This document shows positions 1 through 55,493 of a stretch of 55,493 nt of DNA, in pieces. How positions within the stretch are numbered: the stretch's first letter is position 1; each line of letters starts with the position of its first letter. This DNA is from Anaerolineales bacterium (GTDB lineage: Bacteria > Chloroflexota > Anaerolineae > Anaerolineales > Villigracilaceae). A program made the translations under genes and the position numbers. The notes beneath the pieces were generated by a model, which worked only from the letters and a program-made list of their open reading frames with translations, did no database searches and was not told the DNA's origin. The stretch covers positions 1 to 55,493 of the forward strand of contig JABFSL010000097.1 in assembly GCA_013140605.1 (NCBI GenBank). Reading direction: 5' to 3'.

Positions 1-120
1 CGTCTTAAACAAGTGGCCGTTGAAACACATCGAACTATTTACCGCGTCAAGTATGACCTTTTAGACGACTACTTACGTCAACAACTCAAGTCACCTGCCG
101 TCCAGATGCGTCTTGCGTAA
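1..120 (+). CDS. 3' end of an unidentified gene cut by the window edge
   Basis: Frame 1 is open from the first base to a TAA at 118-120 and encodes 39 residues ending KSPAVQMRLA. It is rich in charged residues (RTIYRVKYDLLDDYLRQQ), as expected for the C-terminal tail of a real protein, and it stops 8 bases before the convergent stop of the sensor gene at 129. I do not recognise the family; too little is present to assign a function. It could be chance, since 40 open codons are not rare, but the amino-acid make-up and end-to-end spacing favour a true gene end. Confidence 0.45.
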   Translation, partial: RLKQVAVETHRTIYRVKYDLLDDYLRQQLKSPAVQMRLA

Positions 121-128
121 GTCCTATC

Positions 129-3100
129 CTATATCTTGTTCCCGTTCTGTGATCGCCATGTTTCACTATCAAGGAATATTTTTACAACTTGCGGGTCGAA
201 ATGTTTGCCTGATTGCTCCTCTATATAACGATACACATCATCGCGCATCCACGCAGCACGGTATGGGCGATCGGTTGCGAGCGCATCGAAGACATCCACC
301 ACAGCAAACAACCGCGCCGACAGTGGGATTTCCCCGCCCTTAAGTCCACGCGGGTAGCCGCTGCCATCCCATTTTTCGTGATGACAGTAGGGAATCTCCA
401 ACGCATGTTTCAAGTAGGAGATCGGGGAGAGCATTTGGTATGCGTAGGTCGGATGTTGCCACATCACCTCCCTTTCCACATCTGAAAGCGGCCCGGGCTT
501 TAGCAGAATTGAATCTGGGATGCCCATTTTCCCGATGTCGTGGAGCAGAGCGCCGCGCCAGAGATCCTGTTTTTCAGCTTCACTCATCCCCATTTTACTG
601 GCAAGGTCCAAAGCCATTTCAACGACGCGTTGAGTGTGTCCTTCGGTTTCCTTATCTCGCAAGTCCAGCGCACGCGACCAGCCTTCGATGGTGGCGTCAT
701 ATGCAAGCATAAGCTCCATATTTGAACGCTGCAAATTCTCCAACATCGATGAACTCTCAATTGCAATTGAGGTTTGAGTGGCAAGGGTCTCAAAATAATC
801 GATCCACTCTGGCATGGGTTTTAATGCTTTTCGGTGGAAGAGTTCCAGAACGCCTTTGACCTGGCCTTTCATCATCAAAGGGGTGGCATAATGCGCCACG
901 AATGCTTCGTTCGCCAACAGAGAGGAGCGGCTAAAAGTTGGGCGTGCCAGGTTTAGGTCCGGACAAGACACGGTTTGATATTCCTGGGCAGCGCGCCCTG
1001 ACCATTCTTCTCCAATTTTGACTTGTGATTGCTCAATGCTGCGGGTTTTGAATCCGACTCCTGCGGCGTAATCCAGTGTATGCGTGACAGGATTCAATAA
1101 CAGGATACTGGCAGCATCCACTTCCAATTCATCCTTCACATTTTTTAATATGATATTTAATGTAAGGGTGGGATCAAAGTTGGTACTGATGGCAAGATCG
1201 ATTTGATGCAATGCGATCAAGTGACGAAGCTGGAGTTCAGTCTGTTCATGGAGCATGACACGATGAATGGCATTGGCGGCGATGTCAGCAATGGCAATGA
1301 GAAGACGCTGATCTTGTTCGAGAATTTCCTTTCGTCGAGCAATCCACAACACGCCAATAACCTGTTCCTGAGCAATGAGAGGGACGGCGGACACACAATG
1401 AGAGTCACCCAGCAAATCTGGGCGGAAAAAAAGCGGATTTGTGTCTGCACAGTTATTCAGGTAAGGTTGTTTGTTCGTGATGACCCAGTTGCAAATTCCC
1501 TTCCCAGGTGGAATATTTAACCCGACCATCCTTTCACCCACAACTCCGCGCCCCATTTCATCAACACCCCCCCCAGTCTGGAGATCGGATAATACCAGTG
1601 CGGCGCCTTCCGCTTCAAACAATCCCAACGACTGGTCAAGGATGGCGTTGAGAATCTGAGTTCTTGTTGTTGCATGGCGCAATGCAGTGCTGACGGTAAT
1701 GATGGCTTCGCGTTCAAGCTCGTGATGCTTATTTTCAGTGATATCGATCATGATACCTTCGAGATATTCCACATCGCCGTGCGCGCTCATAACGCCCGTT
1801 CCCCATTCATCCACCCAGCGCCATTCGCCAGATTTATGGCGGATGCGATAGGTCATGTGAAAGGATCTGCGATTGATCAAGGATCGATGGTTATTCTCAG
1901 GCTTTGGAATTTTTAACAGGTCGTCAGGGTGATAAAGATCAAAAAAACTCAGTCCATTTTCAAGAAATTCCTCTTTAGGATACCCGGTGAGATCTTCCAC
2001 TGCGTTATTCAGATAAATAAAGGTATAGCGTGAGTCATTTTTGCATTGATAGACAACATTTGGAGTATTTTCCGCCAGGGCACGGAATTTTTGTTCGCTT
2101 CTTCGCAGGGCATCCTCCCCTTGCCTGCGCTCGGAGATGTCGTGGACTGTTGTAAGGCTGAATTTCGCGCCATCGTACTCAACCACGGAAGAACCGATCT
2201 CTACAGGAAAAATGCGGCCATTGCGCGTTTTATGTTGTGTCTCGAATCTTGGATAATGGCCGCCTGCGAATTGTTTATCCATTATATCTTTGGCTGTTTC
2301 GCATGTGATAACAGCATCAATGTCAGATGGCCCCATGGTTAGGAGCTCTTCCCGTGTGTAGTCCAATGAACGGCAGGCTGCATCGTTGACGTAAGCGAAG
2401 ATCAATTGTTCGTTAATCAGGAAGACTGCATCGGACGATTGGTTAATGGCATGGTTAAGTATGATAAGTTCTCTTTCATTATGTTTGCGCTCGGTGATGT
2501 CTTGCATCATGCCAAGCATAAAGCGAGGCCGGCCTGCCTCATCCCTTTTCACAATCGCTTCACTGTGGATGAAGCGCACCTCGCCGCTGGGCTGGATTAT
2601 GCGGTAATCCACGTTATAGGGTGAGTCGCCCCGCAGCGCATCAACAAGGACCTGGGCCACGCCCGGTTGATCCTCTGGATGGATGAGTTTTGTCCACTGT
2701 ACATGCCACTCGGGCAGCTTAAGGAAACGATTCTTTAACGGCAGCCCAAAGATTTGACAGGATTCTTCTGAAAGAGTAATGGTCTCGGCAACGTAATCGC
2801 GTTCCCAATAGCCAATATGCGCTATGCGCTGGGATTCTGCAAGTCTGCGCTCGCTTTCTCGTAACGACTCCTCCGCCCGATCACGCTCGACGCGTGTACG
2901 CAAGGCGACAATACCGAACGCCAGATCGCCTGCCAGTTCCTCCAGAAGCCGTATTTCGTCAGGTGTAAAGGCATTAGGCTCCGCAGAATAGATATTAAGA
3001 ACGCCAAATGTACTGGTACTTTCATCCTTCAGAGACAGGGCAATGACGGAGCGATAGCCGCGTTGCAAAGCGGTCTCCCGCCAGAGGGTTGCCTGGGGTG

Positions 3101-4871
3101 TGTTCGTAAAATCCTGGATGCTGGCACTTTCTCCACTGCGGATGGCCACACCGGTCGGACCGCGCCCGCGTTCTGTATCAGCCCAAGTGATATTGGCGGC
3201 GGCGAGATAACCGTCCTCCCATCCCGCCCAAGCGACAGGGCGTACGGTTTTAGCTTCATCATTCTCGGCATATCCCACCCAAGCCATGCGGTAGCCGGCC
3301 TCGTCGCAAACAATATGACAGATGTCATTCAGCAAAGTTTGCTCATCCACAGCCCGCATCAGAATCTGGTTGCAGTTGCTGATGGCGCGCAGTTCGCGAT
3401 TCAAACGGCGCAGGGCATCGTCGGCATGTTTGCGTTCAGTGACATTACGTGCGATCCCGAGAAACGAGATTATCCTATCGTCACGATCACGGATCACTGA
3501 AGAACTCGATGTATGCCATTGCCAACTTCCATTCTTGTGTTTCACGCGATATTCGAATCCCGATTGTTTTTCGCCGCTTACGATGATTCGGCTCAGAATT
3601 TCGCGACACGCGGCGAGATCGTCGGGATGAACAAAAACCTCAAACGACCTGCCTTCCACTTCGCTGATCTCATGCCCCAAAATTTCCTTCCAATTGGGAG
3701 AGACGTAGGTGAAGACTCCATCCGGTGAAATCGTGTAAACAATATCATTCGCCTTTTCCACAAACGAGCGGAAACGTTCTTCACTTTCACGCAATGACTG
3801 TTCAGCCTGTCTGCGTTTGTTGAGCAGATGGATTCGGTCAAGTGAAACTGCCATGTGGCTCGCCAAAGCCATGAGGTATTCCTGCTCGGTTTTTGCAGGT
3901 ACCCGCACCCCTTCATCGCCAAATGTTCCTGTTCCAACTGTCCCTAAATGCCTGTCGAACAGAATGATCGGGACATTCACAATTGTTCGATTTCCCAGCC
4001 TGGACACGATCTCCTTGTCAGTCCGATCATCAATCCGGGCATCCTCGACAACCACGATCTCCCTGGCCGTGGCGATCTCCTCCAGCATGCGGTCTCCCTT
4101 GATGGTAAGTGTGGCAGTCCCATCCTCCGACATTACCACTTCTTCCATTGACCCACCGGCCATAAATGCCTTGAAGTATTTTTTATCTTCGGTCAGCAGA
4201 TATGCCCACAGATTTTGATAACCAATAACGGCTTTTACTTCATCACGTGCGGCATTTAGAATTTCGCCATAGTTCTGAGCCTGTTCCAAATTTCTGGACA
4301 AACGGAGCAGAGATTGGGAATGCATCTCTCGTTGATGTAATGCATTCTCTGCCAACTTACGCCCGGTGAGATCAACAAAGGTGACAAGATGCCGCACGCC
4401 CACAGAAGAAAGACGGAATTCAATGTAGCGTTTTGAATTATCCTTGCAGATAACTTCCGCCTCCATCGGCTCGACCTGACTTTTATCCTGAATGGCTTGC
4501 ACAACTCTGACATTCCACTGTGCCTTGATTTGCTCCCGATATTTCTCATCCGGATAGGCAAGCGGCCACCAATGCTCCACATCCGGCATATCTTCAATGG
4601 TATAGCCAAACAACTCGATAAATTTATCGTTGACCAATTCAACTTTCTGCTCGCTCCCCGAAGCCACAACCATTGCCAGCGGGGAGGCATCGATCAGTTG
4701 CTTGATCTGGGCTTCATTGGTCCCCTGCATGGCCCGATCAACTTGATCCATCTTCTCGAGGTGTTGAAGATGCTCAAGATTTCCCTCCCCTGTTTTTTTG
4801 CGGGATATTTTCTTATCATGCGGCACTGCAGCCTCCAAAGGGGTATCGAAATCTCCATTATATTGTGACAT
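129..4871 (-). CDS. Multi-sensor PAS/GAF protein with C-terminal HD-GYP c-di-GMP phosphodiesterase
   Basis: A soluble sensor of about 1,580 residues. Domains in order (approximate residues from the 4871 start): PAS 50-165, GAF 195-350, PAS 365-480, GAF 495-655, PAS 675-790, PAS 795-915, PAS 925-1050, GAF 1060-1205, GAF 1215-1360, HD-GYP 1370-1570. The HD-GYP part keeps the metal motifs (EGHTQRV, LLHDIGK, HHEKWDGSGYPRGL), so hydrolysis of cyclic di-GMP is predicted. No transmembrane segment is visible, suggesting cytoplasmic sensing through the PAS and GAF domains. The frame stays open to 4970, but the 33 extra residues come from a repeat-like intergenic sequence (4916-5005), so the ATG at 4871 (MSQYNGD) is preferred. 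A G8 tract on the coding strand lies in one GAF domain. It is monocistronic, downstream of leuS. Confidence 0.9.
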   Translation of the reverse strand: MSQYNGDFDTPLEAAVPHDKKISRKKTGEGNLEHLQHLEKMDQVDRAMQGTNEAQIKQLIDASPLAMVVASGSEQKVELVNDKFIELFGYTIEDMPDVEHWWPLAYPDEKYREQIKAQWNVRVVQAIQDKSQVEPMEAEVICKDNSKRYIEFRLSSVGVRHLVTFVDLTGRKLAENALHQREMHSQSLLRLSRNLEQAQNYGEILNAARDEVKAVIGYQNLWAYLLTEDKKYFKAFMAGGSMEEVVMSEDGTATLTIKGDRMLEEIATAREIVVVEDARIDDRTDKEIVSRLGNRTIVNVPIILFDRHLGTVGTGTFGDEGVRVPAKTEQEYLMALASHMAVSLDRIHLLNKRRQAEQSLRESEERFRSFVEKANDIVYTISPDGVFTYVSPNWKEILGHEISEVEGRSFEVFVHPDDLAACREILSRIIVSGEKQSGFEYRVKHKNGSWQWHTSSSSVIRDRDDRIISFLGIARNVTERKHADDALRRLNRELRAISNCNQILMRAVDEQTLLNDICHIVCDEAGYRMAWVGYAENDEAKTVRPVAWAGWEDGYLAAANITWADTERGRGPTGVAIRSGESASIQDFTNTPQATLWRETALQRGYRSVIALSLKDESTSTFGVLNIYSAEPNAFTPDEIRLLEELAGDLAFGIVALRTRVERDRAEESLRESERRLAESQRIAHIGYWERDYVAETITLSEESCQIFGLPLKNRFLKLPEWHVQWTKLIHPEDQPGVAQVLVDALRGDSPYNVDYRIIQPSGEVRFIHSEAIVKRDEAGRPRFMLGMMQDITERKHNERELIILNHAINQSSDAVFLINEQLIFAYVNDAACRSLDYTREELLTMGPSDIDAVITCETAKDIMDKQFAGGHYPRFETQHKTRNGRIFPVEIGSSVVEYDGAKFSLTTVHDISERRQGEDALRRSEQKFRALAENTPNVVYQCKNDSRYTFIYLNNAVEDLTGYPKEEFLENGLSFFDLYHPDDLLKIPKPENNHRSLINRRSFHMTYRIRHKSGEWRWVDEWGTGVMSAHGDVEYLEGIMIDITENKHHELEREAIITVSTALRHATTRTQILNAILDQSLGLFEAEGAALVLSDLQTGGGVDEMGRGVVGERMVGLNIPPGKGICNWVITNKQPYLNNCADTNPLFFRPDLLGDSHCVSAVPLIAQEQVIGVLWIARRKEILEQDQRLLIAIADIAANAIHRVMLHEQTELQLRHLIALHQIDLAISTNFDPTLTLNIILKNVKDELEVDAASILLLNPVTHTLDYAAGVGFKTRSIEQSQVKIGEEWSGRAAQEYQTVSCPDLNLARPTFSRSSLLANEAFVAHYATPLMMKGQVKGVLELFHRKALKPMPEWIDYFETLATQTSIAIESSSMLENLQRSNMELMLAYDATIEGWSRALDLRDKETEGHTQRVVEMALDLASKMGMSEAEKQDLWRGALLHDIGKMGIPDSILLKPGPLSDVEREVMWQHPTYAYQMLSPISYLKHALEIPYCHHEKWDGSGYPRGLKGGEIPLSARLFAVVDVFDALATDRPYRAAWMRDDVYRYIEEQSGKHFDPQVVKIFLDSETWRSQNGNKI

Positions 4872-4904
4872 ATTCAACCATGGTTTTCTACTGACATTTA
4901 GCAC

Positions 4905-5010
4905 GATAACATAATTAACCCCAAATTTAATCCAACCACGAATTACACAGATTTTCACGGATAAGTTCAAAAATCCATGTTAATTCGTGAAATCCGGGCT
5001 AATTTTGGCA
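4905..5010. repeat. Imperfect palindrome of the ATTACACAGATT family
   Basis: Contains AATTACACAGATTTTCACGG and a partly complementary right arm (TTAATTCGTGAAATCCGGG). Related imperfect palindromes lie at 20107-20184 and 32041-32155. It occupies the 5' region of the sensor gene and extends its reading frame by chance. Confidence 0.6.
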
Positions 5011-5029
5011 CTTTGGTTTTAAATAATAA

Positions 5030-5062
5030 ACTCACCCACGAATGATTAATTTCGGGGTGAGT
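5030..5062 (-). terminator. Intrinsic terminator-like hairpin after leuS
   Basis: An inverted repeat pairs ACTCACCCACGAA with TTCGGGGTGAGT (one bulge). Read on the minus strand, it follows the leuS stop and is trailed by a T-rich run (TTTATTATTT). It separates leuS from the sensor gene. Confidence 0.6.
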
Positions 5063-5119
5063 CATGTTTGGGCAGGCTGCTTTGCAAAAGACCCGCCCCT
5101 ATTTTCCACTTTCCATTCT

Positions 5120-7627
5120 TTACACTACAATACTAACCAATCTTCGATTCGCCACGATCACCTTCTTCGGCTCTTTGCCTTCCAGGAACTTCTGGACAGT
5201 TTCCAAAGCCAGCGCGGTGAACTTGATCTCTTCTTCTGTTGCTTCGGCTGGGACAGTAATTCGGTCGCGCACCTTACCGTTGATCTGGACGGGCAGTTCG
5301 ATGGAGTCTTCCTTCGTTGCGGCTTCGTCAACTGTGGGCCATTGCTGCTGGTGAACCGAATATGGCTTGCCCAAGTATGACCACAATTCTTCGGCGATGT
5401 GCGGTGTGGCGGGAGCCATCATCTTCAAATAGATTTCCAGGGCTTCTGACCATTCCGCGCTTGCGCGTGCCGCCGCGCCTGCTTCACGCGCCTTGTACAT
5501 CTCATTCATCAATTCCATCAGCGATGAAATGATCGTGTTGAATTCAAAATTCTCGAAGTCACGAGTCACTTTACGCAGGGTCTGGTGAACCTTTCGTCGC
5601 AGATTCTTCTTCACTTCATCCGTTTTCGAGTCCGTTTCAATCCGTGAATCCGTGACAGAGTCCGTTGGAGAGTCGGTGAACAACGTCCACACGCGGCGTA
5701 TCCAGCGCACTGATCCCTCAATGCCTTGCGAGTCCCACGGCGCACCCATTTCCCAACGCGCGAAGAACATGATGTAGGCGCGCACACTGTCTGCGCCGTA
5801 TTTGTTTACCAGCACGTCAGGAGCAATGACATTGCCCTTGCTCTTCGACATCTTGTCGCCGTCTTCGCCCAGCACCATGCCTTGATTGCGCAATTGCAAC
5901 ATCGGCTCGTGACCTTCCACAATGCCCGCATCGCGCAGCGCTTTATGGAAGAAACGTGTGTACAGCAAATGCATGGTGGCGTGTTCAATGCCGCCTGTAT
6001 ACGTATCAACGGGCATCCAATAGTTGTACTCAGCTTCATCGAACGGGCCTTTATCATAATGCGGCGACAGATAGCGCAAGTGATACCACGACGAGCACAT
6101 GAACGTGTCCATCGTATCGGTCTCACGCACAGCCGCTTCACCGCAAACAGGGCAGGTTGTATTCTTCCAGGTCGGGTGCAGCTTCAACGGGCTTTCACCA
6201 GTCGGACGCCACTCCACATCCTCGGGCAACGTTACAGGCAGTTGGTCATCGGGCACAGGATTCCAGCCGTGGATCTCGCAATTGACCATCGGGATCGGCG
6301 CGCCCCAATAACGCTGACGTGAAATCAACCAATCGCGATAGCGATAGTTAACTGATTCTTTTCCAATGCCCTTCTGGGTCAGCCAATCCAACACAGCCGC
6401 AATGCTTGGGTTCTTTCTTCCTTTTTCTGTGTTGACCTTCGTCCCGTTCAATAGGCCTGAGTTGACCATTACGCCTGATCCTACAAAAGCGGCATTCATC
6501 TCCGCTGCATTCGCATCAGACTCAACCTCGGGCTTGATGACTGGTACGATGGGCAGTTTATACTTTTTGGCAAATGCAAAATCACGTTCGTCATGTGCAG
6601 GCACAGCCATGATCGCGCCGGTGCCATAAGACATCATGACATAGTCCGCGATCCAAATTGGGATGCGTGCCTGATTGACAGGGTTGACCGCATACGCACC
6701 TGTGAATACGCCCGTCTTTTCCTTATCCACTGCGCGGCGTTGAATTTCCGTTTGACGCGCGGCTTGTGCTTTATATTCTTCAACCGCTGCTTTATTTTCA
6801 GGCGTGGTGATCTTTTCCACCAATGGATGCTCTGGCGAGAATACCATAAACGTCGCACCCCACAAAGTATCAGGGCGGGTGGTAAAGACAATAATCAGTT
6901 CAGACTGATTACTCGCAATCTGAAACTTGACCTCCGCCCCCTCTGAACGATCAATCCAATTCGTCTGCAAGGTTTTCACGCGCTCAGGCCAGTCAATGCC
7001 ATCGAAGTTCAACAGTTCATCGGCATACTGGGTGGCCTTGAAGAACCATTGATCCAAATCCTTTTTGATGACAGGCGTGCCACAGCGTTCACAGTGACGG
7101 TCGTCACCCCAGACTTGCTCACGCGCCAATGTTGTATTGCAATTCGGGCACCAGTCCACCGCAGACATTTTGCGATAAGCCAAACCTTGCTTATACAGTT
7201 GGATAAAGAACCACTCAGTCCATTTGTAATATTCAGGTGAAGCGGATATGGCCTCCCGCTCCCAATCGAACATTGCGCCCATGGTCTTCATCTGTGTGCG
7301 CATGCGATCTATATTTTGGAAGGTACGCTTCATTGGGTGGATGCCGTCTTTGATGGCCGCATTCTCTGCGGGCAGACCGAACGCGTCAAAGCCCATCGGG
7401 AACATTACGTTGTAACCCTTCATCCGCATGAACCGCGCGCGTGTATCCGGGGGAATCATTGAAAACCAGTGACCGATATGCAAGTCACCGCTGGGGTAGG
7501 GCAGCATGGTCAATGCATAATGTTTCGGCTTGCTATTATCGATCACCGCGCGGTACAGCTTGTCCGCTTCCCACTTTTTCTGCCATTTTGATTCGATTTC
7601 TTTATGGTTGTAATAGATGTCAGTCAT
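5120..7627 (-). CDS. leuS: Leucyl-tRNA synthetase
   Basis: A class I aminoacyl-tRNA synthetase that charges tRNA-Leu in the cytoplasm. The 835 residues match the usual bacterial length. Visible: the HIGH box (DLHIGHW, about residues 49-55), the CP1 editing insert (about 220-420), Cys pairs of zinc ribbons (CPNC, CERC; later CPVC), the KMSKS loop (DKMSKSKG, about 590), the anticodon-binding domain and the C-terminal domain ending RRLVSIVV. The start has a GAGGA Shine-Dalgarno. An unusual Thr/Asp/Ser-rich stretch at about 648-668 (SPTDSVTDSRIETDSKTD), between catalytic and anticodon-binding parts, comes from a short DNA repeat and looks like an in-frame insertion. It lies downstream of ilvE on the same strand, preceded by a small leucine-rich ORF. 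Confidence 0.97.
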   Translation of the reverse strand: MTDIYYNHKEIESKWQKKWEADKLYRAVIDNSKPKHYALTMLPYPSGDLHIGHWFSMIPPDTRARFMRMKGYNVMFPMGFDAFGLPAENAAIKDGIHPMKRTFQNIDRMRTQMKTMGAMFDWEREAISASPEYYKWTEWFFIQLYKQGLAYRKMSAVDWCPNCNTTLAREQVWGDDRHCERCGTPVIKKDLDQWFFKATQYADELLNFDGIDWPERVKTLQTNWIDRSEGAEVKFQIASNQSELIIVFTTRPDTLWGATFMVFSPEHPLVEKITTPENKAAVEEYKAQAARQTEIQRRAVDKEKTGVFTGAYAVNPVNQARIPIWIADYVMMSYGTGAIMAVPAHDERDFAFAKKYKLPIVPVIKPEVESDANAAEMNAAFVGSGVMVNSGLLNGTKVNTEKGRKNPSIAAVLDWLTQKGIGKESVNYRYRDWLISRQRYWGAPIPMVNCEIHGWNPVPDDQLPVTLPEDVEWRPTGESPLKLHPTWKNTTCPVCGEAAVRETDTMDTFMCSSWYHLRYLSPHYDKGPFDEAEYNYWMPVDTYTGGIEHATMHLLYTRFFHKALRDAGIVEGHEPMLQLRNQGMVLGEDGDKMSKSKGNVIAPDVLVNKYGADSVRAYIMFFARWEMGAPWDSQGIEGSVRWIRRVWTLFTDSPTDSVTDSRIETDSKTDEVKKNLRRKVHQTLRKVTRDFENFEFNTIISSLMELMNEMYKAREAGAAARASAEWSEALEIYLKMMAPATPHIAEELWSYLGKPYSVHQQQWPTVDEAATKEDSIELPVQINGKVRDRITVPAEATEEEIKFTALALETVQKFLEGKEPKKVIVANRRLVSIVV

Positions 7628-7678
7628 TCGGTCCTCATTGATTACAGTTTCAAGTTTGAAGGTTGCAGGTTTAAAAGT

Positions 7679-7756
7679 TTACAGGCTTAATTGAATCTGG
7701 AGGCCTGCAAGCAAAGGACCCTGTTTCCAGAAGATATGATTGACTTGCATGTTCAT
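7679..7756 (-). CDS. Putative 25-residue leucine-rich leader peptide upstream of leuS
   Basis: A short ORF (MNMQVNHIFWKQGPLLAGLQ then IQLSL) begins 7 bases after a near-perfect AAGGAGG Shine-Dalgarno (about 7763-7769) and ends 51 bases before the leuS start. Five of its last eleven residues are Leu. Position, strong ribosome site and composition fit a leader peptide that senses leucyl-tRNA supply. This is inference: no clear attenuator hairpin was found between it and leuS, so it could equally be a chance ORF or only a ribosome-loading site. Confidence 0.4.
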   Translation of the reverse strand: MNMQVNHIFWKQGPLLAGLQIQLSL

Positions 7757-7784
7757 TCGTGCCTCCTTTTTAGATTCTCTGGAG

Positions 7785-7804
7785 TCAGACAGCAAGCTGT
7801 CTGA
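7785..7804 (-). terminator. Hairpin between ilvE and leuS
   Basis: TCAGACAGC pairs perfectly with GCTGTCTGA across a two-base loop, just after the ilvE stop on the minus strand. There is no long T-run, so it may be a processing or stability hairpin, or a palindromic repeat unit, rather than a full terminator. Confidence 0.4.
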
Positions 7805-7816
7805 TCACTCTCAAAG

Positions 7817-8740
7817 TTATTTAACCAATGTCATCCAGCCATGCTGATCTGGAATTTCACCACTGATAATGCCAAAGAATTGATCCTGGATTTTCTGCGT
7901 GATCAGGCCGCGCGAGCCGTTCCCGATCTTGATCCTGTCCACTGAGCGGATGGGAGTCACTTCCACGGCTGTGCCTGTGAAGAAGAGTTCATCTGCCACG
8001 TACAACATCTCGCGAGGGAAAGTCTCTTCGCGGACTTGATAGCCCAACTCACGTGCCAAGGCAATAATGTAACTGCGATTCACGCCCAATAAAATGGATG
8101 CGCCAACGGGCGGGGTATAGATCGCGCCGCGATACACAGCAAAAATATTCTCACCGCTCCCCTCGCTGACATGGCCGTTGATATCCAGTGTGATACCTTC
8201 CATATAGCCCAGGTCATTGGCCTCCATTGTTACAAAACCAGAGTTGACGTAGTTGCCGCCAGCCTTTGTCATGCCTGCGTGAGTATCAGGAGCCATGCGC
8301 CGCCAACTGCTGACCATTACATCCACGCCGTTCTTTACTCCTTCAGCGCCCATTAAAGGGCCAAAGTCAAAGGCCATGATGGCAAATTCAGTTTGCGCGC
8401 CGCGCGCATCTAATGTGATCGTGCCTGTGCCTTTATACGCGAGCGGACGGATATAACAAGCATTCAATCCATTGCGGCGCACAGTTTCAACAATGGCGGA
8501 AGAGACTTGTTCATGCGTATATGGCAAATCCATGCGCATGACACGGCACGAGTCGAACAGTCTCTGAACGTGAGGATCAAGTCCCAGAATCGCTGGGCCA
8601 GCTTTGGTTGAGTATGACCGAATTCCCTCGAATACGCTTGATCCGTAATGCAAGGCATGAGTCGTGATGTGGACATTTGCGTCATCCCATTTTACGAATT
8701 GACCGTTATGCCAGATCCATTCCGTTTTCGGTATAGCCAT
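7817..8740 (-). CDS. ilvE: Branched-chain amino acid aminotransferase
   Basis: A fold-type IV PLP aminotransferase that moves the amino group between glutamate and the 2-oxo acids of Leu, Ile and Val, the last biosynthetic step. The 307 residues are the normal length. The PLP lysine is K159 in TKAGGNY; the following GYMEGITLDINGHVSEGSGE is the conserved cofactor-binding region, and the N-terminal part has THALHYGSSVFEGIR. The 5' leader carries a T-box riboswitch, so expression should rise when a cognate tRNA is uncharged. It lies on the same strand as leuS downstream and two tRNA-Ala genes upstream. Confidence 0.95.
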   Translation of the reverse strand: MAIPKTEWIWHNGQFVKWDDANVHITTHALHYGSSVFEGIRSYSTKAGPAILGLDPHVQRLFDSCRVMRMDLPYTHEQVSSAIVETVRRNGLNACYIRPLAYKGTGTITLDARGAQTEFAIMAFDFGPLMGAEGVKNGVDVMVSSWRRMAPDTHAGMTKAGGNYVNSGFVTMEANDLGYMEGITLDINGHVSEGSGENIFAVYRGAIYTPPVGASILLGVNRSYIIALARELGYQVREETFPREMLYVADELFFTGTAVEVTPIRSVDRIKIGNGSRGLITQKIQDQFFGIISGEIPDQHGWMTLVK

Positions 8741-8754
8741 TCGAGTCTCCTGAA

Positions 8755-9035
8755 AACAAAAATTCCTTCATCCACAAATAGGGACGAAGGAAACTCCGCG
8801 GTACCACCCAAATTACGTTAGACAACTAACGTCACTTTGTTGCTATAACGGGCTTTCCCGTCATCGACTACTGCGCGTTTCACCGATGAAGTCCTCTTGT
8901 GAGAAACAGGCGAGTTCGGTCTTTATTATCCCTTTAGGGGAAGTGTCCCGTTGACACTGGTGCTGGGCTTCCACCTGGGCTTTGCCCATCTCCCAACTCG
9001 CTAACGGGTTAACCTACTACTCCTGCCATGACTTT
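8755..9035 (-). promoter_or_regulatory. T-box riboswitch leader of ilvE
   Basis: Read on the minus strand, it has the T-box sequence GGGTGGTACCGCGG (8796-8809), which pairs with the tRNA acceptor end. The terminator follows: TTCCTTCGTCC with GGATGAAGGAA, then T5 (8755-8792). Upstream is a small stem (ACGTTAG/CTAACGT, 8815-8834). The Stem I region has AGTAG near its base, a CCCGTT/AACGGG helix and distal-loop sequence AGGTGGAAGCCC. The specifier codon cannot be fixed by eye; a branched-chain amino acid is expected from the gene controlled. Stem I begins only about 16 bases after the 3' end of tRNA-Ala(GGC). Confidence 0.9.
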
Positions 9036-9050
9036 TCAATTTTTAATTTG

Positions 9051-9123
9051 TGGACCCAGAGGGATTCGAACCCTCGACCTTCTCAATGCCATTGAGACGC
9101 GCTCCCAACTGCGCTATGGGCCC
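9051..9123 (-). tRNA. tRNA-Ala (anticodon GGC)
   Basis: A 73-base cloverleaf on the minus strand. The acceptor GGGCCCA pairs with TGGGTCC, the T arm has GGTTCGAATCC, and the anticodon stem TCTCA/TGAGA holds the loop ATGGCAT with anticodon GGC. The discriminator is A and CCA is not encoded. It lies between tRNA-Ala(CGC) and the ilvE T-box. Confidence 0.95.
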
Positions 9124-9186
9124 ATAAAAACATTAGGTTGTTAATTTCAGATTTACGATCATCTGAAACTGCCGCTCGTAAATCTG

Positions 9187-9259
9187 TGGACCTGAGGGGA
9201 TTCGAACCCCTGGCCTCCTCAGTGCGATTGAGGCGCGCTCCCAACTGCGCTACAGGCCC
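9187..9259 (-). tRNA. tRNA-Ala (anticodon CGC)
   Basis: A 73-base cloverleaf on the minus strand. Acceptor GGGCCTG pairs with CAGGTCC. The anticodon stem CCTCA/TGAGG holds loop ATCGCAC, anticodon CGC, reading GCG. It is the first gene after a strong promoter and shares most of its body with the neighbouring tRNA-Ala(GGC), so the two probably arose by duplication. Confidence 0.95.
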
Positions 9260-9277
9260 ATATTCAAGGCGAACCGT

Positions 9278-9306
9278 ATTCTACCTGAGGCATTTCGGAA
9301 TGTCAA
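9278..9306 (-). promoter_or_regulatory. Promoter of the tRNA-Ala / ilvE transcript
   Basis: On the minus strand, TTGACA (9301-9306) and TAGAAT (9278-9283) are separated by 17 bases, 18 bases upstream of tRNA-Ala(CGC). No comparable promoter was found between the tRNAs and the T-box, so this one may drive tRNAs, T-box and ilvE together. Confidence 0.7.
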
Positions 9307-9328
9307 TGAAGAATATCAAAATATCATC

Positions 9329-9374
9329 AATAAATTACAGGTGAAAGGGAGGAGACCTTCACCTGTAATTTATT
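9329..9374 (-). terminator. Long perfect hairpin after the small exported-protein gene
   Basis: A 17-bp perfect inverted repeat (AATAAATTACAGGTGAA and its complement) around a 12-base loop, 31 bases past the stop at 9406. A/T-rich outer arms give a modest U-tract. It probably ends transcription of that gene. Confidence 0.65.
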
Positions 9375-9405
9375 CAACTCATTTCTTTTTAAATTACATC
9401 ATTAC

Positions 9406-9906
9406 TTATGGTGTGGCAGTTGGAGCAACCGTTGTACCAGACTGTGCATCAGGACGGCCGCCATGACCATGCGGTCCGCCGAAACCAAATCCGCCGGGAC
9501 CATCAAGGAAACCTTTATCGAGACCTTCCAACAGCAAGTCGGCTTTTTCCTGTGAGATCGTTCCATCGGCAACGCCAGCTTCGATGCGTGTGCGCATCTC
9601 ATCGGCATGGACAGCAATGATGGCATCCTTTACATCCTGAATATCCACTTTTGCGGTGGCGGCCAAATCTTCAAGTGTCTTGCCATCAGCGAGGGCGGTT
9701 GAAAGCTCGTCGACGGTTATGCCGAGGACTTTCGCAGCAGCTTCCAGTTCAGGTTGACCGAGACCGCGTCCGCCGCCATGACCATGACCGTCACCGAACT
9801 GCATGGTTGCGCTTCCCTGTGCATACACAGTTGTCGCGCGCACAGCGCCGAACACCATCGCAACGGCCAGCAACCCGCCGAGCACGATCAAAATTTTCTT
9901 TTTCAT
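9406..9906 (-). CDS. Small exported Gly/His-rich protein with DUF2680-like helical repeat
   Basis: 166 residues. An N-terminal signal peptide (MKKKILIVLGGLLAVAMVFG, likely cleaved after VYA) predicts export. Next comes a Gly/His-rich segment (GDGHGHGGGRG), then a helical segment LGITVDELSTALADGKTLED followed by LAATAKVDIQDVKDAI, of the kind found in small secreted DUF2680-like proteins, then a glycine-rich tail with GPHGHGG. The histidines could bind metal; this is inference. The function is unknown. Upstream is a short perfect hairpin (GGTTGGAG/CTCCAACC, 9935-9953). It diverges from glyA-gcvT. Confidence 0.75.
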   Translation of the reverse strand: MKKKILIVLGGLLAVAMVFGAVRATTVYAQGSATMQFGDGHGHGGGRGLGQPELEAAAKVLGITVDELSTALADGKTLEDLAATAKVDIQDVKDAIIAVHADEMRTRIEAGVADGTISQEKADLLLEGLDKGFLDGPGGFGFGGPHGHGGRPDAQSGTTVAPTATP

Positions 9907-10036
9907 AGTTTTTATACCTCTTTATAGTTATTTGGTTGGAGCGCCTCCAACCTTCCGCAATGATAGTTGGGGCATGTAATCAGGATGTGACCAGCTTATA
10001 TAGAAATTGTGTGGATGGATATATGCAATTTCTCAC

Positions 10037-10065
10037 TTGACCTTCCCCCCTTCCCGTTCTACAAT
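10037..10065 (+). promoter_or_regulatory. Promoter of the glyA-gcvT fusion
   Basis: TTGACC (10037-10042) and TACAAT (10060-10065) with a 17-base spacer. The start site would be near 10072, leaving a leader of about 135 bases that contains the palindromic repeat at 10091-10180. Confidence 0.6.
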
Positions 10066-10090
10066 TCGATTGGTCTGACAAATCAACGTG

Positions 10091-10180
10091 AGGGTGCGTC
10101 GCACCTGACTCGATGAGATAATTCAACCGTAAGCAGCACCTGCTTAAGAAGCATTGTCCACCCGTGAGGTGCGACGCACT
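10091..10180. repeat. Palindromic repeat with GGTGCGTCGCACCTGA end, copy 1
   Basis: The left end AGGGTGCGTCGCACCTGA and the right end GAGGTGCGACGCACT are inverted, with an unrelated middle. A second copy with the same ends but a different middle lies at 27070-27161. This copy sits in the predicted 5' leader of glyA-gcvT and would fold into a long hairpin in the mRNA. Confidence 0.75.
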
Positions 10181-10207
10181 ACCATATCCAAATAGGAGAC
10201 TTAACTC

Positions 10208-13200
10208 ATGTCCGATTTTTTATTTCGTGGCGATCTTGCCAAGCTTGACCCTGACGTTTTCGATCTGACTCAACTGGAAGCTGAGAGGCAGGCCAGGAAG
10301 TTGATCCTGATCCCAAGCGAATCCACTGCGCCGATGGCGACCCGTGAGGCTTTGGCTTCGGCGTTCCAAAATATTTATGCAGAAGGCTACCCCGACGAAG
10401 AGTCGCGTTGGATGACCGAGGAAGAAATTCTCGATTATCCCGCGCGACTTGCTCATTATCGCCGCAACGGTGACCCGCGCTACTACAAGGGCGTGGAGTA
10501 CGCGGACGCTGTCGAAGCCCTCGCCCGCCGACGCGCGGCAGAAGCATTCGCCGCAAATGGAATCACAGCCGATCAGATCTTCGTCAACGTGCAGGCGCTT
10601 TCGGGCGCTCCCGCCAACAACGCAGTCTATCAAGCCTTGTTGAATCTCGGCGAAACCGTGATGGGACTTAACCTCCTGCACGGCGGACATCTCTCACACG
10701 GGTCATCTGTCAACAGAAGCGGCAAGTGGTTCAAGGCCGTGCATTACACCATCGATGCGAATGAGAAACTTGATTATGACGCGATCCGCGCGTTGGCATT
10801 GGAGAACAAACCCAAGCTGTTGATCGCAGGCTATTCTTCCTACTCATGGGTTCCCGATTGGAAGAAGTTCCGTGAGATCGCGGATGAAGTCGGCGCGTAT
10901 TTCCTTGCCGACATTTCCCACATTGGCGGACTTGTAGCGGCGGGCGTTGTGCCTTCGCCACTTGGTCATGCGCATGTGATCATGTCTACGACTCACAAGT
11001 CGCTTGACGGCCCACGCGGAGCAGTCTTGATGACCACCGATGCGGCAATTGCCAAGAAAATCGACAAGGCCGTCTTCCCCGGTGAGCAGGGCGGACCGCA
11101 TGTCAACGTGTTCGCTGGTTTGGCGTTGACCTTCAAACTCGCGCAGACAGTGCAATTCAAGAAACTGCAAGCACAGACGATCAAGAACGCGGCGGCGATG
11201 GTTGACCAATTCACCAAGCGCGGACTGCGCGTGCCGTTCGGCGGAACCAATACCCATATGCTGAATGTGGACTGCACAACTGTCGTCGGTGAGGATGGAA
11301 CGAAATTAAGCGGCGATCAGGCCGCGCGCATTTTGGATATTGTCGGTGTGGTGGTTAATCGCAACACCATCCCCGGTGACAAGAATTCGGCAGACCCAAG
11401 CGGCATCCGCCTCGGTACGCCATGGATTACTCAGCGTGGATTCAATGAAAAGCAATCGCGTCAATTGGCGGATATCATCGCGGATGTGCTTCTTGCGTGT
11501 GCGCCTCACAGTGTAGATACCGTCAAGAAAGGCAAACAGCGCCGCGCCAAACTTGACTTCAATGTGTTGAACGCTGCGCGTTTGAAGGTTAGAAAGTTGG
11601 CTGAGTCTGCGGGCATTGATTTCAAATATAAGAAGAGCGGGTATCCGCATTTCTATTACATTGATGATAAACCCCTCCTAGCCTCCCCTAAAGGGGAGGG
11701 ACAAAATGCAGCGTATGAATTAAGCGGACAGCGCATTCGTCAGGTTTTGGATTTCGCGGTGTCTTCTGATCTTTCGGCGTTAAAGAAGGGCAAGACCCAA
11801 GTCACATCCATTGCGACTCCTAAAGGCGTTATCAAAGGCTTGTTGAAGAATGTGGATAACAGCACTTATCAACTGCAAGTGCCTGTCAAGAATGCGTCTG
11901 CTGTGGCGACATGGCTGCGTGACCTTTCGGATGGATACACATCCTTCCATGTGGATGGTACAAAAGATTTCAGCGCGAAGCGAATGCCTGGTGCATTTGT
12001 GGTCAACGAGGTTGTAGGGGCACGTCGCGACGTGCCCCTACGGGCCACGGTTCCCCCGCTCAAAGGTGGAGTCAAGCCCTGGTTTGTTGGAGTCAACCCA
12101 CAGTTAAAGGGTGAGGCGCTGCCGCCATTCGAGTGGAATGAGGCTGAAGGCGAGTTAAAGAAAACAGCGTTGAATCAAGTCCATCGAGATCTGGGCGGCA
12201 GAATGGTTCCCTTCGCTGGTTGGGAAATGCCTGTGCAGTACACGGGGATTTTTGAGGAGCACCTTGCCACACGCAATGCGGCGGGGCTGTTCGATGTTTC
12301 GCACATGGGCGTGTACGATGTGCGCGGCGCGGATGCGGCTTCGTTCCTCGATACGGTCTGCGGCAATGACTGCGGCGGGCTGCAACCTGGCGAGTCTTTG
12401 TATTCGCACTTCCTGACCCCCGCTGCGGACGTGATCGATGACACGCTCATCTATCGCCGCGGCTGGGACAATTATCTCGTGGTCGTGAACGCGTCGAACG
12501 ATGACAAGGATCGCACATGGCTCGAAAGCGTGCGCGATGGCAAAGTGAAAATTGACAACGGCCGACCGTGGGCGCGGACGTACGGCTATGAAGCGAACAT
12601 CCGCAACCTGCGTGACCCGAAAGCTGGTTCTGAAATGCGGGTGGATATTGCGCTGCAAGGGCCGAAGAGCCGCGACACGCTGCTGGCGATGGGCGTGGAC
12701 GATGCGACCCGCGCGCGCATTATGAAGTTGAAGAGAACTGAACTTTGCGATGCCGTGGTTGGTGGATTCGATCTGATCGTCTCGCGCACGGGCTACACAG
12801 GCGAGAAGATGGCCTTTGAATTATTCGTCCACCCCGAACGCGCCGAGGACTTCTGGCTGGCGGTGATGAAAGCTGGTGAGCAGTTCGGCGTGAAAGCCAT
12901 CGGCTTGGGCGCACGTGACTCACTGCGCACCGAAGCAGGCCTGCCGTTGTACGGTCACGAAATGGGACTCGGCTCTGGAAAATTTGACGGCCGCGACCTC
13001 GGCGTTGCTGAAGGCGGATTCGGTTCGTACGTCAAACCGTACAAGCCGTGGTTCATTGGGCGCGATGCTTATGTTGCAAGAGAGAAAGAACGCAAGGGCG
13101 GTGTCATCCGCTTCACCTTCGATGACCAGCGCGTCCGCATGGCGCACAACGGCGACCCCGTGGTGAACGCGAACGGCGAACGCATTGGCTTCGTCACCTC

Positions 13201-13354
13201 TTGCGCCATCGACGGTCAACGCTTCATTACAGGTCAGGCGTATTTGAATTTTGAGTATACAAAAGAAGGTACACCGATTCTTATCCATCAAGGCGGTGTG
13301 ATGGATCGTCCCGCCACGGCGGCGAAGGTGGTGAGCAGGTTCGCGAAGTTGTAG
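10208..13354 (+). CDS. Fusion of serine hydroxymethyltransferase (GlyA) and glycine-cleavage T protein (GcvT)
   Basis: 1,048 residues joining two folate enzymes. Residues 1 to about 455 are a SHMT (serine + THF to glycine + methylene-THF) with PLP lysine K264 in STTHKSLDGPRG. About 456-649 is an extension and linker. From about 650 (KTALNQVHRDLGGRMVPFAGWEMP) to 1048 is a full-length aminomethyltransferase (T protein), which makes methylene-THF from glycine. The fusion would couple both glycine/C1 reactions. Two palindromic-repeat sequences lie in frame: residues about 488-499 (from a CTCCCCTAAAGGGGAG palindrome) and 602-612 (from a perfect 28-bp palindrome, 12014-12041), both in the linker part. 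The start has AGGAG at 10191-10195. The 3' end is duplicated at 13818-13859. Confidence 0.93.
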   Translation: MSDFLFRGDLAKLDPDVFDLTQLEAERQARKLILIPSESTAPMATREALASAFQNIYAEGYPDEESRWMTEEEILDYPARLAHYRRNGDPRYYKGVEYADAVEALARRRAAEAFAANGITADQIFVNVQALSGAPANNAVYQALLNLGETVMGLNLLHGGHLSHGSSVNRSGKWFKAVHYTIDANEKLDYDAIRALALENKPKLLIAGYSSYSWVPDWKKFREIADEVGAYFLADISHIGGLVAAGVVPSPLGHAHVIMSTTHKSLDGPRGAVLMTTDAAIAKKIDKAVFPGEQGGPHVNVFAGLALTFKLAQTVQFKKLQAQTIKNAAAMVDQFTKRGLRVPFGGTNTHMLNVDCTTVVGEDGTKLSGDQAARILDIVGVVVNRNTIPGDKNSADPSGIRLGTPWITQRGFNEKQSRQLADIIADVLLACAPHSVDTVKKGKQRRAKLDFNVLNAARLKVRKLAESAGIDFKYKKSGYPHFYYIDDKPLLASPKGEGQNAAYELSGQRIRQVLDFAVSSDLSALKKGKTQVTSIATPKGVIKGLLKNVDNSTYQLQVPVKNASAVATWLRDLSDGYTSFHVDGTKDFSAKRMPGAFVVNEVVGARRDVPLRATVPPLKGGVKPWFVGVNPQLKGEALPPFEWNEAEGELKKTALNQVHRDLGGRMVPFAGWEMPVQYTGIFEEHLATRNAAGLFDVSHMGVYDVRGADAASFLDTVCGNDCGGLQPGESLYSHFLTPAADVIDDTLIYRRGWDNYLVVVNASNDDKDRTWLESVRDGKVKIDNGRPWARTYGYEANIRNLRDPKAGSEMRVDIALQGPKSRDTLLAMGVDDATRARIMKLKRTELCDAVVGGFDLIVSRTGYTGEKMAFELFVHPERAEDFWLAVMKAGEQFGVKAIGLGARDSLRTEAGLPLYGHEMGLGSGKFDGRDLGVAEGGFGSYVKPYKPWFIGRDAYVAREKERKGGVIRFTFDDQRVRMAHNGDPVVNANGERIGFVTSCAIDGQRFITGQAYLNFEYTKEGTPILIHQGGVMDRPATAAKVVSRFAKL
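12014..12041. repeat. Perfect 28-bp palindrome inside the glyA-gcvT coding sequence
   Basis: The half site GTAGGGGCACGTCG is followed directly by its exact reverse complement. It encodes VGARRDVPLR in frame, in the linker between the SHMT and GcvT parts, where an insertion can be tolerated. Confidence 0.9.
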
Positions 13355-13461
13355 TCAACGGATATTGAAGCGGACACCTGCACTGCAACGAACGCAGTGC
13401 GGTGCAGTGTTCACGGATTTAACGGATGGGATGGCGAAGGAGGGTCGCTGTCCCTTTTGTT

Positions 13462-13491
13462 TTGAGTGGTAGTGGAAAGTGGCTGTATAAT
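13462..13491 (+). promoter_or_regulatory. Promoter of the coiled-coil ORF
   Basis: TTGAGT (13462-13467), an 18-base spacer and a consensus TATAAT (13486-13491), about 73 bases upstream of the ATG at 13564. It shows that the insert between the two gcvT 3' ends carries its own transcription unit. Confidence 0.6.
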
Positions 13492-13563
13492 CCAATCTGT
13501 GAGTGGGAAACAAGGTTCTGTAAAATAAAAACTGGGAGACCAGTATTCAAGAAGGAAAATCTG

Positions 13564-13809
13564 ATGACACAAAAAGAACAAGAACAATTGGATCAGGAGC
13601 AAAAGCGGAACCAACGCCAACAGGAACGTCTGCAATTGGAGAAACAGCAGGTAGAGAATCAAAAGCTGCGCCAGCAGGAACGGCTGCAACTGGAAAAGCA
13701 GCAGCAACAGAATCAAATACTGCGTCGACAGGAGCAACTGCAATTGGAGCAGGAGCAGGCAGAAAAACGAAGACTGCGGCAGCAGGAAGAGCAACAGAAG
13801 AAACAGTAA
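13564..13809 (+). CDS. Gln/Glu-rich coiled-coil protein of 18-residue repeats
   Basis: 81 residues from the ATG at 13564, which has AAGGA 8 bases upstream; the open frame reaches back to 13426, but that part overlaps the promoter. After a short MTQKEQEQLDQEQK start, the protein is four 18-residue units of the type RQQERLQLEKQQVENQKL, with Gln, Glu, Arg and Lys outside and Leu in heptad-like spacing, so a single long charged helix or coiled coil is expected. No catalytic motif or signal peptide is seen. The gene sits exactly between the real gcvT 3' end and a diverged copy of it, so it was probably inserted. The function is unknown. Confidence 0.7.
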   Translation: MTQKEQEQLDQEQKRNQRQQERLQLEKQQVENQKLRQQERLQLEKQQQQNQILRRQEQLQLEQEQAEKRRLRQQEEQQKKQ

Positions 13810-13817
13810 AGGCTGTG

Positions 13818-13859
13818 GCCACGGCGGCGAAGGTGGCGTCAAGATTCGCGAGGTTATAA
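13818..13859 (+). pseudogene. Diverged second copy of the gcvT 3' end
   Basis: Encodes ATAAKVASRFARL and a stop, against ATAAKVVSRFAKL at the true end of glyA-gcvT (13313-13354). The first 19 bases are identical; the remaining differences are mostly synonymous or conservative (AGC/TCA for Ser, AGG/AGA for Arg). It is a fragment with no start of its own, lying just before the STAND gene. Confidence 0.85.
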
Positions 13860-13918
13860 GAGCAAGTGAATAGTGAATGAGACGGCGGAGGGGATGCCGT
13901 CCTATGTATCGAGGAAAA

Positions 13919-14956
13919 ATGACAAAATCTTCTACTAACTTTATCCTAGGAAGCGCACCGTTACCGCCATCACTTGTTGTTGGTCGTGAAGATGATATAA
14001 AAGTCATCAAGGAAAGATTATTGTCGGGGAAAACTGACTCAACAAATTTACAGGTCTTAACAGCCATCCGAGGATGGCCTGGTGTAGGCAAGGGAACATT
14101 GGCGTCAGTTATCGCTTATGACCACGACATTATTAGTAAATATTCAGATGGAGTTTTGTGGATATCATTAGGACCTGAACCAAACGTCCTTTCTGACCTA
14201 GCAATGTGGGGAAAAGCATTGGGCACTGATGACTTGATTAAGGAAAAAACTGTTGAAGATGCTTCCAGACGGCTATCTGCTTTATTACGTTACAAGCGTA
14301 TGCTCTTAATCATAGACGACGTCTGGTCGGTGTCCGATGCTAATCCTTTTATAGTGGGTGGACCTAGATGTGCTACCTTAATAACAACACGTGCAAGTGC
14401 TGTTGCACAAGCGCTGGCTGGCACTACAGATAATGTATATCGTTTAAATGTTCTAACAGAAAGGGATAGTCTAGAGTTATTGAAAATTATAGCGCCCGCT
14501 GTAGTTAGTAATAGTTTGGGGGCCTGTAAAGAACTGATTAAGGAATTGGAAGGACTGCCATTAGCTTTACAGATCGCTGGTCACTTACTTAATGTAGAAG
14601 CAAATGATGGCTTAAATGCAATTGATTTACTTCAGCAATTACGTGACGGTAAGAATATTTTGGAATCTAGAGAATCAATAGATCAGCCTACACCTACTGT
14701 TGCGTTATTGTTCCAAAAGAGTTCTGATCGATTGGATGTGCAAACAAAGGAATGCTTTGCGTATTTGGGCGTTTTTGCCCCCAAACCATCTACATTTGAT
14801 TTAGCAGCAATGAAATCTGTTTGGCAAATCGATGACCCCAAGCCCATTGTTCGGACCTTGGTAGAGCGTGGATTACTTGAACCTATACCAGAGCTTGGAA
14901 GATATCAAATGCACTCACTTTTAGCAGCTCATGCAAGGTCATTGTTAGAAAATTAG
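13919..14956 (+). CDS. NB-ARC (STAND) NTPase, N-terminal part of a split TIR-STAND protein
   Basis: 345 residues. P-loop GWPGVGKGT at about 52-60, Walker B RMLLIIDDVW at about 130-139, RNBS-B-like LITTRASA, the GLPLAL motif, a winged-helix region and an MHD-like MHSLLAAHA near the end. These mark a STAND switch NTPase. The start at 13919 (MTKSSTN) has GAGG just upstream; an ATG at 13877 would add 14 Arg-rich residues. The frame ends at 14954-14956, just as the TPR part begins in another frame; removing one A from the A4 run at 14949-14952 would join the two into one protein of about 1,010 residues. The region is visibly more A+T-rich than its neighbours, suggesting transfer. Confidence 0.85.
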   Translation: MTKSSTNFILGSAPLPPSLVVGREDDIKVIKERLLSGKTDSTNLQVLTAIRGWPGVGKGTLASVIAYDHDIISKYSDGVLWISLGPEPNVLSDLAMWGKALGTDDLIKEKTVEDASRRLSALLRYKRMLLIIDDVWSVSDANPFIVGGPRCATLITTRASAVAQALAGTTDNVYRLNVLTERDSLELLKIIAPAVVSNSLGACKELIKELEGLPLALQIAGHLLNVEANDGLNAIDLLQQLRDGKNILESRESIDQPTPTVALLFQKSSDRLDVQTKECFAYLGVFAPKPSTFDLAAMKSVWQIDDPKPIVRTLVERGLLEPIPELGRYQMHSLLAAHARSLLEN

Positions 14957-14972
14957 CGATGGAGAGTTTTCT

Positions 14973-16952
14973 TTGGCACTAACCATACGAAAGGCTTATC
15001 TTCGGCATGCTGAATACTATTTAAATGTACTCCGTACTGCGGACAATCTCTATTTGCAAGGGAAAGAGCATGTTCGTTCAGGCCTAAATCTGTTCGATCT
15101 TGAAAAAGAGAATATAAAATTAGGTCAATCTTGGACTTCAGAACATTTTCAGGATGATCAAAAAATCACATGGATATGTGCGAACTATCCTATAGTTGGT
15201 AGTAATTTACTTGACTTGCGACTTCATCCTCAAGAATTAATCGGATGGCTTAATGTTGCAAGACTCGCGTCCCATCAGTTGAAGGATAAATTTACTGAAG
15301 GATTTATACTCAACAACCTCGGTGTTGCTTACGCAGCTTTGGGCGATGCCCACAAAGCTATCGAATTCTATGAACAGGCATTATTAATTATTAGCGAAAT
15401 TGGAGATCGCCATATTGAAGGAACTGTATTAGGTCATCTAGGGAATGCATACAATAACTTGGGCAATGCCCTCAAGGCCATTGAATATAATGAAAAATAT
15501 TTAGTTATTACTAGCGAGGTTGGTGATCGCCGCGGCGAGGGGGTTGCACTAGGTAATTTGGGGAATGCATATAATAATTTGGGCAATACCCTCAAGGCCA
15601 TTGAATACAATGAAAAATATCTGATTATTATGAGAGAGATTGGCGACCGCCGTGGAGAAGGTGCCGCATTAGGCAGTTTGGGGAATGTACACAATAATTT
15701 GGGCGATGCAAAGATGGCTATTGAATTCTTTGAACAAGCAATGATTATTGCTCGGGAAATCGGTGATCTTCGAAATGCAGGAAACTTACTCGGCAACTTG
15801 GGTTTTGCATACTCCGCATTAGGTGACAGTAATAAGGCCATTGAGTTTTATGAAGGAGCGATGATTATTGCTCGTGAAATCAATGACCGTCGAAATGAAG
15901 GAAACTTGCTTGGCAATTTAGGTTTTGCATACACTACACTAGGTGACGCTGACAAGGCTATTAAATTTTATGAACAAGCGCTGATTGTTGCGCGCGAAAT
16001 CGGCGACCGTCGAAACGAAGGAAACTTGCTCGGCAACTTGGGTATTGCCTATACTTCCTTGGGCCAAACAAACAAAGCGATAGAATTCTATGAAGCACGT
16101 ATTGAAATTGCCCGAGAGATAAATGATCTTCGCGGTGAAAGTATTGCTTATGGCAACTTAGGCGCCGCATACGGTAATTTAAAAAATAATCGAGTGGCAA
16201 TCCAATATCATGAGCAACAGCTAAGCATAGCCGACTCAATTGGCGACCTTCGTAATAAAAGTAATGCCTTAGAAAATTTGGCGGAGGATTACTATCTTTT
16301 AGGTGATAAACGTAAAGCTGGTGAGTTGTATGAAAATCAGTTGAATGTATTGCGTGGAAACAGTGATCAACATTCTATAAGCATTACGCTCGGTAAGCTT
16401 GGGGCAGTGTACGCTGCTTTAGGCGATGGCCAAAAAGCCATTATTTATTACCAAGAGGCATTGCAAATTGCCCAAGGAACTGATGCGGAATTTAGAAAAC
16501 CTCTTTTAATAGAACCTCTTCTGCTTCGTGTCTTTTTATGCCACTCATCTAGAGATAAATCCTTAGTTAGAGAGTTACATAATAAATTGGTTAACTATGG
16601 TATCGACGCTTGGCTAGATGAAAAGAAGCTGATACCAGGGCAAAAATGGGAAACTGAAATAGAAAAAGCGATAAAAAGCTCAGATGCGATTATTGTTTGT
16701 TTATCGTCCCAGTCAGTAATAAGCGAAGGATATATACACAAAGAAATCAAATATGCGCTTGATCGAGCAGATAATATGCCTGACAACGAAATTTTTATTA
16801 TTCCATGTCGATTGGATAGTTTCGATGACGAGAAAATGCCTCATAAATTAAGAAAAATCCAACGAGTTGATTTGTATTCAGCAAATGGCTTTGACAAAAT
16901 AATTCAATCGCTTCGTGTAAGAGCTAAGAATATAAATTTATTATTGAAATGA
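14973..16952 (+). CDS. TPR-array protein with C-terminal TIR domain (effector half of a STAND system)
   Basis: 659 residues from a TTG at 14973 that has GGAG at 14961. About 1-100 is a helical linker (RKAYLRHAEYYLNVLRTADN) usual after NB-ARC in TPR-STAND proteins; 100-500 holds about ten 40-residue TPRs of type GNLGNAYNNLGNALKAIEYN; 514-650 is a TIR domain starting RVFLCHSSRDKS. It has the WLDE motif and a putative catalytic Glu at 591 (YIHKEI), which aligns with the NADase glutamate of SARM1-type TIR domains. The likely model is sensing by TPR/NB-ARC followed by TIR NADase or signalling activity, as in antiphage TIR-STAND proteins. Upstream of the TTG the frame is open to 14949, consistent with a split gene. 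Confidence 0.85.
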   Translation: MALTIRKAYLRHAEYYLNVLRTADNLYLQGKEHVRSGLNLFDLEKENIKLGQSWTSEHFQDDQKITWICANYPIVGSNLLDLRLHPQELIGWLNVARLASHQLKDKFTEGFILNNLGVAYAALGDAHKAIEFYEQALLIISEIGDRHIEGTVLGHLGNAYNNLGNALKAIEYNEKYLVITSEVGDRRGEGVALGNLGNAYNNLGNTLKAIEYNEKYLIIMREIGDRRGEGAALGSLGNVHNNLGDAKMAIEFFEQAMIIAREIGDLRNAGNLLGNLGFAYSALGDSNKAIEFYEGAMIIAREINDRRNEGNLLGNLGFAYTTLGDADKAIKFYEQALIVAREIGDRRNEGNLLGNLGIAYTSLGQTNKAIEFYEARIEIAREINDLRGESIAYGNLGAAYGNLKNNRVAIQYHEQQLSIADSIGDLRNKSNALENLAEDYYLLGDKRKAGELYENQLNVLRGNSDQHSISITLGKLGAVYAALGDGQKAIIYYQEALQIAQGTDAEFRKPLLIEPLLLRVFLCHSSRDKSLVRELHNKLVNYGIDAWLDEKKLIPGQKWETEIEKAIKSSDAIIVCLSSQSVISEGYIHKEIKYALDRADNMPDNEIFIIPCRLDSFDDEKMPHKLRKIQRVDLYSANGFDKIIQSLRVRAKNINLLLK

Positions 16953-17040
16953 AACAATTTATCACAATAACATGTATTCAATAACATAAAGGATTAAACG
17001 TAGGAAACGTCATGATGAAGATTCACCCAGGTTGATAGGG

Positions 17041-17458
17041 TATGAGTGGACCTCACCCTGATTCAGAAGATTGATCGGCATGTTGGTTCGTCCCTTCGCG
17101 TAGCACCCTATGGGCTCCCAAGGTGAGAGGGGATTTTATTGGTTTCTTTTCTACATGATGGGGTTGTTGATTTTCCAAGCCAACGTTTCGTTTTAGGAGC
17201 AAATAGCCTCTCCCTATGGGGAGACGGGAGAGGGGTTTTGAGCTAGATGACTTGTCCCTTTGCGCAGCATGATAATCCTGCTGCTCTTGTGGGACCCTGT
17301 GGGCTCCTAAAGGAGAGGGCATTTTGTTTCTGGTCCGCGGGTCGGTGCGGGCTGAAGCCCTTCCTCAGTTCGTGGAAGTCGGCTGCACCGACTCAGCGCG
17401 GAGCGCTTCCATGTGCTGAGCCAGGGGTTTACCCCGAAGCGAAAGTAAGGATAAATCC
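17041..17458. repeat. Composite repeat, copy A (left of the toxin-antitoxin module)
   Basis: A mosaic of CCTCTCCC/GGGAGAGGGG palindromes and a segment reading CGGTGCGGGCTGAAGCCC, TTCCTCAGTTCGTGGAAGTC and GCGCTTCCATGT. Long parts recur in the same order and orientation at 18203-18505, including TTGTTGATTTTCC / TTGTTAACTTTCC followed by CAACGTTTCGTTT. The 550-base gap between the STAND gene and the toxin holds nothing else recognisable apart from the promoter at 17473-17500. Confidence 0.85.
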
Positions 17459-17472
17459 AAAAGGAGTTTCCC

Positions 17473-17500
17473 TTGACAGACGTATCAATTATGGTACACT
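17473..17500 (+). promoter_or_regulatory. Promoter of the HigBA-type module (leaderless layout)
   Basis: TTGACA (17473-17478), a 16-base spacer and TACACT (17495-17500). The toxin ATG is at 17507, six bases past the -10 box, so transcription should begin at or next to the start codon and no Shine-Dalgarno is present. Confidence 0.65.
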
Positions 17501-17506
17501 GTCCGC

Positions 17507-17866
17507 ATGGATAAAGACGAAGAGGGTAGACCAATTCTCAACGTTGTGTTCTATAAAACCGAAGCAGGCAAAGAGCCTGTACGGGAATGGCTGAGAGATA
17601 TGCCAAAAGAGGATCGTCGAGCCATTGGTGAGGACATCAAAACCGCACAATATGGCTGGCCTCTCGGAATGCCCCTGATTCGCAAGATCGAGCGCGGACT
17701 TTGGGAAGTACGTTCCAGTATTAGCTCTGGAATTGCAAGAGTATTTTTTACGGTTATGGATAAGACAATGGTTCTCTTGCATGGATTCGTCAAGAAGTCA
17801 CAGAAAACACCTCAAGACGAATTGGATACCGCCCGTCGTCGCTTGAATAATTTAGAGAAGGATTAA
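17507..17866 (+). CDS. HigB/Gp49-family toxin (RelE superfamily)
   Basis: 119 residues of the phage-derived Gp49-like / HigB group (PF05973-type). The pattern is characteristic: PVREWLRDMPKEDRRAIGED, then MPLIRKIERGLWEVRSS and ARVFFTVMDKTMVLLHGFVK. Members are mRNA-cleaving, ribosome-associated toxins; basic residues near the end (FVKKSQKTP) are typical. It is followed after 3 bases by an XRE-family antitoxin, the toxin-first order usual for HigBA. The gene pair lies between two direct copies of a composite repeat, which suggests cassette-like acquisition. Activity is inferred from family only. Confidence 0.9.
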   Translation: MDKDEEGRPILNVVFYKTEAGKEPVREWLRDMPKEDRRAIGEDIKTAQYGWPLGMPLIRKIERGLWEVRSSISSGIARVFFTVMDKTMVLLHGFVKKSQKTPQDELDTARRRLNNLEKD

Positions 17867-17869
17867 GTT

Positions 17870-18151
17870 ATGAACAAAAAACACATCGGAAGCAACTTTG
17901 ATGATTTTCTCAAAGAAGAAAAAATTTACGAGCAGGTACAAGCTGCCGCCATCAAGCGGGTTATTGCCTATCAAATTGCGGAAGAAATGAAGAAAAAGAA
18001 TCTGACCAAAACTGAAATGGCCAACCGCATGAAGACCAGCCGCGCCGCGCTGGAACGTCTGCTTGACCCCGAAAATGCTTCTATCACTTTAATTACGTTG
18101 GAGCGTGCCGCATCTGCTTTGGGAAAGAAGTTGTCAGTACAGTTGGCATAA
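17870..18151 (+). CDS. HigA-type antitoxin with HTH_XRE domain
   Basis: 93 residues. An N-terminal segment (NFDDFLKEEKIYEQV) is followed by a helix-turn-helix at about 38-90 (IAEEMKKKNLTKTEMANRMK, TSRAALERLLD, ITLITLERAASALGKKL), typical of the DNA-binding antitoxin that follows Gp49-like toxins. It should neutralise the toxin and repress the promoter at 17473-17500. It starts 3 bases after the toxin stop, so translation is probably coupled. Confidence 0.9.
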   Translation: MNKKHIGSNFDDFLKEEKIYEQVQAAAIKRVIAYQIAEEMKKKNLTKTEMANRMKTSRAALERLLDPENASITLITLERAASALGKKLSVQLA

Positions 18152-18202
18152 TATTGAAAAATAACAGAGTGTGTATTTCGATTAAGGTAATTTTTGAGCT
18201 GG

Positions 18203-18505
18203 GCGGACCTCTCCCTGATTGAGACGGTTTATGAGCAAGTTGACTTGTCCCTCTCCTAAAAAGGAGAGGGCATTTTCTTGTCTTCTTTTCTGTTTGATAA
18301 AGTTGTTAACTTTCCTGTCAACGTTTCGTTTGAGGAAGGTTCTAGCCTCTCCCCTTGGGGGGAGACGGGAGAGGGGTTTTGTTTTTGCTTCGCGGGGTCG
18401 GTGCGGGCTGAAGCCCTTCCTCAGTTCGTGGAAGTCGGCTGTGCCGACTCAGCGCGAAGCGCTTCCATGTATTGAGCTAGGGATTTATCCCGAAGCGAAG
18501 ACGAG
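18203..18505. repeat. Composite repeat, copy B (right of the toxin-antitoxin module)
   Basis: Direct copy of the 17041-17458 repeat: shared CAACGTTTCGTTT, GGGGAGACGGGAGAGGGGTT, TGCGGGCTGAAGCCCTTCCT, and a GTCGGCT / GCCGAC hairpin. It differs by small substitutions and is shorter; copy A holds an extra CCTCTCC-type unit. The rest of 18152-18565 has no gene. Confidence 0.85.
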
Positions 18506-18565
18506 AGAGGGTAAAATAACAAGCGCGACAATCAAGTTGTCAAATCCAACAAACTGGAGTCCGCC

Positions 18566-19348
18566 ATGCTTGAATACGTCAACCTTGATCTGGCTTTGGG
18601 GCAGGATGAATATAAAAAGCGATTACGGCCATTACAGCAGCGCCTTTATGAATTGGAGCACGCTGTCTTCGACGCGAAAATTCCAGTCATCATTGTGTTC
18701 GAGGGCTGGGCCGCCACTGGCAAGGGACGGCTGATCAGTCTGCTCGCAGAGCGCCTGGATCCGCGCGGCTTCCGCGTCGTCCCGATCACGCCGCCGCGCA
18801 CTGCCGAGCTGCGTTATCCGTGGATGTGGCGCTTCTGGCTCAAGCTCCCAGCCCACGGACAAATGGTCGCGTTCGACACATCATGGTATCGCAGGGTATT
18901 GATCGACCGCTTGAACAAAACGATCAACAAGGATGAGTTACGCGCCGCATACCAGGACATCGCCGAATTTGAAGAGATGCTGACTGCGGATGGAACGGTC
19001 ATCCTAAAATTCTGGCTGCACATCGGCAAAGCAGATCAGCATAAACGCATCAAGAAATTGCGCAAGGATAAATTGACAGCCTGGCAGGTGGGAGAGGAGG
19101 ATGAGTTGCAAAACAAGCGCCATGAAAAATATTCGGGCTTTGTCGAAGACATGATCGCGCGGACTGATTCGCCTCATGCTCCCTGGACGATTGTTGAAGC
19201 AACCGATCGATATTACATGCGCATCAAGGTTTTTGAAACCATCATCGCTTCGCTCGAAGCGCGTCTGGGTCTGCCCTCCTCCTCGTCGGGGACGAAGACC
19301 AAACGTCCACGCGTAACAAAGGAAATGAAAGGAGCCGTCAATGCTTGA
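18566..19348 (+). CDS. Polyphosphate kinase 2-family protein, N-terminal-half type
   Basis: 260 residues with the PPK2 fold: Walker A FEGWAATGKGR (about 50-60), then DPRGFRVVPITPP and FDTSWYRRVL at the Walker B/lid. Canonical PPK2 has FDRSWYGRVL; here the first Arg is Thr and the Gly is Arg, so activity may be weak or structural. In PAP-type (class II) PPK2 enzymes two such domains are fused, with the N-terminal one degenerate; here they are separate genes overlapping by 8 bases. Substrates would be polyphosphate and AMP. RBS GGAG lies 8 bases before the ATG. C-terminal about 25 residues are Ser/Lys-rich. Confidence 0.88.
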   Translation: MLEYVNLDLALGQDEYKKRLRPLQQRLYELEHAVFDAKIPVIIVFEGWAATGKGRLISLLAERLDPRGFRVVPITPPRTAELRYPWMWRFWLKLPAHGQMVAFDTSWYRRVLIDRLNKTINKDELRAAYQDIAEFEEMLTADGTVILKFWLHIGKADQHKRIKKLRKDKLTAWQVGEEDELQNKRHEKYSGFVEDMIARTDSPHAPWTIVEATDRYYMRIKVFETIIASLEARLGLPSSSSGTKTKRPRVTKEMKGAVNA

Positions 19349-20048
19349 GCGTCTTGATCTTACATTGGCAACTAAGCGTGATGAATACGATAAGCAGCTC
19401 AAGGCCTTGCAGGCTGAGTTGCATGAACTGGCCTTTCAAGTCTATGCCCAGAAGCGGCCCGTGGTCATTGTCTTTGAAGGCATGGATGCCTCGGGCAAGG
19501 GCGGCTCGATCAAGCGCCTGACCGAACGCATTGATCCACGCGGCTATGTGGTCTGGCCCATCTCCGCGCCTTCGGGTGAGGATAAAGAGCGTCATTACCT
19601 GTATCGTTTTTGGCGGCGACTGCCCGAGCAGGGACAGATCGCCATCTTTGACCGCTCATGGTATGGGCGCGTATTGGTTGAACGTTTGGAAGGCTATTGC
19701 ACCGAAGCGGATTGGCGCCGCGCGTATAGCGAGATCAATCAGTTCGAGCGTCAACTCACCGACTCTGGCACAGTCGTTTTCAAATTCTGGATGCACATCA
19801 GCAAGCAGGAACAACTGCGCCGCTTCCGTGAACGCACGCGCACAAATTACAAGACCTGGAAGATCACAGATGAGGATTGGCGCAATCGCGGCAAATGGGA
19901 GGATTACATCACCGCCGCGGAAGAGATGCTGTTGAAGACGAGCACGCCCGATTCTCCCTGGACACTGGTGGAAGCCAACGATAAATATTTTGCGCGCATC
20001 AAGTCCCTGCGCACGGTCGCGGAGAAATTGCGGCGGGCGTTGAAGTGA
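19341..20048 (+). CDS. Polyphosphate kinase 2 (polyphosphate:AMP phosphotransferase, catalytic half)
   Basis: 235 residues with intact PPK2 motifs: Walker A FEGMDASGKGG (about 38-48), DPRGYVVWPISAPSGEDKER, the catalytic lid FDRSWYGRVLVER and KFWMHISKQEQLRRF. It transfers phosphate between polyphosphate and nucleoside mono- or diphosphates. The 8-base overlap with the upstream paralogue (ATG at 19341, TGA at 19346-19348) implies translational coupling and a stoichiometric pair, equivalent to the two-domain PAP enzyme split in two. Confidence 0.92.
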   Translation: MLERLDLTLATKRDEYDKQLKALQAELHELAFQVYAQKRPVVIVFEGMDASGKGGSIKRLTERIDPRGYVVWPISAPSGEDKERHYLYRFWRRLPEQGQIAIFDRSWYGRVLVERLEGYCTEADWRRAYSEINQFERQLTDSGTVVFKFWMHISKQEQLRRFRERTRTNYKTWKITDEDWRNRGKWEDYITAAEEMLLKTSTPDSPWTLVEANDKYFARIKSLRTVAEKLRRALK

Positions 20049-20106
20049 AAAAACGAATAATGAGATATGCATTAGACTTTTCGGTAAAAGGTCAGCGGCC
20101 TTTCTT

Positions 20107-20184
20107 ATCCACAGATTACACGAATTTTCGCAGATTTTTCTCTTGCAGATTTATTAATCTGTGTAATCTGCCAAATCTGTGGAT
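20107..20184. repeat. Palindromic repeat ATCCACAGATT family
   Basis: Ends ATCCACAGATT and AATCTGTGGAT are perfect inverted repeats; the interior (TTACACGAATTTTCGCAGAT and AATCTGTGTAATCTGCC) pairs imperfectly. It belongs to the family seen at 4905-5010 and 32041-32155. The rest of 20049-20305 has no gene. Confidence 0.75.
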
Positions 20185-20305
20185 TATTTCCGATCATGTC
20201 TAATATTTAAAAAATGAAGAAGAATCAGCGTTTTCAGCGTTCATCTGCGTCCAAATTTTAAGACCGCAATTAATCAGACCGAATTATGATTTTGGAGGCT
20301 TCGAC

Positions 20306-21085
20306 ATGAAACAGATTCAATACGCAACTCTTCTGGGCGGATTTGTCATTTCCGTGCTGGCTTTTGGTTACATCCTTCAACTCCCCTTCGCGACGAATTT
20401 ATGGCCCTGGCCTGACGGACGGCTTTCTTATTTATTCATCGGATCGATCCTGGCGGCGGTCAGTGTGGCGGCCATCTGGATCGGCTGGACAGGTGAGTTT
20501 GGCGCGTTACCTGCCGGCGCGCTGAATGTCTTCGTGATCGCGGTCACTTGCGCCATCTTCTTTCTACAGCTTGCCTTGAGAGAGAACCGCGCAGAGTTAT
20601 ACCCCTATGGATTTGCATTCATACTAATGGCAATTGCGAGCATTGCCGCATTCCAGTGGAGTAGCAAATTGGAACTGCGTGACTCGCATCCCATGCCAAA
20701 ACTGGTGCGCGTTTCCTTTGGGATCTTCATCGCCTCGTTATTTTTTGCAGGCGGTTCGCTTGTGATGAAACTGCCGATCTTCCCCTGGGCCTTGGACTCC
20801 AAATCCTCTGTGATCTTTGGCTGTATCTTTTTGGGAGACGCATTCTACTTTTTATACGGATTGTTCCAACCCCGCTGGCATAACGCGCTTGGACAATTAT
20901 TGAGCTTTCTGGCATATGACCTTGTGCTGATATTCCCCTTTCTTGCGCTCTTCAAAACTGTAAAACCTGAATATCAACTCAACCTCACCATCTATGTGAC
21001 CGTTCTGCTTTACAGCGGCGCGCTCGCGGTCTATTATCTTTTCATCAATGCGAGAACTCGAGTTTGGAATTCAAATAAATTTTGA
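20306..21085 (+). CDS. Polytopic membrane protein of unknown function
   Basis: 259 residues with about seven or eight predicted transmembrane helices, for example LGGFVISVLAFGYIL, LFIGSILAAVSVAAIWIGW, AGALNVFVIAVTCAIFFL, GIFIASLFFAGGSLV and LAYDLVLIFPFLALF. No signature motif is recognised. It has a clear RBS (GGAGG, 20294-20298). It may be co-transcribed with the exonuclease gene that begins 60 bases after its stop, but nothing shows a shared role. Confidence 0.75.
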   Translation: MKQIQYATLLGGFVISVLAFGYILQLPFATNLWPWPDGRLSYLFIGSILAAVSVAAIWIGWTGEFGALPAGALNVFVIAVTCAIFFLQLALRENRAELYPYGFAFILMAIASIAAFQWSSKLELRDSHPMPKLVRVSFGIFIASLFFAGGSLVMKLPIFPWALDSKSSVIFGCIFLGDAFYFLYGLFQPRWHNALGQLLSFLAYDLVLIFPFLALFKTVKPEYQLNLTIYVTVLLYSGALAVYYLFINARTRVWNSNKF

Positions 21086-21145
21086 TTTGCGCTGCGCAGG
21101 GAAAAACGGTAAGATACCTCCACCCTATAAGAAGGCGGTTATCAC

Positions 21146-21958
21146 ATGTTTGATATTTCCAACGCACGCTTCGCTTTTCTGGATATCGAGACCACAGGCC
21201 TTTCGCCGTGGTTTGGAGATCGGATCTGCCAAATAGCGGTTGTCATCACTGAAGGCAAACGCATCAAATCGACCGTTGACCTGCTCCTGAACCCCGAGCA
21301 TGATCTTTCACCCGCGGCCGCCCACGTCAACGGCTTGGACGAGTCGAAACTGTCAGCCTCACCCAAATTCGCAGAGATCACCGACCAGCTTGAGGCGTTG
21401 TTAAAAGACGCGGTCATCGTTTGTCATAATGCCAAATTCGATCTGCAATTCCTCGACAATGAATATCGCAAATTGAGTCGTTCCGTCGAATATCCAAATT
21501 TGATCGACACGCTTTTATTGGCGCGCGATAACTTTGACTTGGAATCATACGGTTTGCAATTTCTGGCGGATGCCTTCCATGTTTCAAAGAGTCCGCAGGA
21601 GTCGCGCGCCATGGCCGACGCGCTGACCGCCAAGAATATTTTCTTTGCGATGATGGACGCGCTCAAACCCAACGGCAGGCCGCTCGACGATTACATCGGC
21701 ATTTACAACTCGCCCGCCTGGCCCGAGGAAGGCGTGTACCTGCCGACTGAACTCAGCGAAGCCATCAACAGCGGACGAAGATTGTTCATCAAATATATGG
21801 ATAAGGACGGCGAGATTTCGGAACGCTGGATCTCCCCCATCGAAGTGATGGGGCTGGCCGATTACATCTACCTGAAAGCCTTCTGCCACACGCGCGAAGC
21901 CGAACGCACTTTTAGATTGGATAGAATTATCGAAGTGGCGGTGGAAGTCCAAAAATAA
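21146..21958 (+). CDS. DnaQ-like 3'-5' exonuclease fused to a WYL domain, catalytic His absent
   Basis: 270 residues. N-terminal DEDD exonuclease: Exo I FLDIETTG (D13, E15), Exo II CHNAKFD (D99), and Exo III SRAMADA where D158 is kept but S153 stands where DEDDh enzymes have the catalytic His. About 190-265 resembles a WYL domain (FIKYMDKDGEISERWISPIE, then YIYLKAFC and ERTFRLDRI), a ligand- or nucleic-acid-sensing module common in defence regulators. With the His missing, activity may be reduced or the protein may bind without cutting. RBS AAGGCGG precedes the ATG. Two further copies of the last codons lie downstream (22056-22103, 22202-22273). Confidence 0.88.
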   Translation: MFDISNARFAFLDIETTGLSPWFGDRICQIAVVITEGKRIKSTVDLLLNPEHDLSPAAAHVNGLDESKLSASPKFAEITDQLEALLKDAVIVCHNAKFDLQFLDNEYRKLSRSVEYPNLIDTLLLARDNFDLESYGLQFLADAFHVSKSPQESRAMADALTAKNIFFAMMDALKPNGRPLDDYIGIYNSPAWPEEGVYLPTELSEAINSGRRLFIKYMDKDGEISERWISPIEVMGLADYIYLKAFCHTREAERTFRLDRIIEVAVEVQK

Positions 21959-21960
21959 TC

Positions 21961-22053
21961 ATGTCGCTGCGAGCGGATTTGATGCGAAGCAGCCTCCTGT
22001 TTATAAGGAGATTGCTTCGTCGGGAAGAACAAGAGCCCTCCTCGCAACGACAT
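21961..22053. repeat. Palindromic repeat of the GTCATTGCGAGG family, copy 1
   Basis: Starts ATGTCGCTGCGAG, ends CTCGCAACGACAT; the interior has GAAGCAGCCTCC and GGAGATTGCTTC. A clear relative lies at 29261-29358. It sits immediately after the exonuclease stop, between the true gene end and its first extra copy. Confidence 0.85.
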
Positions 22054-22055
22054 GA

Positions 22056-22103
22056 TGCCACACCCGCGAAGCCGAACGCACGTTTCGATTGGATAGAATT
22101 ATT
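22056..22103 (+). pseudogene. Extra copy 1 of the exonuclease-WYL gene end (truncated)
   Basis: Encodes REAERTFRLDRII, as at the end of the real gene (21884-21958), then breaks off where the next repeat begins. Differences from the true gene are synonymous (ACT to ACG, AGA to CGA, ATC to ATT). Confidence 0.85.
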
Positions 22104-22124
22104 GTCTGATATTACGCACCCAAT

Positions 22125-22196
22125 TGTGATTCCCTGAGCGGAGCGAAGGGTCTCTGAGATAATCGTAGAGATTCTTCGCTCTGCTCAGAACGACAT
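22125..22196. repeat. Palindromic repeat of the CCTGAGCGAAGCGAAGG family, copy 1
   Basis: The left arm CCCTGAGCGGAGCGAAGGGT pairs imperfectly with TTCTTCGCTCTGCTCAG. A relative lies in frame within lutBC (36853-36931). It separates the two extra copies of the exonuclease gene end. Confidence 0.8.
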
Positions 22197-22201
22197 AACG
22201 C

Positions 22202-22273
22202 CCCACGCGAAGCCGAACGCACATTTAGGTTGGATAGGATCATTGAGGTGGCAGTGGAAGTGAATAAGGATTA
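22202..22273 (+). pseudogene. Extra copy 2 of the exonuclease-WYL gene end (with stop)
   Basis: Encodes REAERTFRLDRIIEVAVEVN, then KD and TAA; the real gene ends REAERTFRLDRIIEVAVEVQ, then K. Nearly all base differences are synonymous (AGA/AGG, ATT/ATC, GAA/GAG, GCG/GCA, GTC/GTG), so the copy derives from a gene that evolved under protein-level selection, not from recent duplication. Confidence 0.85.
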
Positions 22274-22449
22274 AAAATTAGAGCAAGCTATAAAGTTACC
22301 GAATAAATCTTATTCCCCATGAAGATTTTGTTTATAACGAATCTGCTTACTTGTGGAGAACAACATTGCAGCTGTTAGGAAGTTTGATTTACAAAACATC
22401 TGTTATCGCAAGCGTGCTAGGCAATAGCTCAATCAAAGGTAAAAGCGAA

Positions 22450-23211
22450 ATGGAAATCACTACACTATATAGTTGGGAAGAGCTAAAAAATTGGTGTGAT
22501 CAGAGAAGCATTCTAAAACAGTATGTCTTTAGAGGGCAAAGTGATAATACTTGGCCGCTAAGAACAAGCCTTGCCAGACATTTCATCGCTAATAAAATCA
22601 AGTCTGAAGAGTGGCGCCCCAGAGAGTTGAAAATGTACCGGATGTTCAGAGAGCGCCTTCTAAATTTGTGCCCGGGAATGTATGAAAATTGGAGCCCGAT
22701 GGATGTTTTGTCTTTAATGCAGCATCATGGGACGCCGACAAGGTTATTAGATTTCACTTCTTCACCATTGGTAGCATCATATTTTGCCCTTCGTGACGCA
22801 CGTGGCGACAGCGCAATTTGGGTAATTAACACAGATTATTTAGAAGCATTGCACAGGTCAAAGGGCTTTGAATATTATTCAGGGCCAACGCATATAGATA
22901 ATTACAAAATCGCACAAAAAAATCCTAGCGCGATAATACTAACGCCATCTTCTCCACATCTTAGACTAGCTTCACAACATGGATGTTTCTTAGTTCCAGG
23001 GCGGATATTAAGCGAAGTTGATGCGGGATTCATTGATAGTAAAGTTATATTATCAGAGAACCTTGTAATGGATTCGGTCATAAAATTACGAGGGCTTGGT
23101 ATTGATAATGAATCTATGTTTCCGAACTTGGATAAAATCGCAGAAGAAATCAATCGCTTTTCAGTAACAGGAGGTGCCGAGTTTCCTGCAGTGAGGCCTA
23201 AAAAATCGTAA
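22450..23211 (+). CDS. FRG-domain protein
   Basis: 253 residues from the ATG at 22450 (MEITTLYSWEELKNW; AAAGG upstream); the frame is open to 22351 without a good start. The FRG signature is clear: YVFRGQSDNTWPLRTSLAR near the start, then LMQHHGTPTRLLDFTSSPLV and YFALRD, and a late LRLASQHGCFLVPG. FRG proteins are found in accessory regions and some are linked to antiphage or toxin roles; the biochemical activity is not established. It stands alone on the plus strand, is A+T-rich compared with metabolic genes nearby, and follows the duplicated exonuclease ends. Confidence 0.85.
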   Translation: MEITTLYSWEELKNWCDQRSILKQYVFRGQSDNTWPLRTSLARHFIANKIKSEEWRPRELKMYRMFRERLLNLCPGMYENWSPMDVLSLMQHHGTPTRLLDFTSSPLVASYFALRDARGDSAIWVINTDYLEALHRSKGFEYYSGPTHIDNYKIAQKNPSAIILTPSSPHLRLASQHGCFLVPGRILSEVDAGFIDSKVILSENLVMDSVIKLRGLGIDNESMFPNLDKIAEEINRFSVTGGAEFPAVRPKKS

Positions 23212-23399
23212 ATTATTAGTACAAAACTGTTTTCAAAGAAAATAAAAAATCTTGTAGTTTGCTCACATTTTTATAATATTCTCTTGTATGTGCGTCAAAG
23301 GCTTAAAAATATTGGGGCATGCCAAAGCTTTTTTGTTTAGAAAACGTTCCTGGACGCTGTATTATTGTACACCAGCGGTTAATCCTCTACAAAAGATAC

Positions 23400-24344
23400 T
23401 CATTTCATCCAAGGTTCACATTTGTAGAGCGCTTCATCAATGTCAATATAAGGAACACCTATAAAAGAACTTAGGACTTGGCCTTGAGCAACAACACAAT
23501 CTCCTGATCCCACAAAATACATGTATGTTCCTCCTGCGAGAAAGAATGCTTTCTGATCATCTGAGAATAAGATTTGTCTGGTACTTTCGCCAACGGATTT
23601 ACTTTTGTATACAATTCCGTAAACGCATACCTCCTGACCTATCATTGCAGTTGTTACTTCTGTCCAATTAATACAATCAGGAGCAGATACTGTTGGAGTC
23701 TGATTCATATCAGAAAGTTCAGTGGGGATCTGAGTATCAGTGGGTATTTTTTCTGTTTCCGCAATTAACTGCTCACTAAGATCAATTAATTTGTCGATGT
23801 TTTCTAAGACTTTATCATTCGCGCTTACATCCCAATCAAGCAATTGGCGATAATTCAAAACAAGTCTTTTGGTCTCGGATGCGACTTGATCAAGAATGTT
23901 ATCGACTTGAATTACTTGCTGGGGAACAGATTCAATAGATTCCATTTCATTCGCTGATCTCTCAAGTTTTCCTAATATAAATTCGACTTGAAATCTCCAT
24001 GTTTGGTCAGAATACAAATCATTGTTATCAACCATTTCGTTATGCTTGATTGTCAACTCATCGAGCGCATCAGCAAAACCATTTATGATGTGTCCATATT
24101 TATCAAGATATTCGAAAGTTAAATTCGAGTCAGATATACTTAATGGTGTTTGCAAGGTATTCGTAGGATGTAGTGTATTCGTAGGACTAGGTGTGAAAGT
24201 TGCAATTGGTGTATTGGTTGATTTTGGGAACGGGGTGTTTACATTTTGCGTTTGGACTATCGCTGTTTGTATGGCATTTTCAGATGGTTGACAACCTGTA
24301 ATAAAAATAATGGCAATTAAGAAAAGAGCAGAAAGTTTTTTCAT
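23400..24344 (-). CDS. Putative lipoprotein with Thr/Pro-rich linker
   Basis: 314 residues. A lipoprotein signal (MKKLSALFLIAIIFITGC, lipobox ITGC) predicts export and lipid anchoring. A Thr/Pro/Asn-rich linker (TNTPIATFTPSPTNTLHPTN) follows, then a helical region (about 75-200) and a C-terminal beta-rich domain (VCVYGIVYKSKSVGESTRQI, FSDDQKAFFLAGGTYMYFVG) resembling the OB-like folds seen on some exported proteins. The function is unknown. It is A+T-rich and converges with the FRG gene; the 188 bases between hold no recognisable feature. Confidence 0.75.
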   Translation of the reverse strand: MKKLSALFLIAIIFITGCQPSENAIQTAIVQTQNVNTPFPKSTNTPIATFTPSPTNTLHPTNTLQTPLSISDSNLTFEYLDKYGHIINGFADALDELTIKHNEMVDNNDLYSDQTWRFQVEFILGKLERSANEMESIESVPQQVIQVDNILDQVASETKRLVLNYRQLLDWDVSANDKVLENIDKLIDLSEQLIAETEKIPTDTQIPTELSDMNQTPTVSAPDCINWTEVTTAMIGQEVCVYGIVYKSKSVGESTRQILFSDDQKAFFLAGGTYMYFVGSGDCVVAQGQVLSSFIGVPYIDIDEALYKCEPWMK

Positions 24345-24456
24345 ACTACCTCCATATTTAGTTTAGTATACAATTTTTTACCCCTCTCTCCACCTGTCAA
24401 TTGTCACCAAAAAGAAGCAGGACAAACCGCTAAGCCTGCGCTGCCTCACAATACTT

Positions 24457-24867
24457 TTATTCTTCGAGAATCGCCCCAGCCGCAATGGGATCAAATCCGT
24501 TAGGCCATTTTGTTCCGTTATTATATTTCGCCCCAGTCACATCAATTCCGCTCATATTGGCTTCGTACATATTGGCATAGTTCAAACAGGCGTTGATCAG
24601 TTTTGCTCCGCTCAAGTCCGCTTCGAACAGGTTGGCATCCATCAGATTGGCTTCGGTCAAATCCGCTCCGTGAAGATTCGCCTCGCCCAGCCTGACCCCG
24701 TCCAGATTCGCTTTGCTCAGGTTGGCATAGCGCAGTTTAGCCTCGCCCAGGTCGGCTCCGCTTAAATCCGCGCCGCTTAGCTCAGCCTTACTCAAGTCAC
24801 AGCGGGCCAGTTGCAGTGGTTTCGGTCCGTTGAGCAGTGCGTCAAGTTCATCTTTTGTAAATTGCAT
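24457..24867 (-). CDS. Pentapeptide-repeat protein
   Basis: 136 residues, of which about 18-108 are tandem A(D/N)LXX pentapeptides (GADLSGADLGEAKLRYANLS, LDGVRLGEANLHGADLTEAN), forming a right-handed quadrilateral beta-helix. The C-terminal end GTKWPNGFDPIAAGAILEE closely matches the end of the neighbouring J-domain protein, so the two are paralogues. Such proteins often act as scaffolds or DNA mimics; the role here is unknown. The upstream region carries a nested palindromic element. Confidence 0.9.
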   Translation of the reverse strand: MQFTKDELDALLNGPKPLQLARCDLSKAELSGADLSGADLGEAKLRYANLSKANLDGVRLGEANLHGADLTEANLMDANLFEADLSGAKLINACLNYANMYEANMSGIDVTGAKYNNGTKWPNGFDPIAAGAILEE

Positions 24868-24920
24868 GGTTTTGCCTTTCAGTTCTTATCAGGAAGTATT
24901 ACAGGCACGATCATTCTTGT

Positions 24921-25048
24921 AATAGATCTCTTACAAAAGTCTTTTTTTGCCACAGAGATCACAGAGAAAACCTTGAGTTTTTAAGTGTTTTTCCTCAAAA
25001 AGCTCTGTGCTCTCTGTGGCTAATGCTCTCACTTGTGCAAGAGGTCTA
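24921..25048. repeat. Nested palindromic element, copy 1 (upstream of pentapeptide gene)
   Basis: Outer ends AATAGATCTCTTACAAAAGT, CTTTTTTTGCCACA and TGTGGCTAATGCTCTCACTT, TGCAAGAGGTC; the core is an inverted pair CACAGAGATCACAGAG / CTCTGTGCTCTCTGTG. The copy at 26112-26209 keeps the outer ends but has a different palindromic core. Confidence 0.85.
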
Positions 25049-25106
25049 ATCAATAAAAAATATTATATGCTTGATAAGCGAACGGGGCAAGCGATAATAT
25101 TTATTC

Positions 25107-26084
25107 TTATTGAAAGAGAATCGCCCCAGCCGCAATGGGATCAAATCCTTCAGGCCATTTTGTATTTTTATCAAATTTAGCCCCGCCCAGGTTGGCCGCT
25201 CCAAGGTTGGTGCCTCTCAAGTCTGCGCCACAAAGGTTGGCATCCCTCAAGTCCGCATCCCATAGATCGGCATGGCTCAGATTCCCATTGCTCAGGTCCG
25301 CGCCGCGCAAAAAAACCTTGCTCAGGTTACCGTGACTCAAATCCGCGCCATGCAGGTAGGCATTACGCAGGTAAAGACCTCTCAGGCTTTTTGTCTTGGA
25401 ACGTAGTATCTGCTCCAGTTCCTGTTCAGATACTACAATTTTCAGGATCGCTCCCGCCTTCTTATGGTCAAATCCATCAGGCCATATTGTTTTTTTATTG
25501 TAAACAGCTCCACTCAGATCAGCTCCGCCCAGGTTGGCGTTGATCAGGCTGGCATCGCTCAAGTCAGCTTCGTTCAGATAGGCCTCGTATAAGTCAGCTC
25601 CGCTCAAATTAGCGTTGCGCAGATCGAGTCCTTTCAGATCAAATCCCCTTAAATATATGGGCTTGATATGGATCAACTGATCAAGTTCCTCCTGTGTAAG
25701 CCGACGCGGCGTTTCTTTTGCCCTTTTTCTTTGTTCTTCGTGCGCGCGTTGTTGACGTTCCGCTTCCTCTGCCTTTTTTCTTTCCTCCTGCTGCGCCCGT
25801 TGACGCGCCGCTTCTTCAGCCTTTTTGTTTACATCATTTGTATTCGTTCGTGAATACTTTGCAGGCTTATTCCTGTAGGAGTCGTAGTCAGCACGCTTGA
25901 GGGGATTCGATAATATTTGATACGCATTATTTATTTTCTTGAATTCCTCCTCCGCCAATTGTTTTTGTTTCAGGCTGGAATATTTATCAGGATGAAAAGC
26001 CTGCGCCAGGAATCTAAACCTCTCCTGAATTGCTTCCGGCTTTGCATCTGGTTCAACACCCAAAACTAAATAGTAGTCATCCAT
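25107..26084 (-). CDS. J-domain protein with two pentapeptide-repeat blocks
   Basis: 325 residues. 1-70 is a J-domain with the HPD motif (QAFHPDKYSS), so it can stimulate an Hsp70 ATPase. About 78-135 is a charged Lys/Glu/Arg helix (AARQRAQQEERKKAEEAERQ). Then two pentapeptide blocks, about 145-215 and 235-325, each ended by a WPDGFDHKKAGAI or WPEGFDPIAAGAI cap like that of the adjacent gene. The fusion suggests the beta-helix brings or mimics a client for the chaperone; this is inference. Same strand as the smaller paralogue. Confidence 0.9.
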   Translation of the reverse strand: MDDYYLVLGVEPDAKPEAIQERFRFLAQAFHPDKYSSLKQKQLAEEEFKKINNAYQILSNPLKRADYDSYRNKPAKYSRTNTNDVNKKAEEAARQRAQQEERKKAEEAERQQRAHEEQRKRAKETPRRLTQEELDQLIHIKPIYLRGFDLKGLDLRNANLSGADLYEAYLNEADLSDASLINANLGGADLSGAVYNKKTIWPDGFDHKKAGAILKIVVSEQELEQILRSKTKSLRGLYLRNAYLHGADLSHGNLSKVFLRGADLSNGNLSHADLWDADLRDANLCGADLRGTNLGAANLGGAKFDKNTKWPEGFDPIAAGAILFQ

Positions 26085-26111
26085 TTTATTTCCCTGTTAA
26101 GATAAAGAAGC

Positions 26112-26209
26112 AATAGATCTTGCAAAAGTCTTTTTTTGCCACACACTTGCCCTGGCGGGCAGTGCCAGGGCAGGTGTGTGGCTAATGCTCTCACTTATGC
26201 AAAAGGTCA
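26112..26209. repeat. Nested palindromic element, copy 2 (upstream of J-domain gene)
   Basis: Same outer ends as 24921-25048 (AATAGATCTTGCAAAAGTC, TTTTTTTGCCACA; TGTGGCTAATGCTCTCACTT, ATGCAAAAGGTC), but the core is a GCCCTGGCGGGC / GCCAGGGC palindrome. Confidence 0.85.
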
Positions 26210-26280
26210 AATGTTATTTTCCAGAGCCAGTATACTTTTTCTTGCGCATTTCGTTAACAGGTATTTTTTATCAAAAGCAA

Positions 26281-26374
26281 ACAGGGCAGGCAGTTAAGCC
26301 CGCCCTGTTCCACAGAACGTCCCGAAGGTTTGAGCAAGTCAACTATGTATCACCAAAAAACCTTCGGGACGTTT
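26281..26374. repeat. Two palindromes downstream of the DsbA-like gene
   Basis: ACAGGGC/GCCCTGT (26281-26308) and AACGTCCCGAAGGTTT with AAACCTTCGGGACGTTT (26316-26374). The second ends 9 bases from the stop of the DsbA-like gene and, on the minus strand, could act as its terminator. Nothing else is seen in 26210-26382. Confidence 0.7.
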
Positions 26375-26382
26375 CGTATTTG

Positions 26383-26994
26383 TTACTCATCTTTCATATC
26401 CGCGATCTGCGCCAGCGCATTCTTGAAGGCTTCATACGGCTGTGCGCCGACAATCGCGTAACGGTCATTGATGACGTAGGTTGGCACACCTGTGACACCG
26501 ATCTGCTGCGCCCAATTGACCTGCTCTGCGACTTGGGCAGTGTACTTGCCGCTGTCTACAACGGATTGCATATCATCCGCATCCAGGCCAACTTCTTCGG
26601 CGGCGGAACGGAGCACATCCCATTGACTGATATCGTATCCATCCGCGTAAACTTTGCGGAAGACTACTTTATGAAATTCATTGACCTTGCCCCGCTCACG
26701 CGCGTATTCCGTGGCTTCATGCGCGATGCGTGTGTTGTATATCCGATCTGTGGATCTAAAATCCATGCCGTACTTTTTCGCCAAGTTTAGCAGGCGTTCT
26801 TCAGAACCGTTGGCACGCGCCTTGAGAATGTAGTCGGGCAAGTCCATGCCTTCGGGCGGAGTATCGGGGCGTAAATAATACGGACGCCATTCCACATCCA
26901 CGTTGTGTTCAGCGTTTAGTTGGTCCAACACACCCTGACCCACGTAGCACCACGGGCAGATGTAATCGGAGAAGATGGTCAATTTGAAATCCAT
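26383..26994 (-). CDS. DsbA-family oxidoreductase, FrnE-like
   Basis: 203 residues with a thioredoxin fold holding a long helical insert. Active-site C13-P-W-C16 in SDYICPWCYVG; cis-Pro region GVTGVPTYVIND. No signal peptide, so it acts in the cytoplasm, as FrnE-type proteins (thiol oxidoreductase or isomerase, oxidative-stress linked) do. It is monocistronic; the 180 bases upstream hold the palindromic repeat 27070-27161. Confidence 0.92.
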   Translation of the reverse strand: MDFKLTIFSDYICPWCYVGQGVLDQLNAEHNVDVEWRPYYLRPDTPPEGMDLPDYILKARANGSEERLLNLAKKYGMDFRSTDRIYNTRIAHEATEYARERGKVNEFHKVVFRKVYADGYDISQWDVLRSAAEEVGLDADDMQSVVDSGKYTAQVAEQVNWAQQIGVTGVPTYVINDRYAIVGAQPYEAFKNALAQIADMKDE

Positions 26995-27069
26995 TGTCAG
27001 TCCTTATTGGGAAGTGTGTAGTGAATAGTGGATAGACTGCCAATGTAGGTGGGTTCTTACATGACGATG

Positions 27070-27161
27070 AGGGTGCGTCGCACCTGACGGGTAAATAATT
27101 CTGGTTAAAGAAGAAGAATCCTCTCGTTTGGATTTTCCCATTAAGTCAGGTGCGACGCACT
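27070..27161. repeat. Palindromic repeat with GGTGCGTCGCACCTGA end, copy 2
   Basis: GGGTGCGTCGCACCTGA at the left and TCAGGTGCGACGCAC at the right, inverted; partner of 10091-10180. It lies between the DsbA-like gene and the DUF4173 gene. Confidence 0.8.
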
Positions 27162-27176
27162 TACCTCTTGCAGAGG

Positions 27177-28772
27177 CTAATCAAAATAATACGGCGAGCA
27201 GGAGAATTCTTCACCCGATGGAGTAGTGACCATGTACGGATATTCGCTATCGTCCACGACATAGCCTTTCAAATCTTTCTTAACCAAAGCCAGAGCCTTG
27301 TCTGCATTGAGACGGGCAAATTGAAATGACTGCCACGAAATTTCACTTTCATCGAGTCCGCGTGTGTATTGGATACATGCCAGAGACGCGCCAACTTTCT
27401 CTCGGACAGAATCAGGCAGGGACGGAGTCCGAAACGCTTTTACCAGCGGAGGAATCGCATCATCAGAAAGATTCAAAAAGTATTGAGCATCCAAATCCAC
27501 GCTGCTATTTTTTTGCGCATGGACCTCACGTTGAATATTTTGATTCACAATGAACGCATCCACATTTAGAAGGGGCAATGACATCGCGAATCCAAGCGAT
27601 GCGATCAACATCGCAAACGTAAACAAGTTCTCTTTGCGCAGGATTTCAAGGACGATGGTTGTGACCAAAAGCAGGCCGATCCAAATCAGAAAGACGTGCG
27701 TGTACGTGCGCAGACGAGAGAAGCCATACGCCGCTTCATACAGACCGAGACGCTGGTACGCCGAAACGAGCATGACCAGCAGGAGAGCGACCAGCGTCAC
27801 GCCGAGTCCCGAAAAAATTTTGCGCTGAGTTTCCGTGTCGCGTTTGGTGATGGCGCTGAATGTAAGGAACATGAGCAATGCAAAGAATGCCACGGTCACC
27901 AGTTCGCCGAAGCCGCGGCGCGCATATTCGGCGTAGGTAAAACCGTCAATGTGAATATTGGATGTGCCGCCGAAGAAATATTGAAATTGAATCGTCACGA
28001 ACACGAGGAAAAGCGCAACCACGCTTCCCAGCACAATTGTCGATTCGACATAACCGAGGAACGGAGGAATGAACGGCTTGCCTTCACCCGCAAGTTTCTC
28101 ATCCTTTGATTCTGTGGAGGCATGTAACACAATGCCCGCAAGGCCGTATCCAATGACGACGATGTAAACAAGACGAAAGATCAACTCAGGCAGATTCTCA
28201 ATGTTGAACCATTCAATGAGATCGGTCAGCCGCTGGCTGAAGATCGCATCCGCTGAAGCGAGCAGGGAGGCAAAGATGGCAATGATCGGCAGCGCGATGA
28301 CAATGCCGCGCACCACAGGCCAGATATTGCGCTTTGCAGGTTGAACACCCGCCTCTGTCTGCACCTTGCGAATATCATTTGTAAAGCCGATTGGGCGGAC
28401 AAGCACACTGCCTGCCAATTGCATGAATTTTCCGATGTAATCGACCATCGTGTACAGATACCAGCGCCCGCCCAGATAACTGACTGCAAGCAGGGTCATC
28501 ATTAACAGTGTGAATGTGTACGCGAGGAAGATCGTCATCGACTCGGCGCGGAGAACTGTCACAACGGCGAAGAAGCCGAATAACGGGAGCAGCATCAGGC
28601 TGGTGCGATTCGGGCGAAGCCCATCGCTCAACAAAAGATAGAATGCCGCTGTGATACAGGCGGTCATGAATATCGCAAAGTTGACGCCGGGCGTTTGTTT
28701 CCAAAACAGGAAATCGAACAGCCAGCCGAGGGCGAACACGATGATCCATAGTTTATTGGGATTGGTTTTCAT
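27177..28772 (-). CDS. DUF4173-family polytopic membrane protein
   Basis: 531 residues. About eleven transmembrane helices fill residues 5-400 (for example KLWIIVFALGWLFDFLFW, PVVRGIVIALPIIAIFASLL, VALFLVFVTIQFQYFFGG). The central FQYFFGG...YAEYARRGFGEL motif is typical of DUF4173/DUF4153 proteins. A soluble C-terminal tail (about 430-531) includes an SLACIQYTRGL segment and ends in GEEFSCSPYYFD. The family has no established activity; a membrane-sensor role is often suggested. Monocistronic. Confidence 0.85.
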   Translation of the reverse strand: MKTNPNKLWIIVFALGWLFDFLFWKQTPGVNFAIFMTACITAAFYLLLSDGLRPNRTSLMLLPLFGFFAVVTVLRAESMTIFLAYTFTLLMMTLLAVSYLGGRWYLYTMVDYIGKFMQLAGSVLVRPIGFTNDIRKVQTEAGVQPAKRNIWPVVRGIVIALPIIAIFASLLASADAIFSQRLTDLIEWFNIENLPELIFRLVYIVVIGYGLAGIVLHASTESKDEKLAGEGKPFIPPFLGYVESTIVLGSVVALFLVFVTIQFQYFFGGTSNIHIDGFTYAEYARRGFGELVTVAFFALLMFLTFSAITKRDTETQRKIFSGLGVTLVALLLVMLVSAYQRLGLYEAAYGFSRLRTYTHVFLIWIGLLLVTTIVLEILRKENLFTFAMLIASLGFAMSLPLLNVDAFIVNQNIQREVHAQKNSSVDLDAQYFLNLSDDAIPPLVKAFRTPSLPDSVREKVGASLACIQYTRGLDESEISWQSFQFARLNADKALALVKKDLKGYVVDDSEYPYMVTTPSGEEFSCSPYYFD

Positions 28773-28795
28773 ACATCACTCCTGATTGAATTTCA

Positions 28796-28920
28796 GAGTC
28801 TACTGCAAAAAGGATTTAGTCACAGAGAAAAAAGAGGGAAACGCAAAACCTTCAAAAAAACTCAATGAACTCTGTGTGCTCTATGGCTGAGTCTTTTCAG
28901 CAAACTCATTTCTGCAAGGA
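28796..28920. repeat. Nested palindromic element, diverged copy 3
   Basis: CACAGAGAAAAAAGAG pairs with CTCTGTGTGCTCTATGG, inside outer arms ACTGCAAAAAGGATTTAGTC and GAGTCTTTTCAGCAAACTC. It resembles the elements at 24921 and 26112 in layout. Lies just upstream of the DUF4173 gene. Confidence 0.6.
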
Positions 28921-28940
28921 TAGCGGTGATTATCTGGCGG

Positions 28941-29036
28941 AGACTCTCAAAAGGTATCACAAATTTTCAGGAATGGAAATGTACTTGCTGGGGCAAGCTG
29001 CCCCACCCTGCAAGTATTACAATTTTGTGAGAATCT
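28941..29036. repeat. Palindrome with GGGGCAAGCTGCCCC core
   Basis: Outer arms AGACTCTCAAAA and TTTTGTGAGAATCT, inner arms ACTTGC/GCAAGT around TGGGGCAAGCTGCCCCA (28989-29005). An independent palindromic unit in a 596-base gap. Confidence 0.75.
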
Positions 29037-29047
29037 AATTTCGCCTA

Positions 29048-29246
29048 TTGACATCCGATTTGTTTTGTGACATACTCTCGTTATTGATCGGGGGCAAACA
29101 ATTTAACCGCCATTTTATGAAATGGAGGAGGTGATGTCACTTATGAATAGTAGTAAACCCAGCGCTGTGGCATCCCTCTCCGTGAACTAACGAAGAAATT
29201 GCCACAGCGCCCCACGATTGCCATCCGAAAGGATGGCAGTCTGGTT
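29048..29246 (+). ncRNA. Candidate structured small transcript with a short ORF
   Basis: A strong promoter (TTGACA 29048-29053, 17-base spacer, CATACT 29071-29076) leads to a transcript from about 29083. It has a perfect Shine-Dalgarno (AGGAGGTG, 29126-29133) before a 15-codon ORF (29143-29190, MNSSKPSAVASLSVN). An 11-bp stem GCGCTGTGGCA/TGCCACAGCGC (29162-29210) overlaps the ORF, and a GCCATCC-GAAA-GGATGGC hairpin with a T-rich tail (29219-29246) looks like a terminator. No known RNA family is recognised. It could be an sRNA, a small-protein mRNA or a dual-function RNA. Confidence 0.5.
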
Positions 29247-29260
29247 TAATGGGAAAATTT

Positions 29261-29358
29261 CCGTCATTGCGAGGAGGGTGCATTTACTGACGAAGCAATC
29301 TCCGTGACATTAAGGGAGATTGCTTCGGGCAAGAACAAGAACGCCCTCGCAATGACGG
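29261..29358. repeat. Palindromic repeat of the GTCATTGCGAGG family, copy 2
   Basis: CCGTCATTGCGAGGAGGGT at the left and CCCTCGCAATGACGG at the right, with GAAGCAATCTCC / GGAGATTGCTTC inside; relative of 21961-22053. It ends 10 bases before the rhodanese stop. Confidence 0.9.
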
Positions 29359-29368
29359 ACACTACTGT

Positions 29369-29713
29369 TTAATAAAACCCAACCGAAGAATCCACCTTAC
29401 GCGCATACGCGTCAATTCCCCCGCTGACGTTGATCACATTTTTATATCCCTGCTGGGCCAGCCAGCCAGTCACCTGCATACTGCGGCTGCCATGATGACA
29501 GATGACATACACAGGAATTTCCTGCGCCCGGGCTGACTCGGACAAAGCGGCAACGCCTTCACCTGCCAGTCGGCTCATGGGCGTGACCTCGAGCCTGCTG
29601 TCTGTTATTTTGGCATACTCCAACTCTGACAGTTCACGGACATCCAGCAGAATAAATTTTTCGTCTGACTTTAGTTTTTCACCGAGTTCGGTGACTGTAA
29701 TTTCGGGGAACAT
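29369..29713 (-). CDS. Single-domain rhodanese-like sulfurtransferase
   Basis: 114 residues from the ATG at 29713 (MFPEITVTELGEKL; AAGAG upstream); earlier in-frame starts reach 29788 but lie in noncoding sequence. It has a rhodanese fold with KFILLDVREL and an active-site Cys loop VICHHGSRSM, so persulfide transfer is expected. No partner domain. The last residues (KVDSSVGFY) are normal for this subgroup. Downstream of the glucan phosphorylase gene on the same strand, 99 bases apart. Confidence 0.9.
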   Translation of the reverse strand: MFPEITVTELGEKLKSDEKFILLDVRELSELEYAKITDSRLEVTPMSRLAGEGVAALSESARAQEIPVYVICHHGSRSMQVTGWLAQQGYKNVINVSGGIDAYARKVDSSVGFY

Positions 29714-29812
29714 GGGATTCTCTTTATTTTCGTATGCAGTAATTTTGACCGTAGACCGTGGACGATAAACAATGGTTTTTCGGTCCACTGTCCATCGTCC
29801 ATCGTCTGAAAT

Positions 29813-31945
29813 CTATTTCTTCAACGCGGGGACGTAGAATTTCTCGGCATATTCCTTCACCATGCGGCGCGTGGAAAATTGCGGGATGCAGGTCTTCATG
29901 GTGTTTTTCATGCGCGCGAGCCACTCATGGGAAATTTCCTTCGGGTCGCGGTTGTAATACAGCGGAATGATCTCATGCTCGAGCGTGTGATACAGATCTT
30001 CTGCGTCGGCTGTATCCTGAATTTCATTCGACTCATATTCCTTATCCTCGCCGATGGACCAGCCGTTGTGACCGTTATAGGCTTCACGCCACCAACCGTC
30101 CAGCACGGAGAAGTTCAGCACGCCGTTGATTGCGGCCTTCATGCCTGAAGTTCCGCTGGCTTCCATCGGGCGGCGCGGAGTATTCATCCACACATCCACA
30201 CCCTGAACGAGATAGCGCGCGAGATTCATATCGTAATCTTCGAGGAAGACAAGGCGTCCGCCTGTCTCGGCTTTCTTGACGGTGCGATATACCTTTTGAA
30301 TCAATTGCTTGCCAGGCTCATCGGCGGGATGTGCCTTGCCCGCAAAGATGATTTGCACAGGCATATTGGGGCGGTTGATGATGTCAAGCAAGCGCTCGAT
30401 ATCAGAGAGAATTAAATTGGCGCGCTTGTATGTTGCAAAGCGGCGCGCAAAGCCAATGGTCAACGCGTAGGGATTGATCAGCACACCAGAAGATACCACC
30501 TGCACAGGGTGGAAGCCGCCATGTCCCCAGCGATCACGGACACGTTCGCGCATGTAGAAGGCAAGTTTGCGCTTGAGATGCAAACGGACCGCCCATAATT
30601 CTGAATCTGGAACGGTATCCAGCTTGGACCAAAAAGCGGGTTCATCCAAATGCTCGTACCAATCTCCGCCCAAATGATTTTCGAACAAATTATTCAAACG
30701 GCGCGCCATCCAATTTGCGGTGTGGACTCCGTTGGTGACATGCTGGATCGGGACATCCTTCTCTTCGCGGTCAGGCCAGAGGAACTTCCACATATCGCGC
30801 GAAACTTCTCCGTGCAATTCTGAAACGCCGTTGCTTCCGCCTGAAAGCTTCAAGGCAAGGACGGGCATGGAGAACGTCTCACCGTGAGGCTGATGATGCT
30901 TGGCAATGTCCACAAATTCTTCGCGGGTGAGTCCAAGCTCGGGCCAGAGTTTGGCGAGATATTTATCAAGCAGCCAGAGCGGAAATTCGTCATTGCCGGC
31001 AGGGACTGGTGTGTGGGTTGTGAATACATTTTGGCCGAGGGTCTTTTTGGCGGCGTTTTCAAAAGTGGAGCCAGATGCCACCAGTTCACGCGCCCGCTCC
31101 AGGGTCAGGAAAGAGGCGTGGCCTTCGTTCATATGCCAGACGGCTGGTTTGAATCCCAATGCCCGCAAGGCGCGCACGCCGCCAACTCCAAGCAAAACTT
31201 CCTGCATCACGCGGCGGTCAAGGTCAGACCAGTACAGGCGCGCAGTGAGCAGGCGGTCATATTCATTGTTGGCTTCGACATTTGAATCCAGCAAGTAAAG
31301 CGCTACGCGGCCTACGCGGACTTCCCAAATTTGCGCAACAATATTTCGATCTGGGAACTCGATTTGAATGGTGACAGGCTTGTCATTTTTTGTAACAAGA
31401 GTCACCGGCAAATGTTCGAAGGTCAAGGGATTGTTGATCGCATCCTGCCAGCCGTCTTCGCTGATGCGCTGCGAAAAATATCCCTGACCATACATGAAGC
31501 CGACAGCGACCAAAGGCAGGCCAAGATCTGAGGATTCTTTTAGGTGGTCACCGGCCAGCACGCCAAGTCCGCCAGAATAAATGGGAAGTGTTTCATGCAA
31601 GCCGAATTCCATTGAAAAATATGCTATGGGATTCTTCAGTTCAGGATGATTTTTTTGCGACCATGATTCATTGGTGAAGTATGAATCGAAATCTCCAAAG
31701 AGCGCGTCGTACAATGCAAGATAATCCTTTTCCTTCGCGGCCTGAGTTAAACGGCCGTGACCGATCTCCTGTAACAAACGGATCGGGTTATGTCCCAGGC
31801 GTTCCCACAGATCGTAATCAAGTTTTCCAAAAAGCCGCGCAGCTTCAGGATGCCAAGTCCACCATAGGTTGTAGGCTAATTCACCAAGACGAGCGATGCG
31901 CTTAGGCAGGTCAAATTTTTGAGAGGGTTTAGTTTTGAAGTCCAT
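29813..31945 (-). CDS. glgP: Alpha-glucan (glycogen/starch) phosphorylase, short bacterial type
   Basis: 710 residues from the ATG at 31945 (MDFKTKPSQKFDLPKRIARL); upstream codons to 32020 look noncoding. It releases glucose-1-phosphate from alpha-1,4-glucans. Visible: N-terminal DUF3417-like region (AYNLWWTWHPEA), PIAYFSMEFGLHE, GLGVLAGDHLK, HMNEGHA, and the PLP-binding EASGTSGMKAAINGVLNFS (Lys near 601). The length and N-terminal part match the short Thermotoga/actinobacterial group rather than GlgP of enterics. No clear ribosome site; a TATCAT box 8-13 bases before the ATG may give a leaderless mRNA. Divergent from pfkA, pointing to linked glycogen use and glycolysis. Confidence 0.95.
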   Translation of the reverse strand: MDFKTKPSQKFDLPKRIARLGELAYNLWWTWHPEAARLFGKLDYDLWERLGHNPIRLLQEIGHGRLTQAAKEKDYLALYDALFGDFDSYFTNESWSQKNHPELKNPIAYFSMEFGLHETLPIYSGGLGVLAGDHLKESSDLGLPLVAVGFMYGQGYFSQRISEDGWQDAINNPLTFEHLPVTLVTKNDKPVTIQIEFPDRNIVAQIWEVRVGRVALYLLDSNVEANNEYDRLLTARLYWSDLDRRVMQEVLLGVGGVRALRALGFKPAVWHMNEGHASFLTLERARELVASGSTFENAAKKTLGQNVFTTHTPVPAGNDEFPLWLLDKYLAKLWPELGLTREEFVDIAKHHQPHGETFSMPVLALKLSGGSNGVSELHGEVSRDMWKFLWPDREEKDVPIQHVTNGVHTANWMARRLNNLFENHLGGDWYEHLDEPAFWSKLDTVPDSELWAVRLHLKRKLAFYMRERVRDRWGHGGFHPVQVVSSGVLINPYALTIGFARRFATYKRANLILSDIERLLDIINRPNMPVQIIFAGKAHPADEPGKQLIQKVYRTVKKAETGGRLVFLEDYDMNLARYLVQGVDVWMNTPRRPMEASGTSGMKAAINGVLNFSVLDGWWREAYNGHNGWSIGEDKEYESNEIQDTADAEDLYHTLEHEIIPLYYNRDPKEISHEWLARMKNTMKTCIPQFSTRRMVKEYAEKFYVPALKK

Positions 31946-32040
31946 AGCGGCGAATGATACCGTAAAAACGAGGAATCGGGATTGCAGAATCAATAAGGAA
32001 ACATGATTTTCGTTATTCAAAAAACGGCTCTCTGGGATTT

Positions 32041-32155
32041 GCCGTGATTCTTGTACACGGACGCTTCGCGCACGGACGACACGGAAAGACCTTTAAAATC
32101 TGCTCTTTTCCGTGTTTCCCGTGAAATCCGTGTACAGAAAATGGTTTATCACGGC
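32041..32155. repeat. Palindromic repeat GTACACGGA family
   Basis: GCCGTGATTCTTGTACACGG at the left pairs with CCGTGTACAG and TATCACGGC at the right; the interior includes ACGGAAAG / CTTTTCCGT. Lies in the divergent glgP-pfkA spacer. Related in style to 4905-5010 and 20107-20184. Confidence 0.7.
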
Positions 32156-32248
32156 GATTCCCAATGACCCCCAAAAAACATTAACAGACTTAATGCAATA
32201 CGGTACTATAATCCAGCCCGGAACTTAATTATCATTACGGAGAACCTT

Positions 32249-33361
32249 ATGCCTATATTTAATACACCAATCAAAAAAATTGCGATCAGCACTGGCGGAG
32301 GCGATGCCCCCGGGCTGAATGCTGTCATTCGAGCGGCGGCGCTTTCTGCACACACACGCGGCTGGGATGTGTACGGCGTGCTGGACGGTTTTCACGGGAT
32401 ACTATCACCGGAAGAATATCCAAGCGGAGGTTTTGTTCCATTGACTCGCGAAAGGGTCAGCGGCATTACTCATCTGGGCGGAACCATCCTTGGGACCAGC
32501 AACCGCAATAATCCTCTCAAATATCCGATCATGCGCCCGGATGGGACGATGGAAGAAGTGGATCGCAGTGATGAGATCGTGCGCGGATTCCGCCTGCATC
32601 ACATTGACGCGCTCATCACCGTTGGCGGCGACGGTTCGCTGGCAATCGCAAGCGTGCTGGCGAAAAAAGGATTGCGTCTGATCTCAGTGCCAAAAACAAT
32701 TGACAACGATCTCGACAAGACAGAAGTCACCTTCGGATTTGATACCGCAGTCGGCTTCGCCACCGAGGCGCTTGATCGGCTTCACTCAACGGCTGCTTCA
32801 CACGGACGGGTCATGGTCGTGGAAGTGATGGGCCGCTACGCAGGTTGGATCGCTCTTCACTCAGGCGTCGCTGGTTCGGCTGATGTGATCCTCATCCCCG
32901 AACATCCCTACGATATTCACAAAGTCGTTGAAAAGATCAAGGAACGCGATGCGCGCGGCAACAAATTTACCATTGTGGTGGTGGCCGAAGGCGCCTCGCC
33001 AAAAGGCGGCGCAGTCACAGTAGTCGAACATGAAGCCGGGCGCGCTGAACGTCTGGGTGGTATCGGTGAAAAAGTGGCGGCTGAGATCCACGCCATTTCA
33101 GGGAAGGAAACGCGCGTGGTTGTTCTCGGTCACTTGCTGCGCGGCGGCTCCCCCACATCCTTCGACCGCCTGACAGCCCTGCGTTTCGGCGCCGCCGCCG
33201 TCCGCGGATTGGAAGAAGGTCAGGGCGGCGTAATGGTTGCTCTCGACCCACCACACGTTAAATATGTACCGATCGAAGAAGCCATGGGCAAGATGAAAAT
33301 GGTTCCAATGGATTCAGACATTGTCCGCACCGCCCATGATATTGGAATTTCTTTTGGCTAG
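32249..33361 (+). CDS. pfkA: 6-phosphofructokinase (mixed ATP/PPi signature)
   Basis: 370 residues, PFK family, phosphorylating fructose 6-phosphate. Motifs: STGGGDAPGLN (14-24), GGDGS (126-130), PKTIDNDL (148-155), and MGRYAGWIA. The Gly in GGDGS is the ATP-type choice (position 104 in the E. coli enzyme), while Lys149 in PKTIDND is the PPi-type choice (position 124). Trypanosomatid ATP-PFKs have the same combination, so ATP use is more likely. RBS GGAG precedes the ATG; a TATAAT box lies at 32207-32212. Ended by the terminator at 33408-33444. Confidence 0.93.
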   Translation: MPIFNTPIKKIAISTGGGDAPGLNAVIRAAALSAHTRGWDVYGVLDGFHGILSPEEYPSGGFVPLTRERVSGITHLGGTILGTSNRNNPLKYPIMRPDGTMEEVDRSDEIVRGFRLHHIDALITVGGDGSLAIASVLAKKGLRLISVPKTIDNDLDKTEVTFGFDTAVGFATEALDRLHSTAASHGRVMVVEVMGRYAGWIALHSGVAGSADVILIPEHPYDIHKVVEKIKERDARGNKFTIVVVAEGASPKGGAVTVVEHEAGRAERLGGIGEKVAAEIHAISGKETRVVVLGHLLRGGSPTSFDRLTALRFGAAAVRGLEEGQGGVMVALDPPHVKYVPIEEAMGKMKMVPMDSDIVRTAHDIGISFG

Positions 33362-33370
33362 AAAAATTTA

Positions 33371-33391
33371 GGAGCGCGGACTTCAGTCCGC
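33371..33391. repeat. GCGGACTTCAGTCCGC palindrome, copy 1
   Basis: GGAGCGCGGACTTCAGTCCGC, a short near-perfect palindrome right after pfkA. A matching unit lies at 51227-51247. Confidence 0.75.
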
Positions 33392-33407
33392 AAATATTGC
33401 AATGAAA

Positions 33408-33444
33408 ACATGACGAACTCGATAATGAGTCCGTCATGTTTTTT
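33408..33444 (+). terminator. Intrinsic terminator of pfkA
   Basis: ACATGACG pairs with CGTCATGT, extended inside by ACTC/GAGT, and is followed by five or more T. A good rho-independent terminator separating pfkA from the LutA-like cluster. Confidence 0.85.
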
Positions 33445-33467
33445 ATATTCGGGATTAAAATGGAATT

Positions 33468-34193
33468 ATGACTCAAGTCCAACTCTTCGTCACCTGTCTC
33501 GTCGATTCATTCTTCCCGAAAACTGGTCAGGCCGTCGTGGATGTTCTCTCCCGCCTCGGCATTGACGTGGACTTCGCCCGTGAGCAAACCTGCTGCGGAC
33601 AGCCTCAATTCAACGCAGGTCTCCGCAAAGACGCGCGTGCCATCGCGGAACACACCATAAAAGTTTTTGAGAAAACAACAGGAGATATTGTCACACCGTC
33701 TGGTTCATGCGCGCACATGTTCAGGCATAACTATACAGAACTATTTGAAGGGGATTCGAACTGGCATCCGCGCGCAAAAGCGCTCGCCGCGCGGACTTAT
33801 GAATTCACAGAATATCTCGTGGATAAATTAGGCGTTACTGATGTCGGCGCAAAATGGGATGGAATGTTAACCTATCATCCATCCTGTCATACCCTGCGCG
33901 GAATCAACGTGGATAAACAACCGCGCGCATTGCTGGCAAATGTTCAAGGCTCAACTCTCGTGGAACTTCCGCAAGCGGAAGAATGCTGCGGCTTCGGCGG
34001 CATCATGTCTGTGGAGCACCCTGAACTTTCAGCAGAATGGCTAAAGCGCAAGATCAGCAACTTGGAAGCGAGTCAGTCTCCGACTTTAGTCGTGACCGAT
34101 GCGGGTTGTCTCATGCACATCGCAGGCGGATTGAATCGGCAGAAGAAAAGTCAACGCGTGATGCATATCGCGGAAGTGTTAAATCAGAGGTAA
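33468..34193 (+). CDS. LutA-like CCG-domain iron-sulfur oxidoreductase subunit
   Basis: 241 residues with two CCG domains: CCGQPQFNAG (C42, C43) and ECCGFGG (about 170), the cysteine-rich motifs that bind an unusual iron-sulfur cluster in heterodisulfide-reductase and lactate-oxidase subunits. It matches LutA of the LutABC L-lactate dehydrogenase. The LutB-LutC fusion follows two genes later, so the set LutA, LutB, LutC is complete apart from the inserted methyltransferase and phosphatase. Confidence 0.9.
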   Translation: MTQVQLFVTCLVDSFFPKTGQAVVDVLSRLGIDVDFAREQTCCGQPQFNAGLRKDARAIAEHTIKVFEKTTGDIVTPSGSCAHMFRHNYTELFEGDSNWHPRAKALAARTYEFTEYLVDKLGVTDVGAKWDGMLTYHPSCHTLRGINVDKQPRALLANVQGSTLVELPQAEECCGFGGIMSVEHPELSAEWLKRKISNLEASQSPTLVVTDAGCLMHIAGGLNRQKKSQRVMHIAEVLNQR

Positions 34194-34195
34194 AT

Positions 34196-34909
34196 ATGTT
34201 CTCGAAATCAGCAAATTACTATGATGATATTTATGCTTCCATTGACAAGGATTATTCTGTGGAAACCAAAAAGCTGCAAAAATTTATCCAGAAGCACAAA
34301 AAGTCAGGCGGGCATAAACTTTTGGATGTGGCTTGCGGAACAGGCACACATGCGAACCTGCTCAACCAGCACTATCACGTCGAGGGCATTGACCTTGATT
34401 CAAAAATGCTGTCCGTTGCGCGCAAAAAATACCCGGGCATTAAATTTCATCATGGCGATATGCTTGATTTCACATTGAATCACAAATTTGATGTCATTAC
34501 CTGCCTGTTCAGTTCCATCGGTTATGTCAGGACAAAATCCAACCTTGCCAAAGCCATCCGCAATATGGCTGGACATTTATTACCAGGGGGAGTCTTGCTG
34601 GTTGAACCCTGGTTTTCATCGGACCAATGGAACGTGGGGCACATCCACATGACAGTTGTGAACCGCGATGACCTGAAAATTGCCCGCATGAGTCGCAGTT
34701 CACGCAGGGGTAATATCTCCATGATCGAATTTCAATATCTGATCGGAACATCGAAGAAAATCGAATACACCACTGAAACCCATAAATTGGGATTATTCTC
34801 CCACAAGGATTATCTCGACGCATTTGAAACTGCCGGGTTGAAGACAACCCACGACGCAAAAGGTTTGGATGGACGCGGATTGTATATTGGCACGAAATCT
34901 GTTGAATGA
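34196..34909 (+). CDS. SAM-dependent methyltransferase (class I)
   Basis: 237 residues from the ATG at 34196, two bases after the lutA-like stop; the frame is open upstream but only inside lutA. Motif I is LLDVACGTGTHANLL, motif II DVITCLFSSIGY, motif III LLPGGVLLVEPW. The start MFSKSANYYDDIYASIDKDY and length fit small-molecule methyltransferases. The substrate is unknown. It overlaps the phosphatase gene by ATGA (34906-34909), so the cluster is translated together. Confidence 0.88.
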   Translation: MFSKSANYYDDIYASIDKDYSVETKKLQKFIQKHKKSGGHKLLDVACGTGTHANLLNQHYHVEGIDLDSKMLSVARKKYPGIKFHHGDMLDFTLNHKFDVITCLFSSIGYVRTKSNLAKAIRNMAGHLLPGGVLLVEPWFSSDQWNVGHIHMTVVNRDDLKIARMSRSSRRGNISMIEFQYLIGTSKKIEYTTETHKLGLFSHKDYLDAFETAGLKTTHDAKGLDGRGLYIGTKSVE

Positions 34910-35460
34910 AAGAAACCTCAAAGTACAACTTTGTAAAAGTAGGCAACGGACGAATTGCCCTTAACCACCGTCCACGCGGAGTGGATTTTCCGCACCTGCG
35001 TGAGATGGGTTGTACGCATATTGTCACCCTGCTAAAAGAAAAAGAACACGCCGAAAGCTATGGTGACATGGCAAAAAAGGCGGGCATCAACTGGATCTGG
35101 CTGCCAGTTCCCAATGGCAACTATCCTGAAGGAGAAGTTCACGAACGGCTTCTTCAAGCCATGCCGCAACTCTCGCAATTACTGGATGAAGGCGGCTCTC
35201 TTCTGATTCATTGTTCGGCGGGCATTCATCGCACAGGGACAGTAGCCTATGCACTCTTGCGCTGGAGAGGAATTGGTAGCGAGGAAGCCATGCGCATCAT
35301 TGGCAAGATCCGCAAGGAAACTGCCGAAGGCATGATGGAAAAACGCAGGCGCTGGGGCGACGAAAATGCAAGACAGATCGTTCAACAGGATAAATCATGG
35401 ATACATTCCGTCAAAGAATTCGCGAATCAATTGAAAACGAAACTCTTCAGATCGCGCTAG
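34906..35460 (+). CDS. Dual-specificity-like protein phosphatase
   Basis: 184 residues with the cysteine phosphatase P-loop HCSAGIHRTG (C103, R109) and an upstream THIVTLLKEKEHAE region typical of the dual-specificity/tyrosine group. The general acid is not certain; VPNGNYPEG is the likely loop. It overlaps the methyltransferase by four bases and the LutB-LutC gene by 64 bases. Its role within a lactate cluster is unclear; a sugar or lipid phosphate could be the substrate. Confidence 0.85.
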   Translation: MKETSKYNFVKVGNGRIALNHRPRGVDFPHLREMGCTHIVTLLKEKEHAESYGDMAKKAGINWIWLPVPNGNYPEGEVHERLLQAMPQLSQLLDEGGSLLIHCSAGIHRTGTVAYALLRWRGIGSEEAMRIIGKIRKETAEGMMEKRRRWGDENARQIVQQDKSWIHSVKEFANQLKTKLFRSR

Positions 35461-37418
35461 ACAACAATACCGAGCGTCGTCTGAAAGGACGCGCCGCGGC
35501 ATTTGAGTCAATTCCTGATTGGCGCAAGAGACGCCAGCGCGCACACGCCATCCGCGCGGATGTGATCGAACACCTTGACGAATATCTCGCGCAATTCATC
35601 GCAAAGAACGAAGAGAACGGGGTCATCGTCCATCGCGCAAAGGATGCGGCAGAGGCGATTCAAATTATTTTAGGAATTGCGGACTCCAACGTCTCCAGAC
35701 GTTGGAGTGAAAACAACACCGACGACAGGAGTCGTCGGACTCCATTATTAATTGCCAAATCCAAAAGCATGGTCTCCGAAGAGATCGAATTAAATCATAA
35801 GCTTGAAGCAGAAGGCATCCGCGTCGTCGAAACCGACCTCGGCGAATACATCGTGCAGCTTCGCCACGAAAGGCCAAGTCACATCATCACACCCGCCGCG
35901 CATTTACGCAAAGAGCAGGTCGGGGAGCTCTTCCATGAAAAACTCGGCATTCCATACACAACCGACATTCCTACACTCACCGCGACCGCCCGCAAAGTTC
36001 TGCGCGAAATTTTCCTGACCGCCGATATAGGTTTCAGCGGAGTCAATTTTGGCGTTGCAGAAACAGGCACAGTTTGCATCATCACCAACGAAGGCAACGG
36101 ACGCATGGTCACCACGATCCCGCCTGTCCACATTGCGCTGATGGGCATGGAGCGGCTGGTCCCAAATCTTGAAAATCTTTCGCTCATGCTTTCGCTTCTG
36201 CCCCGCTCCGCAACTGGGCAAAAGTTAACGGTCTATACCCAACTGCTCAACAAGCCTTTGGAGAATCAAACGCGTCACCTCATCATTCTCGATAACGGCC
36301 GCATGCGTTTAAGAAATTCTCCGCTCAAGGAATCTTTGTATTGCATTCGCTGCGGCGCGTGCCTCAACGCCTGTCCCGTTTTCCGCGAACTCAGCGGCCA
36401 CGCCTACATCGGCAAAGATAAATCCATTGCGCCGTATCCCGGTCCCATTGGCTCGGTCATTTCACCGGGCTTGCTCGGTGAAAATTATGTTCAACTCGCG
36501 CAAGCATCGTCACTGTGCGGCGCGTGCAAAGATGCTTGTCCCGTGGATATTGATCTGCCGAAATTACTCACTCGTGTGAGGGCTGGGCAAATCCCGACCG
36601 TGGACAATAGACCGCAGACCGTAGGCGGCGCTGGATTGACCTGGTCAACGAGGTTGGGTCTGCAACTATACGCCCGCCTCGCGACTCACCCGAAGCTATA
36701 TGCGGCCTCACAAAAATTCGCTGCGCTGGGAACTCATCTCCTCTCCCCCCGCTCCCAGTGGATGCGTCTGCCCGCGATTACTGGTTGGGGCTACAGCAAG
36801 GACTTTCCACGTTTTGCTGGGAAAACGTTTAGGGAACAATGGAATAAAAATGATGTCATCCTGAGCGAAGCGAAGGATCTCGGAAATAATGACAGAGACT
36901 CTTCGGTCGCTCTGCTCCCTCAGAGTGACATAAACAAGGTTGAACAATTCACCAACGAACTCACCGCCTTAAGCGGATACGTCACCTTAACCAAAAACCC
37001 AACCCAATCAATCATTGAATTCCTCAACGCGCGCGGAGTCAATAAAATCCATCTTGAGCCGAACACTTTGAAAGAGTCACTTTTGCGCAAAGCGAATATC
37101 GAATTCACCGATACGCCCGACGACAAAATCCTTGTCGGGGTGACGAATGCCATTTGTGGGCTGGCAGATACCGGGTCCGTACTGGAAGCGGACGGCGCGC
37201 TGCATGCGTCACTCTTACCCGAAATCCACATCGCCGTTTTGAAATCCTCCAACATTCTTCCATCATTGTCAGATGCGATGAAGTTCGTAAACGATAAAAG
37301 CGCGGCAGTGTTCATCACCGGGCCATCACGCACCGCAGATATCGAAATGACACTCACCATCGGCGTGCATGGCCCGAAGGAAATTCATGTCTTCGTTGAC
37401 GATTCAAATTCGGGATGA
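35397..37418 (+). CDS. LutB-LutC fusion, lactate-utilisation iron-sulfur protein with LUD domain
   Basis: 673 residues. LutB part about 1-470: an LUD-like N-terminal half, 4Fe-4S motif CIRCGACLNACP (C316, C319, C322, C326) and CGACKDACP (C374, C377, C381). LutC-like LUD domain about 515-673. With the LutA-like protein it would oxidise L-lactate to pyruvate. Two repeats lie in frame: residues about 96-116 (GGACTCCAACGTCT family, 35682-35743) and about 486-512 (VILSEAKDLGNNDRDSSVAL, 36853-36931), the second exactly in the linker between LutB and LutC. The start within the phosphatase gene is supported by the family-typical sequence RQRIRESIENETLQIALDNN. Confidence 0.92.
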   Translation: MDTFRQRIRESIENETLQIALDNNTERRLKGRAAAFESIPDWRKRRQRAHAIRADVIEHLDEYLAQFIAKNEENGVIVHRAKDAAEAIQIILGIADSNVSRRWSENNTDDRSRRTPLLIAKSKSMVSEEIELNHKLEAEGIRVVETDLGEYIVQLRHERPSHIITPAAHLRKEQVGELFHEKLGIPYTTDIPTLTATARKVLREIFLTADIGFSGVNFGVAETGTVCIITNEGNGRMVTTIPPVHIALMGMERLVPNLENLSLMLSLLPRSATGQKLTVYTQLLNKPLENQTRHLIILDNGRMRLRNSPLKESLYCIRCGACLNACPVFRELSGHAYIGKDKSIAPYPGPIGSVISPGLLGENYVQLAQASSLCGACKDACPVDIDLPKLLTRVRAGQIPTVDNRPQTVGGAGLTWSTRLGLQLYARLATHPKLYAASQKFAALGTHLLSPRSQWMRLPAITGWGYSKDFPRFAGKTFREQWNKNDVILSEAKDLGNNDRDSSVALLPQSDINKVEQFTNELTALSGYVTLTKNPTQSIIEFLNARGVNKIHLEPNTLKESLLRKANIEFTDTPDDKILVGVTNAICGLADTGSVLEADGALHASLLPEIHIAVLKSSNILPSLSDAMKFVNDKSAAVFITGPSRTADIEMTLTIGVHGPKEIHVFVDDSNSG

Positions 37419-37437
37419 TAGAATACAGCCCGCTAAC

Positions 37438-37510
37438 GCCCCCATCGTCTAGTGGCCCAGGACGAAGCCCTCTCAAGGCTTAAACCGGGATTCGAATTCC
37501 CGTGGGGGCA
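37438..37510 (+). tRNA. tRNA-Glu (anticodon CTC)
   Basis: A 73-base cloverleaf: acceptor GCCCCCA/TGGGGGC, T arm GGGATTCGAATTCCC, anticodon stem AAGCC/GGCTT with loop CTCTCAA, anticodon CTC at 37472-37474. CCA is not encoded. Confidence 0.95.
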
Positions 37511-37514
37511 CACA

Positions 37515-37553
37515 AATGACAGTCACCCGCTGCGCGCGGTGACTGTCATTTTT
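37515..37553 (+). terminator. Intrinsic terminator of tRNA-Glu
   Basis: A 13-bp perfect stem AATGACAGTCACC / GGTGACTGTCATT followed by T5, starting 5 bases past the tRNA end. A strong rho-independent terminator. Confidence 0.9.
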
Positions 37554-37565
37554 AAAGGATGTATT

Positions 37566-38489
37566 ATGAAACAAACCTCCCAAGCTTCACGCGGATTTAT
37601 GATCGCGCTCACCGCAACCGTGATTTGGTCAACAACGGGCATCCTCATCAGCTACATAAGCAAAACATATTCCCTGCCGTCTTTGGTGCTGGCATTTTGG
37701 CGCGACTTGTTTGTTTCGTTCGGCATGGTGGTTGGGTTGCTTTTATTCAGCCGCGCGCGTTTTCAACTTGACCGCAAGCATTGGGGTTTCATGGTTATGT
37801 ATGGATTGACCCTCGCCATCTTCAATTCCATGTGGACGTTCTCTGTTCAATACAACGGCGCGGCGGTGGCTACGGTCATGGCATTCAGTTCCCCGGCAAT
37901 GACCGCGATCTTGAGCAAAATCGTTTTCAAGGAACATTTTAGCAAAATCAAAATAGTATCGATCCTGCTCAGCCTTGGGGGGATTGTCCTTGTTTCGGGC
38001 GCATACGATCCAGCCGTGTGGAATCTCAATCCATTGGGAATTATTTTCGGATTGATCTCCGGGCTGATGTTTGCCATTTACAATCTCGAAGGCAAACATG
38101 CTTCAGATACAAACATCGATTCATGGACAGCATTGCTTTACAGCTTCGCGTTCGCAACTGTATTTTTATTATTCTTCAATCTTGGGAATGATCTATTAAT
38201 TACAGGGAAAGCGCCTTTTGCAGATATGCTCTGGCTTGGAAATTCTATCCCCGGCTGGGGACTGCTCTTCTTTCTCGGCGTTGCACCCACTCTCGGCGGA
38301 TTTGGACTGTACACATTGAGCATCCGCTATCTCTCCCCCACTACTTCAAATTTGATCGCCACACTCGAACCCGCCTTCACCGCGATCTGGGCTTATTTTT
38401 TATTGAACGAGATTTTGACTGGCATGCAACTCATCGGCGGCATGTTGGTATTGACCGGCGTGATCCTCTTGAGATTTGGCGAACGATAA
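37566..38489 (+). CDS. EamA/DMT-family transporter
   Basis: 307 residues from the ATG at 37566 (MKQTSQASRGFMIALTATVI; AAAGGA upstream). An earlier in-frame start at 37452 would run through the tRNA and is rejected. Ten transmembrane helices in two EamA repeats (WSTTGILISYISKTY near the start; LGVAPTLGGFGLYTLSIRYL and TTSNLIATLEPAFTAIWAYF in the second). These carry metabolites such as amino acids or nucleotides; the substrate cannot be told. Confidence 0.9.
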   Translation: MKQTSQASRGFMIALTATVIWSTTGILISYISKTYSLPSLVLAFWRDLFVSFGMVVGLLLFSRARFQLDRKHWGFMVMYGLTLAIFNSMWTFSVQYNGAAVATVMAFSSPAMTAILSKIVFKEHFSKIKIVSILLSLGGIVLVSGAYDPAVWNLNPLGIIFGLISGLMFAIYNLEGKHASDTNIDSWTALLYSFAFATVFLLFFNLGNDLLITGKAPFADMLWLGNSIPGWGLLFFLGVAPTLGGFGLYTLSIRYLSPTTSNLIATLEPAFTAIWAYFLLNEILTGMQLIGGMLVLTGVILLRFGER

Positions 38490-38490
38490 T

Positions 38491-39261
38491 TTATTTCTGC
38501 TGATTCAGTTCCCAAATAAGGCGAAGCCCATCGAGAGTCAACCAGGGGGCGATGATGTCTATGACTTTGGTTTCCTTCGCGACAACTTCAGCCAGTCCGC
38601 CGGTAGCGACGACTTTCATATCGCTTCCCAGTTCTGACCTGAACCTTGCCACCATTCCTTCGACCATGCTCACATACCCAAACAGTAACCCGGACTGCAT
38701 CGCGTGAACTGTGTTTCGTCCGATCACCGACGGCGGAACTTGCAAGTCAATGCGCGGCAATTTCGCGGCACGGGTGTATAAAGCTTCAGCCGCGAGATTA
38801 ATTCCCGCCGTGATCGCTCCGCCAAGATATTCGCCATCTTTGGTAATGGCGTTGAATGTCGTGGCAGTTCCAAAATCCACCACACAGGCAGGGCCGCCAT
38901 ATAGCTTCATCACCGCCACCGCGTCGCAGACCCGATCCGCGCCAACGGCCTTGGGATCTTCGTAGCGAATCTTAATTCCCGTTTTGATGCCCGTATCCAC
39001 CACCAACGGTTCTTGTTTAAGATATTCGCGGCAGGCTTGAATCACCCTGCCAGTTAATGGCGGAACAACCGACGCGAGTGAAATTCCATTAATTTCCTTT
39101 AGTGTTTTTCCCGCGTTCTGTAATAATCCCAACAACTGCAAACCGTATTCATCGGGCATGCGGTTATTGTCAGTGGCAAGCCGCCAATGCGCGCCGAGTT
39201 GATCGCCCTCGTACAAGCCAAGGGTTAAGTTGGTATTACCAATGTCAATGGTTAGCAGCAT
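38491..39261 (-). CDS. coaX: Type III pantothenate kinase
   Basis: 256 residues. It phosphorylates pantothenate, the first step of coenzyme A synthesis. ASKHA-fold motifs: DIGNTNLTLG (5-14), GADRVCDAVA and DFGTATTFNAI, then GGAITAGINL. It ends one base before the convergent EamA stop and starts just 4 bases after the stop of the methyltransferase-reductase gene upstream on the same strand. Confidence 0.95.
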   Translation of the reverse strand: MLLTIDIGNTNLTLGLYEGDQLGAHWRLATDNNRMPDEYGLQLLGLLQNAGKTLKEINGISLASVVPPLTGRVIQACREYLKQEPLVVDTGIKTGIKIRYEDPKAVGADRVCDAVAVMKLYGGPACVVDFGTATTFNAITKDGEYLGGAITAGINLAAEALYTRAAKLPRIDLQVPPSVIGRNTVHAMQSGLLFGYVSMVEGMVARFRSELGSDMKVVATGGLAEVVAKETKVIDIIAPWLTLDGLRLIWELNQQK

Positions 39262-39265
39262 ATGC

Positions 39266-41104
39266 TTATTTTACCGCTTCTATGATTTCCGCGACCATGT
39301 CATAACGATGGAATTGCGGCATGATGTAAATTCCGCTGGCCCAGGGTTTAATATTTTGAATTAATTCCACGGCAAGCTCCACGCCAACCTTCGCTCCATC
39401 TTCGCCTGCGGATTCAATCCTAGTGCGCGCCTCGTCAGGGATGAAGATGCCTGGCACTTCATGATGCAGGAAATTGGCGTGCCTGGAACTCACAATGGGT
39501 AAAATTCCAGCCAGGATCGGCTTGCTAAATTTGCCATGTTTTGCTTCGTAGGCTTCGAGCAATTTGGGACCATCGTCCATACGATAGATCGGCTGGGTGA
39601 GAAAAAAGTCCACGCCCGCTTTTACTTTGCGATGCAGGTTCTTCACTTCATTATCCACATCCTGCGGGCATAGATTCAAAGCCGCGCCAACGAAAAAGTT
39701 TGTCGGCTGACCAATGCTTGTGCCAGAATGATCCACGCCCATGTTGAATCCCTGTTTGATAAGTTTGATCAAGCCTGATGGAACAAGGTCGTAGTTATCC
39801 ATCGCTTCGGGATAATCACCAATGGAGGTGGGGTCACCCATCACGACAAAGACATTGCGAATACCGAGCGCATGAGCTGCGAGCAAGTCGCCTTGCACAC
39901 GCAGAAGGTTTCGCCCACGGGTGGGGAAATGCAAAGTTGTTTCCACCCCAACCTTCCGTTGGACAAGATCGCACACCGCCCAGGCAGACATACGCATGCG
40001 TGCCATCGGAGAGTCAGCTACATTGATGACATCCGCTCCTGCGTCGGCTAGGAGCGAAGCGCCAGCCAGCAGTTTGTGGGTCGAGAGTCCGCGCGGCGGG
40101 TCCATTTCCACACAAACAGAAAATTTTCCAGAGGAAAGTTTTTGCGCAAGTTGAGTCGGCTGCTCTGCGGGTTCATCCATGGATTCATCATCGGTTAAGA
40201 CAGTAATCGAATCAGTGAAAAGAACTGGCGTTGACTCAAACGCCTTCTTCATCGCGGTGATATGCTGAGGCGTTGTGCCGCAACATCCACCGACAATACT
40301 TGCGCCTGCCTCACGGAACGCAAGCGCATAATCGCCAAAGTAATCTGCATCTGCGGGATACATGATGCGCCCGCCAACCTGCTCGGGCCAGCCCGCATTC
40401 GGCTTGACCCAGAATTTCCCATCAGAGACAGCTTGTTTCATCTGCTTCAAAATACGCAACAACTGCGAAGGGCCGCCCGAACAATTTACGCCGATCACAT
40501 CCGCGCCCGCATCTCTTAATTTTCGCGCCACTTTCATCGGATCATCGCCGAGCAAGGTGCGGTCATCACGCGTAAATGTTACGGATGCGACAACAGGTAA
40601 TTTCGAAACTTCCTTCGCGGCTTTGATCGCTTCCTGAATTTCATACAAGTCGCTCATGGTTTCAATGACGATCAACTCTGCACCAGCATCCGCCAAAGCT
40701 TTCACTTGCTCTGCAAACGCGGCACGCGCTTCTTCGGGCTTCACACGCCCGTACGGAGCAATACGCACCCCAAGCGGACCAATGTCACCAGCCACGAGCA
40801 CATCCTTGAATGATGCAGCCACCGCCCGCTTTGCAAGCTCCACGCCTGCGCGGTTGATCTCAACCACATCATCTTCAAGCCCGTGTTTTTTTAATTTGAA
40901 TCGATTCGCGCCAAATGTATTCGTGATGATCAACTGCGCGCCCGCTTCGATGTATTCACGATGAATATCCGCCACCGCCGCAGGGTTGGTTAAATTTAAT
41001 TCATCAAAACATTTATCAAACCCCACACCGCGCGCATGCAGCATCGTACCCATTGCACCATCAGCGAGAATCGTCCCCAAAGAAAGTTGTTCCAGAAAAT
41101 CCAT
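39266..41104 (-). CDS. Homocysteine methyltransferase - methylenetetrahydrofolate reductase fusion
   Basis: 612 residues. N-terminal about 1-290: homocysteine S-methyltransferase with zinc ligands in GVNCSGGP and VGGCCGTTPQHI. C-terminal about 315-612: MTHFR (MetF-like) with FSVCVEMDPPRG at the start and FFLTQPIYR. It makes methyl-THF and offers a methyl acceptor site; the layout matches the YitJ-type bifunctional protein. It lies downstream of metH on the same strand, so methyl-THF made here can feed MetH. Upstream GT-C-like gene ends 9 bases before its start. Confidence 0.95.
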   Translation of the reverse strand: MDFLEQLSLGTILADGAMGTMLHARGVGFDKCFDELNLTNPAAVADIHREYIEAGAQLIITNTFGANRFKLKKHGLEDDVVEINRAGVELAKRAVAASFKDVLVAGDIGPLGVRIAPYGRVKPEEARAAFAEQVKALADAGAELIVIETMSDLYEIQEAIKAAKEVSKLPVVASVTFTRDDRTLLGDDPMKVARKLRDAGADVIGVNCSGGPSQLLRILKQMKQAVSDGKFWVKPNAGWPEQVGGRIMYPADADYFGDYALAFREAGASIVGGCCGTTPQHITAMKKAFESTPVLFTDSITVLTDDESMDEPAEQPTQLAQKLSSGKFSVCVEMDPPRGLSTHKLLAGASLLADAGADVINVADSPMARMRMSAWAVCDLVQRKVGVETTLHFPTRGRNLLRVQGDLLAAHALGIRNVFVVMGDPTSIGDYPEAMDNYDLVPSGLIKLIKQGFNMGVDHSGTSIGQPTNFFVGAALNLCPQDVDNEVKNLHRKVKAGVDFFLTQPIYRMDDGPKLLEAYEAKHGKFSKPILAGILPIVSSRHANFLHHEVPGIFIPDEARTRIESAGEDGAKVGVELAVELIQNIKPWASGIYIMPQFHRYDMVAEIIEAVK

Positions 41105-41113
41105 GTCACCTCA

Positions 41114-42910
41114 TTATTTTTTCTTGATCACGGCAAACAGCATTTCGCCGCGTTCGATTTTATATACAGTTTTATATTCAGCAAAATTATTTTCATGTTG
41201 ATTATAGCGTATGGAAAAAATTGCATAATCAGGAGATTCGTTTCCTGACGAAACCTGCAAGTCATTACGCAAATATAACTCAGCAATGTGCTGAGGATCG
41301 CCCACAACAATCGTTGCGCCCAAAGGCGCATTGTCATTCAACCAATTCGCCGCCTCACGATACGACGCCGCCCAATAATCCAATTCAAATTTTCCATCTG
41401 GATTCGCAACCAGATTATTGTAATAGACATATTCATACGGATGCAGGCGGATACCCGCGACCACACCGGGCAGGATCAACAACAGCGCGATTCCCGCTTT
41501 AACTTTTGACTGATTCAGCCATCCGAAAACAGACTCCACACCCAAGCCTGCCACGAAAAACACAGGCGGCAGGATAAAAAATATTTGCCGCGTATTATCG
41601 TATAAAGGCGCGCGCGTGATTATCAAAGAAAATAGTGGCAAGACAAACCACAGTAAAGTAGATGCCAAAGCCATATTGTTTTTACAAAGCGCGAACAAAC
41701 CAACTACAAACAAAGGCCAAACAGGTTCAGTGAACTGAATGGCAAGTAAAACAGGAATATAGGATAAAGGCAAATTCGTCGAGGAATAATATTGTCCGTT
41801 AAAAAGGACTTGTCCCTTCCACGGGTATTGCGACATTACCTGAAAACTTTCAAGCAGCCGCGCTGACGGATTCGGCCAGAGATACGGCCAGGTAATGTAC
41901 ATGGTGATGATGGCAAGGATGGCGTAGGATGTTAAGACAAAAATGAAAGTGTTACGTGTTGCGTGTTTGGTGGTCGAGTAGGCGGTGTTCGTCCGCAGTA
42001 TCGAGACTCGGAATGCGTAATAAACAACGATCAACCCTGCCAGCGGGCCAAGAATGCGGGTGGAGGCTGTAATACCGAGGATGATTGCAGAAGGCAGAAT
42101 GCGGAATACAGATGGCAGATGGCGGCGGGCAGAAAATAAAAGAATGGAAGAAGAAAGAAGAAAGAAGATCGAACGCGCCCAAAGGAAAAACACAAAATAT
42201 CTTTGAATGTAAACTTCAGGCTCAACCTTGTGAATATCAGATGCGATCAGAGAAATGATATTCGTTTCGCCAGATGCGGCAGAGCGGACAAGATTCTCAA
42301 TGAGCAGGCGAAATGCATCAGTGAAGAGATATAAAGAGAAAACAGAAACAAGCCAGAGCGCGGAAAGACTGAGGAGAGTCCGCCTAGCAGATTGAGTCAA
42401 CGAGTCAAATGAAATCAGTTGGGAAGAGTCCACCATCCTGAATCCAAAAGAAAGACTCAATAAAAAAAGACTCATAAAGGGAATATCTTTGGGACTAAAA
42501 AAGGCATGTCCCCAGAAAAGCGGTTGGGTGAGAAAAAGCATAGTTGCTGTAATTGCCGCAAGTTGATTCATCCAACGTTTTGCAATATCGTGAAATGCCC
42601 AAACGCCTGCAAGGAAAACAAGATAATAAATGAAATGGCGATAATCTGAGATGAGCCAGTTGGGATTAAATGAATGGAGCAAGTTGGCTGTAAGTGAAGT
42701 AAAAATTACAAACGCGGGTCCGTAATTATCGTACGTGTTGCCCGTGACAATGATCTCACCTTGCTTCGGCCAGGTGCTGTAAGACTCGAGCGCATGGCCG
42801 GCGTATCTATAGAATTGCAATTCATCCCACGATTCGCTATAGTGACGCGTGATGCTTGCGCCAAGAATAGCAAGGAATAAAAAGATGAAAGTAATATAAT
42901 GCTTCTTCAT
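41114..42910 (-). CDS. GT-C-type glycosyltransferase-like membrane protein
   Basis: 598 residues from the ATG at 42910 (MKKHYITFIFLFLAILG), about eleven transmembrane helices. An acidic pair in the first loop (HYSESWDELQFYRYAG) and LVFLAGVWAFHDIAKRW fit lipid-linked-sugar GT-C transferases (GT39/ArnT-like); FSPKDIPFMSLFLLSL follows. A short C-terminal soluble domain ends with YNQHENNFAEYKTVY. Two in-frame stretches look like repeat insertions: RRHLPSVFRILPSAII (about 257-275) and NTAYSTTKHATRNT (about 307-322). It sits between metH and the MTHFR fusion without functional link. Confidence 0.85.
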   Translation of the reverse strand: MKKHYITFIFLFLAILGASITRHYSESWDELQFYRYAGHALESYSTWPKQGEIIVTGNTYDNYGPAFVIFTSLTANLLHSFNPNWLISDYRHFIYYLVFLAGVWAFHDIAKRWMNQLAAITATMLFLTQPLFWGHAFFSPKDIPFMSLFLLSLSFGFRMVDSSQLISFDSLTQSARRTLLSLSALWLVSVFSLYLFTDAFRLLIENLVRSAASGETNIISLIASDIHKVEPEVYIQRYFVFFLWARSIFFLLSSSILLFSARRHLPSVFRILPSAIILGITASTRILGPLAGLIVVYYAFRVSILRTNTAYSTTKHATRNTFIFVLTSYAILAIITMYITWPYLWPNPSARLLESFQVMSQYPWKGQVLFNGQYYSSTNLPLSYIPVLLAIQFTEPVWPLFVVGLFALCKNNMALASTLLWFVLPLFSLIITRAPLYDNTRQIFFILPPVFFVAGLGVESVFGWLNQSKVKAGIALLLILPGVVAGIRLHPYEYVYYNNLVANPDGKFELDYWAASYREAANWLNDNAPLGATIVVGDPQHIAELYLRNDLQVSSGNESPDYAIFSIRYNQHENNFAEYKTVYKIERGEMLFAVIKKK

Positions 42911-42972
42911 AAAAATAAGTATACATGGAAACAGGAACACAGATGCGTGTGCACTGTGTTCCTGTTTATGTT

Positions 42973-45900
42973 TTATTTCATTAACTGTTCAACTCTAGAC
43001 TCACCCACCGAGTAATACTTCGCATTCCTGTGATGGACAATGATGGCGGCGGTGGATTGTTCGGGGATGAGTTGTCCCGAGGTAGCGAGGCTCATGCCGA
43101 GTTCTGTTTCCACGCCAGGCAATAGTTGAAAGACCTTGAAGTGATCTTCCAATTCGGGGATGGCGGGATAGCCCCATGAATAACGCTTGCCCTGATCTTC
43201 GCTCAGACCTAACTCGCGGCGGATGTGCTCATGCAGGTAATTGGCTGTCGCTTCGGCAGTTTGAACTGCAAGTCCGTGTAGGAAGTAGGCTTCGGTATAG
43301 TCGTTGGCGGCCTGCATCTTTTCAAATTTTTCGGTGGCTTCGAGACCGACAGTGACGACTTGAAGGGCAACCACATCCATTTGACCTGACTCAACGGATG
43401 CGTAGTAATCTGAAAGTGCGAGATGATCGTCGTAGGGTTGGCGTGGGAAGTTGAAACGCGCGATCTCTGGTAGCGGATTTGGAAGCGGATAAACGGATGA
43501 AACGGATTCGGGATCATAGATGATCAGGTCATCGCCATCGGCCTGACATGGGAAGTAACCATACACGGCTTGAGGTTTGAGCCAGCTATCTTTGAGGGCT
43601 TCCTTGGTCATCTTGGCAAGGCGGGCATCGAAGTCTTTCTTCATCTTTTCCCATTCTGCGCCGTGGGTGTTCTTTGCGCCCCAGGATAGACGATACAGTT
43701 CGTTGATGTTGAGATGCTTGAGCACCATTTCCAACGGCATGTCATGAACGACTCTTTGACCAAGTTTCGTTGGGAGAGCAATTGGTGCTGGCACAATGTT
43801 TGAACGTTCAACCGTTCGAACGTTTGAACGTTCAACGCTCGGACGGTTCATTTCCATGTCTGCATCTTTGCGGAGTTGCTCAAGCATGGCTGGTTTGCGT
43901 TTGGGGTCGATCAACGAGTCCATTGTGTCGAGGCCTTCGAAGGCATCCTTACAATAGAAGACACCAGGCTCGTAGGCGTTGCCATCCTCGGCGAAGAGGA
44001 TGCGACGACCGAAGCGGCGGTTGATGGCCGCGCCGCCAATGAGGATGGGAATCTTATGTCCACGGCGCTGCATTTCGTTGACAATGAGCGGCATCTGCTT
44101 GGAAGTAGAAACTAACAAGGCAGATAAGCCAATTGCTGTGGCGTTGGCTTCCACTGCTTTGGTGATGATCGTCTCAGCAGGGACTTGCTTGCCGAGATCA
44201 ATGACGGTGTAGCCGTTGTTGGCGAGAATGGTCTTGACGAGGTTCTTGCCAATGTCATGCACATCGCCATAGACTGTGGCAATGACAACTGTTCCCTTGG
44301 TGACGCCTTCCACTTTTTCGAGATAATTCTCAAGATGGGAGACGGTCTTCTTCATCGTTTCAGCTGATTGCAGCACGAAGGGCAGGATCAATTCACCCGC
44401 GCCGAATTTATCTCCCACTTCTTTCATGGCGGGGAGGAGAACGGTGTTAAGGGTGTGGACTGCAATCTCGTGTTGACGCGCCCTCATCCCCAACCCTTCC
44501 CCCGAGGGGGGAAGGGAGTTCCCCTCTCCTTTCGGGAGAGGGGGTAGGGGTGAGGGAGCGAGTCTTTCATCAAGAATGTCCCAGAGAACATTCAGCACAT
44601 CTTCTGTTTTATTAAGAACATCACTATTCCAGAAACGAACAACTTGAACACCTTGCTTTTCCTTTAACGTTTTTGTACGCTCATCATCATACTTGACTTG
44701 TTCATCTTCATTGTGTTGACTTCCATCAAGTTCAACACAAAGTCTTGCTTCATGACAATAGAAGTCCAGAATATAACCTTCCATTGGATGCTGACGACGG
44801 AATTTCGCATCATGGAACGCACGATTGCGGAGAATTGACCACATGAATTGCTCGGCTTCGGTAGCATTTTTGCGCAATTCACGGATGCGTTCTTTTAGTT
44901 TGTCGGGAAGGCGTGAGTTATATTTGATTGGCTTGCCCTCATCCCCAACCCTTCTCTCCTCGGGAGAGGGCAGGGTGAGGGAGCGGTTCATGATCTCGTC
45001 AATATCCGCTTCGACACCATCTTTGTGGCGGTGCAAAATTTTCCAGTGCAGTCGTTGCTCAGGGGTCATACCTGCTGTGGGGTCAGCAATAGCGGACTCG
45101 GTTGAAACGGTGACTGTTTCAAAATGCTCAATGAAAAGTTGAAGTGCGTCTGCGCGGCGGTTGAAGATCAGGTCTTCGCACAGGTTGCGTTCTCCTGCCC
45201 CGATCTCGGCGTATGGCATCACATGCGCGGCGTTGACGATAGCCATGTCCAGACCAGCTTGAACGCAGTAATACAGCATGACGGAGTTCAATGGAGGGCG
45301 AGCCTGTGGGGCGAGACCGAAGGATAAATTGCTCACGCCAAGCGAAGTCATTACGCCAGGCAGATTCTGTTTGATGAGTCGAATACCTTCAATAGTCTCT
45401 TTGGCGGAGTCGACAAATTCAACATCGCCAGTAGCGAGGGTGAAGGTAAGGTCATCGAAGACCAAATCTTCGGGCTTGAGTCCGTGGTCATTGACGGCGA
45501 TATCGTAAATACGTTTTGCAACTTCATATTTGAGTTGCGCAGTCTTTGCCATGCCGTTCTCGTCTATGGTGAGACAGATCACCGCGGCGTTGTGTTTCTT
45601 TGCGAGACCAAAAATCTTATCGGCTTTTTCACGGCCCGATTCGAGATGAGTTGAGTTGATCAAACAACGTCCAGGCGCAGTTTGCAATGCGATCTCAAGC
45701 ACATCCACTTCGGTGGTGTCGATCACGAGCGGAACGTCCACGCCCATTTGCAATTTCTTGATGACCTTGCGCATCTGCTCGCCTTCGTCAGCGCGTTCGG
45801 TGACAGCCACGGAAATATCCAAGGCATGTGCGCCGCCCGCAACCTGATCACGCGCAATTTGCAAAATGCCATCGTAATCTTCTTCGAGCAGGAGCCGCTT

Positions 45901-47007
45901 GAATTTGCGCGAGCCTTGCGCGTTGCAGCGTTCGCCGAGCAGGGTTGGGGCAGGTTCCTGTCGCATGGAAATAGCTGACATGGCAGAAGCAAGCTGAGGC
46001 GTGGAGCGAAGCGGTCGCTTGGGATGTGGATGCTCATCTAGTTTTTGAATCAGCAGTTTAAGATGTTCAGGCGTCGTGCCGCAGCATCCACCCACAACAG
46101 AAATATTGTGCTTGGTCACAAATTCATATAAATCATTCGCGAACGGTTCGGGCTCAAGCGGATAAACTGCCTGACCATCGACATTCAATGGAAGCCCTGC
46201 ATTTGGAATGCACGAAACGGGCAGCGTTGAATTTTCTCCAAGAAAACGAATCGGCTCGCGCATGTGCTCGGGGCCAGTGGAGCAGTTGAGACCGATGACG
46301 TCGATGCCCATGCCTTCAAGGATGGTGAGGGATGCGTTGATGTCGGTGCCGAGCAACATACGGCCTGTCGTATCCAACGTAACCTGAGCCTGGATCGGCA
46401 AATATTGCTGAGTCTCAACGAAAGCATTGTGAATGCCCGTGATGGCGGCTTTGACTTCGAGAATGTCCTGCGAGGTTTCGATCAGCAAAAGATCAACGCC
46501 GCCTTGAATTAATCCAACAGCCTGTTCACGAAAAATATCTATTAATTCATCATATGCAATATTCGATAATTCGGGATCAGTGGTGGAGGGAAGTTTGCCC
46601 GAAGGTCCGATGGAGCCAGCGACAAAACGATTTTGGATTTCCGATTTTTGATTGACGATTTGGGAATACTCGTCGGCGAGTCTTCGCGCGAGTTGTGCCG
46701 CCGCCATATTGATTTCGATGATGCGGTCTTGCAATCCATATTCCTTCATCGTGATGCGATTCGAGCGGAAGGTGTCCGTTTCGAGCACGTCCACTCCAAC
46801 TTCGAGGAAGGAACGATGGACTTTTTCCACGGCTTCGGGATACGAGATGACAAGATAGTCGTTACATCCGTTGTATTGTTCGCCGCCAAAATGTTCGGCG
46901 GTGAGGTTTTGCAGTTGCAGGCTCGTTCCCATCGCGCCATCGAAGACAAGGACTTTCTTTTCGAGGGCGTCGAGGTAGCGGCGGTTGGTGTATTTTCTTT
47001 GAGTCAT
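42973..47007 (-). CDS. metH: Cobalamin-dependent methionine synthase with in-frame DUF559 endonuclease insertion
   Basis: 1,344 residues. Homocysteine-binding domain about 1-325 (GLNCSTGP; VGGCCGTTPEHL zinc Cys), pterin-binding 355-620, cap helices about 650-675 and 843-900, B12 domain 900-1040 (DVHDIGKN about 911-918, SALLVSTS), reactivation domain 1150-1344. Residues about 676-842 are a foreign insert holding an intact DUF559 domain within the cap linker. Without it, the protein is about 1,177 residues, the normal size. Other repeat-derived stretches are 115-128 (QIVNQKSEIQNR), 1053-1070 (VERSNVRTVERSN) and 1167-1182. The SD overlaps the stop of the upstream nuclease-like gene, showing shared transcription under the SAM riboswitch. 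Confidence 0.95.
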   Translation of the reverse strand: MTQRKYTNRRYLDALEKKVLVFDGAMGTSLQLQNLTAEHFGGEQYNGCNDYLVISYPEAVEKVHRSFLEVGVDVLETDTFRSNRITMKEYGLQDRIIEINMAAAQLARRLADEYSQIVNQKSEIQNRFVAGSIGPSGKLPSTTDPELSNIAYDELIDIFREQAVGLIQGGVDLLLIETSQDILEVKAAITGIHNAFVETQQYLPIQAQVTLDTTGRMLLGTDINASLTILEGMGIDVIGLNCSTGPEHMREPIRFLGENSTLPVSCIPNAGLPLNVDGQAVYPLEPEPFANDLYEFVTKHNISVVGGCCGTTPEHLKLLIQKLDEHPHPKRPLRSTPQLASAMSAISMRQEPAPTLLGERCNAQGSRKFKRLLLEEDYDGILQIARDQVAGGAHALDISVAVTERADEGEQMRKVIKKLQMGVDVPLVIDTTEVDVLEIALQTAPGRCLINSTHLESGREKADKIFGLAKKHNAAVICLTIDENGMAKTAQLKYEVAKRIYDIAVNDHGLKPEDLVFDDLTFTLATGDVEFVDSAKETIEGIRLIKQNLPGVMTSLGVSNLSFGLAPQARPPLNSVMLYYCVQAGLDMAIVNAAHVMPYAEIGAGERNLCEDLIFNRRADALQLFIEHFETVTVSTESAIADPTAGMTPEQRLHWKILHRHKDGVEADIDEIMNRSLTLPSPEERRVGDEGKPIKYNSRLPDKLKERIRELRKNATEAEQFMWSILRNRAFHDAKFRRQHPMEGYILDFYCHEARLCVELDGSQHNEDEQVKYDDERTKTLKEKQGVQVVRFWNSDVLNKTEDVLNVLWDILDERLAPSPLPPLPKGEGNSLPPSGEGLGMRARQHEIAVHTLNTVLLPAMKEVGDKFGAGELILPFVLQSAETMKKTVSHLENYLEKVEGVTKGTVVIATVYGDVHDIGKNLVKTILANNGYTVIDLGKQVPAETIITKAVEANATAIGLSALLVSTSKQMPLIVNEMQRRGHKIPILIGGAAINRRFGRRILFAEDGNAYEPGVFYCKDAFEGLDTMDSLIDPKRKPAMLEQLRKDADMEMNRPSVERSNVRTVERSNIVPAPIALPTKLGQRVVHDMPLEMVLKHLNINELYRLSWGAKNTHGAEWEKMKKDFDARLAKMTKEALKDSWLKPQAVYGYFPCQADGDDLIIYDPESVSSVYPLPNPLPEIARFNFPRQPYDDHLALSDYYASVESGQMDVVALQVVTVGLEATEKFEKMQAANDYTEAYFLHGLAVQTAEATANYLHEHIRRELGLSEDQGKRYSWGYPAIPELEDHFKVFQLLPGVETELGMSLATSGQLIPEQSTAAIIVHHRNAKYYSVGESRVEQLMK
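44481..44982 (-). mobile_element. DUF559 endonuclease element inserted in metH, flanked by direct palindromic repeats
   Basis: Two same-orientation repeats, 44481-44557 and 44936-44982, each read CCCTCATCCCCAACCCTT...GGTGAGGGAGCG on the plus strand and contain CTCTCCC palindromes. Between them the minus strand encodes about 120 residues of DUF559 (Vsr-like fold): LRKNATEAEQFMWSILRNRA, FRRQHPMEGYILDFYCHEAR, CVELDGSQH and VQVVRFWNSDVL. The D...ExD-like catalytic residues are present. The whole unit is in frame with metH, without stop codons. Confidence 0.85.
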
Positions 47008-47015
47008 TAAATCTC

Positions 47016-48116
47016 CTAGTTTTTTCTTTCTGCCCAGACTTCCGATGAAAACCCCTCTAATTCCCTAATATTATCTGTATCAAGGTTATCAGGCATCTCA
47101 ACTCCAAATTCTGTAATTAATATCAAATTGATAAGGGAATATAAATCATTTGTTATGCTTTGTTCTATCGAAAGATAACTTGACTTTTTTAGAACTTCTC
47201 CCAGATGTCGCAAAAGTGCAACTGCGAATCTAAGAAAAACAACCTCTTTACTTAAAGTATTGGATAAATTTAATGCCGAAGAATTTAATTCAACAAATAA
47301 ACATTCAACCGAATCTTTAAATGTACGGTTGTCAAAATCAAGGCTTTCAATTAAATATCCGCTTGATCCTATGTCTGCTAGGTATTTTTGAAAAAAAGAA
47401 AGAGCTATTAAGAAATTTTTCTTTTTGTAATCATCAACTATAAAAGCGGTTTGATCTTTTTCACCTAATGGTTGATGAAAAATCTTTACTACACTATTTA
47501 TTCCAAAATGCAAATTCTGGTTTACATCTCTTAAATAATTAAATCCAATAAAGAATGTAAATGTATCTAAATGCTCAAAAAATTTGGGGGCATTTTTTGC
47601 AGGTACAGTTTTATAGACCCAATATAATAAAGGTTTTATATGTGAAGTAAACCAAAGCAGTACAGGAAAGCCATTTCGAGAACTTAAGCGTGTTTTAGGT
47701 GGAACATCATTAACATCAATCCAATGCCCTGACAAAAACCTCTTGACAACCCAGCTTTGTCCATCAACATAAACTGCAAATTGTGTTTTCAAGCCTGTCG
47801 CGTAAGTTATAACCTGCTTTACTGCCTCATCTTGTTCATTTGACCCTATTTTTTTGCATTCAATCACAATATAAGGCTGATGGTCACTGTAAATAACAAT
47901 ATCAGCAGGGTGATAACCTCTCCCCATTTTGGATGGAACTTCAATTCTTATATCGTTGATATGATATCCATAAGTTGATAACAATTCAAATAAAACCCAC
48001 TGCCTAACTTGCTCTTCTGGCATTCGGTTTCGTCTGGTTGCTACTTCAGTTGGGGCAAGCGATTTGCCAAACAAATATGTTTTTGAATCAATCTCATAGA
48101 AAGGTCTTGGGGGCAT
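47016..48116 (-). CDS. Type I restriction enzyme R-subunit N-terminal-like nuclease
   Basis: 366 residues. About 25-130 is an HsdR N-terminal (HSDR_N) PD-(D/E)xK domain: ADIVIYSDHQPYIVIECKK, with D72, E86 and K88. The rest (about 150-366) is unknown and helical. No helicase, methylase or specificity partner is near. The gene is A+T-rich compared with metH. It starts one base after the DUF5946 stop and ends 8 bases before the metH start, so it is inside the SAM-riboswitch operon. It may be a stand-alone DNA nuclease or a defence protein; the role is unknown. Confidence 0.85.
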   Translation of the reverse strand: MPPRPFYEIDSKTYLFGKSLAPTEVATRRNRMPEEQVRQWVLFELLSTYGYHINDIRIEVPSKMGRGYHPADIVIYSDHQPYIVIECKKIGSNEQDEAVKQVITYATGLKTQFAVYVDGQSWVVKRFLSGHWIDVNDVPPKTRLSSRNGFPVLLWFTSHIKPLLYWVYKTVPAKNAPKFFEHLDTFTFFIGFNYLRDVNQNLHFGINSVVKIFHQPLGEKDQTAFIVDDYKKKNFLIALSFFQKYLADIGSSGYLIESLDFDNRTFKDSVECLFVELNSSALNLSNTLSKEVVFLRFAVALLRHLGEVLKKSSYLSIEQSITNDLYSLINLILITEFGVEMPDNLDTDNIRELEGFSSEVWAERKN

Positions 48117-48117
48117 A

Positions 48118-48588
48118 TTATTTCCTCATTTGTTTACTAAACCATATTTCAAACTTCCAACTCTTTACTCTCCTCCAACACAGACTCGCCCACGCGGTCA
48201 CATCCGCACAATAGACTTCCGCATTCTCCGCGCGAACATCGAGAATCGTTTTTGTCCACGTGGATTTGCTGATAACAGGCTTGCCATCTTTCGATTTGAA
48301 TTTGAAGGTACGTTTGCCGCTATCCATTGAATCCTTCACCTGCTGACGGATCAATGAAGGTGATTTCTTTTCCACAATGAACTCCCTTAGAAGGTCACGT
48401 TCATACAACCAGCCTTCAAGGGACATTTTGCTGGAATGCTGGAGCATGTACGCAGCCACGGTCAGATTGTGTACTGCGCCATACCCCATATCAGAAAATT
48501 CCAGTGCAAGAAATTCATCGAAGCGCAACTTGCATAAATTGTCAGTTGCGCCGCATTCGGGGCAGTTTATTTTTTCGACCACATCCAT
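48118..48588 (-). CDS. DUF5946-family protein
   Basis: 156 residues. An N-terminal zinc-ribbon-like CPECGATDNLC (C9, C12, C19) is followed by FDEFLALEFSDMGYGAVHNL and TVAAYMLQHSSKM, characteristic of DUF5946. The C-terminal third (KSTWTKTILDVRAENAEVYC) is typical too. Function unknown. It overlaps the DinB-like gene by 22 bases and is one base from the nuclease-like gene. Confidence 0.8.
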   Translation of the reverse strand: MDVVEKINCPECGATDNLCKLRFDEFLALEFSDMGYGAVHNLTVAAYMLQHSSKMSLEGWLYERDLLREFIVEKKSPSLIRQQVKDSMDSGKRTFKFKSKDGKPVISKSTWTKTILDVRAENAEVYCADVTAWASLCWRRVKSWKFEIWFSKQMRK

Positions 48589-49040
48589 ATAATGAAATCC
48601 TGGTCAAAGGTTGGCGCGCTAAATTCAGTGAGTCTTTGCAGCACAGTCGAACGATGATCGGTCCCATGATTGACGAGATGCAAAAGCACGACCCAACGCG
48701 GATGGGTAAATTCAGGCGGCTTCTGATTCAATTCTTCTTCTGTCGCCGCGCTGAAGTAATCGGAAAAGTCCTTTGCCACTGCATCGAACAACTCGCGTGC
48801 GGCAATGCGCGTCGGATAATCTTCAAATTTCAGATGCCCAACATCGGGTCCGTTTTTCAGACCTGAAAGCCAGCGGCGGTCTGTGCTGGCCAGATGCACC
48901 ATCAAATTGCGGATGGAGCCGCGTGAGTAGGCGTCATCCGCAAGGAATTGCTCATCAGTGACCTGCTCGATGGAAGCCCACACACGGCGAGTCATGTCTA
49001 TGTGATATTCAATGAAAGTTTTAATCATTTGCTGTGACAT
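48567..49040 (-). CDS. DinB-family protein
   Basis: 157 residues from the ATG at 49040 (MSQQMIKTFIEYHIDMTRRV), with GGAGAG upstream; a longer frame to 49160 overlaps the previous gene and is rejected. The four-helix DinB fold is shown by RNLMVHLASTDRRWLSGL and LHLVNHGTDHRSTVLQRL, with three His able to bind metal. Related proteins are thiol-transferases of the bacillithiol/mycothiol S-transferase group; the substrate here is unknown. Confidence 0.88.
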   Translation of the reverse strand: MSQQMIKTFIEYHIDMTRRVWASIEQVTDEQFLADDAYSRGSIRNLMVHLASTDRRWLSGLKNGPDVGHLKFEDYPTRIAARELFDAVAKDFSDYFSAATEEELNQKPPEFTHPRWVVLLHLVNHGTDHRSTVLQRLTEFSAPTFDQDFIIWMWSKK

Positions 49041-49066
49041 AATCAGCTCTCCACTATATTTAAATT

Positions 49067-49405
49067 TTACACAACCTTTGGCAAAGTCGCCCGTCCCGCC
49101 TCGGTCATTTTGCCTTCTTCGATCATCTTGCGCGCGCGCTCGATATTCGTATCCGTCCAATTGGACTTTTGCCTGCGGCGCGTGAAGCGTGTGGCATAAC
49201 GGTCACCGTCCATGCCTTTTTCGAATCCGTCGATCCAGCCAAAACAAATGGCTTCTTCAACCGCATCCACATACGGAATGGATGGTTTCTTCGTGACCTT
49301 CTTATACTGAATCAACCAGATCTCTTTACAGATCTTATGATTCTTTTCCAGCCACTCGCGGAATTCCTCACGCGTTGTTACATAAATTGTTTCGCCGATT
49401 TCCAT
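49067..49405 (-). CDS. YdeI/OmdA-family protein, short form
   Basis: 112 residues from the ATG at 49405 (MEIGETIYVTTREEFREWLE) with GGGAGAA upstream; a TTG at 49420 is possible. It matches the N-terminal YdeI/OmdA domain (WLEKNHKICKEIWLIQYKKV, EAICFGWIDG, RRQKSNWTDTNIERARKMIE). Family members are usually about 190 residues and continue another 70; here the gene stops after AGRATLPKVV, so it is a truncated or natural short form. First gene behind the SAM riboswitch. Confidence 0.85.
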   Translation of the reverse strand: MEIGETIYVTTREEFREWLEKNHKICKEIWLIQYKKVTKKPSIPYVDAVEEAICFGWIDGFEKGMDGDRYATRFTRRRQKSNWTDTNIERARKMIEEGKMTEAGRATLPKVV

Positions 49406-49420
49406 TTTGGGTTCTCCCAA

Positions 49421-49449
49421 ACCTCCGAGGTCTTAAAGACCTCGGAGGT
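49421..49449. repeat. CCTCCGAGGTC palindrome
   Basis: ACCTCCGAGGTCTT is followed directly by its inverted copy AAAGACCTCGGAGGT. It lies between the riboswitch terminator and the first gene of the operon, in the transcript leader. Confidence 0.85.
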
Positions 49450-49454
49450 CTTTT

Positions 49455-49482
49455 AAACAAAACGCCTCTCAAACTGAGAGGC
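49455..49482 (-). terminator. Expression-platform terminator of the SAM riboswitch
   Basis: On the minus strand, GCCTCTCA-GTT-TGAGAGGC is followed by GTTTTGTTT. It follows the aptamer by about 19 bases, so SAM binding would favour termination before the operon. Confidence 0.85.
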
Positions 49483-49500
49483 AATGTGAAAACACATCAA

Positions 49501-49600
49501 CTCTCATCTATCAATTGAATAGATCAATTGCCGAAGTTGGCACCGCTTGAACGGTTGCCGAGGTTTCAAAGGGTCGGTCCCTCCACCTCTCTGGATGAGT
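49501..49600 (-). promoter_or_regulatory. SAM-I (S-box) riboswitch
   Basis: On the minus strand it has the SAM-I consensus: AGAGAGGTGGAGGGACCGAC, CCTTTGAAACCTCGGCAACC, GGTGCCAACTTCGGCA, closed by P1 (ACTCATC with GATGAGAG(T)). It controls the 49405-42973 operon that ends in metH, although four other genes come first. Confidence 0.92.
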
Positions 49601-49622
49601 ACAGATCACAAATTGTTCTTAT

Positions 49623-49651
49623 TTTATAACATAGCGGATGGGGCGTGTCAA
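49623..49651 (-). promoter_or_regulatory. Promoter of the SAM-riboswitch operon
   Basis: On the minus strand TTGACA (49646-49651), a 17-base spacer and TATAAA (49623-49628), about 23 bases before the riboswitch. Near-consensus. Confidence 0.8.
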
Positions 49652-49664
49652 ACAAAAATTCCGC

Positions 49665-49693
49665 TTGACTCATCAAGGGTTTGCTTTTAGACT
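49665..49693 (+). promoter_or_regulatory. Promoter of the tungstate-locus regulator
   Basis: TTGACT (49665-49670), a 17-base spacer and TAGACT (49688-49693), back-to-back with the riboswitch promoter. TTGGAGA at 49714-49720 serves as RBS for the ATG at 49727. Confidence 0.6.
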
Positions 49694-49726
49694 CACACTT
49701 AAGTTTTTCCTTATTGGAGAATACTT

Positions 49727-50701
49727 ATGAAAACCGTACAGCCCATTCAATCTTTTGACAAGATCAAACTCCTGGCAGATTCCCGCCGCATGGAAATTTT
49801 GCGCCTGTTGATGGATTCCCCCGCCACACTCACGCATCTCGCGCGGACCTTGAAGCAGTCTCCCGCGTGGATACGTCATCATATTCTGACGCTTGAATCT
49901 GCAAACCTCATCGAAATCAGTGAAGTCCGCAAGACAGGCAAAGTAATGGAAAAATTCTACCGCGCAAAAGGCGGTGCTTTTCTTTTACAGGAGATCATAC
50001 TGCCCAAAAGCAAAAAGCCTGCGGTTATCTTTTCTGGCAGTCACGACCTCGCGCTTGAGGAAATCGCCGAGCATCTCAGCAGGCATGTGACGATGCTAAG
50101 CCTGCCCGTCGGCTCACTGGATGGACTGGTCAATTTGCGGCAGGGGCTATGTCAAATTTCAGGCGCGCACATTTTGGATGAGACAGGCGAATACAACACG
50201 CCCACGGTTCGGCATCTCTTCCCAGACCGTAATGTGGAACTCGTCACACTCGCCCACCGCACACAAGGACTCATCCTCGCGGCGGGAAATCCCAAAGGGA
50301 TCAAGAAAATTTCAGACATAGCGCGTGAGAATGTCAAATTCATTAACCGTAACGCTGGCTCAGGCACACGCTTGTGGATCGATGCTGAACTCAAAAAGAA
50401 AAATATCGACTCAACCTTCATAAACGGATATGACGTCTCGGTAAAAACTCACAGCGAAGCCGCTGTATTGATCTCAGAAAACAAAGGCGATGTATCCATT
50501 GGCCTGCAGGCCGCCGCCCATCAGCACGGACTTGACTTCATCCCATTATTCGAAGAACGCTACGATCTCATCCTGCCTCGTGAGAATGAAAAGGTTCTTT
50601 CTCCGCTGTTGGATTACCTGCAAACATCCAACTTCCGCAGCGGGCTTAACACACTGACAGGATACAACGCATCCCATAGCGGTGAGCAAATCCAAATCTG
50701 A
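49727..50701 (+). CDS. HTH regulator with PBP-like ligand-binding domain (oxyanion sensor)
   Basis: 324 residues. An ArsR-type winged HTH at about 8-95 (ADSRRMEILRLLMDSPATLT, SPAWIRHHILTLESANLIEI) is fused to a PBP-like domain (PF12727-type, about 100-315) containing AGNPKGIKKISDIARENVKF, NRNAGSGTRLWIDAEL and GDVSIGLQAAA. Fusions of this kind are linked to molybdate/tungstate systems. Placed at the head of the Tup locus, it likely senses the oxyanion or a cofactor and regulates uptake. Confidence 0.88.
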   Translation: MKTVQPIQSFDKIKLLADSRRMEILRLLMDSPATLTHLARTLKQSPAWIRHHILTLESANLIEISEVRKTGKVMEKFYRAKGGAFLLQEIILPKSKKPAVIFSGSHDLALEEIAEHLSRHVTMLSLPVGSLDGLVNLRQGLCQISGAHILDETGEYNTPTVRHLFPDRNVELVTLAHRTQGLILAAGNPKGIKKISDIARENVKFINRNAGSGTRLWIDAELKKKNIDSTFINGYDVSVKTHSEAAVLISENKGDVSIGLQAAAHQHGLDFIPLFEERYDLILPRENEKVLSPLLDYLQTSNFRSGLNTLTGYNASHSGEQIQI

Positions 50702-50712
50702 AGTCAAAGGTA

Positions 50713-51156
50713 ATGATGAAAAAAAATATTTTGCTTGTATCGTTCCTGCTATTTACACTCATTCTATCGGCTTGCGGCGTATCAGAAGCGCCCGGGTCAA
50801 CACAACAGGCGGAAGCATCATCTTCATCCGCAGCATTATTCCAAATCATCAAGGCAGATGGCACAACATTTGATGTGACTCTCGAAGCGGTCAAAGCTCT
50901 GCCGCTTGTCCAACTTCAAGCCGAAGGCAAAGTGGAAGAAGGCCCTTATCTCAAGGATATATTGGCTCTGGCAGGCATCACTGAATTTACAGAAGTCACG
51001 CTCATGGGCAGTTCCAATCCCGCCACATTGACTTTTGAACAGGTGGATGAAAATACCATCCTTGATTTCAATAATCACGGCACAATGAAATTGTCATCCA
51101 CATATATTCCGAAAGCCAATTGGACAAAGGATGTTGCCCAGATCACTGTGAAGTAA
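50713..51156 (+). CDS. Lipoprotein with small molybdopterin-oxidoreductase-like beta domain
   Basis: 147 residues. Lipobox LILSAC after a hydrophobic segment (MMKKNILLVSFLLFTL), then a Ser/Gln/Ala linker. The rest resembles the small beta domain seen in sulfite-oxidase-like and related exported proteins (VTLEAVKALPLVQLQ, GPYLKDILALAGI, NNHGTMKLSSTYIPKANW). No catalytic Cys beyond the lipid anchor. It starts 11 bases after the regulator and could be part of metal-oxyanion handling or a cofactor-linked sensor. Function is inferred from context only. Confidence 0.75.
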   Translation: MMKKNILLVSFLLFTLILSACGVSEAPGSTQQAEASSSSAALFQIIKADGTTFDVTLEAVKALPLVQLQAEGKVEEGPYLKDILALAGITEFTEVTLMGSSNPATLTFEQVDENTILDFNNHGTMKLSSTYIPKANWTKDVAQITVK

Positions 51157-51226
51157 TTCTTTCCGGTACGTGCTTTTTTATTTTGAATTATCTGTTAAGT
51201 AAAAACTTATGCGATTTCCAAAAATC

Positions 51227-51247
51227 GGAGCGCAGACTTTAGTCCGC
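51227..51247. repeat. GCGGACTTCAGTCCGC palindrome, copy 2
   Basis: GGAGCGCAGACTTTAGTCCGC, related to the unit at 33371-33391, in the 130-base gap before the TiaS-like gene. Confidence 0.75.
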
Positions 51248-51286
51248 ATTCCGAGTGGTTATCTTATTTCTTGAAAAGGCAAAACA

Positions 51287-52009
51287 ATGCGATACCTGAT
51301 TGGAATTGATGATACTGATAATCTTGAATCGCGCGGCACGGGGCATCGCGTCCGCCAGCTTGCGGATTGGCTTGCCGAAAACAAATTGGCTGCGCCATTG
51401 GGCATTACCCGTCACCAACTTTTGGTTGATCCGCAAATTCCATACACATCTCACAACAGTTCTGCCTGTTTATCTATTGAAACTGAGAATGCTGATGATG
51501 TATGGGAAGCCTCACGCGAATTTCTTTTGCGTGAAAGCGCGGAAGGCTCGGATGTGGGTTTGACTCTTGCAAAATGGGACTCGATCAATGCTGAGGTTTT
51601 GGATTTTGGGCGCAGGGCAAAACTCGAAGTGTTGACCATGTCCGCTGCGGAGCAAACAGCTTCACGGTCACAGATAAGATGCGAGGGGTTGACGGGCACA
51701 CACGGTGGAATCATCGGAGCCTTGTCTGCCATTGGTCTGCATCGCGCTGGCAATGACGGTCGTTATCTGTGGCTGCCCGGGTTGCGCGAGTTGACAGGTA
51801 AATATCAGTCAAAGGAAATTTGTGCAATGGGTCATGTTGACCGCATTTGCACAGTTGAAAACACCGACCTTCCCAATGAAACGATTGTGGATGTCGGTGA
51901 ATGGATCCGTCCCATTTTGCGTGACGGAAAAGCCACATTATATGTAGAGGAGAAAAATCATGAATGGTTCATCATCTCTAAAGACCGCATCAAAAGCCTT
52001 TCCAACTGA
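51287..52009 (+). CDS. TiaS-like protein with GIDDTD motif
   Basis: 240 residues. The N-terminus MRYLIGIDDTDNLESRGTGH is the ATP-binding motif of archaeal TiaS (tRNA-Ile2 agmatidine synthetase), and HGGIIGALSAIGLHRAGNDG follows. It is shorter than archaeal TiaS and lacks the visible C-terminal OB/zinc parts, so the role is probably different; bacteria use TilS for that tRNA. It overlaps the following membrane-protein gene by 50 bases, inside the Tup locus. The link to tungsten is by position only. Confidence 0.75.
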   Translation: MRYLIGIDDTDNLESRGTGHRVRQLADWLAENKLAAPLGITRHQLLVDPQIPYTSHNSSACLSIETENADDVWEASREFLLRESAEGSDVGLTLAKWDSINAEVLDFGRRAKLEVLTMSAAEQTASRSQIRCEGLTGTHGGIIGALSAIGLHRAGNDGRYLWLPGLRELTGKYQSKEICAMGHVDRICTVENTDLPNETIVDVGEWIRPILRDGKATLYVEEKNHEWFIISKDRIKSLSN

Positions 52010-52532
52010 ATGGTCGCTCTCATGGCTTGAGGCCCTGCTGTTGATCGGCGGCGGCGTGATGGCGGTTGTCTTGCACCGCGCATTGGACACATCGCTTGGT
52101 CTGCCCGGTCATCATGGCATCGAATGGATGGCGATCATGATCCTTGGCCGCGCATCGTCGCGCTTTCGTGGCGCGGGTACGCTGACAAGCATGGCCGCAT
52201 CTTTTGCATCGGTTCTGCCTTTCCTGCATGGCGAAAACCCGTTCACATGGGTTTACTATCTTTTGCCCGGCCCTGTGATGGATCTGGCTTTTCGTTACCT
52301 TCCGCGCTATGCAAATAAACTTTGGTTCATGGTTTTGTTGGGCGGCTTCGCGCACATGACGAAACCGATCGGGCAAGTCACAGTGAACCTGCTCACTGGC
52401 TGGCCTGTTGGCTCGTTCCGCTTTGGCGTTGTATATCCATTCGCCAGCCACCTACTCTTCGGAATGATTGGTGGATTGCTTGGCGCGCTCATCGTGCTTG
52501 GCATTCACCACGCATCAAAAAAATCTTCTTAA
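51960..52532 (+). CDS. Membrane protein, ECF S-component-like
   Basis: 190 residues with about five or six transmembrane helices (WLEALLLIGGGVMAVVLHRA, AASFASVLPFLHGENPFTWV, YYLLPGPVMDLAFRYLP, LLFGMIGGLLGALIVLG). The layout with loops rich in Gly and Pro resembles S components of ECF transporters or CbiM-like proteins. Its ribosome site (GGAG) lies inside the preceding gene, which it overlaps, so the two are coupled. The substrate is unknown; it may act in cofactor or metal uptake. Confidence 0.7.
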   Translation: MNGSSSLKTASKAFPTEWSLSWLEALLLIGGGVMAVVLHRALDTSLGLPGHHGIEWMAIMILGRASSRFRGAGTLTSMAASFASVLPFLHGENPFTWVYYLLPGPVMDLAFRYLPRYANKLWFMVLLGGFAHMTKPIGQVTVNLLTGWPVGSFRFGVVYPFASHLLFGMIGGLLGALIVLGIHHASKKSS

Positions 52533-52545
52533 TAAGGAATGAAAG

Positions 52546-53493
52546 ATGAAACTCACAACCCGTAACTTTTTATTGACCCTCGGATTGATCCTGGCGATTG
52601 CATTATCCGCCTGCGGATCAGCCGCCCCGACAACTGCTCCTGCTACCGAAGCACCCGTCGCCACTGAAGCACCCGTCGCCACCGAAGCTCCAACTGAAGC
52701 ACCTGTTTCAGCGCCCACGAATCCAAACTTGATCCTCGCCACCACCACATCCACGCAGGATTCTGGTCTGCTCGATGTGCTCGTTCCCATGTTCGAAGAG
52801 CAGACAGGTTACACCGTACAGACCATCGCAGTCGGTACAGGTGAAGCGCTCAAGATGGGCGAAGAAGGCAACGCAGATGTATTGCTCGTCCACGCCCCCG
52901 CTTCCGAAGTCACATTCATGGACGGCGGCTTCGGTAAGGATCGTATGCTCGTCATGCACAATGACTACATCATCGTCGGCCCGGCTGATGACCCGGCTGG
53001 CATCAAAGGACTTGGCCCCAAGGATGCTTTCCTCGCCATTTACACCGCGGGAGCTAATTTCGTCTCCCGCGGTGATGACTCTGGCACACACAAAAAGGAA
53101 GTCAGCTTCTGGACCAAAGCCAAAGTTGACCCAGCCACCGAAAAACCCGAATGGTTCATTGAGACTGGTCAGGGCATGGGTGCATCGCTCACTGTTGCTT
53201 CTGAGAAGGGCGCATATATCCTCACCGATCGCGCCACCTATCTTGCAAACAAGGAAAACCTTCAGCTTGAAATTTTGCTCGAAGGAAACAATGCCTTGTT
53301 GAACGTGTATCACGTCATCACAGTTAACCCCGAGAAATGGACTGCGGTCAACTACGATGGCGCAATCGCGTTCTCCAAATTCATCACCGATCCCGCTACG
53401 CAAGCGGTCATTGCTGATTTCGGCCTCGAGAAATTCGGCCAGCCGTTATTCGTCCCTGATGCAGACAAGACGGATGCTGATTTAGGTTTATAA
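52546..53493 (+). CDS. tupA: Tungstate ABC transporter substrate-binding lipoprotein
   Basis: 315 residues. Lipobox ALSAC (MKLTTRNFLLTLGLILAIAL start), then a Thr/Ala/Pro linker with repeated PVATEA units. The TupA signature ATTTSTQDSGLLDVLVP is clear, with FVSRGDDSGTHKKE and YILTDRATYLANKENL. It binds tungstate (or molybdate) outside the cell for TupBC. It begins 13 bases after the previous stop. Confidence 0.95.
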   Translation: MKLTTRNFLLTLGLILAIALSACGSAAPTTAPATEAPVATEAPVATEAPTEAPVSAPTNPNLILATTTSTQDSGLLDVLVPMFEEQTGYTVQTIAVGTGEALKMGEEGNADVLLVHAPASEVTFMDGGFGKDRMLVMHNDYIIVGPADDPAGIKGLGPKDAFLAIYTAGANFVSRGDDSGTHKKEVSFWTKAKVDPATEKPEWFIETGQGMGASLTVASEKGAYILTDRATYLANKENLQLEILLEGNNALLNVYHVITVNPEKWTAVNYDGAIAFSKFITDPATQAVIADFGLEKFGQPLFVPDADKTDADLGL

Positions 53494-53514
53494 AGAGCGT
53501 AAACACGTAGACAA

Positions 53515-53556
53515 AGTAGACAGGTAAACAGCTGGAAAGTTGTTTACCTGTCTACT
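53515..53556 (+). terminator. Hairpin between tupA and tupB
   Basis: A 16-bp perfect inverted repeat (AGTAGACAGGTAAACA and complement) with a 10-base loop. No T-run, so it is more likely an attenuator or 3'-end stabiliser that keeps tupA mRNA in excess over tupBC than a full terminator. Confidence 0.6.
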
Positions 53557-53580
53557 TATTTACCTGTATACTTTCACTCC

Positions 53581-54225
53581 ATGTCTGATATTTTTGAAAT
53601 CACTCTTCTCTCGTTACAAGTCTCAACCTTTGCGACCCTTATCAGTCTGTTGATCGGTTTGCCTTTTGGCACATGGCTGGCGCTGGGAAATTTTCGCGGC
53701 AGGTCATTTTTATTAAGCATTGTCAACACAGGCATGGCATTGCCGCCCGTGGTTGTTGGGCTTGTTGTGGCGATGACTTTATGGCGCAGCGGTCCGCTGG
53801 GCGGATTAAGGTTGATCTATACCCCGATTGCCATCATCATTGCGCAGACAGTCATATCCGCGCCGGTGGTGATGGGATTAACAGCCGCCGCGCTCGAGGC
53901 GCTTGACCCGCGCCTGCAACAGCAATTACTTGGGCTGGGCGCATCCCGTCCGCAGATGATATGGATGCTATGGCGTGAGGCACGCCTTCCTTTGCTGGCC
54001 GCACTCATGGCGGGATTTGGTTCGGTCATTTCTGAGGTCGGCGCTTCGATGATGGTCGGCGGAAATATCAAAGGGCAAACCCGGGTACTCACTACAGCAA
54101 TTGTTCTGGAAACATCCAAAGGCGAATTTGAAAAAGCACTGGCACTTTCGGCTTTATTACTTATCCTTACTTATCTCATCAATCTCGCGTTGACATTGAT
54201 CCAACAAAAGGGACACAAACGATGA
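53581..54225 (+). CDS. tupB: Tungstate ABC transporter permease
   Basis: 214 residues with about five transmembrane helices and the ABC permease EAA-like loop (GASRPQMIWMLWREARLPLL). SEVGASMMVGGNIKGQTRVL is typical of TupB. No Shine-Dalgarno is seen; a TATACT box (53567-53572) eight bases before the ATG suggests a second, leaderless promoter. Overlaps tupC by ATGA. Confidence 0.93.
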   Translation: MSDIFEITLLSLQVSTFATLISLLIGLPFGTWLALGNFRGRSFLLSIVNTGMALPPVVVGLVVAMTLWRSGPLGGLRLIYTPIAIIIAQTVISAPVVMGLTAAALEALDPRLQQQLLGLGASRPQMIWMLWREARLPLLAALMAGFGSVISEVGASMMVGGNIKGQTRVLTTAIVLETSKGEFEKALALSALLLILTYLINLALTLIQQKGHKR

Positions 54226-54941
54226 GTGAACTAATTTTCATTCGTGACTTGCTCATCCAACGCAACGCACGTGACGCATTAAAGATCAACTCGCTTGAAA
54301 TTCAACGCGGAGAGACACTCGCCATCGTCGGGCCGAATGGTGCGGGAAAAAGCACATTGCTGCTTGCGCTGGCGCGTCTCATCAAGCCTGCGCGCGGTCA
54401 AATGATGTTCAATGGAATTCCCATTTCAAAGATGGACGATCTTGAATATCGCCGCAAAATATCTTTTGTTTTTCAAGACCCGCTTCTAATGGATATGACT
54501 GTTGCAAACAACATTGCGCTTGGATTAAAGTTTCGCGGCACTGATAAGGAGGAGATACACACACGGGTTAATAGGTGGAGCAAAGCCATGGGCGTGGAGT
54601 CTCTGCTCGGACGGCGGGCAGGTCAACTGTCAGGTGGTGAGGCGCAGAGAGTCAGTTTGGCGCGGGCTTTTGTTCTCGATCCCGAATTGCTTTTGATGGA
54701 TGAACCATTCTCGGCTGTCGATCCTCCAACACGCGCGCAACTGCTAAAGGACTTATCCACTTTATTGTCACAAGATCATCGCACCACAATCTTTGTCACC
54801 CATAATTTAAAAGAAGCCGCGCAAGTCGGTGACCGCGTGGCGGTGATCGTTAATGGTGAATTGAAACAAGTGGGGACGCCGAAGGAAATAAAAGAAAAAC
54901 CTGCGGATAAAAGCGTGAAGGAATTTTTGAAGGAATTTTAG
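54222..54941 (+). CDS. tupC: Tungstate ABC transporter ATP-binding protein
   Basis: 239 residues. Walker A GPNGAGKSTLL (about 39-49), Q-loop FVFQDPLL, signature LSGGEAQRVSLARA, Walker B LLLMDEPFSAVD and the H-loop FVTHNLKEAA. It energises tungstate import with TupA and TupB. The start overlaps the tupB stop (ATGA, 54222-54225). Confidence 0.94.
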   Translation: MSELIFIRDLLIQRNARDALKINSLEIQRGETLAIVGPNGAGKSTLLLALARLIKPARGQMMFNGIPISKMDDLEYRRKISFVFQDPLLMDMTVANNIALGLKFRGTDKEEIHTRVNRWSKAMGVESLLGRRAGQLSGGEAQRVSLARAFVLDPELLLMDEPFSAVDPPTRAQLLKDLSTLLSQDHRTTIFVTHNLKEAAQVGDRVAVIVNGELKQVGTPKEIKEKPADKSVKEFLKEF

Positions 54942-54942
54942 A

Positions 54943-54998
54943 GGAGTCCAACGTCTCCCGACGTTGGATGTGCAAAGTCAGGAGACTTTGCACTCCGC
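54943..54998. repeat. GGAGTCCAACGTCT palindromes, intergenic copy
   Basis: GGAGTCCAACGTCTCC followed by GACGTTGGA, and a second hairpin CAAAGTC-AGGA-GACTTTG, ending ACTCC. The same layout lies in frame within lutBC (35682-35743). Confidence 0.8.
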
Positions 54999-55094
54999 CT
55001 TTTTAACGGCATACACCGCGTTCTCACGCGGTGCAGCCAAAAGACCAACTCAGAGGGAGGAGAGAGTTTGGAAGAGCAACTTGTGGTTGCTCAA

Positions 55095-55313
55095 TTACAC
55101 AGGGTCAAGGTCCGGATTTGTGCCGCAGAGGGCGCAGGCCGCTTTATCAAGCGCGTTGCATTCCAAAGCGTTGGAACAGCGGTGCGCAATAACTCTTGGC
55201 GGCTGGTCTGGCAGATTTTCAGCGGGATACACGACTTCGTTTTCAATCGCTATCTCGCGGGCGGCATGTTCACAGTATTTGATCTTTTCAATTTTCCAAA
55301 TCTTTTCTGCCAT
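55095..55313 (-). CDS. Small Cys-rich conserved hypothetical protein
   Basis: 72 residues from the ATG at 55313, with an excellent ribosome site (AGGAGG, 7 bases before). Sequence: MAEKIWKIEKIKYCEHAARE..., with five Cys (C14 and then RCSNALECNAL and CALCGTN), which could bind metal. A plus-strand frame covers the same bases but has no good start. Function unknown. Confidence 0.7.
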   Translation of the reverse strand: MAEKIWKIEKIKYCEHAAREIAIENEVVYPAENLPDQPPRVIAHRCSNALECNALDKAACALCGTNPDLDPV

Positions 55314-55493
55314 ATCTGCCTCCTGCCGCTTATACATAAACACTAAGTCATTTGATTTAATTACGCATGTCTCACATGCGTGCGGCACTTCGTAACACTA
55401 ATGAACCAAGTTTAAGATATAAACACGTCCGACGGTAGTGACAGGCGTCACAAAGTGGCATGACAAAACACCTATTTAAGATGTGATATATCC
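55314..55493. other. Intergenic end of window
   Basis: Contains the hairpin CGCATG...CATGCG near 55364-55381 and A+T-rich sequence that may be a promoter. No gene is seen. Confidence 0.3.

Follow-up and report, generated by a model that had tools for sequence, protein, structure and literature searches.

A candidate homing-like cassette: a DUF559 nuclease domain between coding palindromes, in frame in a bacterial methionine synthase

The window analysed here is a 55,493-nucleotide stretch (contig JABFSL010000097.1, positions 1 to 55,493) of an Anaerolineales bacterium. It carries a metH gene in which a DUF559 nuclease domain, bounded on both sides by palindromic repeats, lies in frame inside methionine synthase. 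Related domains are found at the same metH linker in scattered members of the order and within other host genes, and the DUF559 and host phylogenies contradict each other. We suggest, with a probability of roughly 0.6, that this is an unspliced, homing-like mobile cassette with coding palindromes as its ends. Homing elements in conserved genes usually avoid harm through splicing, as inteins and introns. Here, the nuclease domain appears to be retained in frame in the only methionine synthase detected in the bacterium, and also in ValS, HMG-CoA reductase, HrpA, LipB, and other enzymes, in several phyla.

The cassette in MetH

The features of the locus are collected in Table 1. A sequence-only reading had described a DUF559 domain lying in frame in MetH between palindromic repeats, and the open reading frame, the Pfam matches, and the repeat scan show that this insert and its coordinates are real. 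Pfam recognises S-methyl_trans, Pterin_bind, DUF559, B12-binding_2, B12-binding, and Met_synt_B12 in the protein. DUF559 is matched with E = 2.1e-33 (114.9 bits, against a cut-off of 20.6), and with E = 8.8e-35 when the insert is searched alone. The approximately 167 extra residues fall in the cap region of MetH: the B12-binding_2 match starts directly after the insert, and there only at profile position 29 of 74, and the NCBIfam metH model (TIGR02082) is split into two stretches, the best of which stops at residue 674. Removal of the insert had been expected to restore a normal MetH, and 1344 residues minus about 167 leaves about 1177, while the closest relative found (G031) has an open metH frame of 1178 aa. 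This relative is 97% identical over the 318 residues before the site and has no DUF559, so the predicted absence of the insert from a related MetH was also observed. The flanking repeats had been described as lying in the same orientation on both sides; they do share GGGTGAGGGAGCG on the + strand (44548-44560 and 44973-44985), but the repeat on the gene 3' side is in fact a double palindrome.

Table 1. Features of the metH locus, and solo repeats of the same family in the window and the genome.
Feature	Position	Strand	Remarks
metH, host gene	42973..47007	-	1344 aa ORF, frame unbroken across the insert
Whole cassette (repeat, DUF559, repeat)	44481..44982	-	Exact ends uncertain, because the linker differs among relatives without the insert
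Palindromic repeat, gene 5' side	44935..44981	.	Repeat scan
DUF559 (PF04480) nuclease domain	44581..44901	-	MetH residues 703-809; Pfam, model, fold matches
Compound palindromic repeat, gene 3' side	44480..44556	.	Repeat scan
Solo palindrome, same family, elsewhere in the window	18249..18270	.	Covered by a frame of at most 171 aa, of which 13 aa are N-terminal to the palindrome
Solo-repeat loci in the same genome (FolP, QueG, MoeA, MurE, CofD, amidohydrolase)	L015 1372-2283 (FolP); L009, L013, L017, L264, L266		

The sequence-only reading had also seen no intein or intron features, and the family searches agree. No intein splicing (Hint) domain is present in the Pfam or NCBIfam results for MetH. 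No group I or group II intron family was matched in Rfam at E up to 1, where the only two matches, to microRNAs, are far below the cut-offs. Furthermore, the frame is open through the repeats and the domain. An intein or intron was rejected, as the signatures are absent in Pfam, NCBIfam, and Rfam.

Among the matches listed, there is one metH in the genome, and MetE was not detected in it (the genome is 96% complete). The fused MetH enzyme is thus probably functional. An AlphaFold model of the 391-residue MetH stretch that includes the insert has a pLDDT of 60.8, too weak for judging how the domain fits; by blocks, the repeat-encoded linkers score about 33–47 and the DUF559 part about 63–86.

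The DUF559 domain by itself gives a model with a pLDDT of 87.6, and its best match is the Neisseria DUF559 protein 3hrl. The homing endonuclease I-Bth0305I (3r3p) comes second, with a profile E of 2.2e-6 and a fold E of 5.4e-4, which places the domain in a known homing fold. The position of D58 is occupied by alanine in 3r3p, so the likeness to I-Bth0305I is one of fold and profile, and the active sites may differ. Five residues (Q49, D58, E69, H75, and R101, in insert numbering) are invariant in 40 aligned DUF559 sequences, and dN/dS is 0.05–0.28 in the 7 of 210 pairs with dS < 1.5. By these comparisons, the domain is under purifying selection. Taken together, the invariant residues, the low dN/dS, and the fold matches indicate a domain that is kept as a working protein.

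Besides the MetH insert, the genome contains one further DUF559 domain (L001), which is free-standing and surrounded by other C-rich palindromes and by one repeat word per side. Elsewhere in this metH, at window positions 43799-43849, there is another in-frame palindromic stretch (GTTTGAACGTTCAACC...), which differs from the flanking repeats and, judged by eye, is similar to the palindrome of the G031 metH linker.

Distribution, phylogeny, and host genes

DUF559 is found at the same metH linker in 21 genomes, which are at least 18 of the 350 drawn from the order, together with G011, G034, and G066. Seventeen of the 18 drawn genomes with the insert are among the 225 with metH at E 1e-60, and the eighteenth, G292, is cut at a contig end. 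All of the inserted metH genes are open in frame to the contig limits. In G061, the metH linker holds repeats only, in an array of about 70 residues. Short repeat-like linkers were recognised by eye in six genomes (G008, G364, G374, G288, G185, and G329), and unrelated palindromes, also by eye, in G031 and G032. Several palindromic elements seem to use the metH linker as a landing site. One genome, G071, has two metH genes (L078 and L163), one with the cassette and one without; the second is cut by the contig, and the assembly may be a mixture of strains.

In a metH phylogeny with 67 rows, of which 21 have the insert and 46 do not, the insert label needs 18 changes, compared with a mean of 18.1 after shuffling. 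The presence of the insert is as scattered on this tree as chance. The 46 empty rows are 25 relatives found first, 20 picked near inserted genera, and the second metH copy of G071, and because empty rows were picked near inserted ones, the tree gives scatter rather than frequency. Seven of the rows counted as empty have, by eye, a repeat-like linker lacking DUF559. The G319 row is cut before the linker, so that its sequence does not determine the insert state; without this row, the tree still needs 18 changes, with 18.0 for the shuffles.

The tree of the domain conflicts with that of its hosts. For the 21 inserted genes, AU tests reject the host tree with the DUF559 data (ΔlnL 199, p = 5.5e-4) and the DUF559 tree with the host data (ΔlnL 1099, p = 3.6e-43), and vertical inheritance with losses is thereby rejected both ways. 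Between G012 and G192, the DUF559 domains are 89% identical and the host proteins 75%, and in most of the 210 pairs DUF559 is less alike than the host. A DUF559 tree of 77 rows, which has few columns and many unresolved forks, separates an inserted subfamily (21 metH, 4 valS, 6 others, and 2 free) from most of the free-standing proteins (97/81). The metH-borne domains form nearly one clade (2 changes on this tree), and the HMG-CoA reductase and UvrD copies are nested in it, beside a metH copy from another family (G042; fork 100/97). The conflict between the trees and this nesting indicate that the cassettes have crossed between species and between genes. No clear excess of co-conversion of the host flanks was found near the site, and synonymous divergence, which might date the transfers, is near saturation in most pairs.

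The distribution is therefore patchy, at one site, and incongruent with the hosts, as for a homing element. Presence of the insert at the same place in distant MetH proteins had been named beforehand as evidence against a mobile unit. The insert is indeed present there, but patchily and with a tree that contradicts those of the hosts, so that homing fits better than old inheritance.

The best 28 of the listed matches to the insert all lie in open frames of at least 355 aa, and later ones lie mostly in short frames. Within the order, the domain also occurs in valyl-tRNA synthetase (4 genomes), HMG-CoA reductase, a UvrD-like helicase, an APH-type kinase, a PIG-L deacetylase, an MmeI-type enzyme, and PyrF. 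More distant DUF559 domains share one frame with UvrA (2), MTHFR, DUF1156, another Eco57I-type enzyme, and an ISP-type enzyme. In other phyla, the in-frame hosts are HrpA (at two different positions), LipB, and YgiQ, names that are our reading of the Pfam domain sets, as well as MmeI, Eco57I-type methylases, ISP, and HsdM; for L194, L202, and L231 (HrpA), L212 and L214 (MmeI), and L242 (DUF1156), the host was recognised by eye in the residues on either side of the domain. The taxa among the matches listed include Gallionellaceae, Nitrosomonadales, Burkholderiales, Thiohalocapsa, Competibacteraceae, Bacteroidia, and Balneolaceae. Viral contigs gave only 3 relatives, 41–46% identical.

Pfam matches the host domain in two separate stretches in HMG-CoA reductase, LipB, and YgiQ. 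Within one genus, the HMG-CoA reductase site is empty in G349, G279, and G288, holds a solo repeat of about 29 residues in G292, and holds a full cassette in G324. The ValS site is full in G043, G183, G190, and G147 and empty in G140, G056, and G215, and G104 has a repeat-like linker there (by eye). Frames were compared at 157 loci, from two overlapping sets in which some places are counted twice. The host and DUF559 share an open frame in 77 cases, whereas the open host frame is a different one on the same strand in 0 and antisense in 2. Most insertions that are antisense or out of frame would interrupt the host frame and so go unseen in this test.

The repeat family and its association with DUF559

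Strict palindromes of the form CCCTCTCC-N3-12-GGAGAGGG occur 21 times in the 3.93-Mb genome, compared with 0 for the reversed pattern, a count in excess of chance. A degenerate relative with 2 mismatches lies at window positions 17206-17227, some 1 kb away from the solo palindrome that starts at 18249. Seven of the 21 strict copies are in frame inside a conserved protein, as are the palindromes of the Rickettsia RPE type. The hosts are MetH and, within a Pfam domain, FolP, MurE, MoeA, CofD, an amidohydrolase, and QueG; an ABC exporter of the same genome has a palindrome between its two domains. The Pfam scan took in 10 of the 21 palindrome-bearing frames. The FolP palindrome is absent in all 10 relatives that gave a match (12 searched), and FolP has 15 codons in place of the 9 of its relatives. 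This comparison points to a replacement, rather than a clean insertion with target duplication, and such an event would suit a repair-type process. We found no support for a design of the repeats that keeps stops out of every frame: 15 units of 48 nt average 3.3 of 6 open frames, against 3.7 in shuffles, and the observed value is reached by 194 of 200 shuffles.

Repeat words are found within 250 nt on both sides of the domain in 20 of 21 metH copies, 4 of 4 valS copies, 11 of 18 copies in other hosts, and 3 of 34 free-standing DUF559 genes, with a background of 98 matches in 198,732 bases. As the word list derives from the finding itself, perfect 8-bp hairpins within 150 nt on both sides served as a sequence-independent check. 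These are present in 17 of 21 metH, 0 of 4 valS, 9 of 18 other-host, and 6 of 34 free-standing cases (4–5% of background windows), the four valS copies all having hairpins on one side only. Across the wider taxa, 29 of 45 in-frame and 20 of 30 short loci have hairpins on both sides, with 5 of 80 loci at contig edges left out. With a narrower word list, most of the 30 top-scoring loci have no repeat near the domain. The UvrD and HMG-CoA reductase copies lack any repeat words and have other palindromes instead.

The sequence-only reading had looked to DUF559 genes elsewhere for the same repeat beside them. This holds for one subfamily but fails for most free-standing genes, and a tie of DUF559 at large to the repeat was rejected on the 3 of 34 with words on both sides. 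It is one DUF559 subfamily, rather than DUF559 generally, that is associated with the repeat. Within the taxonomic family of the window, the genomes that carry this subfamily inside a host gene have a median of 43 repeats (n = 17), against 7.5 in the rest (n = 76; p = 2.5e-5, relatedness not removed). Two repeat-poor genomes, G279 (2 repeats) and G180 (1), have an in-gene DUF559 copy. Short free-standing members of the subfamily (L199-L247; Acinetobacter, Geobacter, and others) frequently have hairpin repeats nearby. Outside the inserted subfamily, one free-standing DUF559 (L060, in G054) lies in a dense array of repeat words (13 + 16 in 250 nt).

Explanations and known systems

In the homing-like reading, the repeats encode P/S/G-rich linkers in the host frame, so that the cassette would be tolerated inside the host enzyme and made as part of it. 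The nuclease, produced within the host protein, would cut at or near an empty or solo-repeat site, and repair from a cassette-bearing copy, with the repeats serving as homology, would install the cassette. Recombination between the flanking repeats could remove it again and leave a solo repeat. Only in-frame, tolerated copies would persist. In a needed gene, the cassette would be certain to be expressed, and its imprecise loss would be costly. The endonuclease-plus-repeat unit proposed from the sequence is upheld in being in frame, patchy, at the same site, incongruent with its hosts, and present in several host genes; that DUF559 drives the movement is the part that we infer. A bolder proposal, to which we give somewhat less than an even chance, is that 'coding cassettes' are a new class of mobile element. 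The Vsr-like nuclease would cut its own flanking palindromes and solo coding palindromes would be landing sites, the cassette being the autonomous form and the solo palindromes the non-autonomous one.

In the strongest competing reading, mobility resides in the palindromes, which would be RPE-like or REP-like and moved by another enzyme or by recombination, while DUF559 would be carried along and selected for a function elsewhere, for example in repair or defence. Solo repeats without DUF559 are common, including the strict copies in conserved proteins, and the repeat-rich genomes G061 (160 repeats) and G334 (111) have no match to the DUF559 subfamily at E 1e-15 among the matches listed, all of which a mere passenger would explain. 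However, around each of the 7 Y1 transposase places in the genome, about 1.5 kb of surrounding DNA holds no more than a single repeat word, and a RAYT was rejected as the mover for this genome. Furthermore, the in-gene DUF559 domains are one repeat-tied subfamily, and in other phyla that subfamily is also free-standing with hairpins on both sides in 20 of the 30 short loci counted above. We therefore consider a carried DUF559 unlikely, though well ahead of the remaining alternatives.

A single ancient insertion in metH, followed by vertical descent and many losses, would account for the near-monophyly of the metH-borne domains, but it is already contradicted by the mutual rejection of the host and DUF559 trees, by the HMG-CoA reductase and UvrD copies inside the metH clade, and by the G012 and G192 pair, in which the domain is more alike than the host; we think it very improbable. 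Equally improbable is the recruitment of DUF559 as a useful extra domain, for regulation or for the function of the host. Such a domain would have the low dN/dS that is seen, yet its presence is patchy even among close relatives and the hosts are enzymes with nothing in common. An unrecognised intein or self-splicing intron would suit a homing-like distribution in conserved genes, but with no splicing domain in Pfam or NCBIfam, no intron family in Rfam, and a frame open throughout, it is hardly credible.

If the homing-like reading is true, it would account for some of the unusual linkers and inserted domains of bacterial enzymes, provide a candidate mover for in-frame palindromic repeats, and make natural insertion-tolerant sites and linkers available for protein engineering. 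If coding cassettes are real as a class, they would be a mover of protein-coding palindromic repeats, and a selfish element would persist unspliced in needed enzymes because its ends encode tolerated linkers.

We did not find this arrangement described in the portions of the literature mentioning DUF559 that were covered, and the comparisons that follow likewise draw on portions of the cited sources. ShiLan, in a phage DNA methylase, is also a stop-free insert with homing-like spread and no intein or intron found, and it is thought to be retained in the protein; however, its HNH nuclease is out of the host frame, whereas here DUF559 is in the MetH frame, coding palindromes flank it, and many genes are hosts (PMC11855218). 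The WHO elements of yeast FBA1 also home in a housekeeping gene without protein splicing, but they are intein-derived and replace the 3' end of the gene, whereas the DUF559 insert is internal and in frame (PMC7282813). The Rickettsia RPE, which we liken by description and not by sequence, are in-frame palindromes within genes that likely encode functional proteins, and the sections of the source used here do not mention a nuclease-bearing form (PMC3733652). I-Bth0305I, an EDxHD homing endonuclease, is related in fold and sequence profile, but it belongs to a group I intron and has long additional DNA-binding segments, unlike the bare domain of about 110 residues found here (PMC3943268). New relative to these four is that an in-frame nuclease, terminal coding palindromes, and a breadth of host genes occur together. 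VsrA of Caulobacter is also a Vsr-like DUF559 protein, and the link to the DNA damage response is VsrA's own; it is free-standing, and mobility is not described in the sections used (PMC12907096).

The REP/RAYT systems resemble the cassettes in having dispersed palindromic repeats with an associated DNA-processing enzyme, but that enzyme is of the HUH/Y1 type and the repeats are mainly extragenic, whereas here the nuclease is of the PD-(D/E)XK type and many insertions are coding (partly after PMC3733652). By eye, the palindrome in the metH linker of G032 (L045) resembles hairpins near a Y1 transposase of our genome (L273, about 1676-2138), so a second repeat family may also land in this linker.
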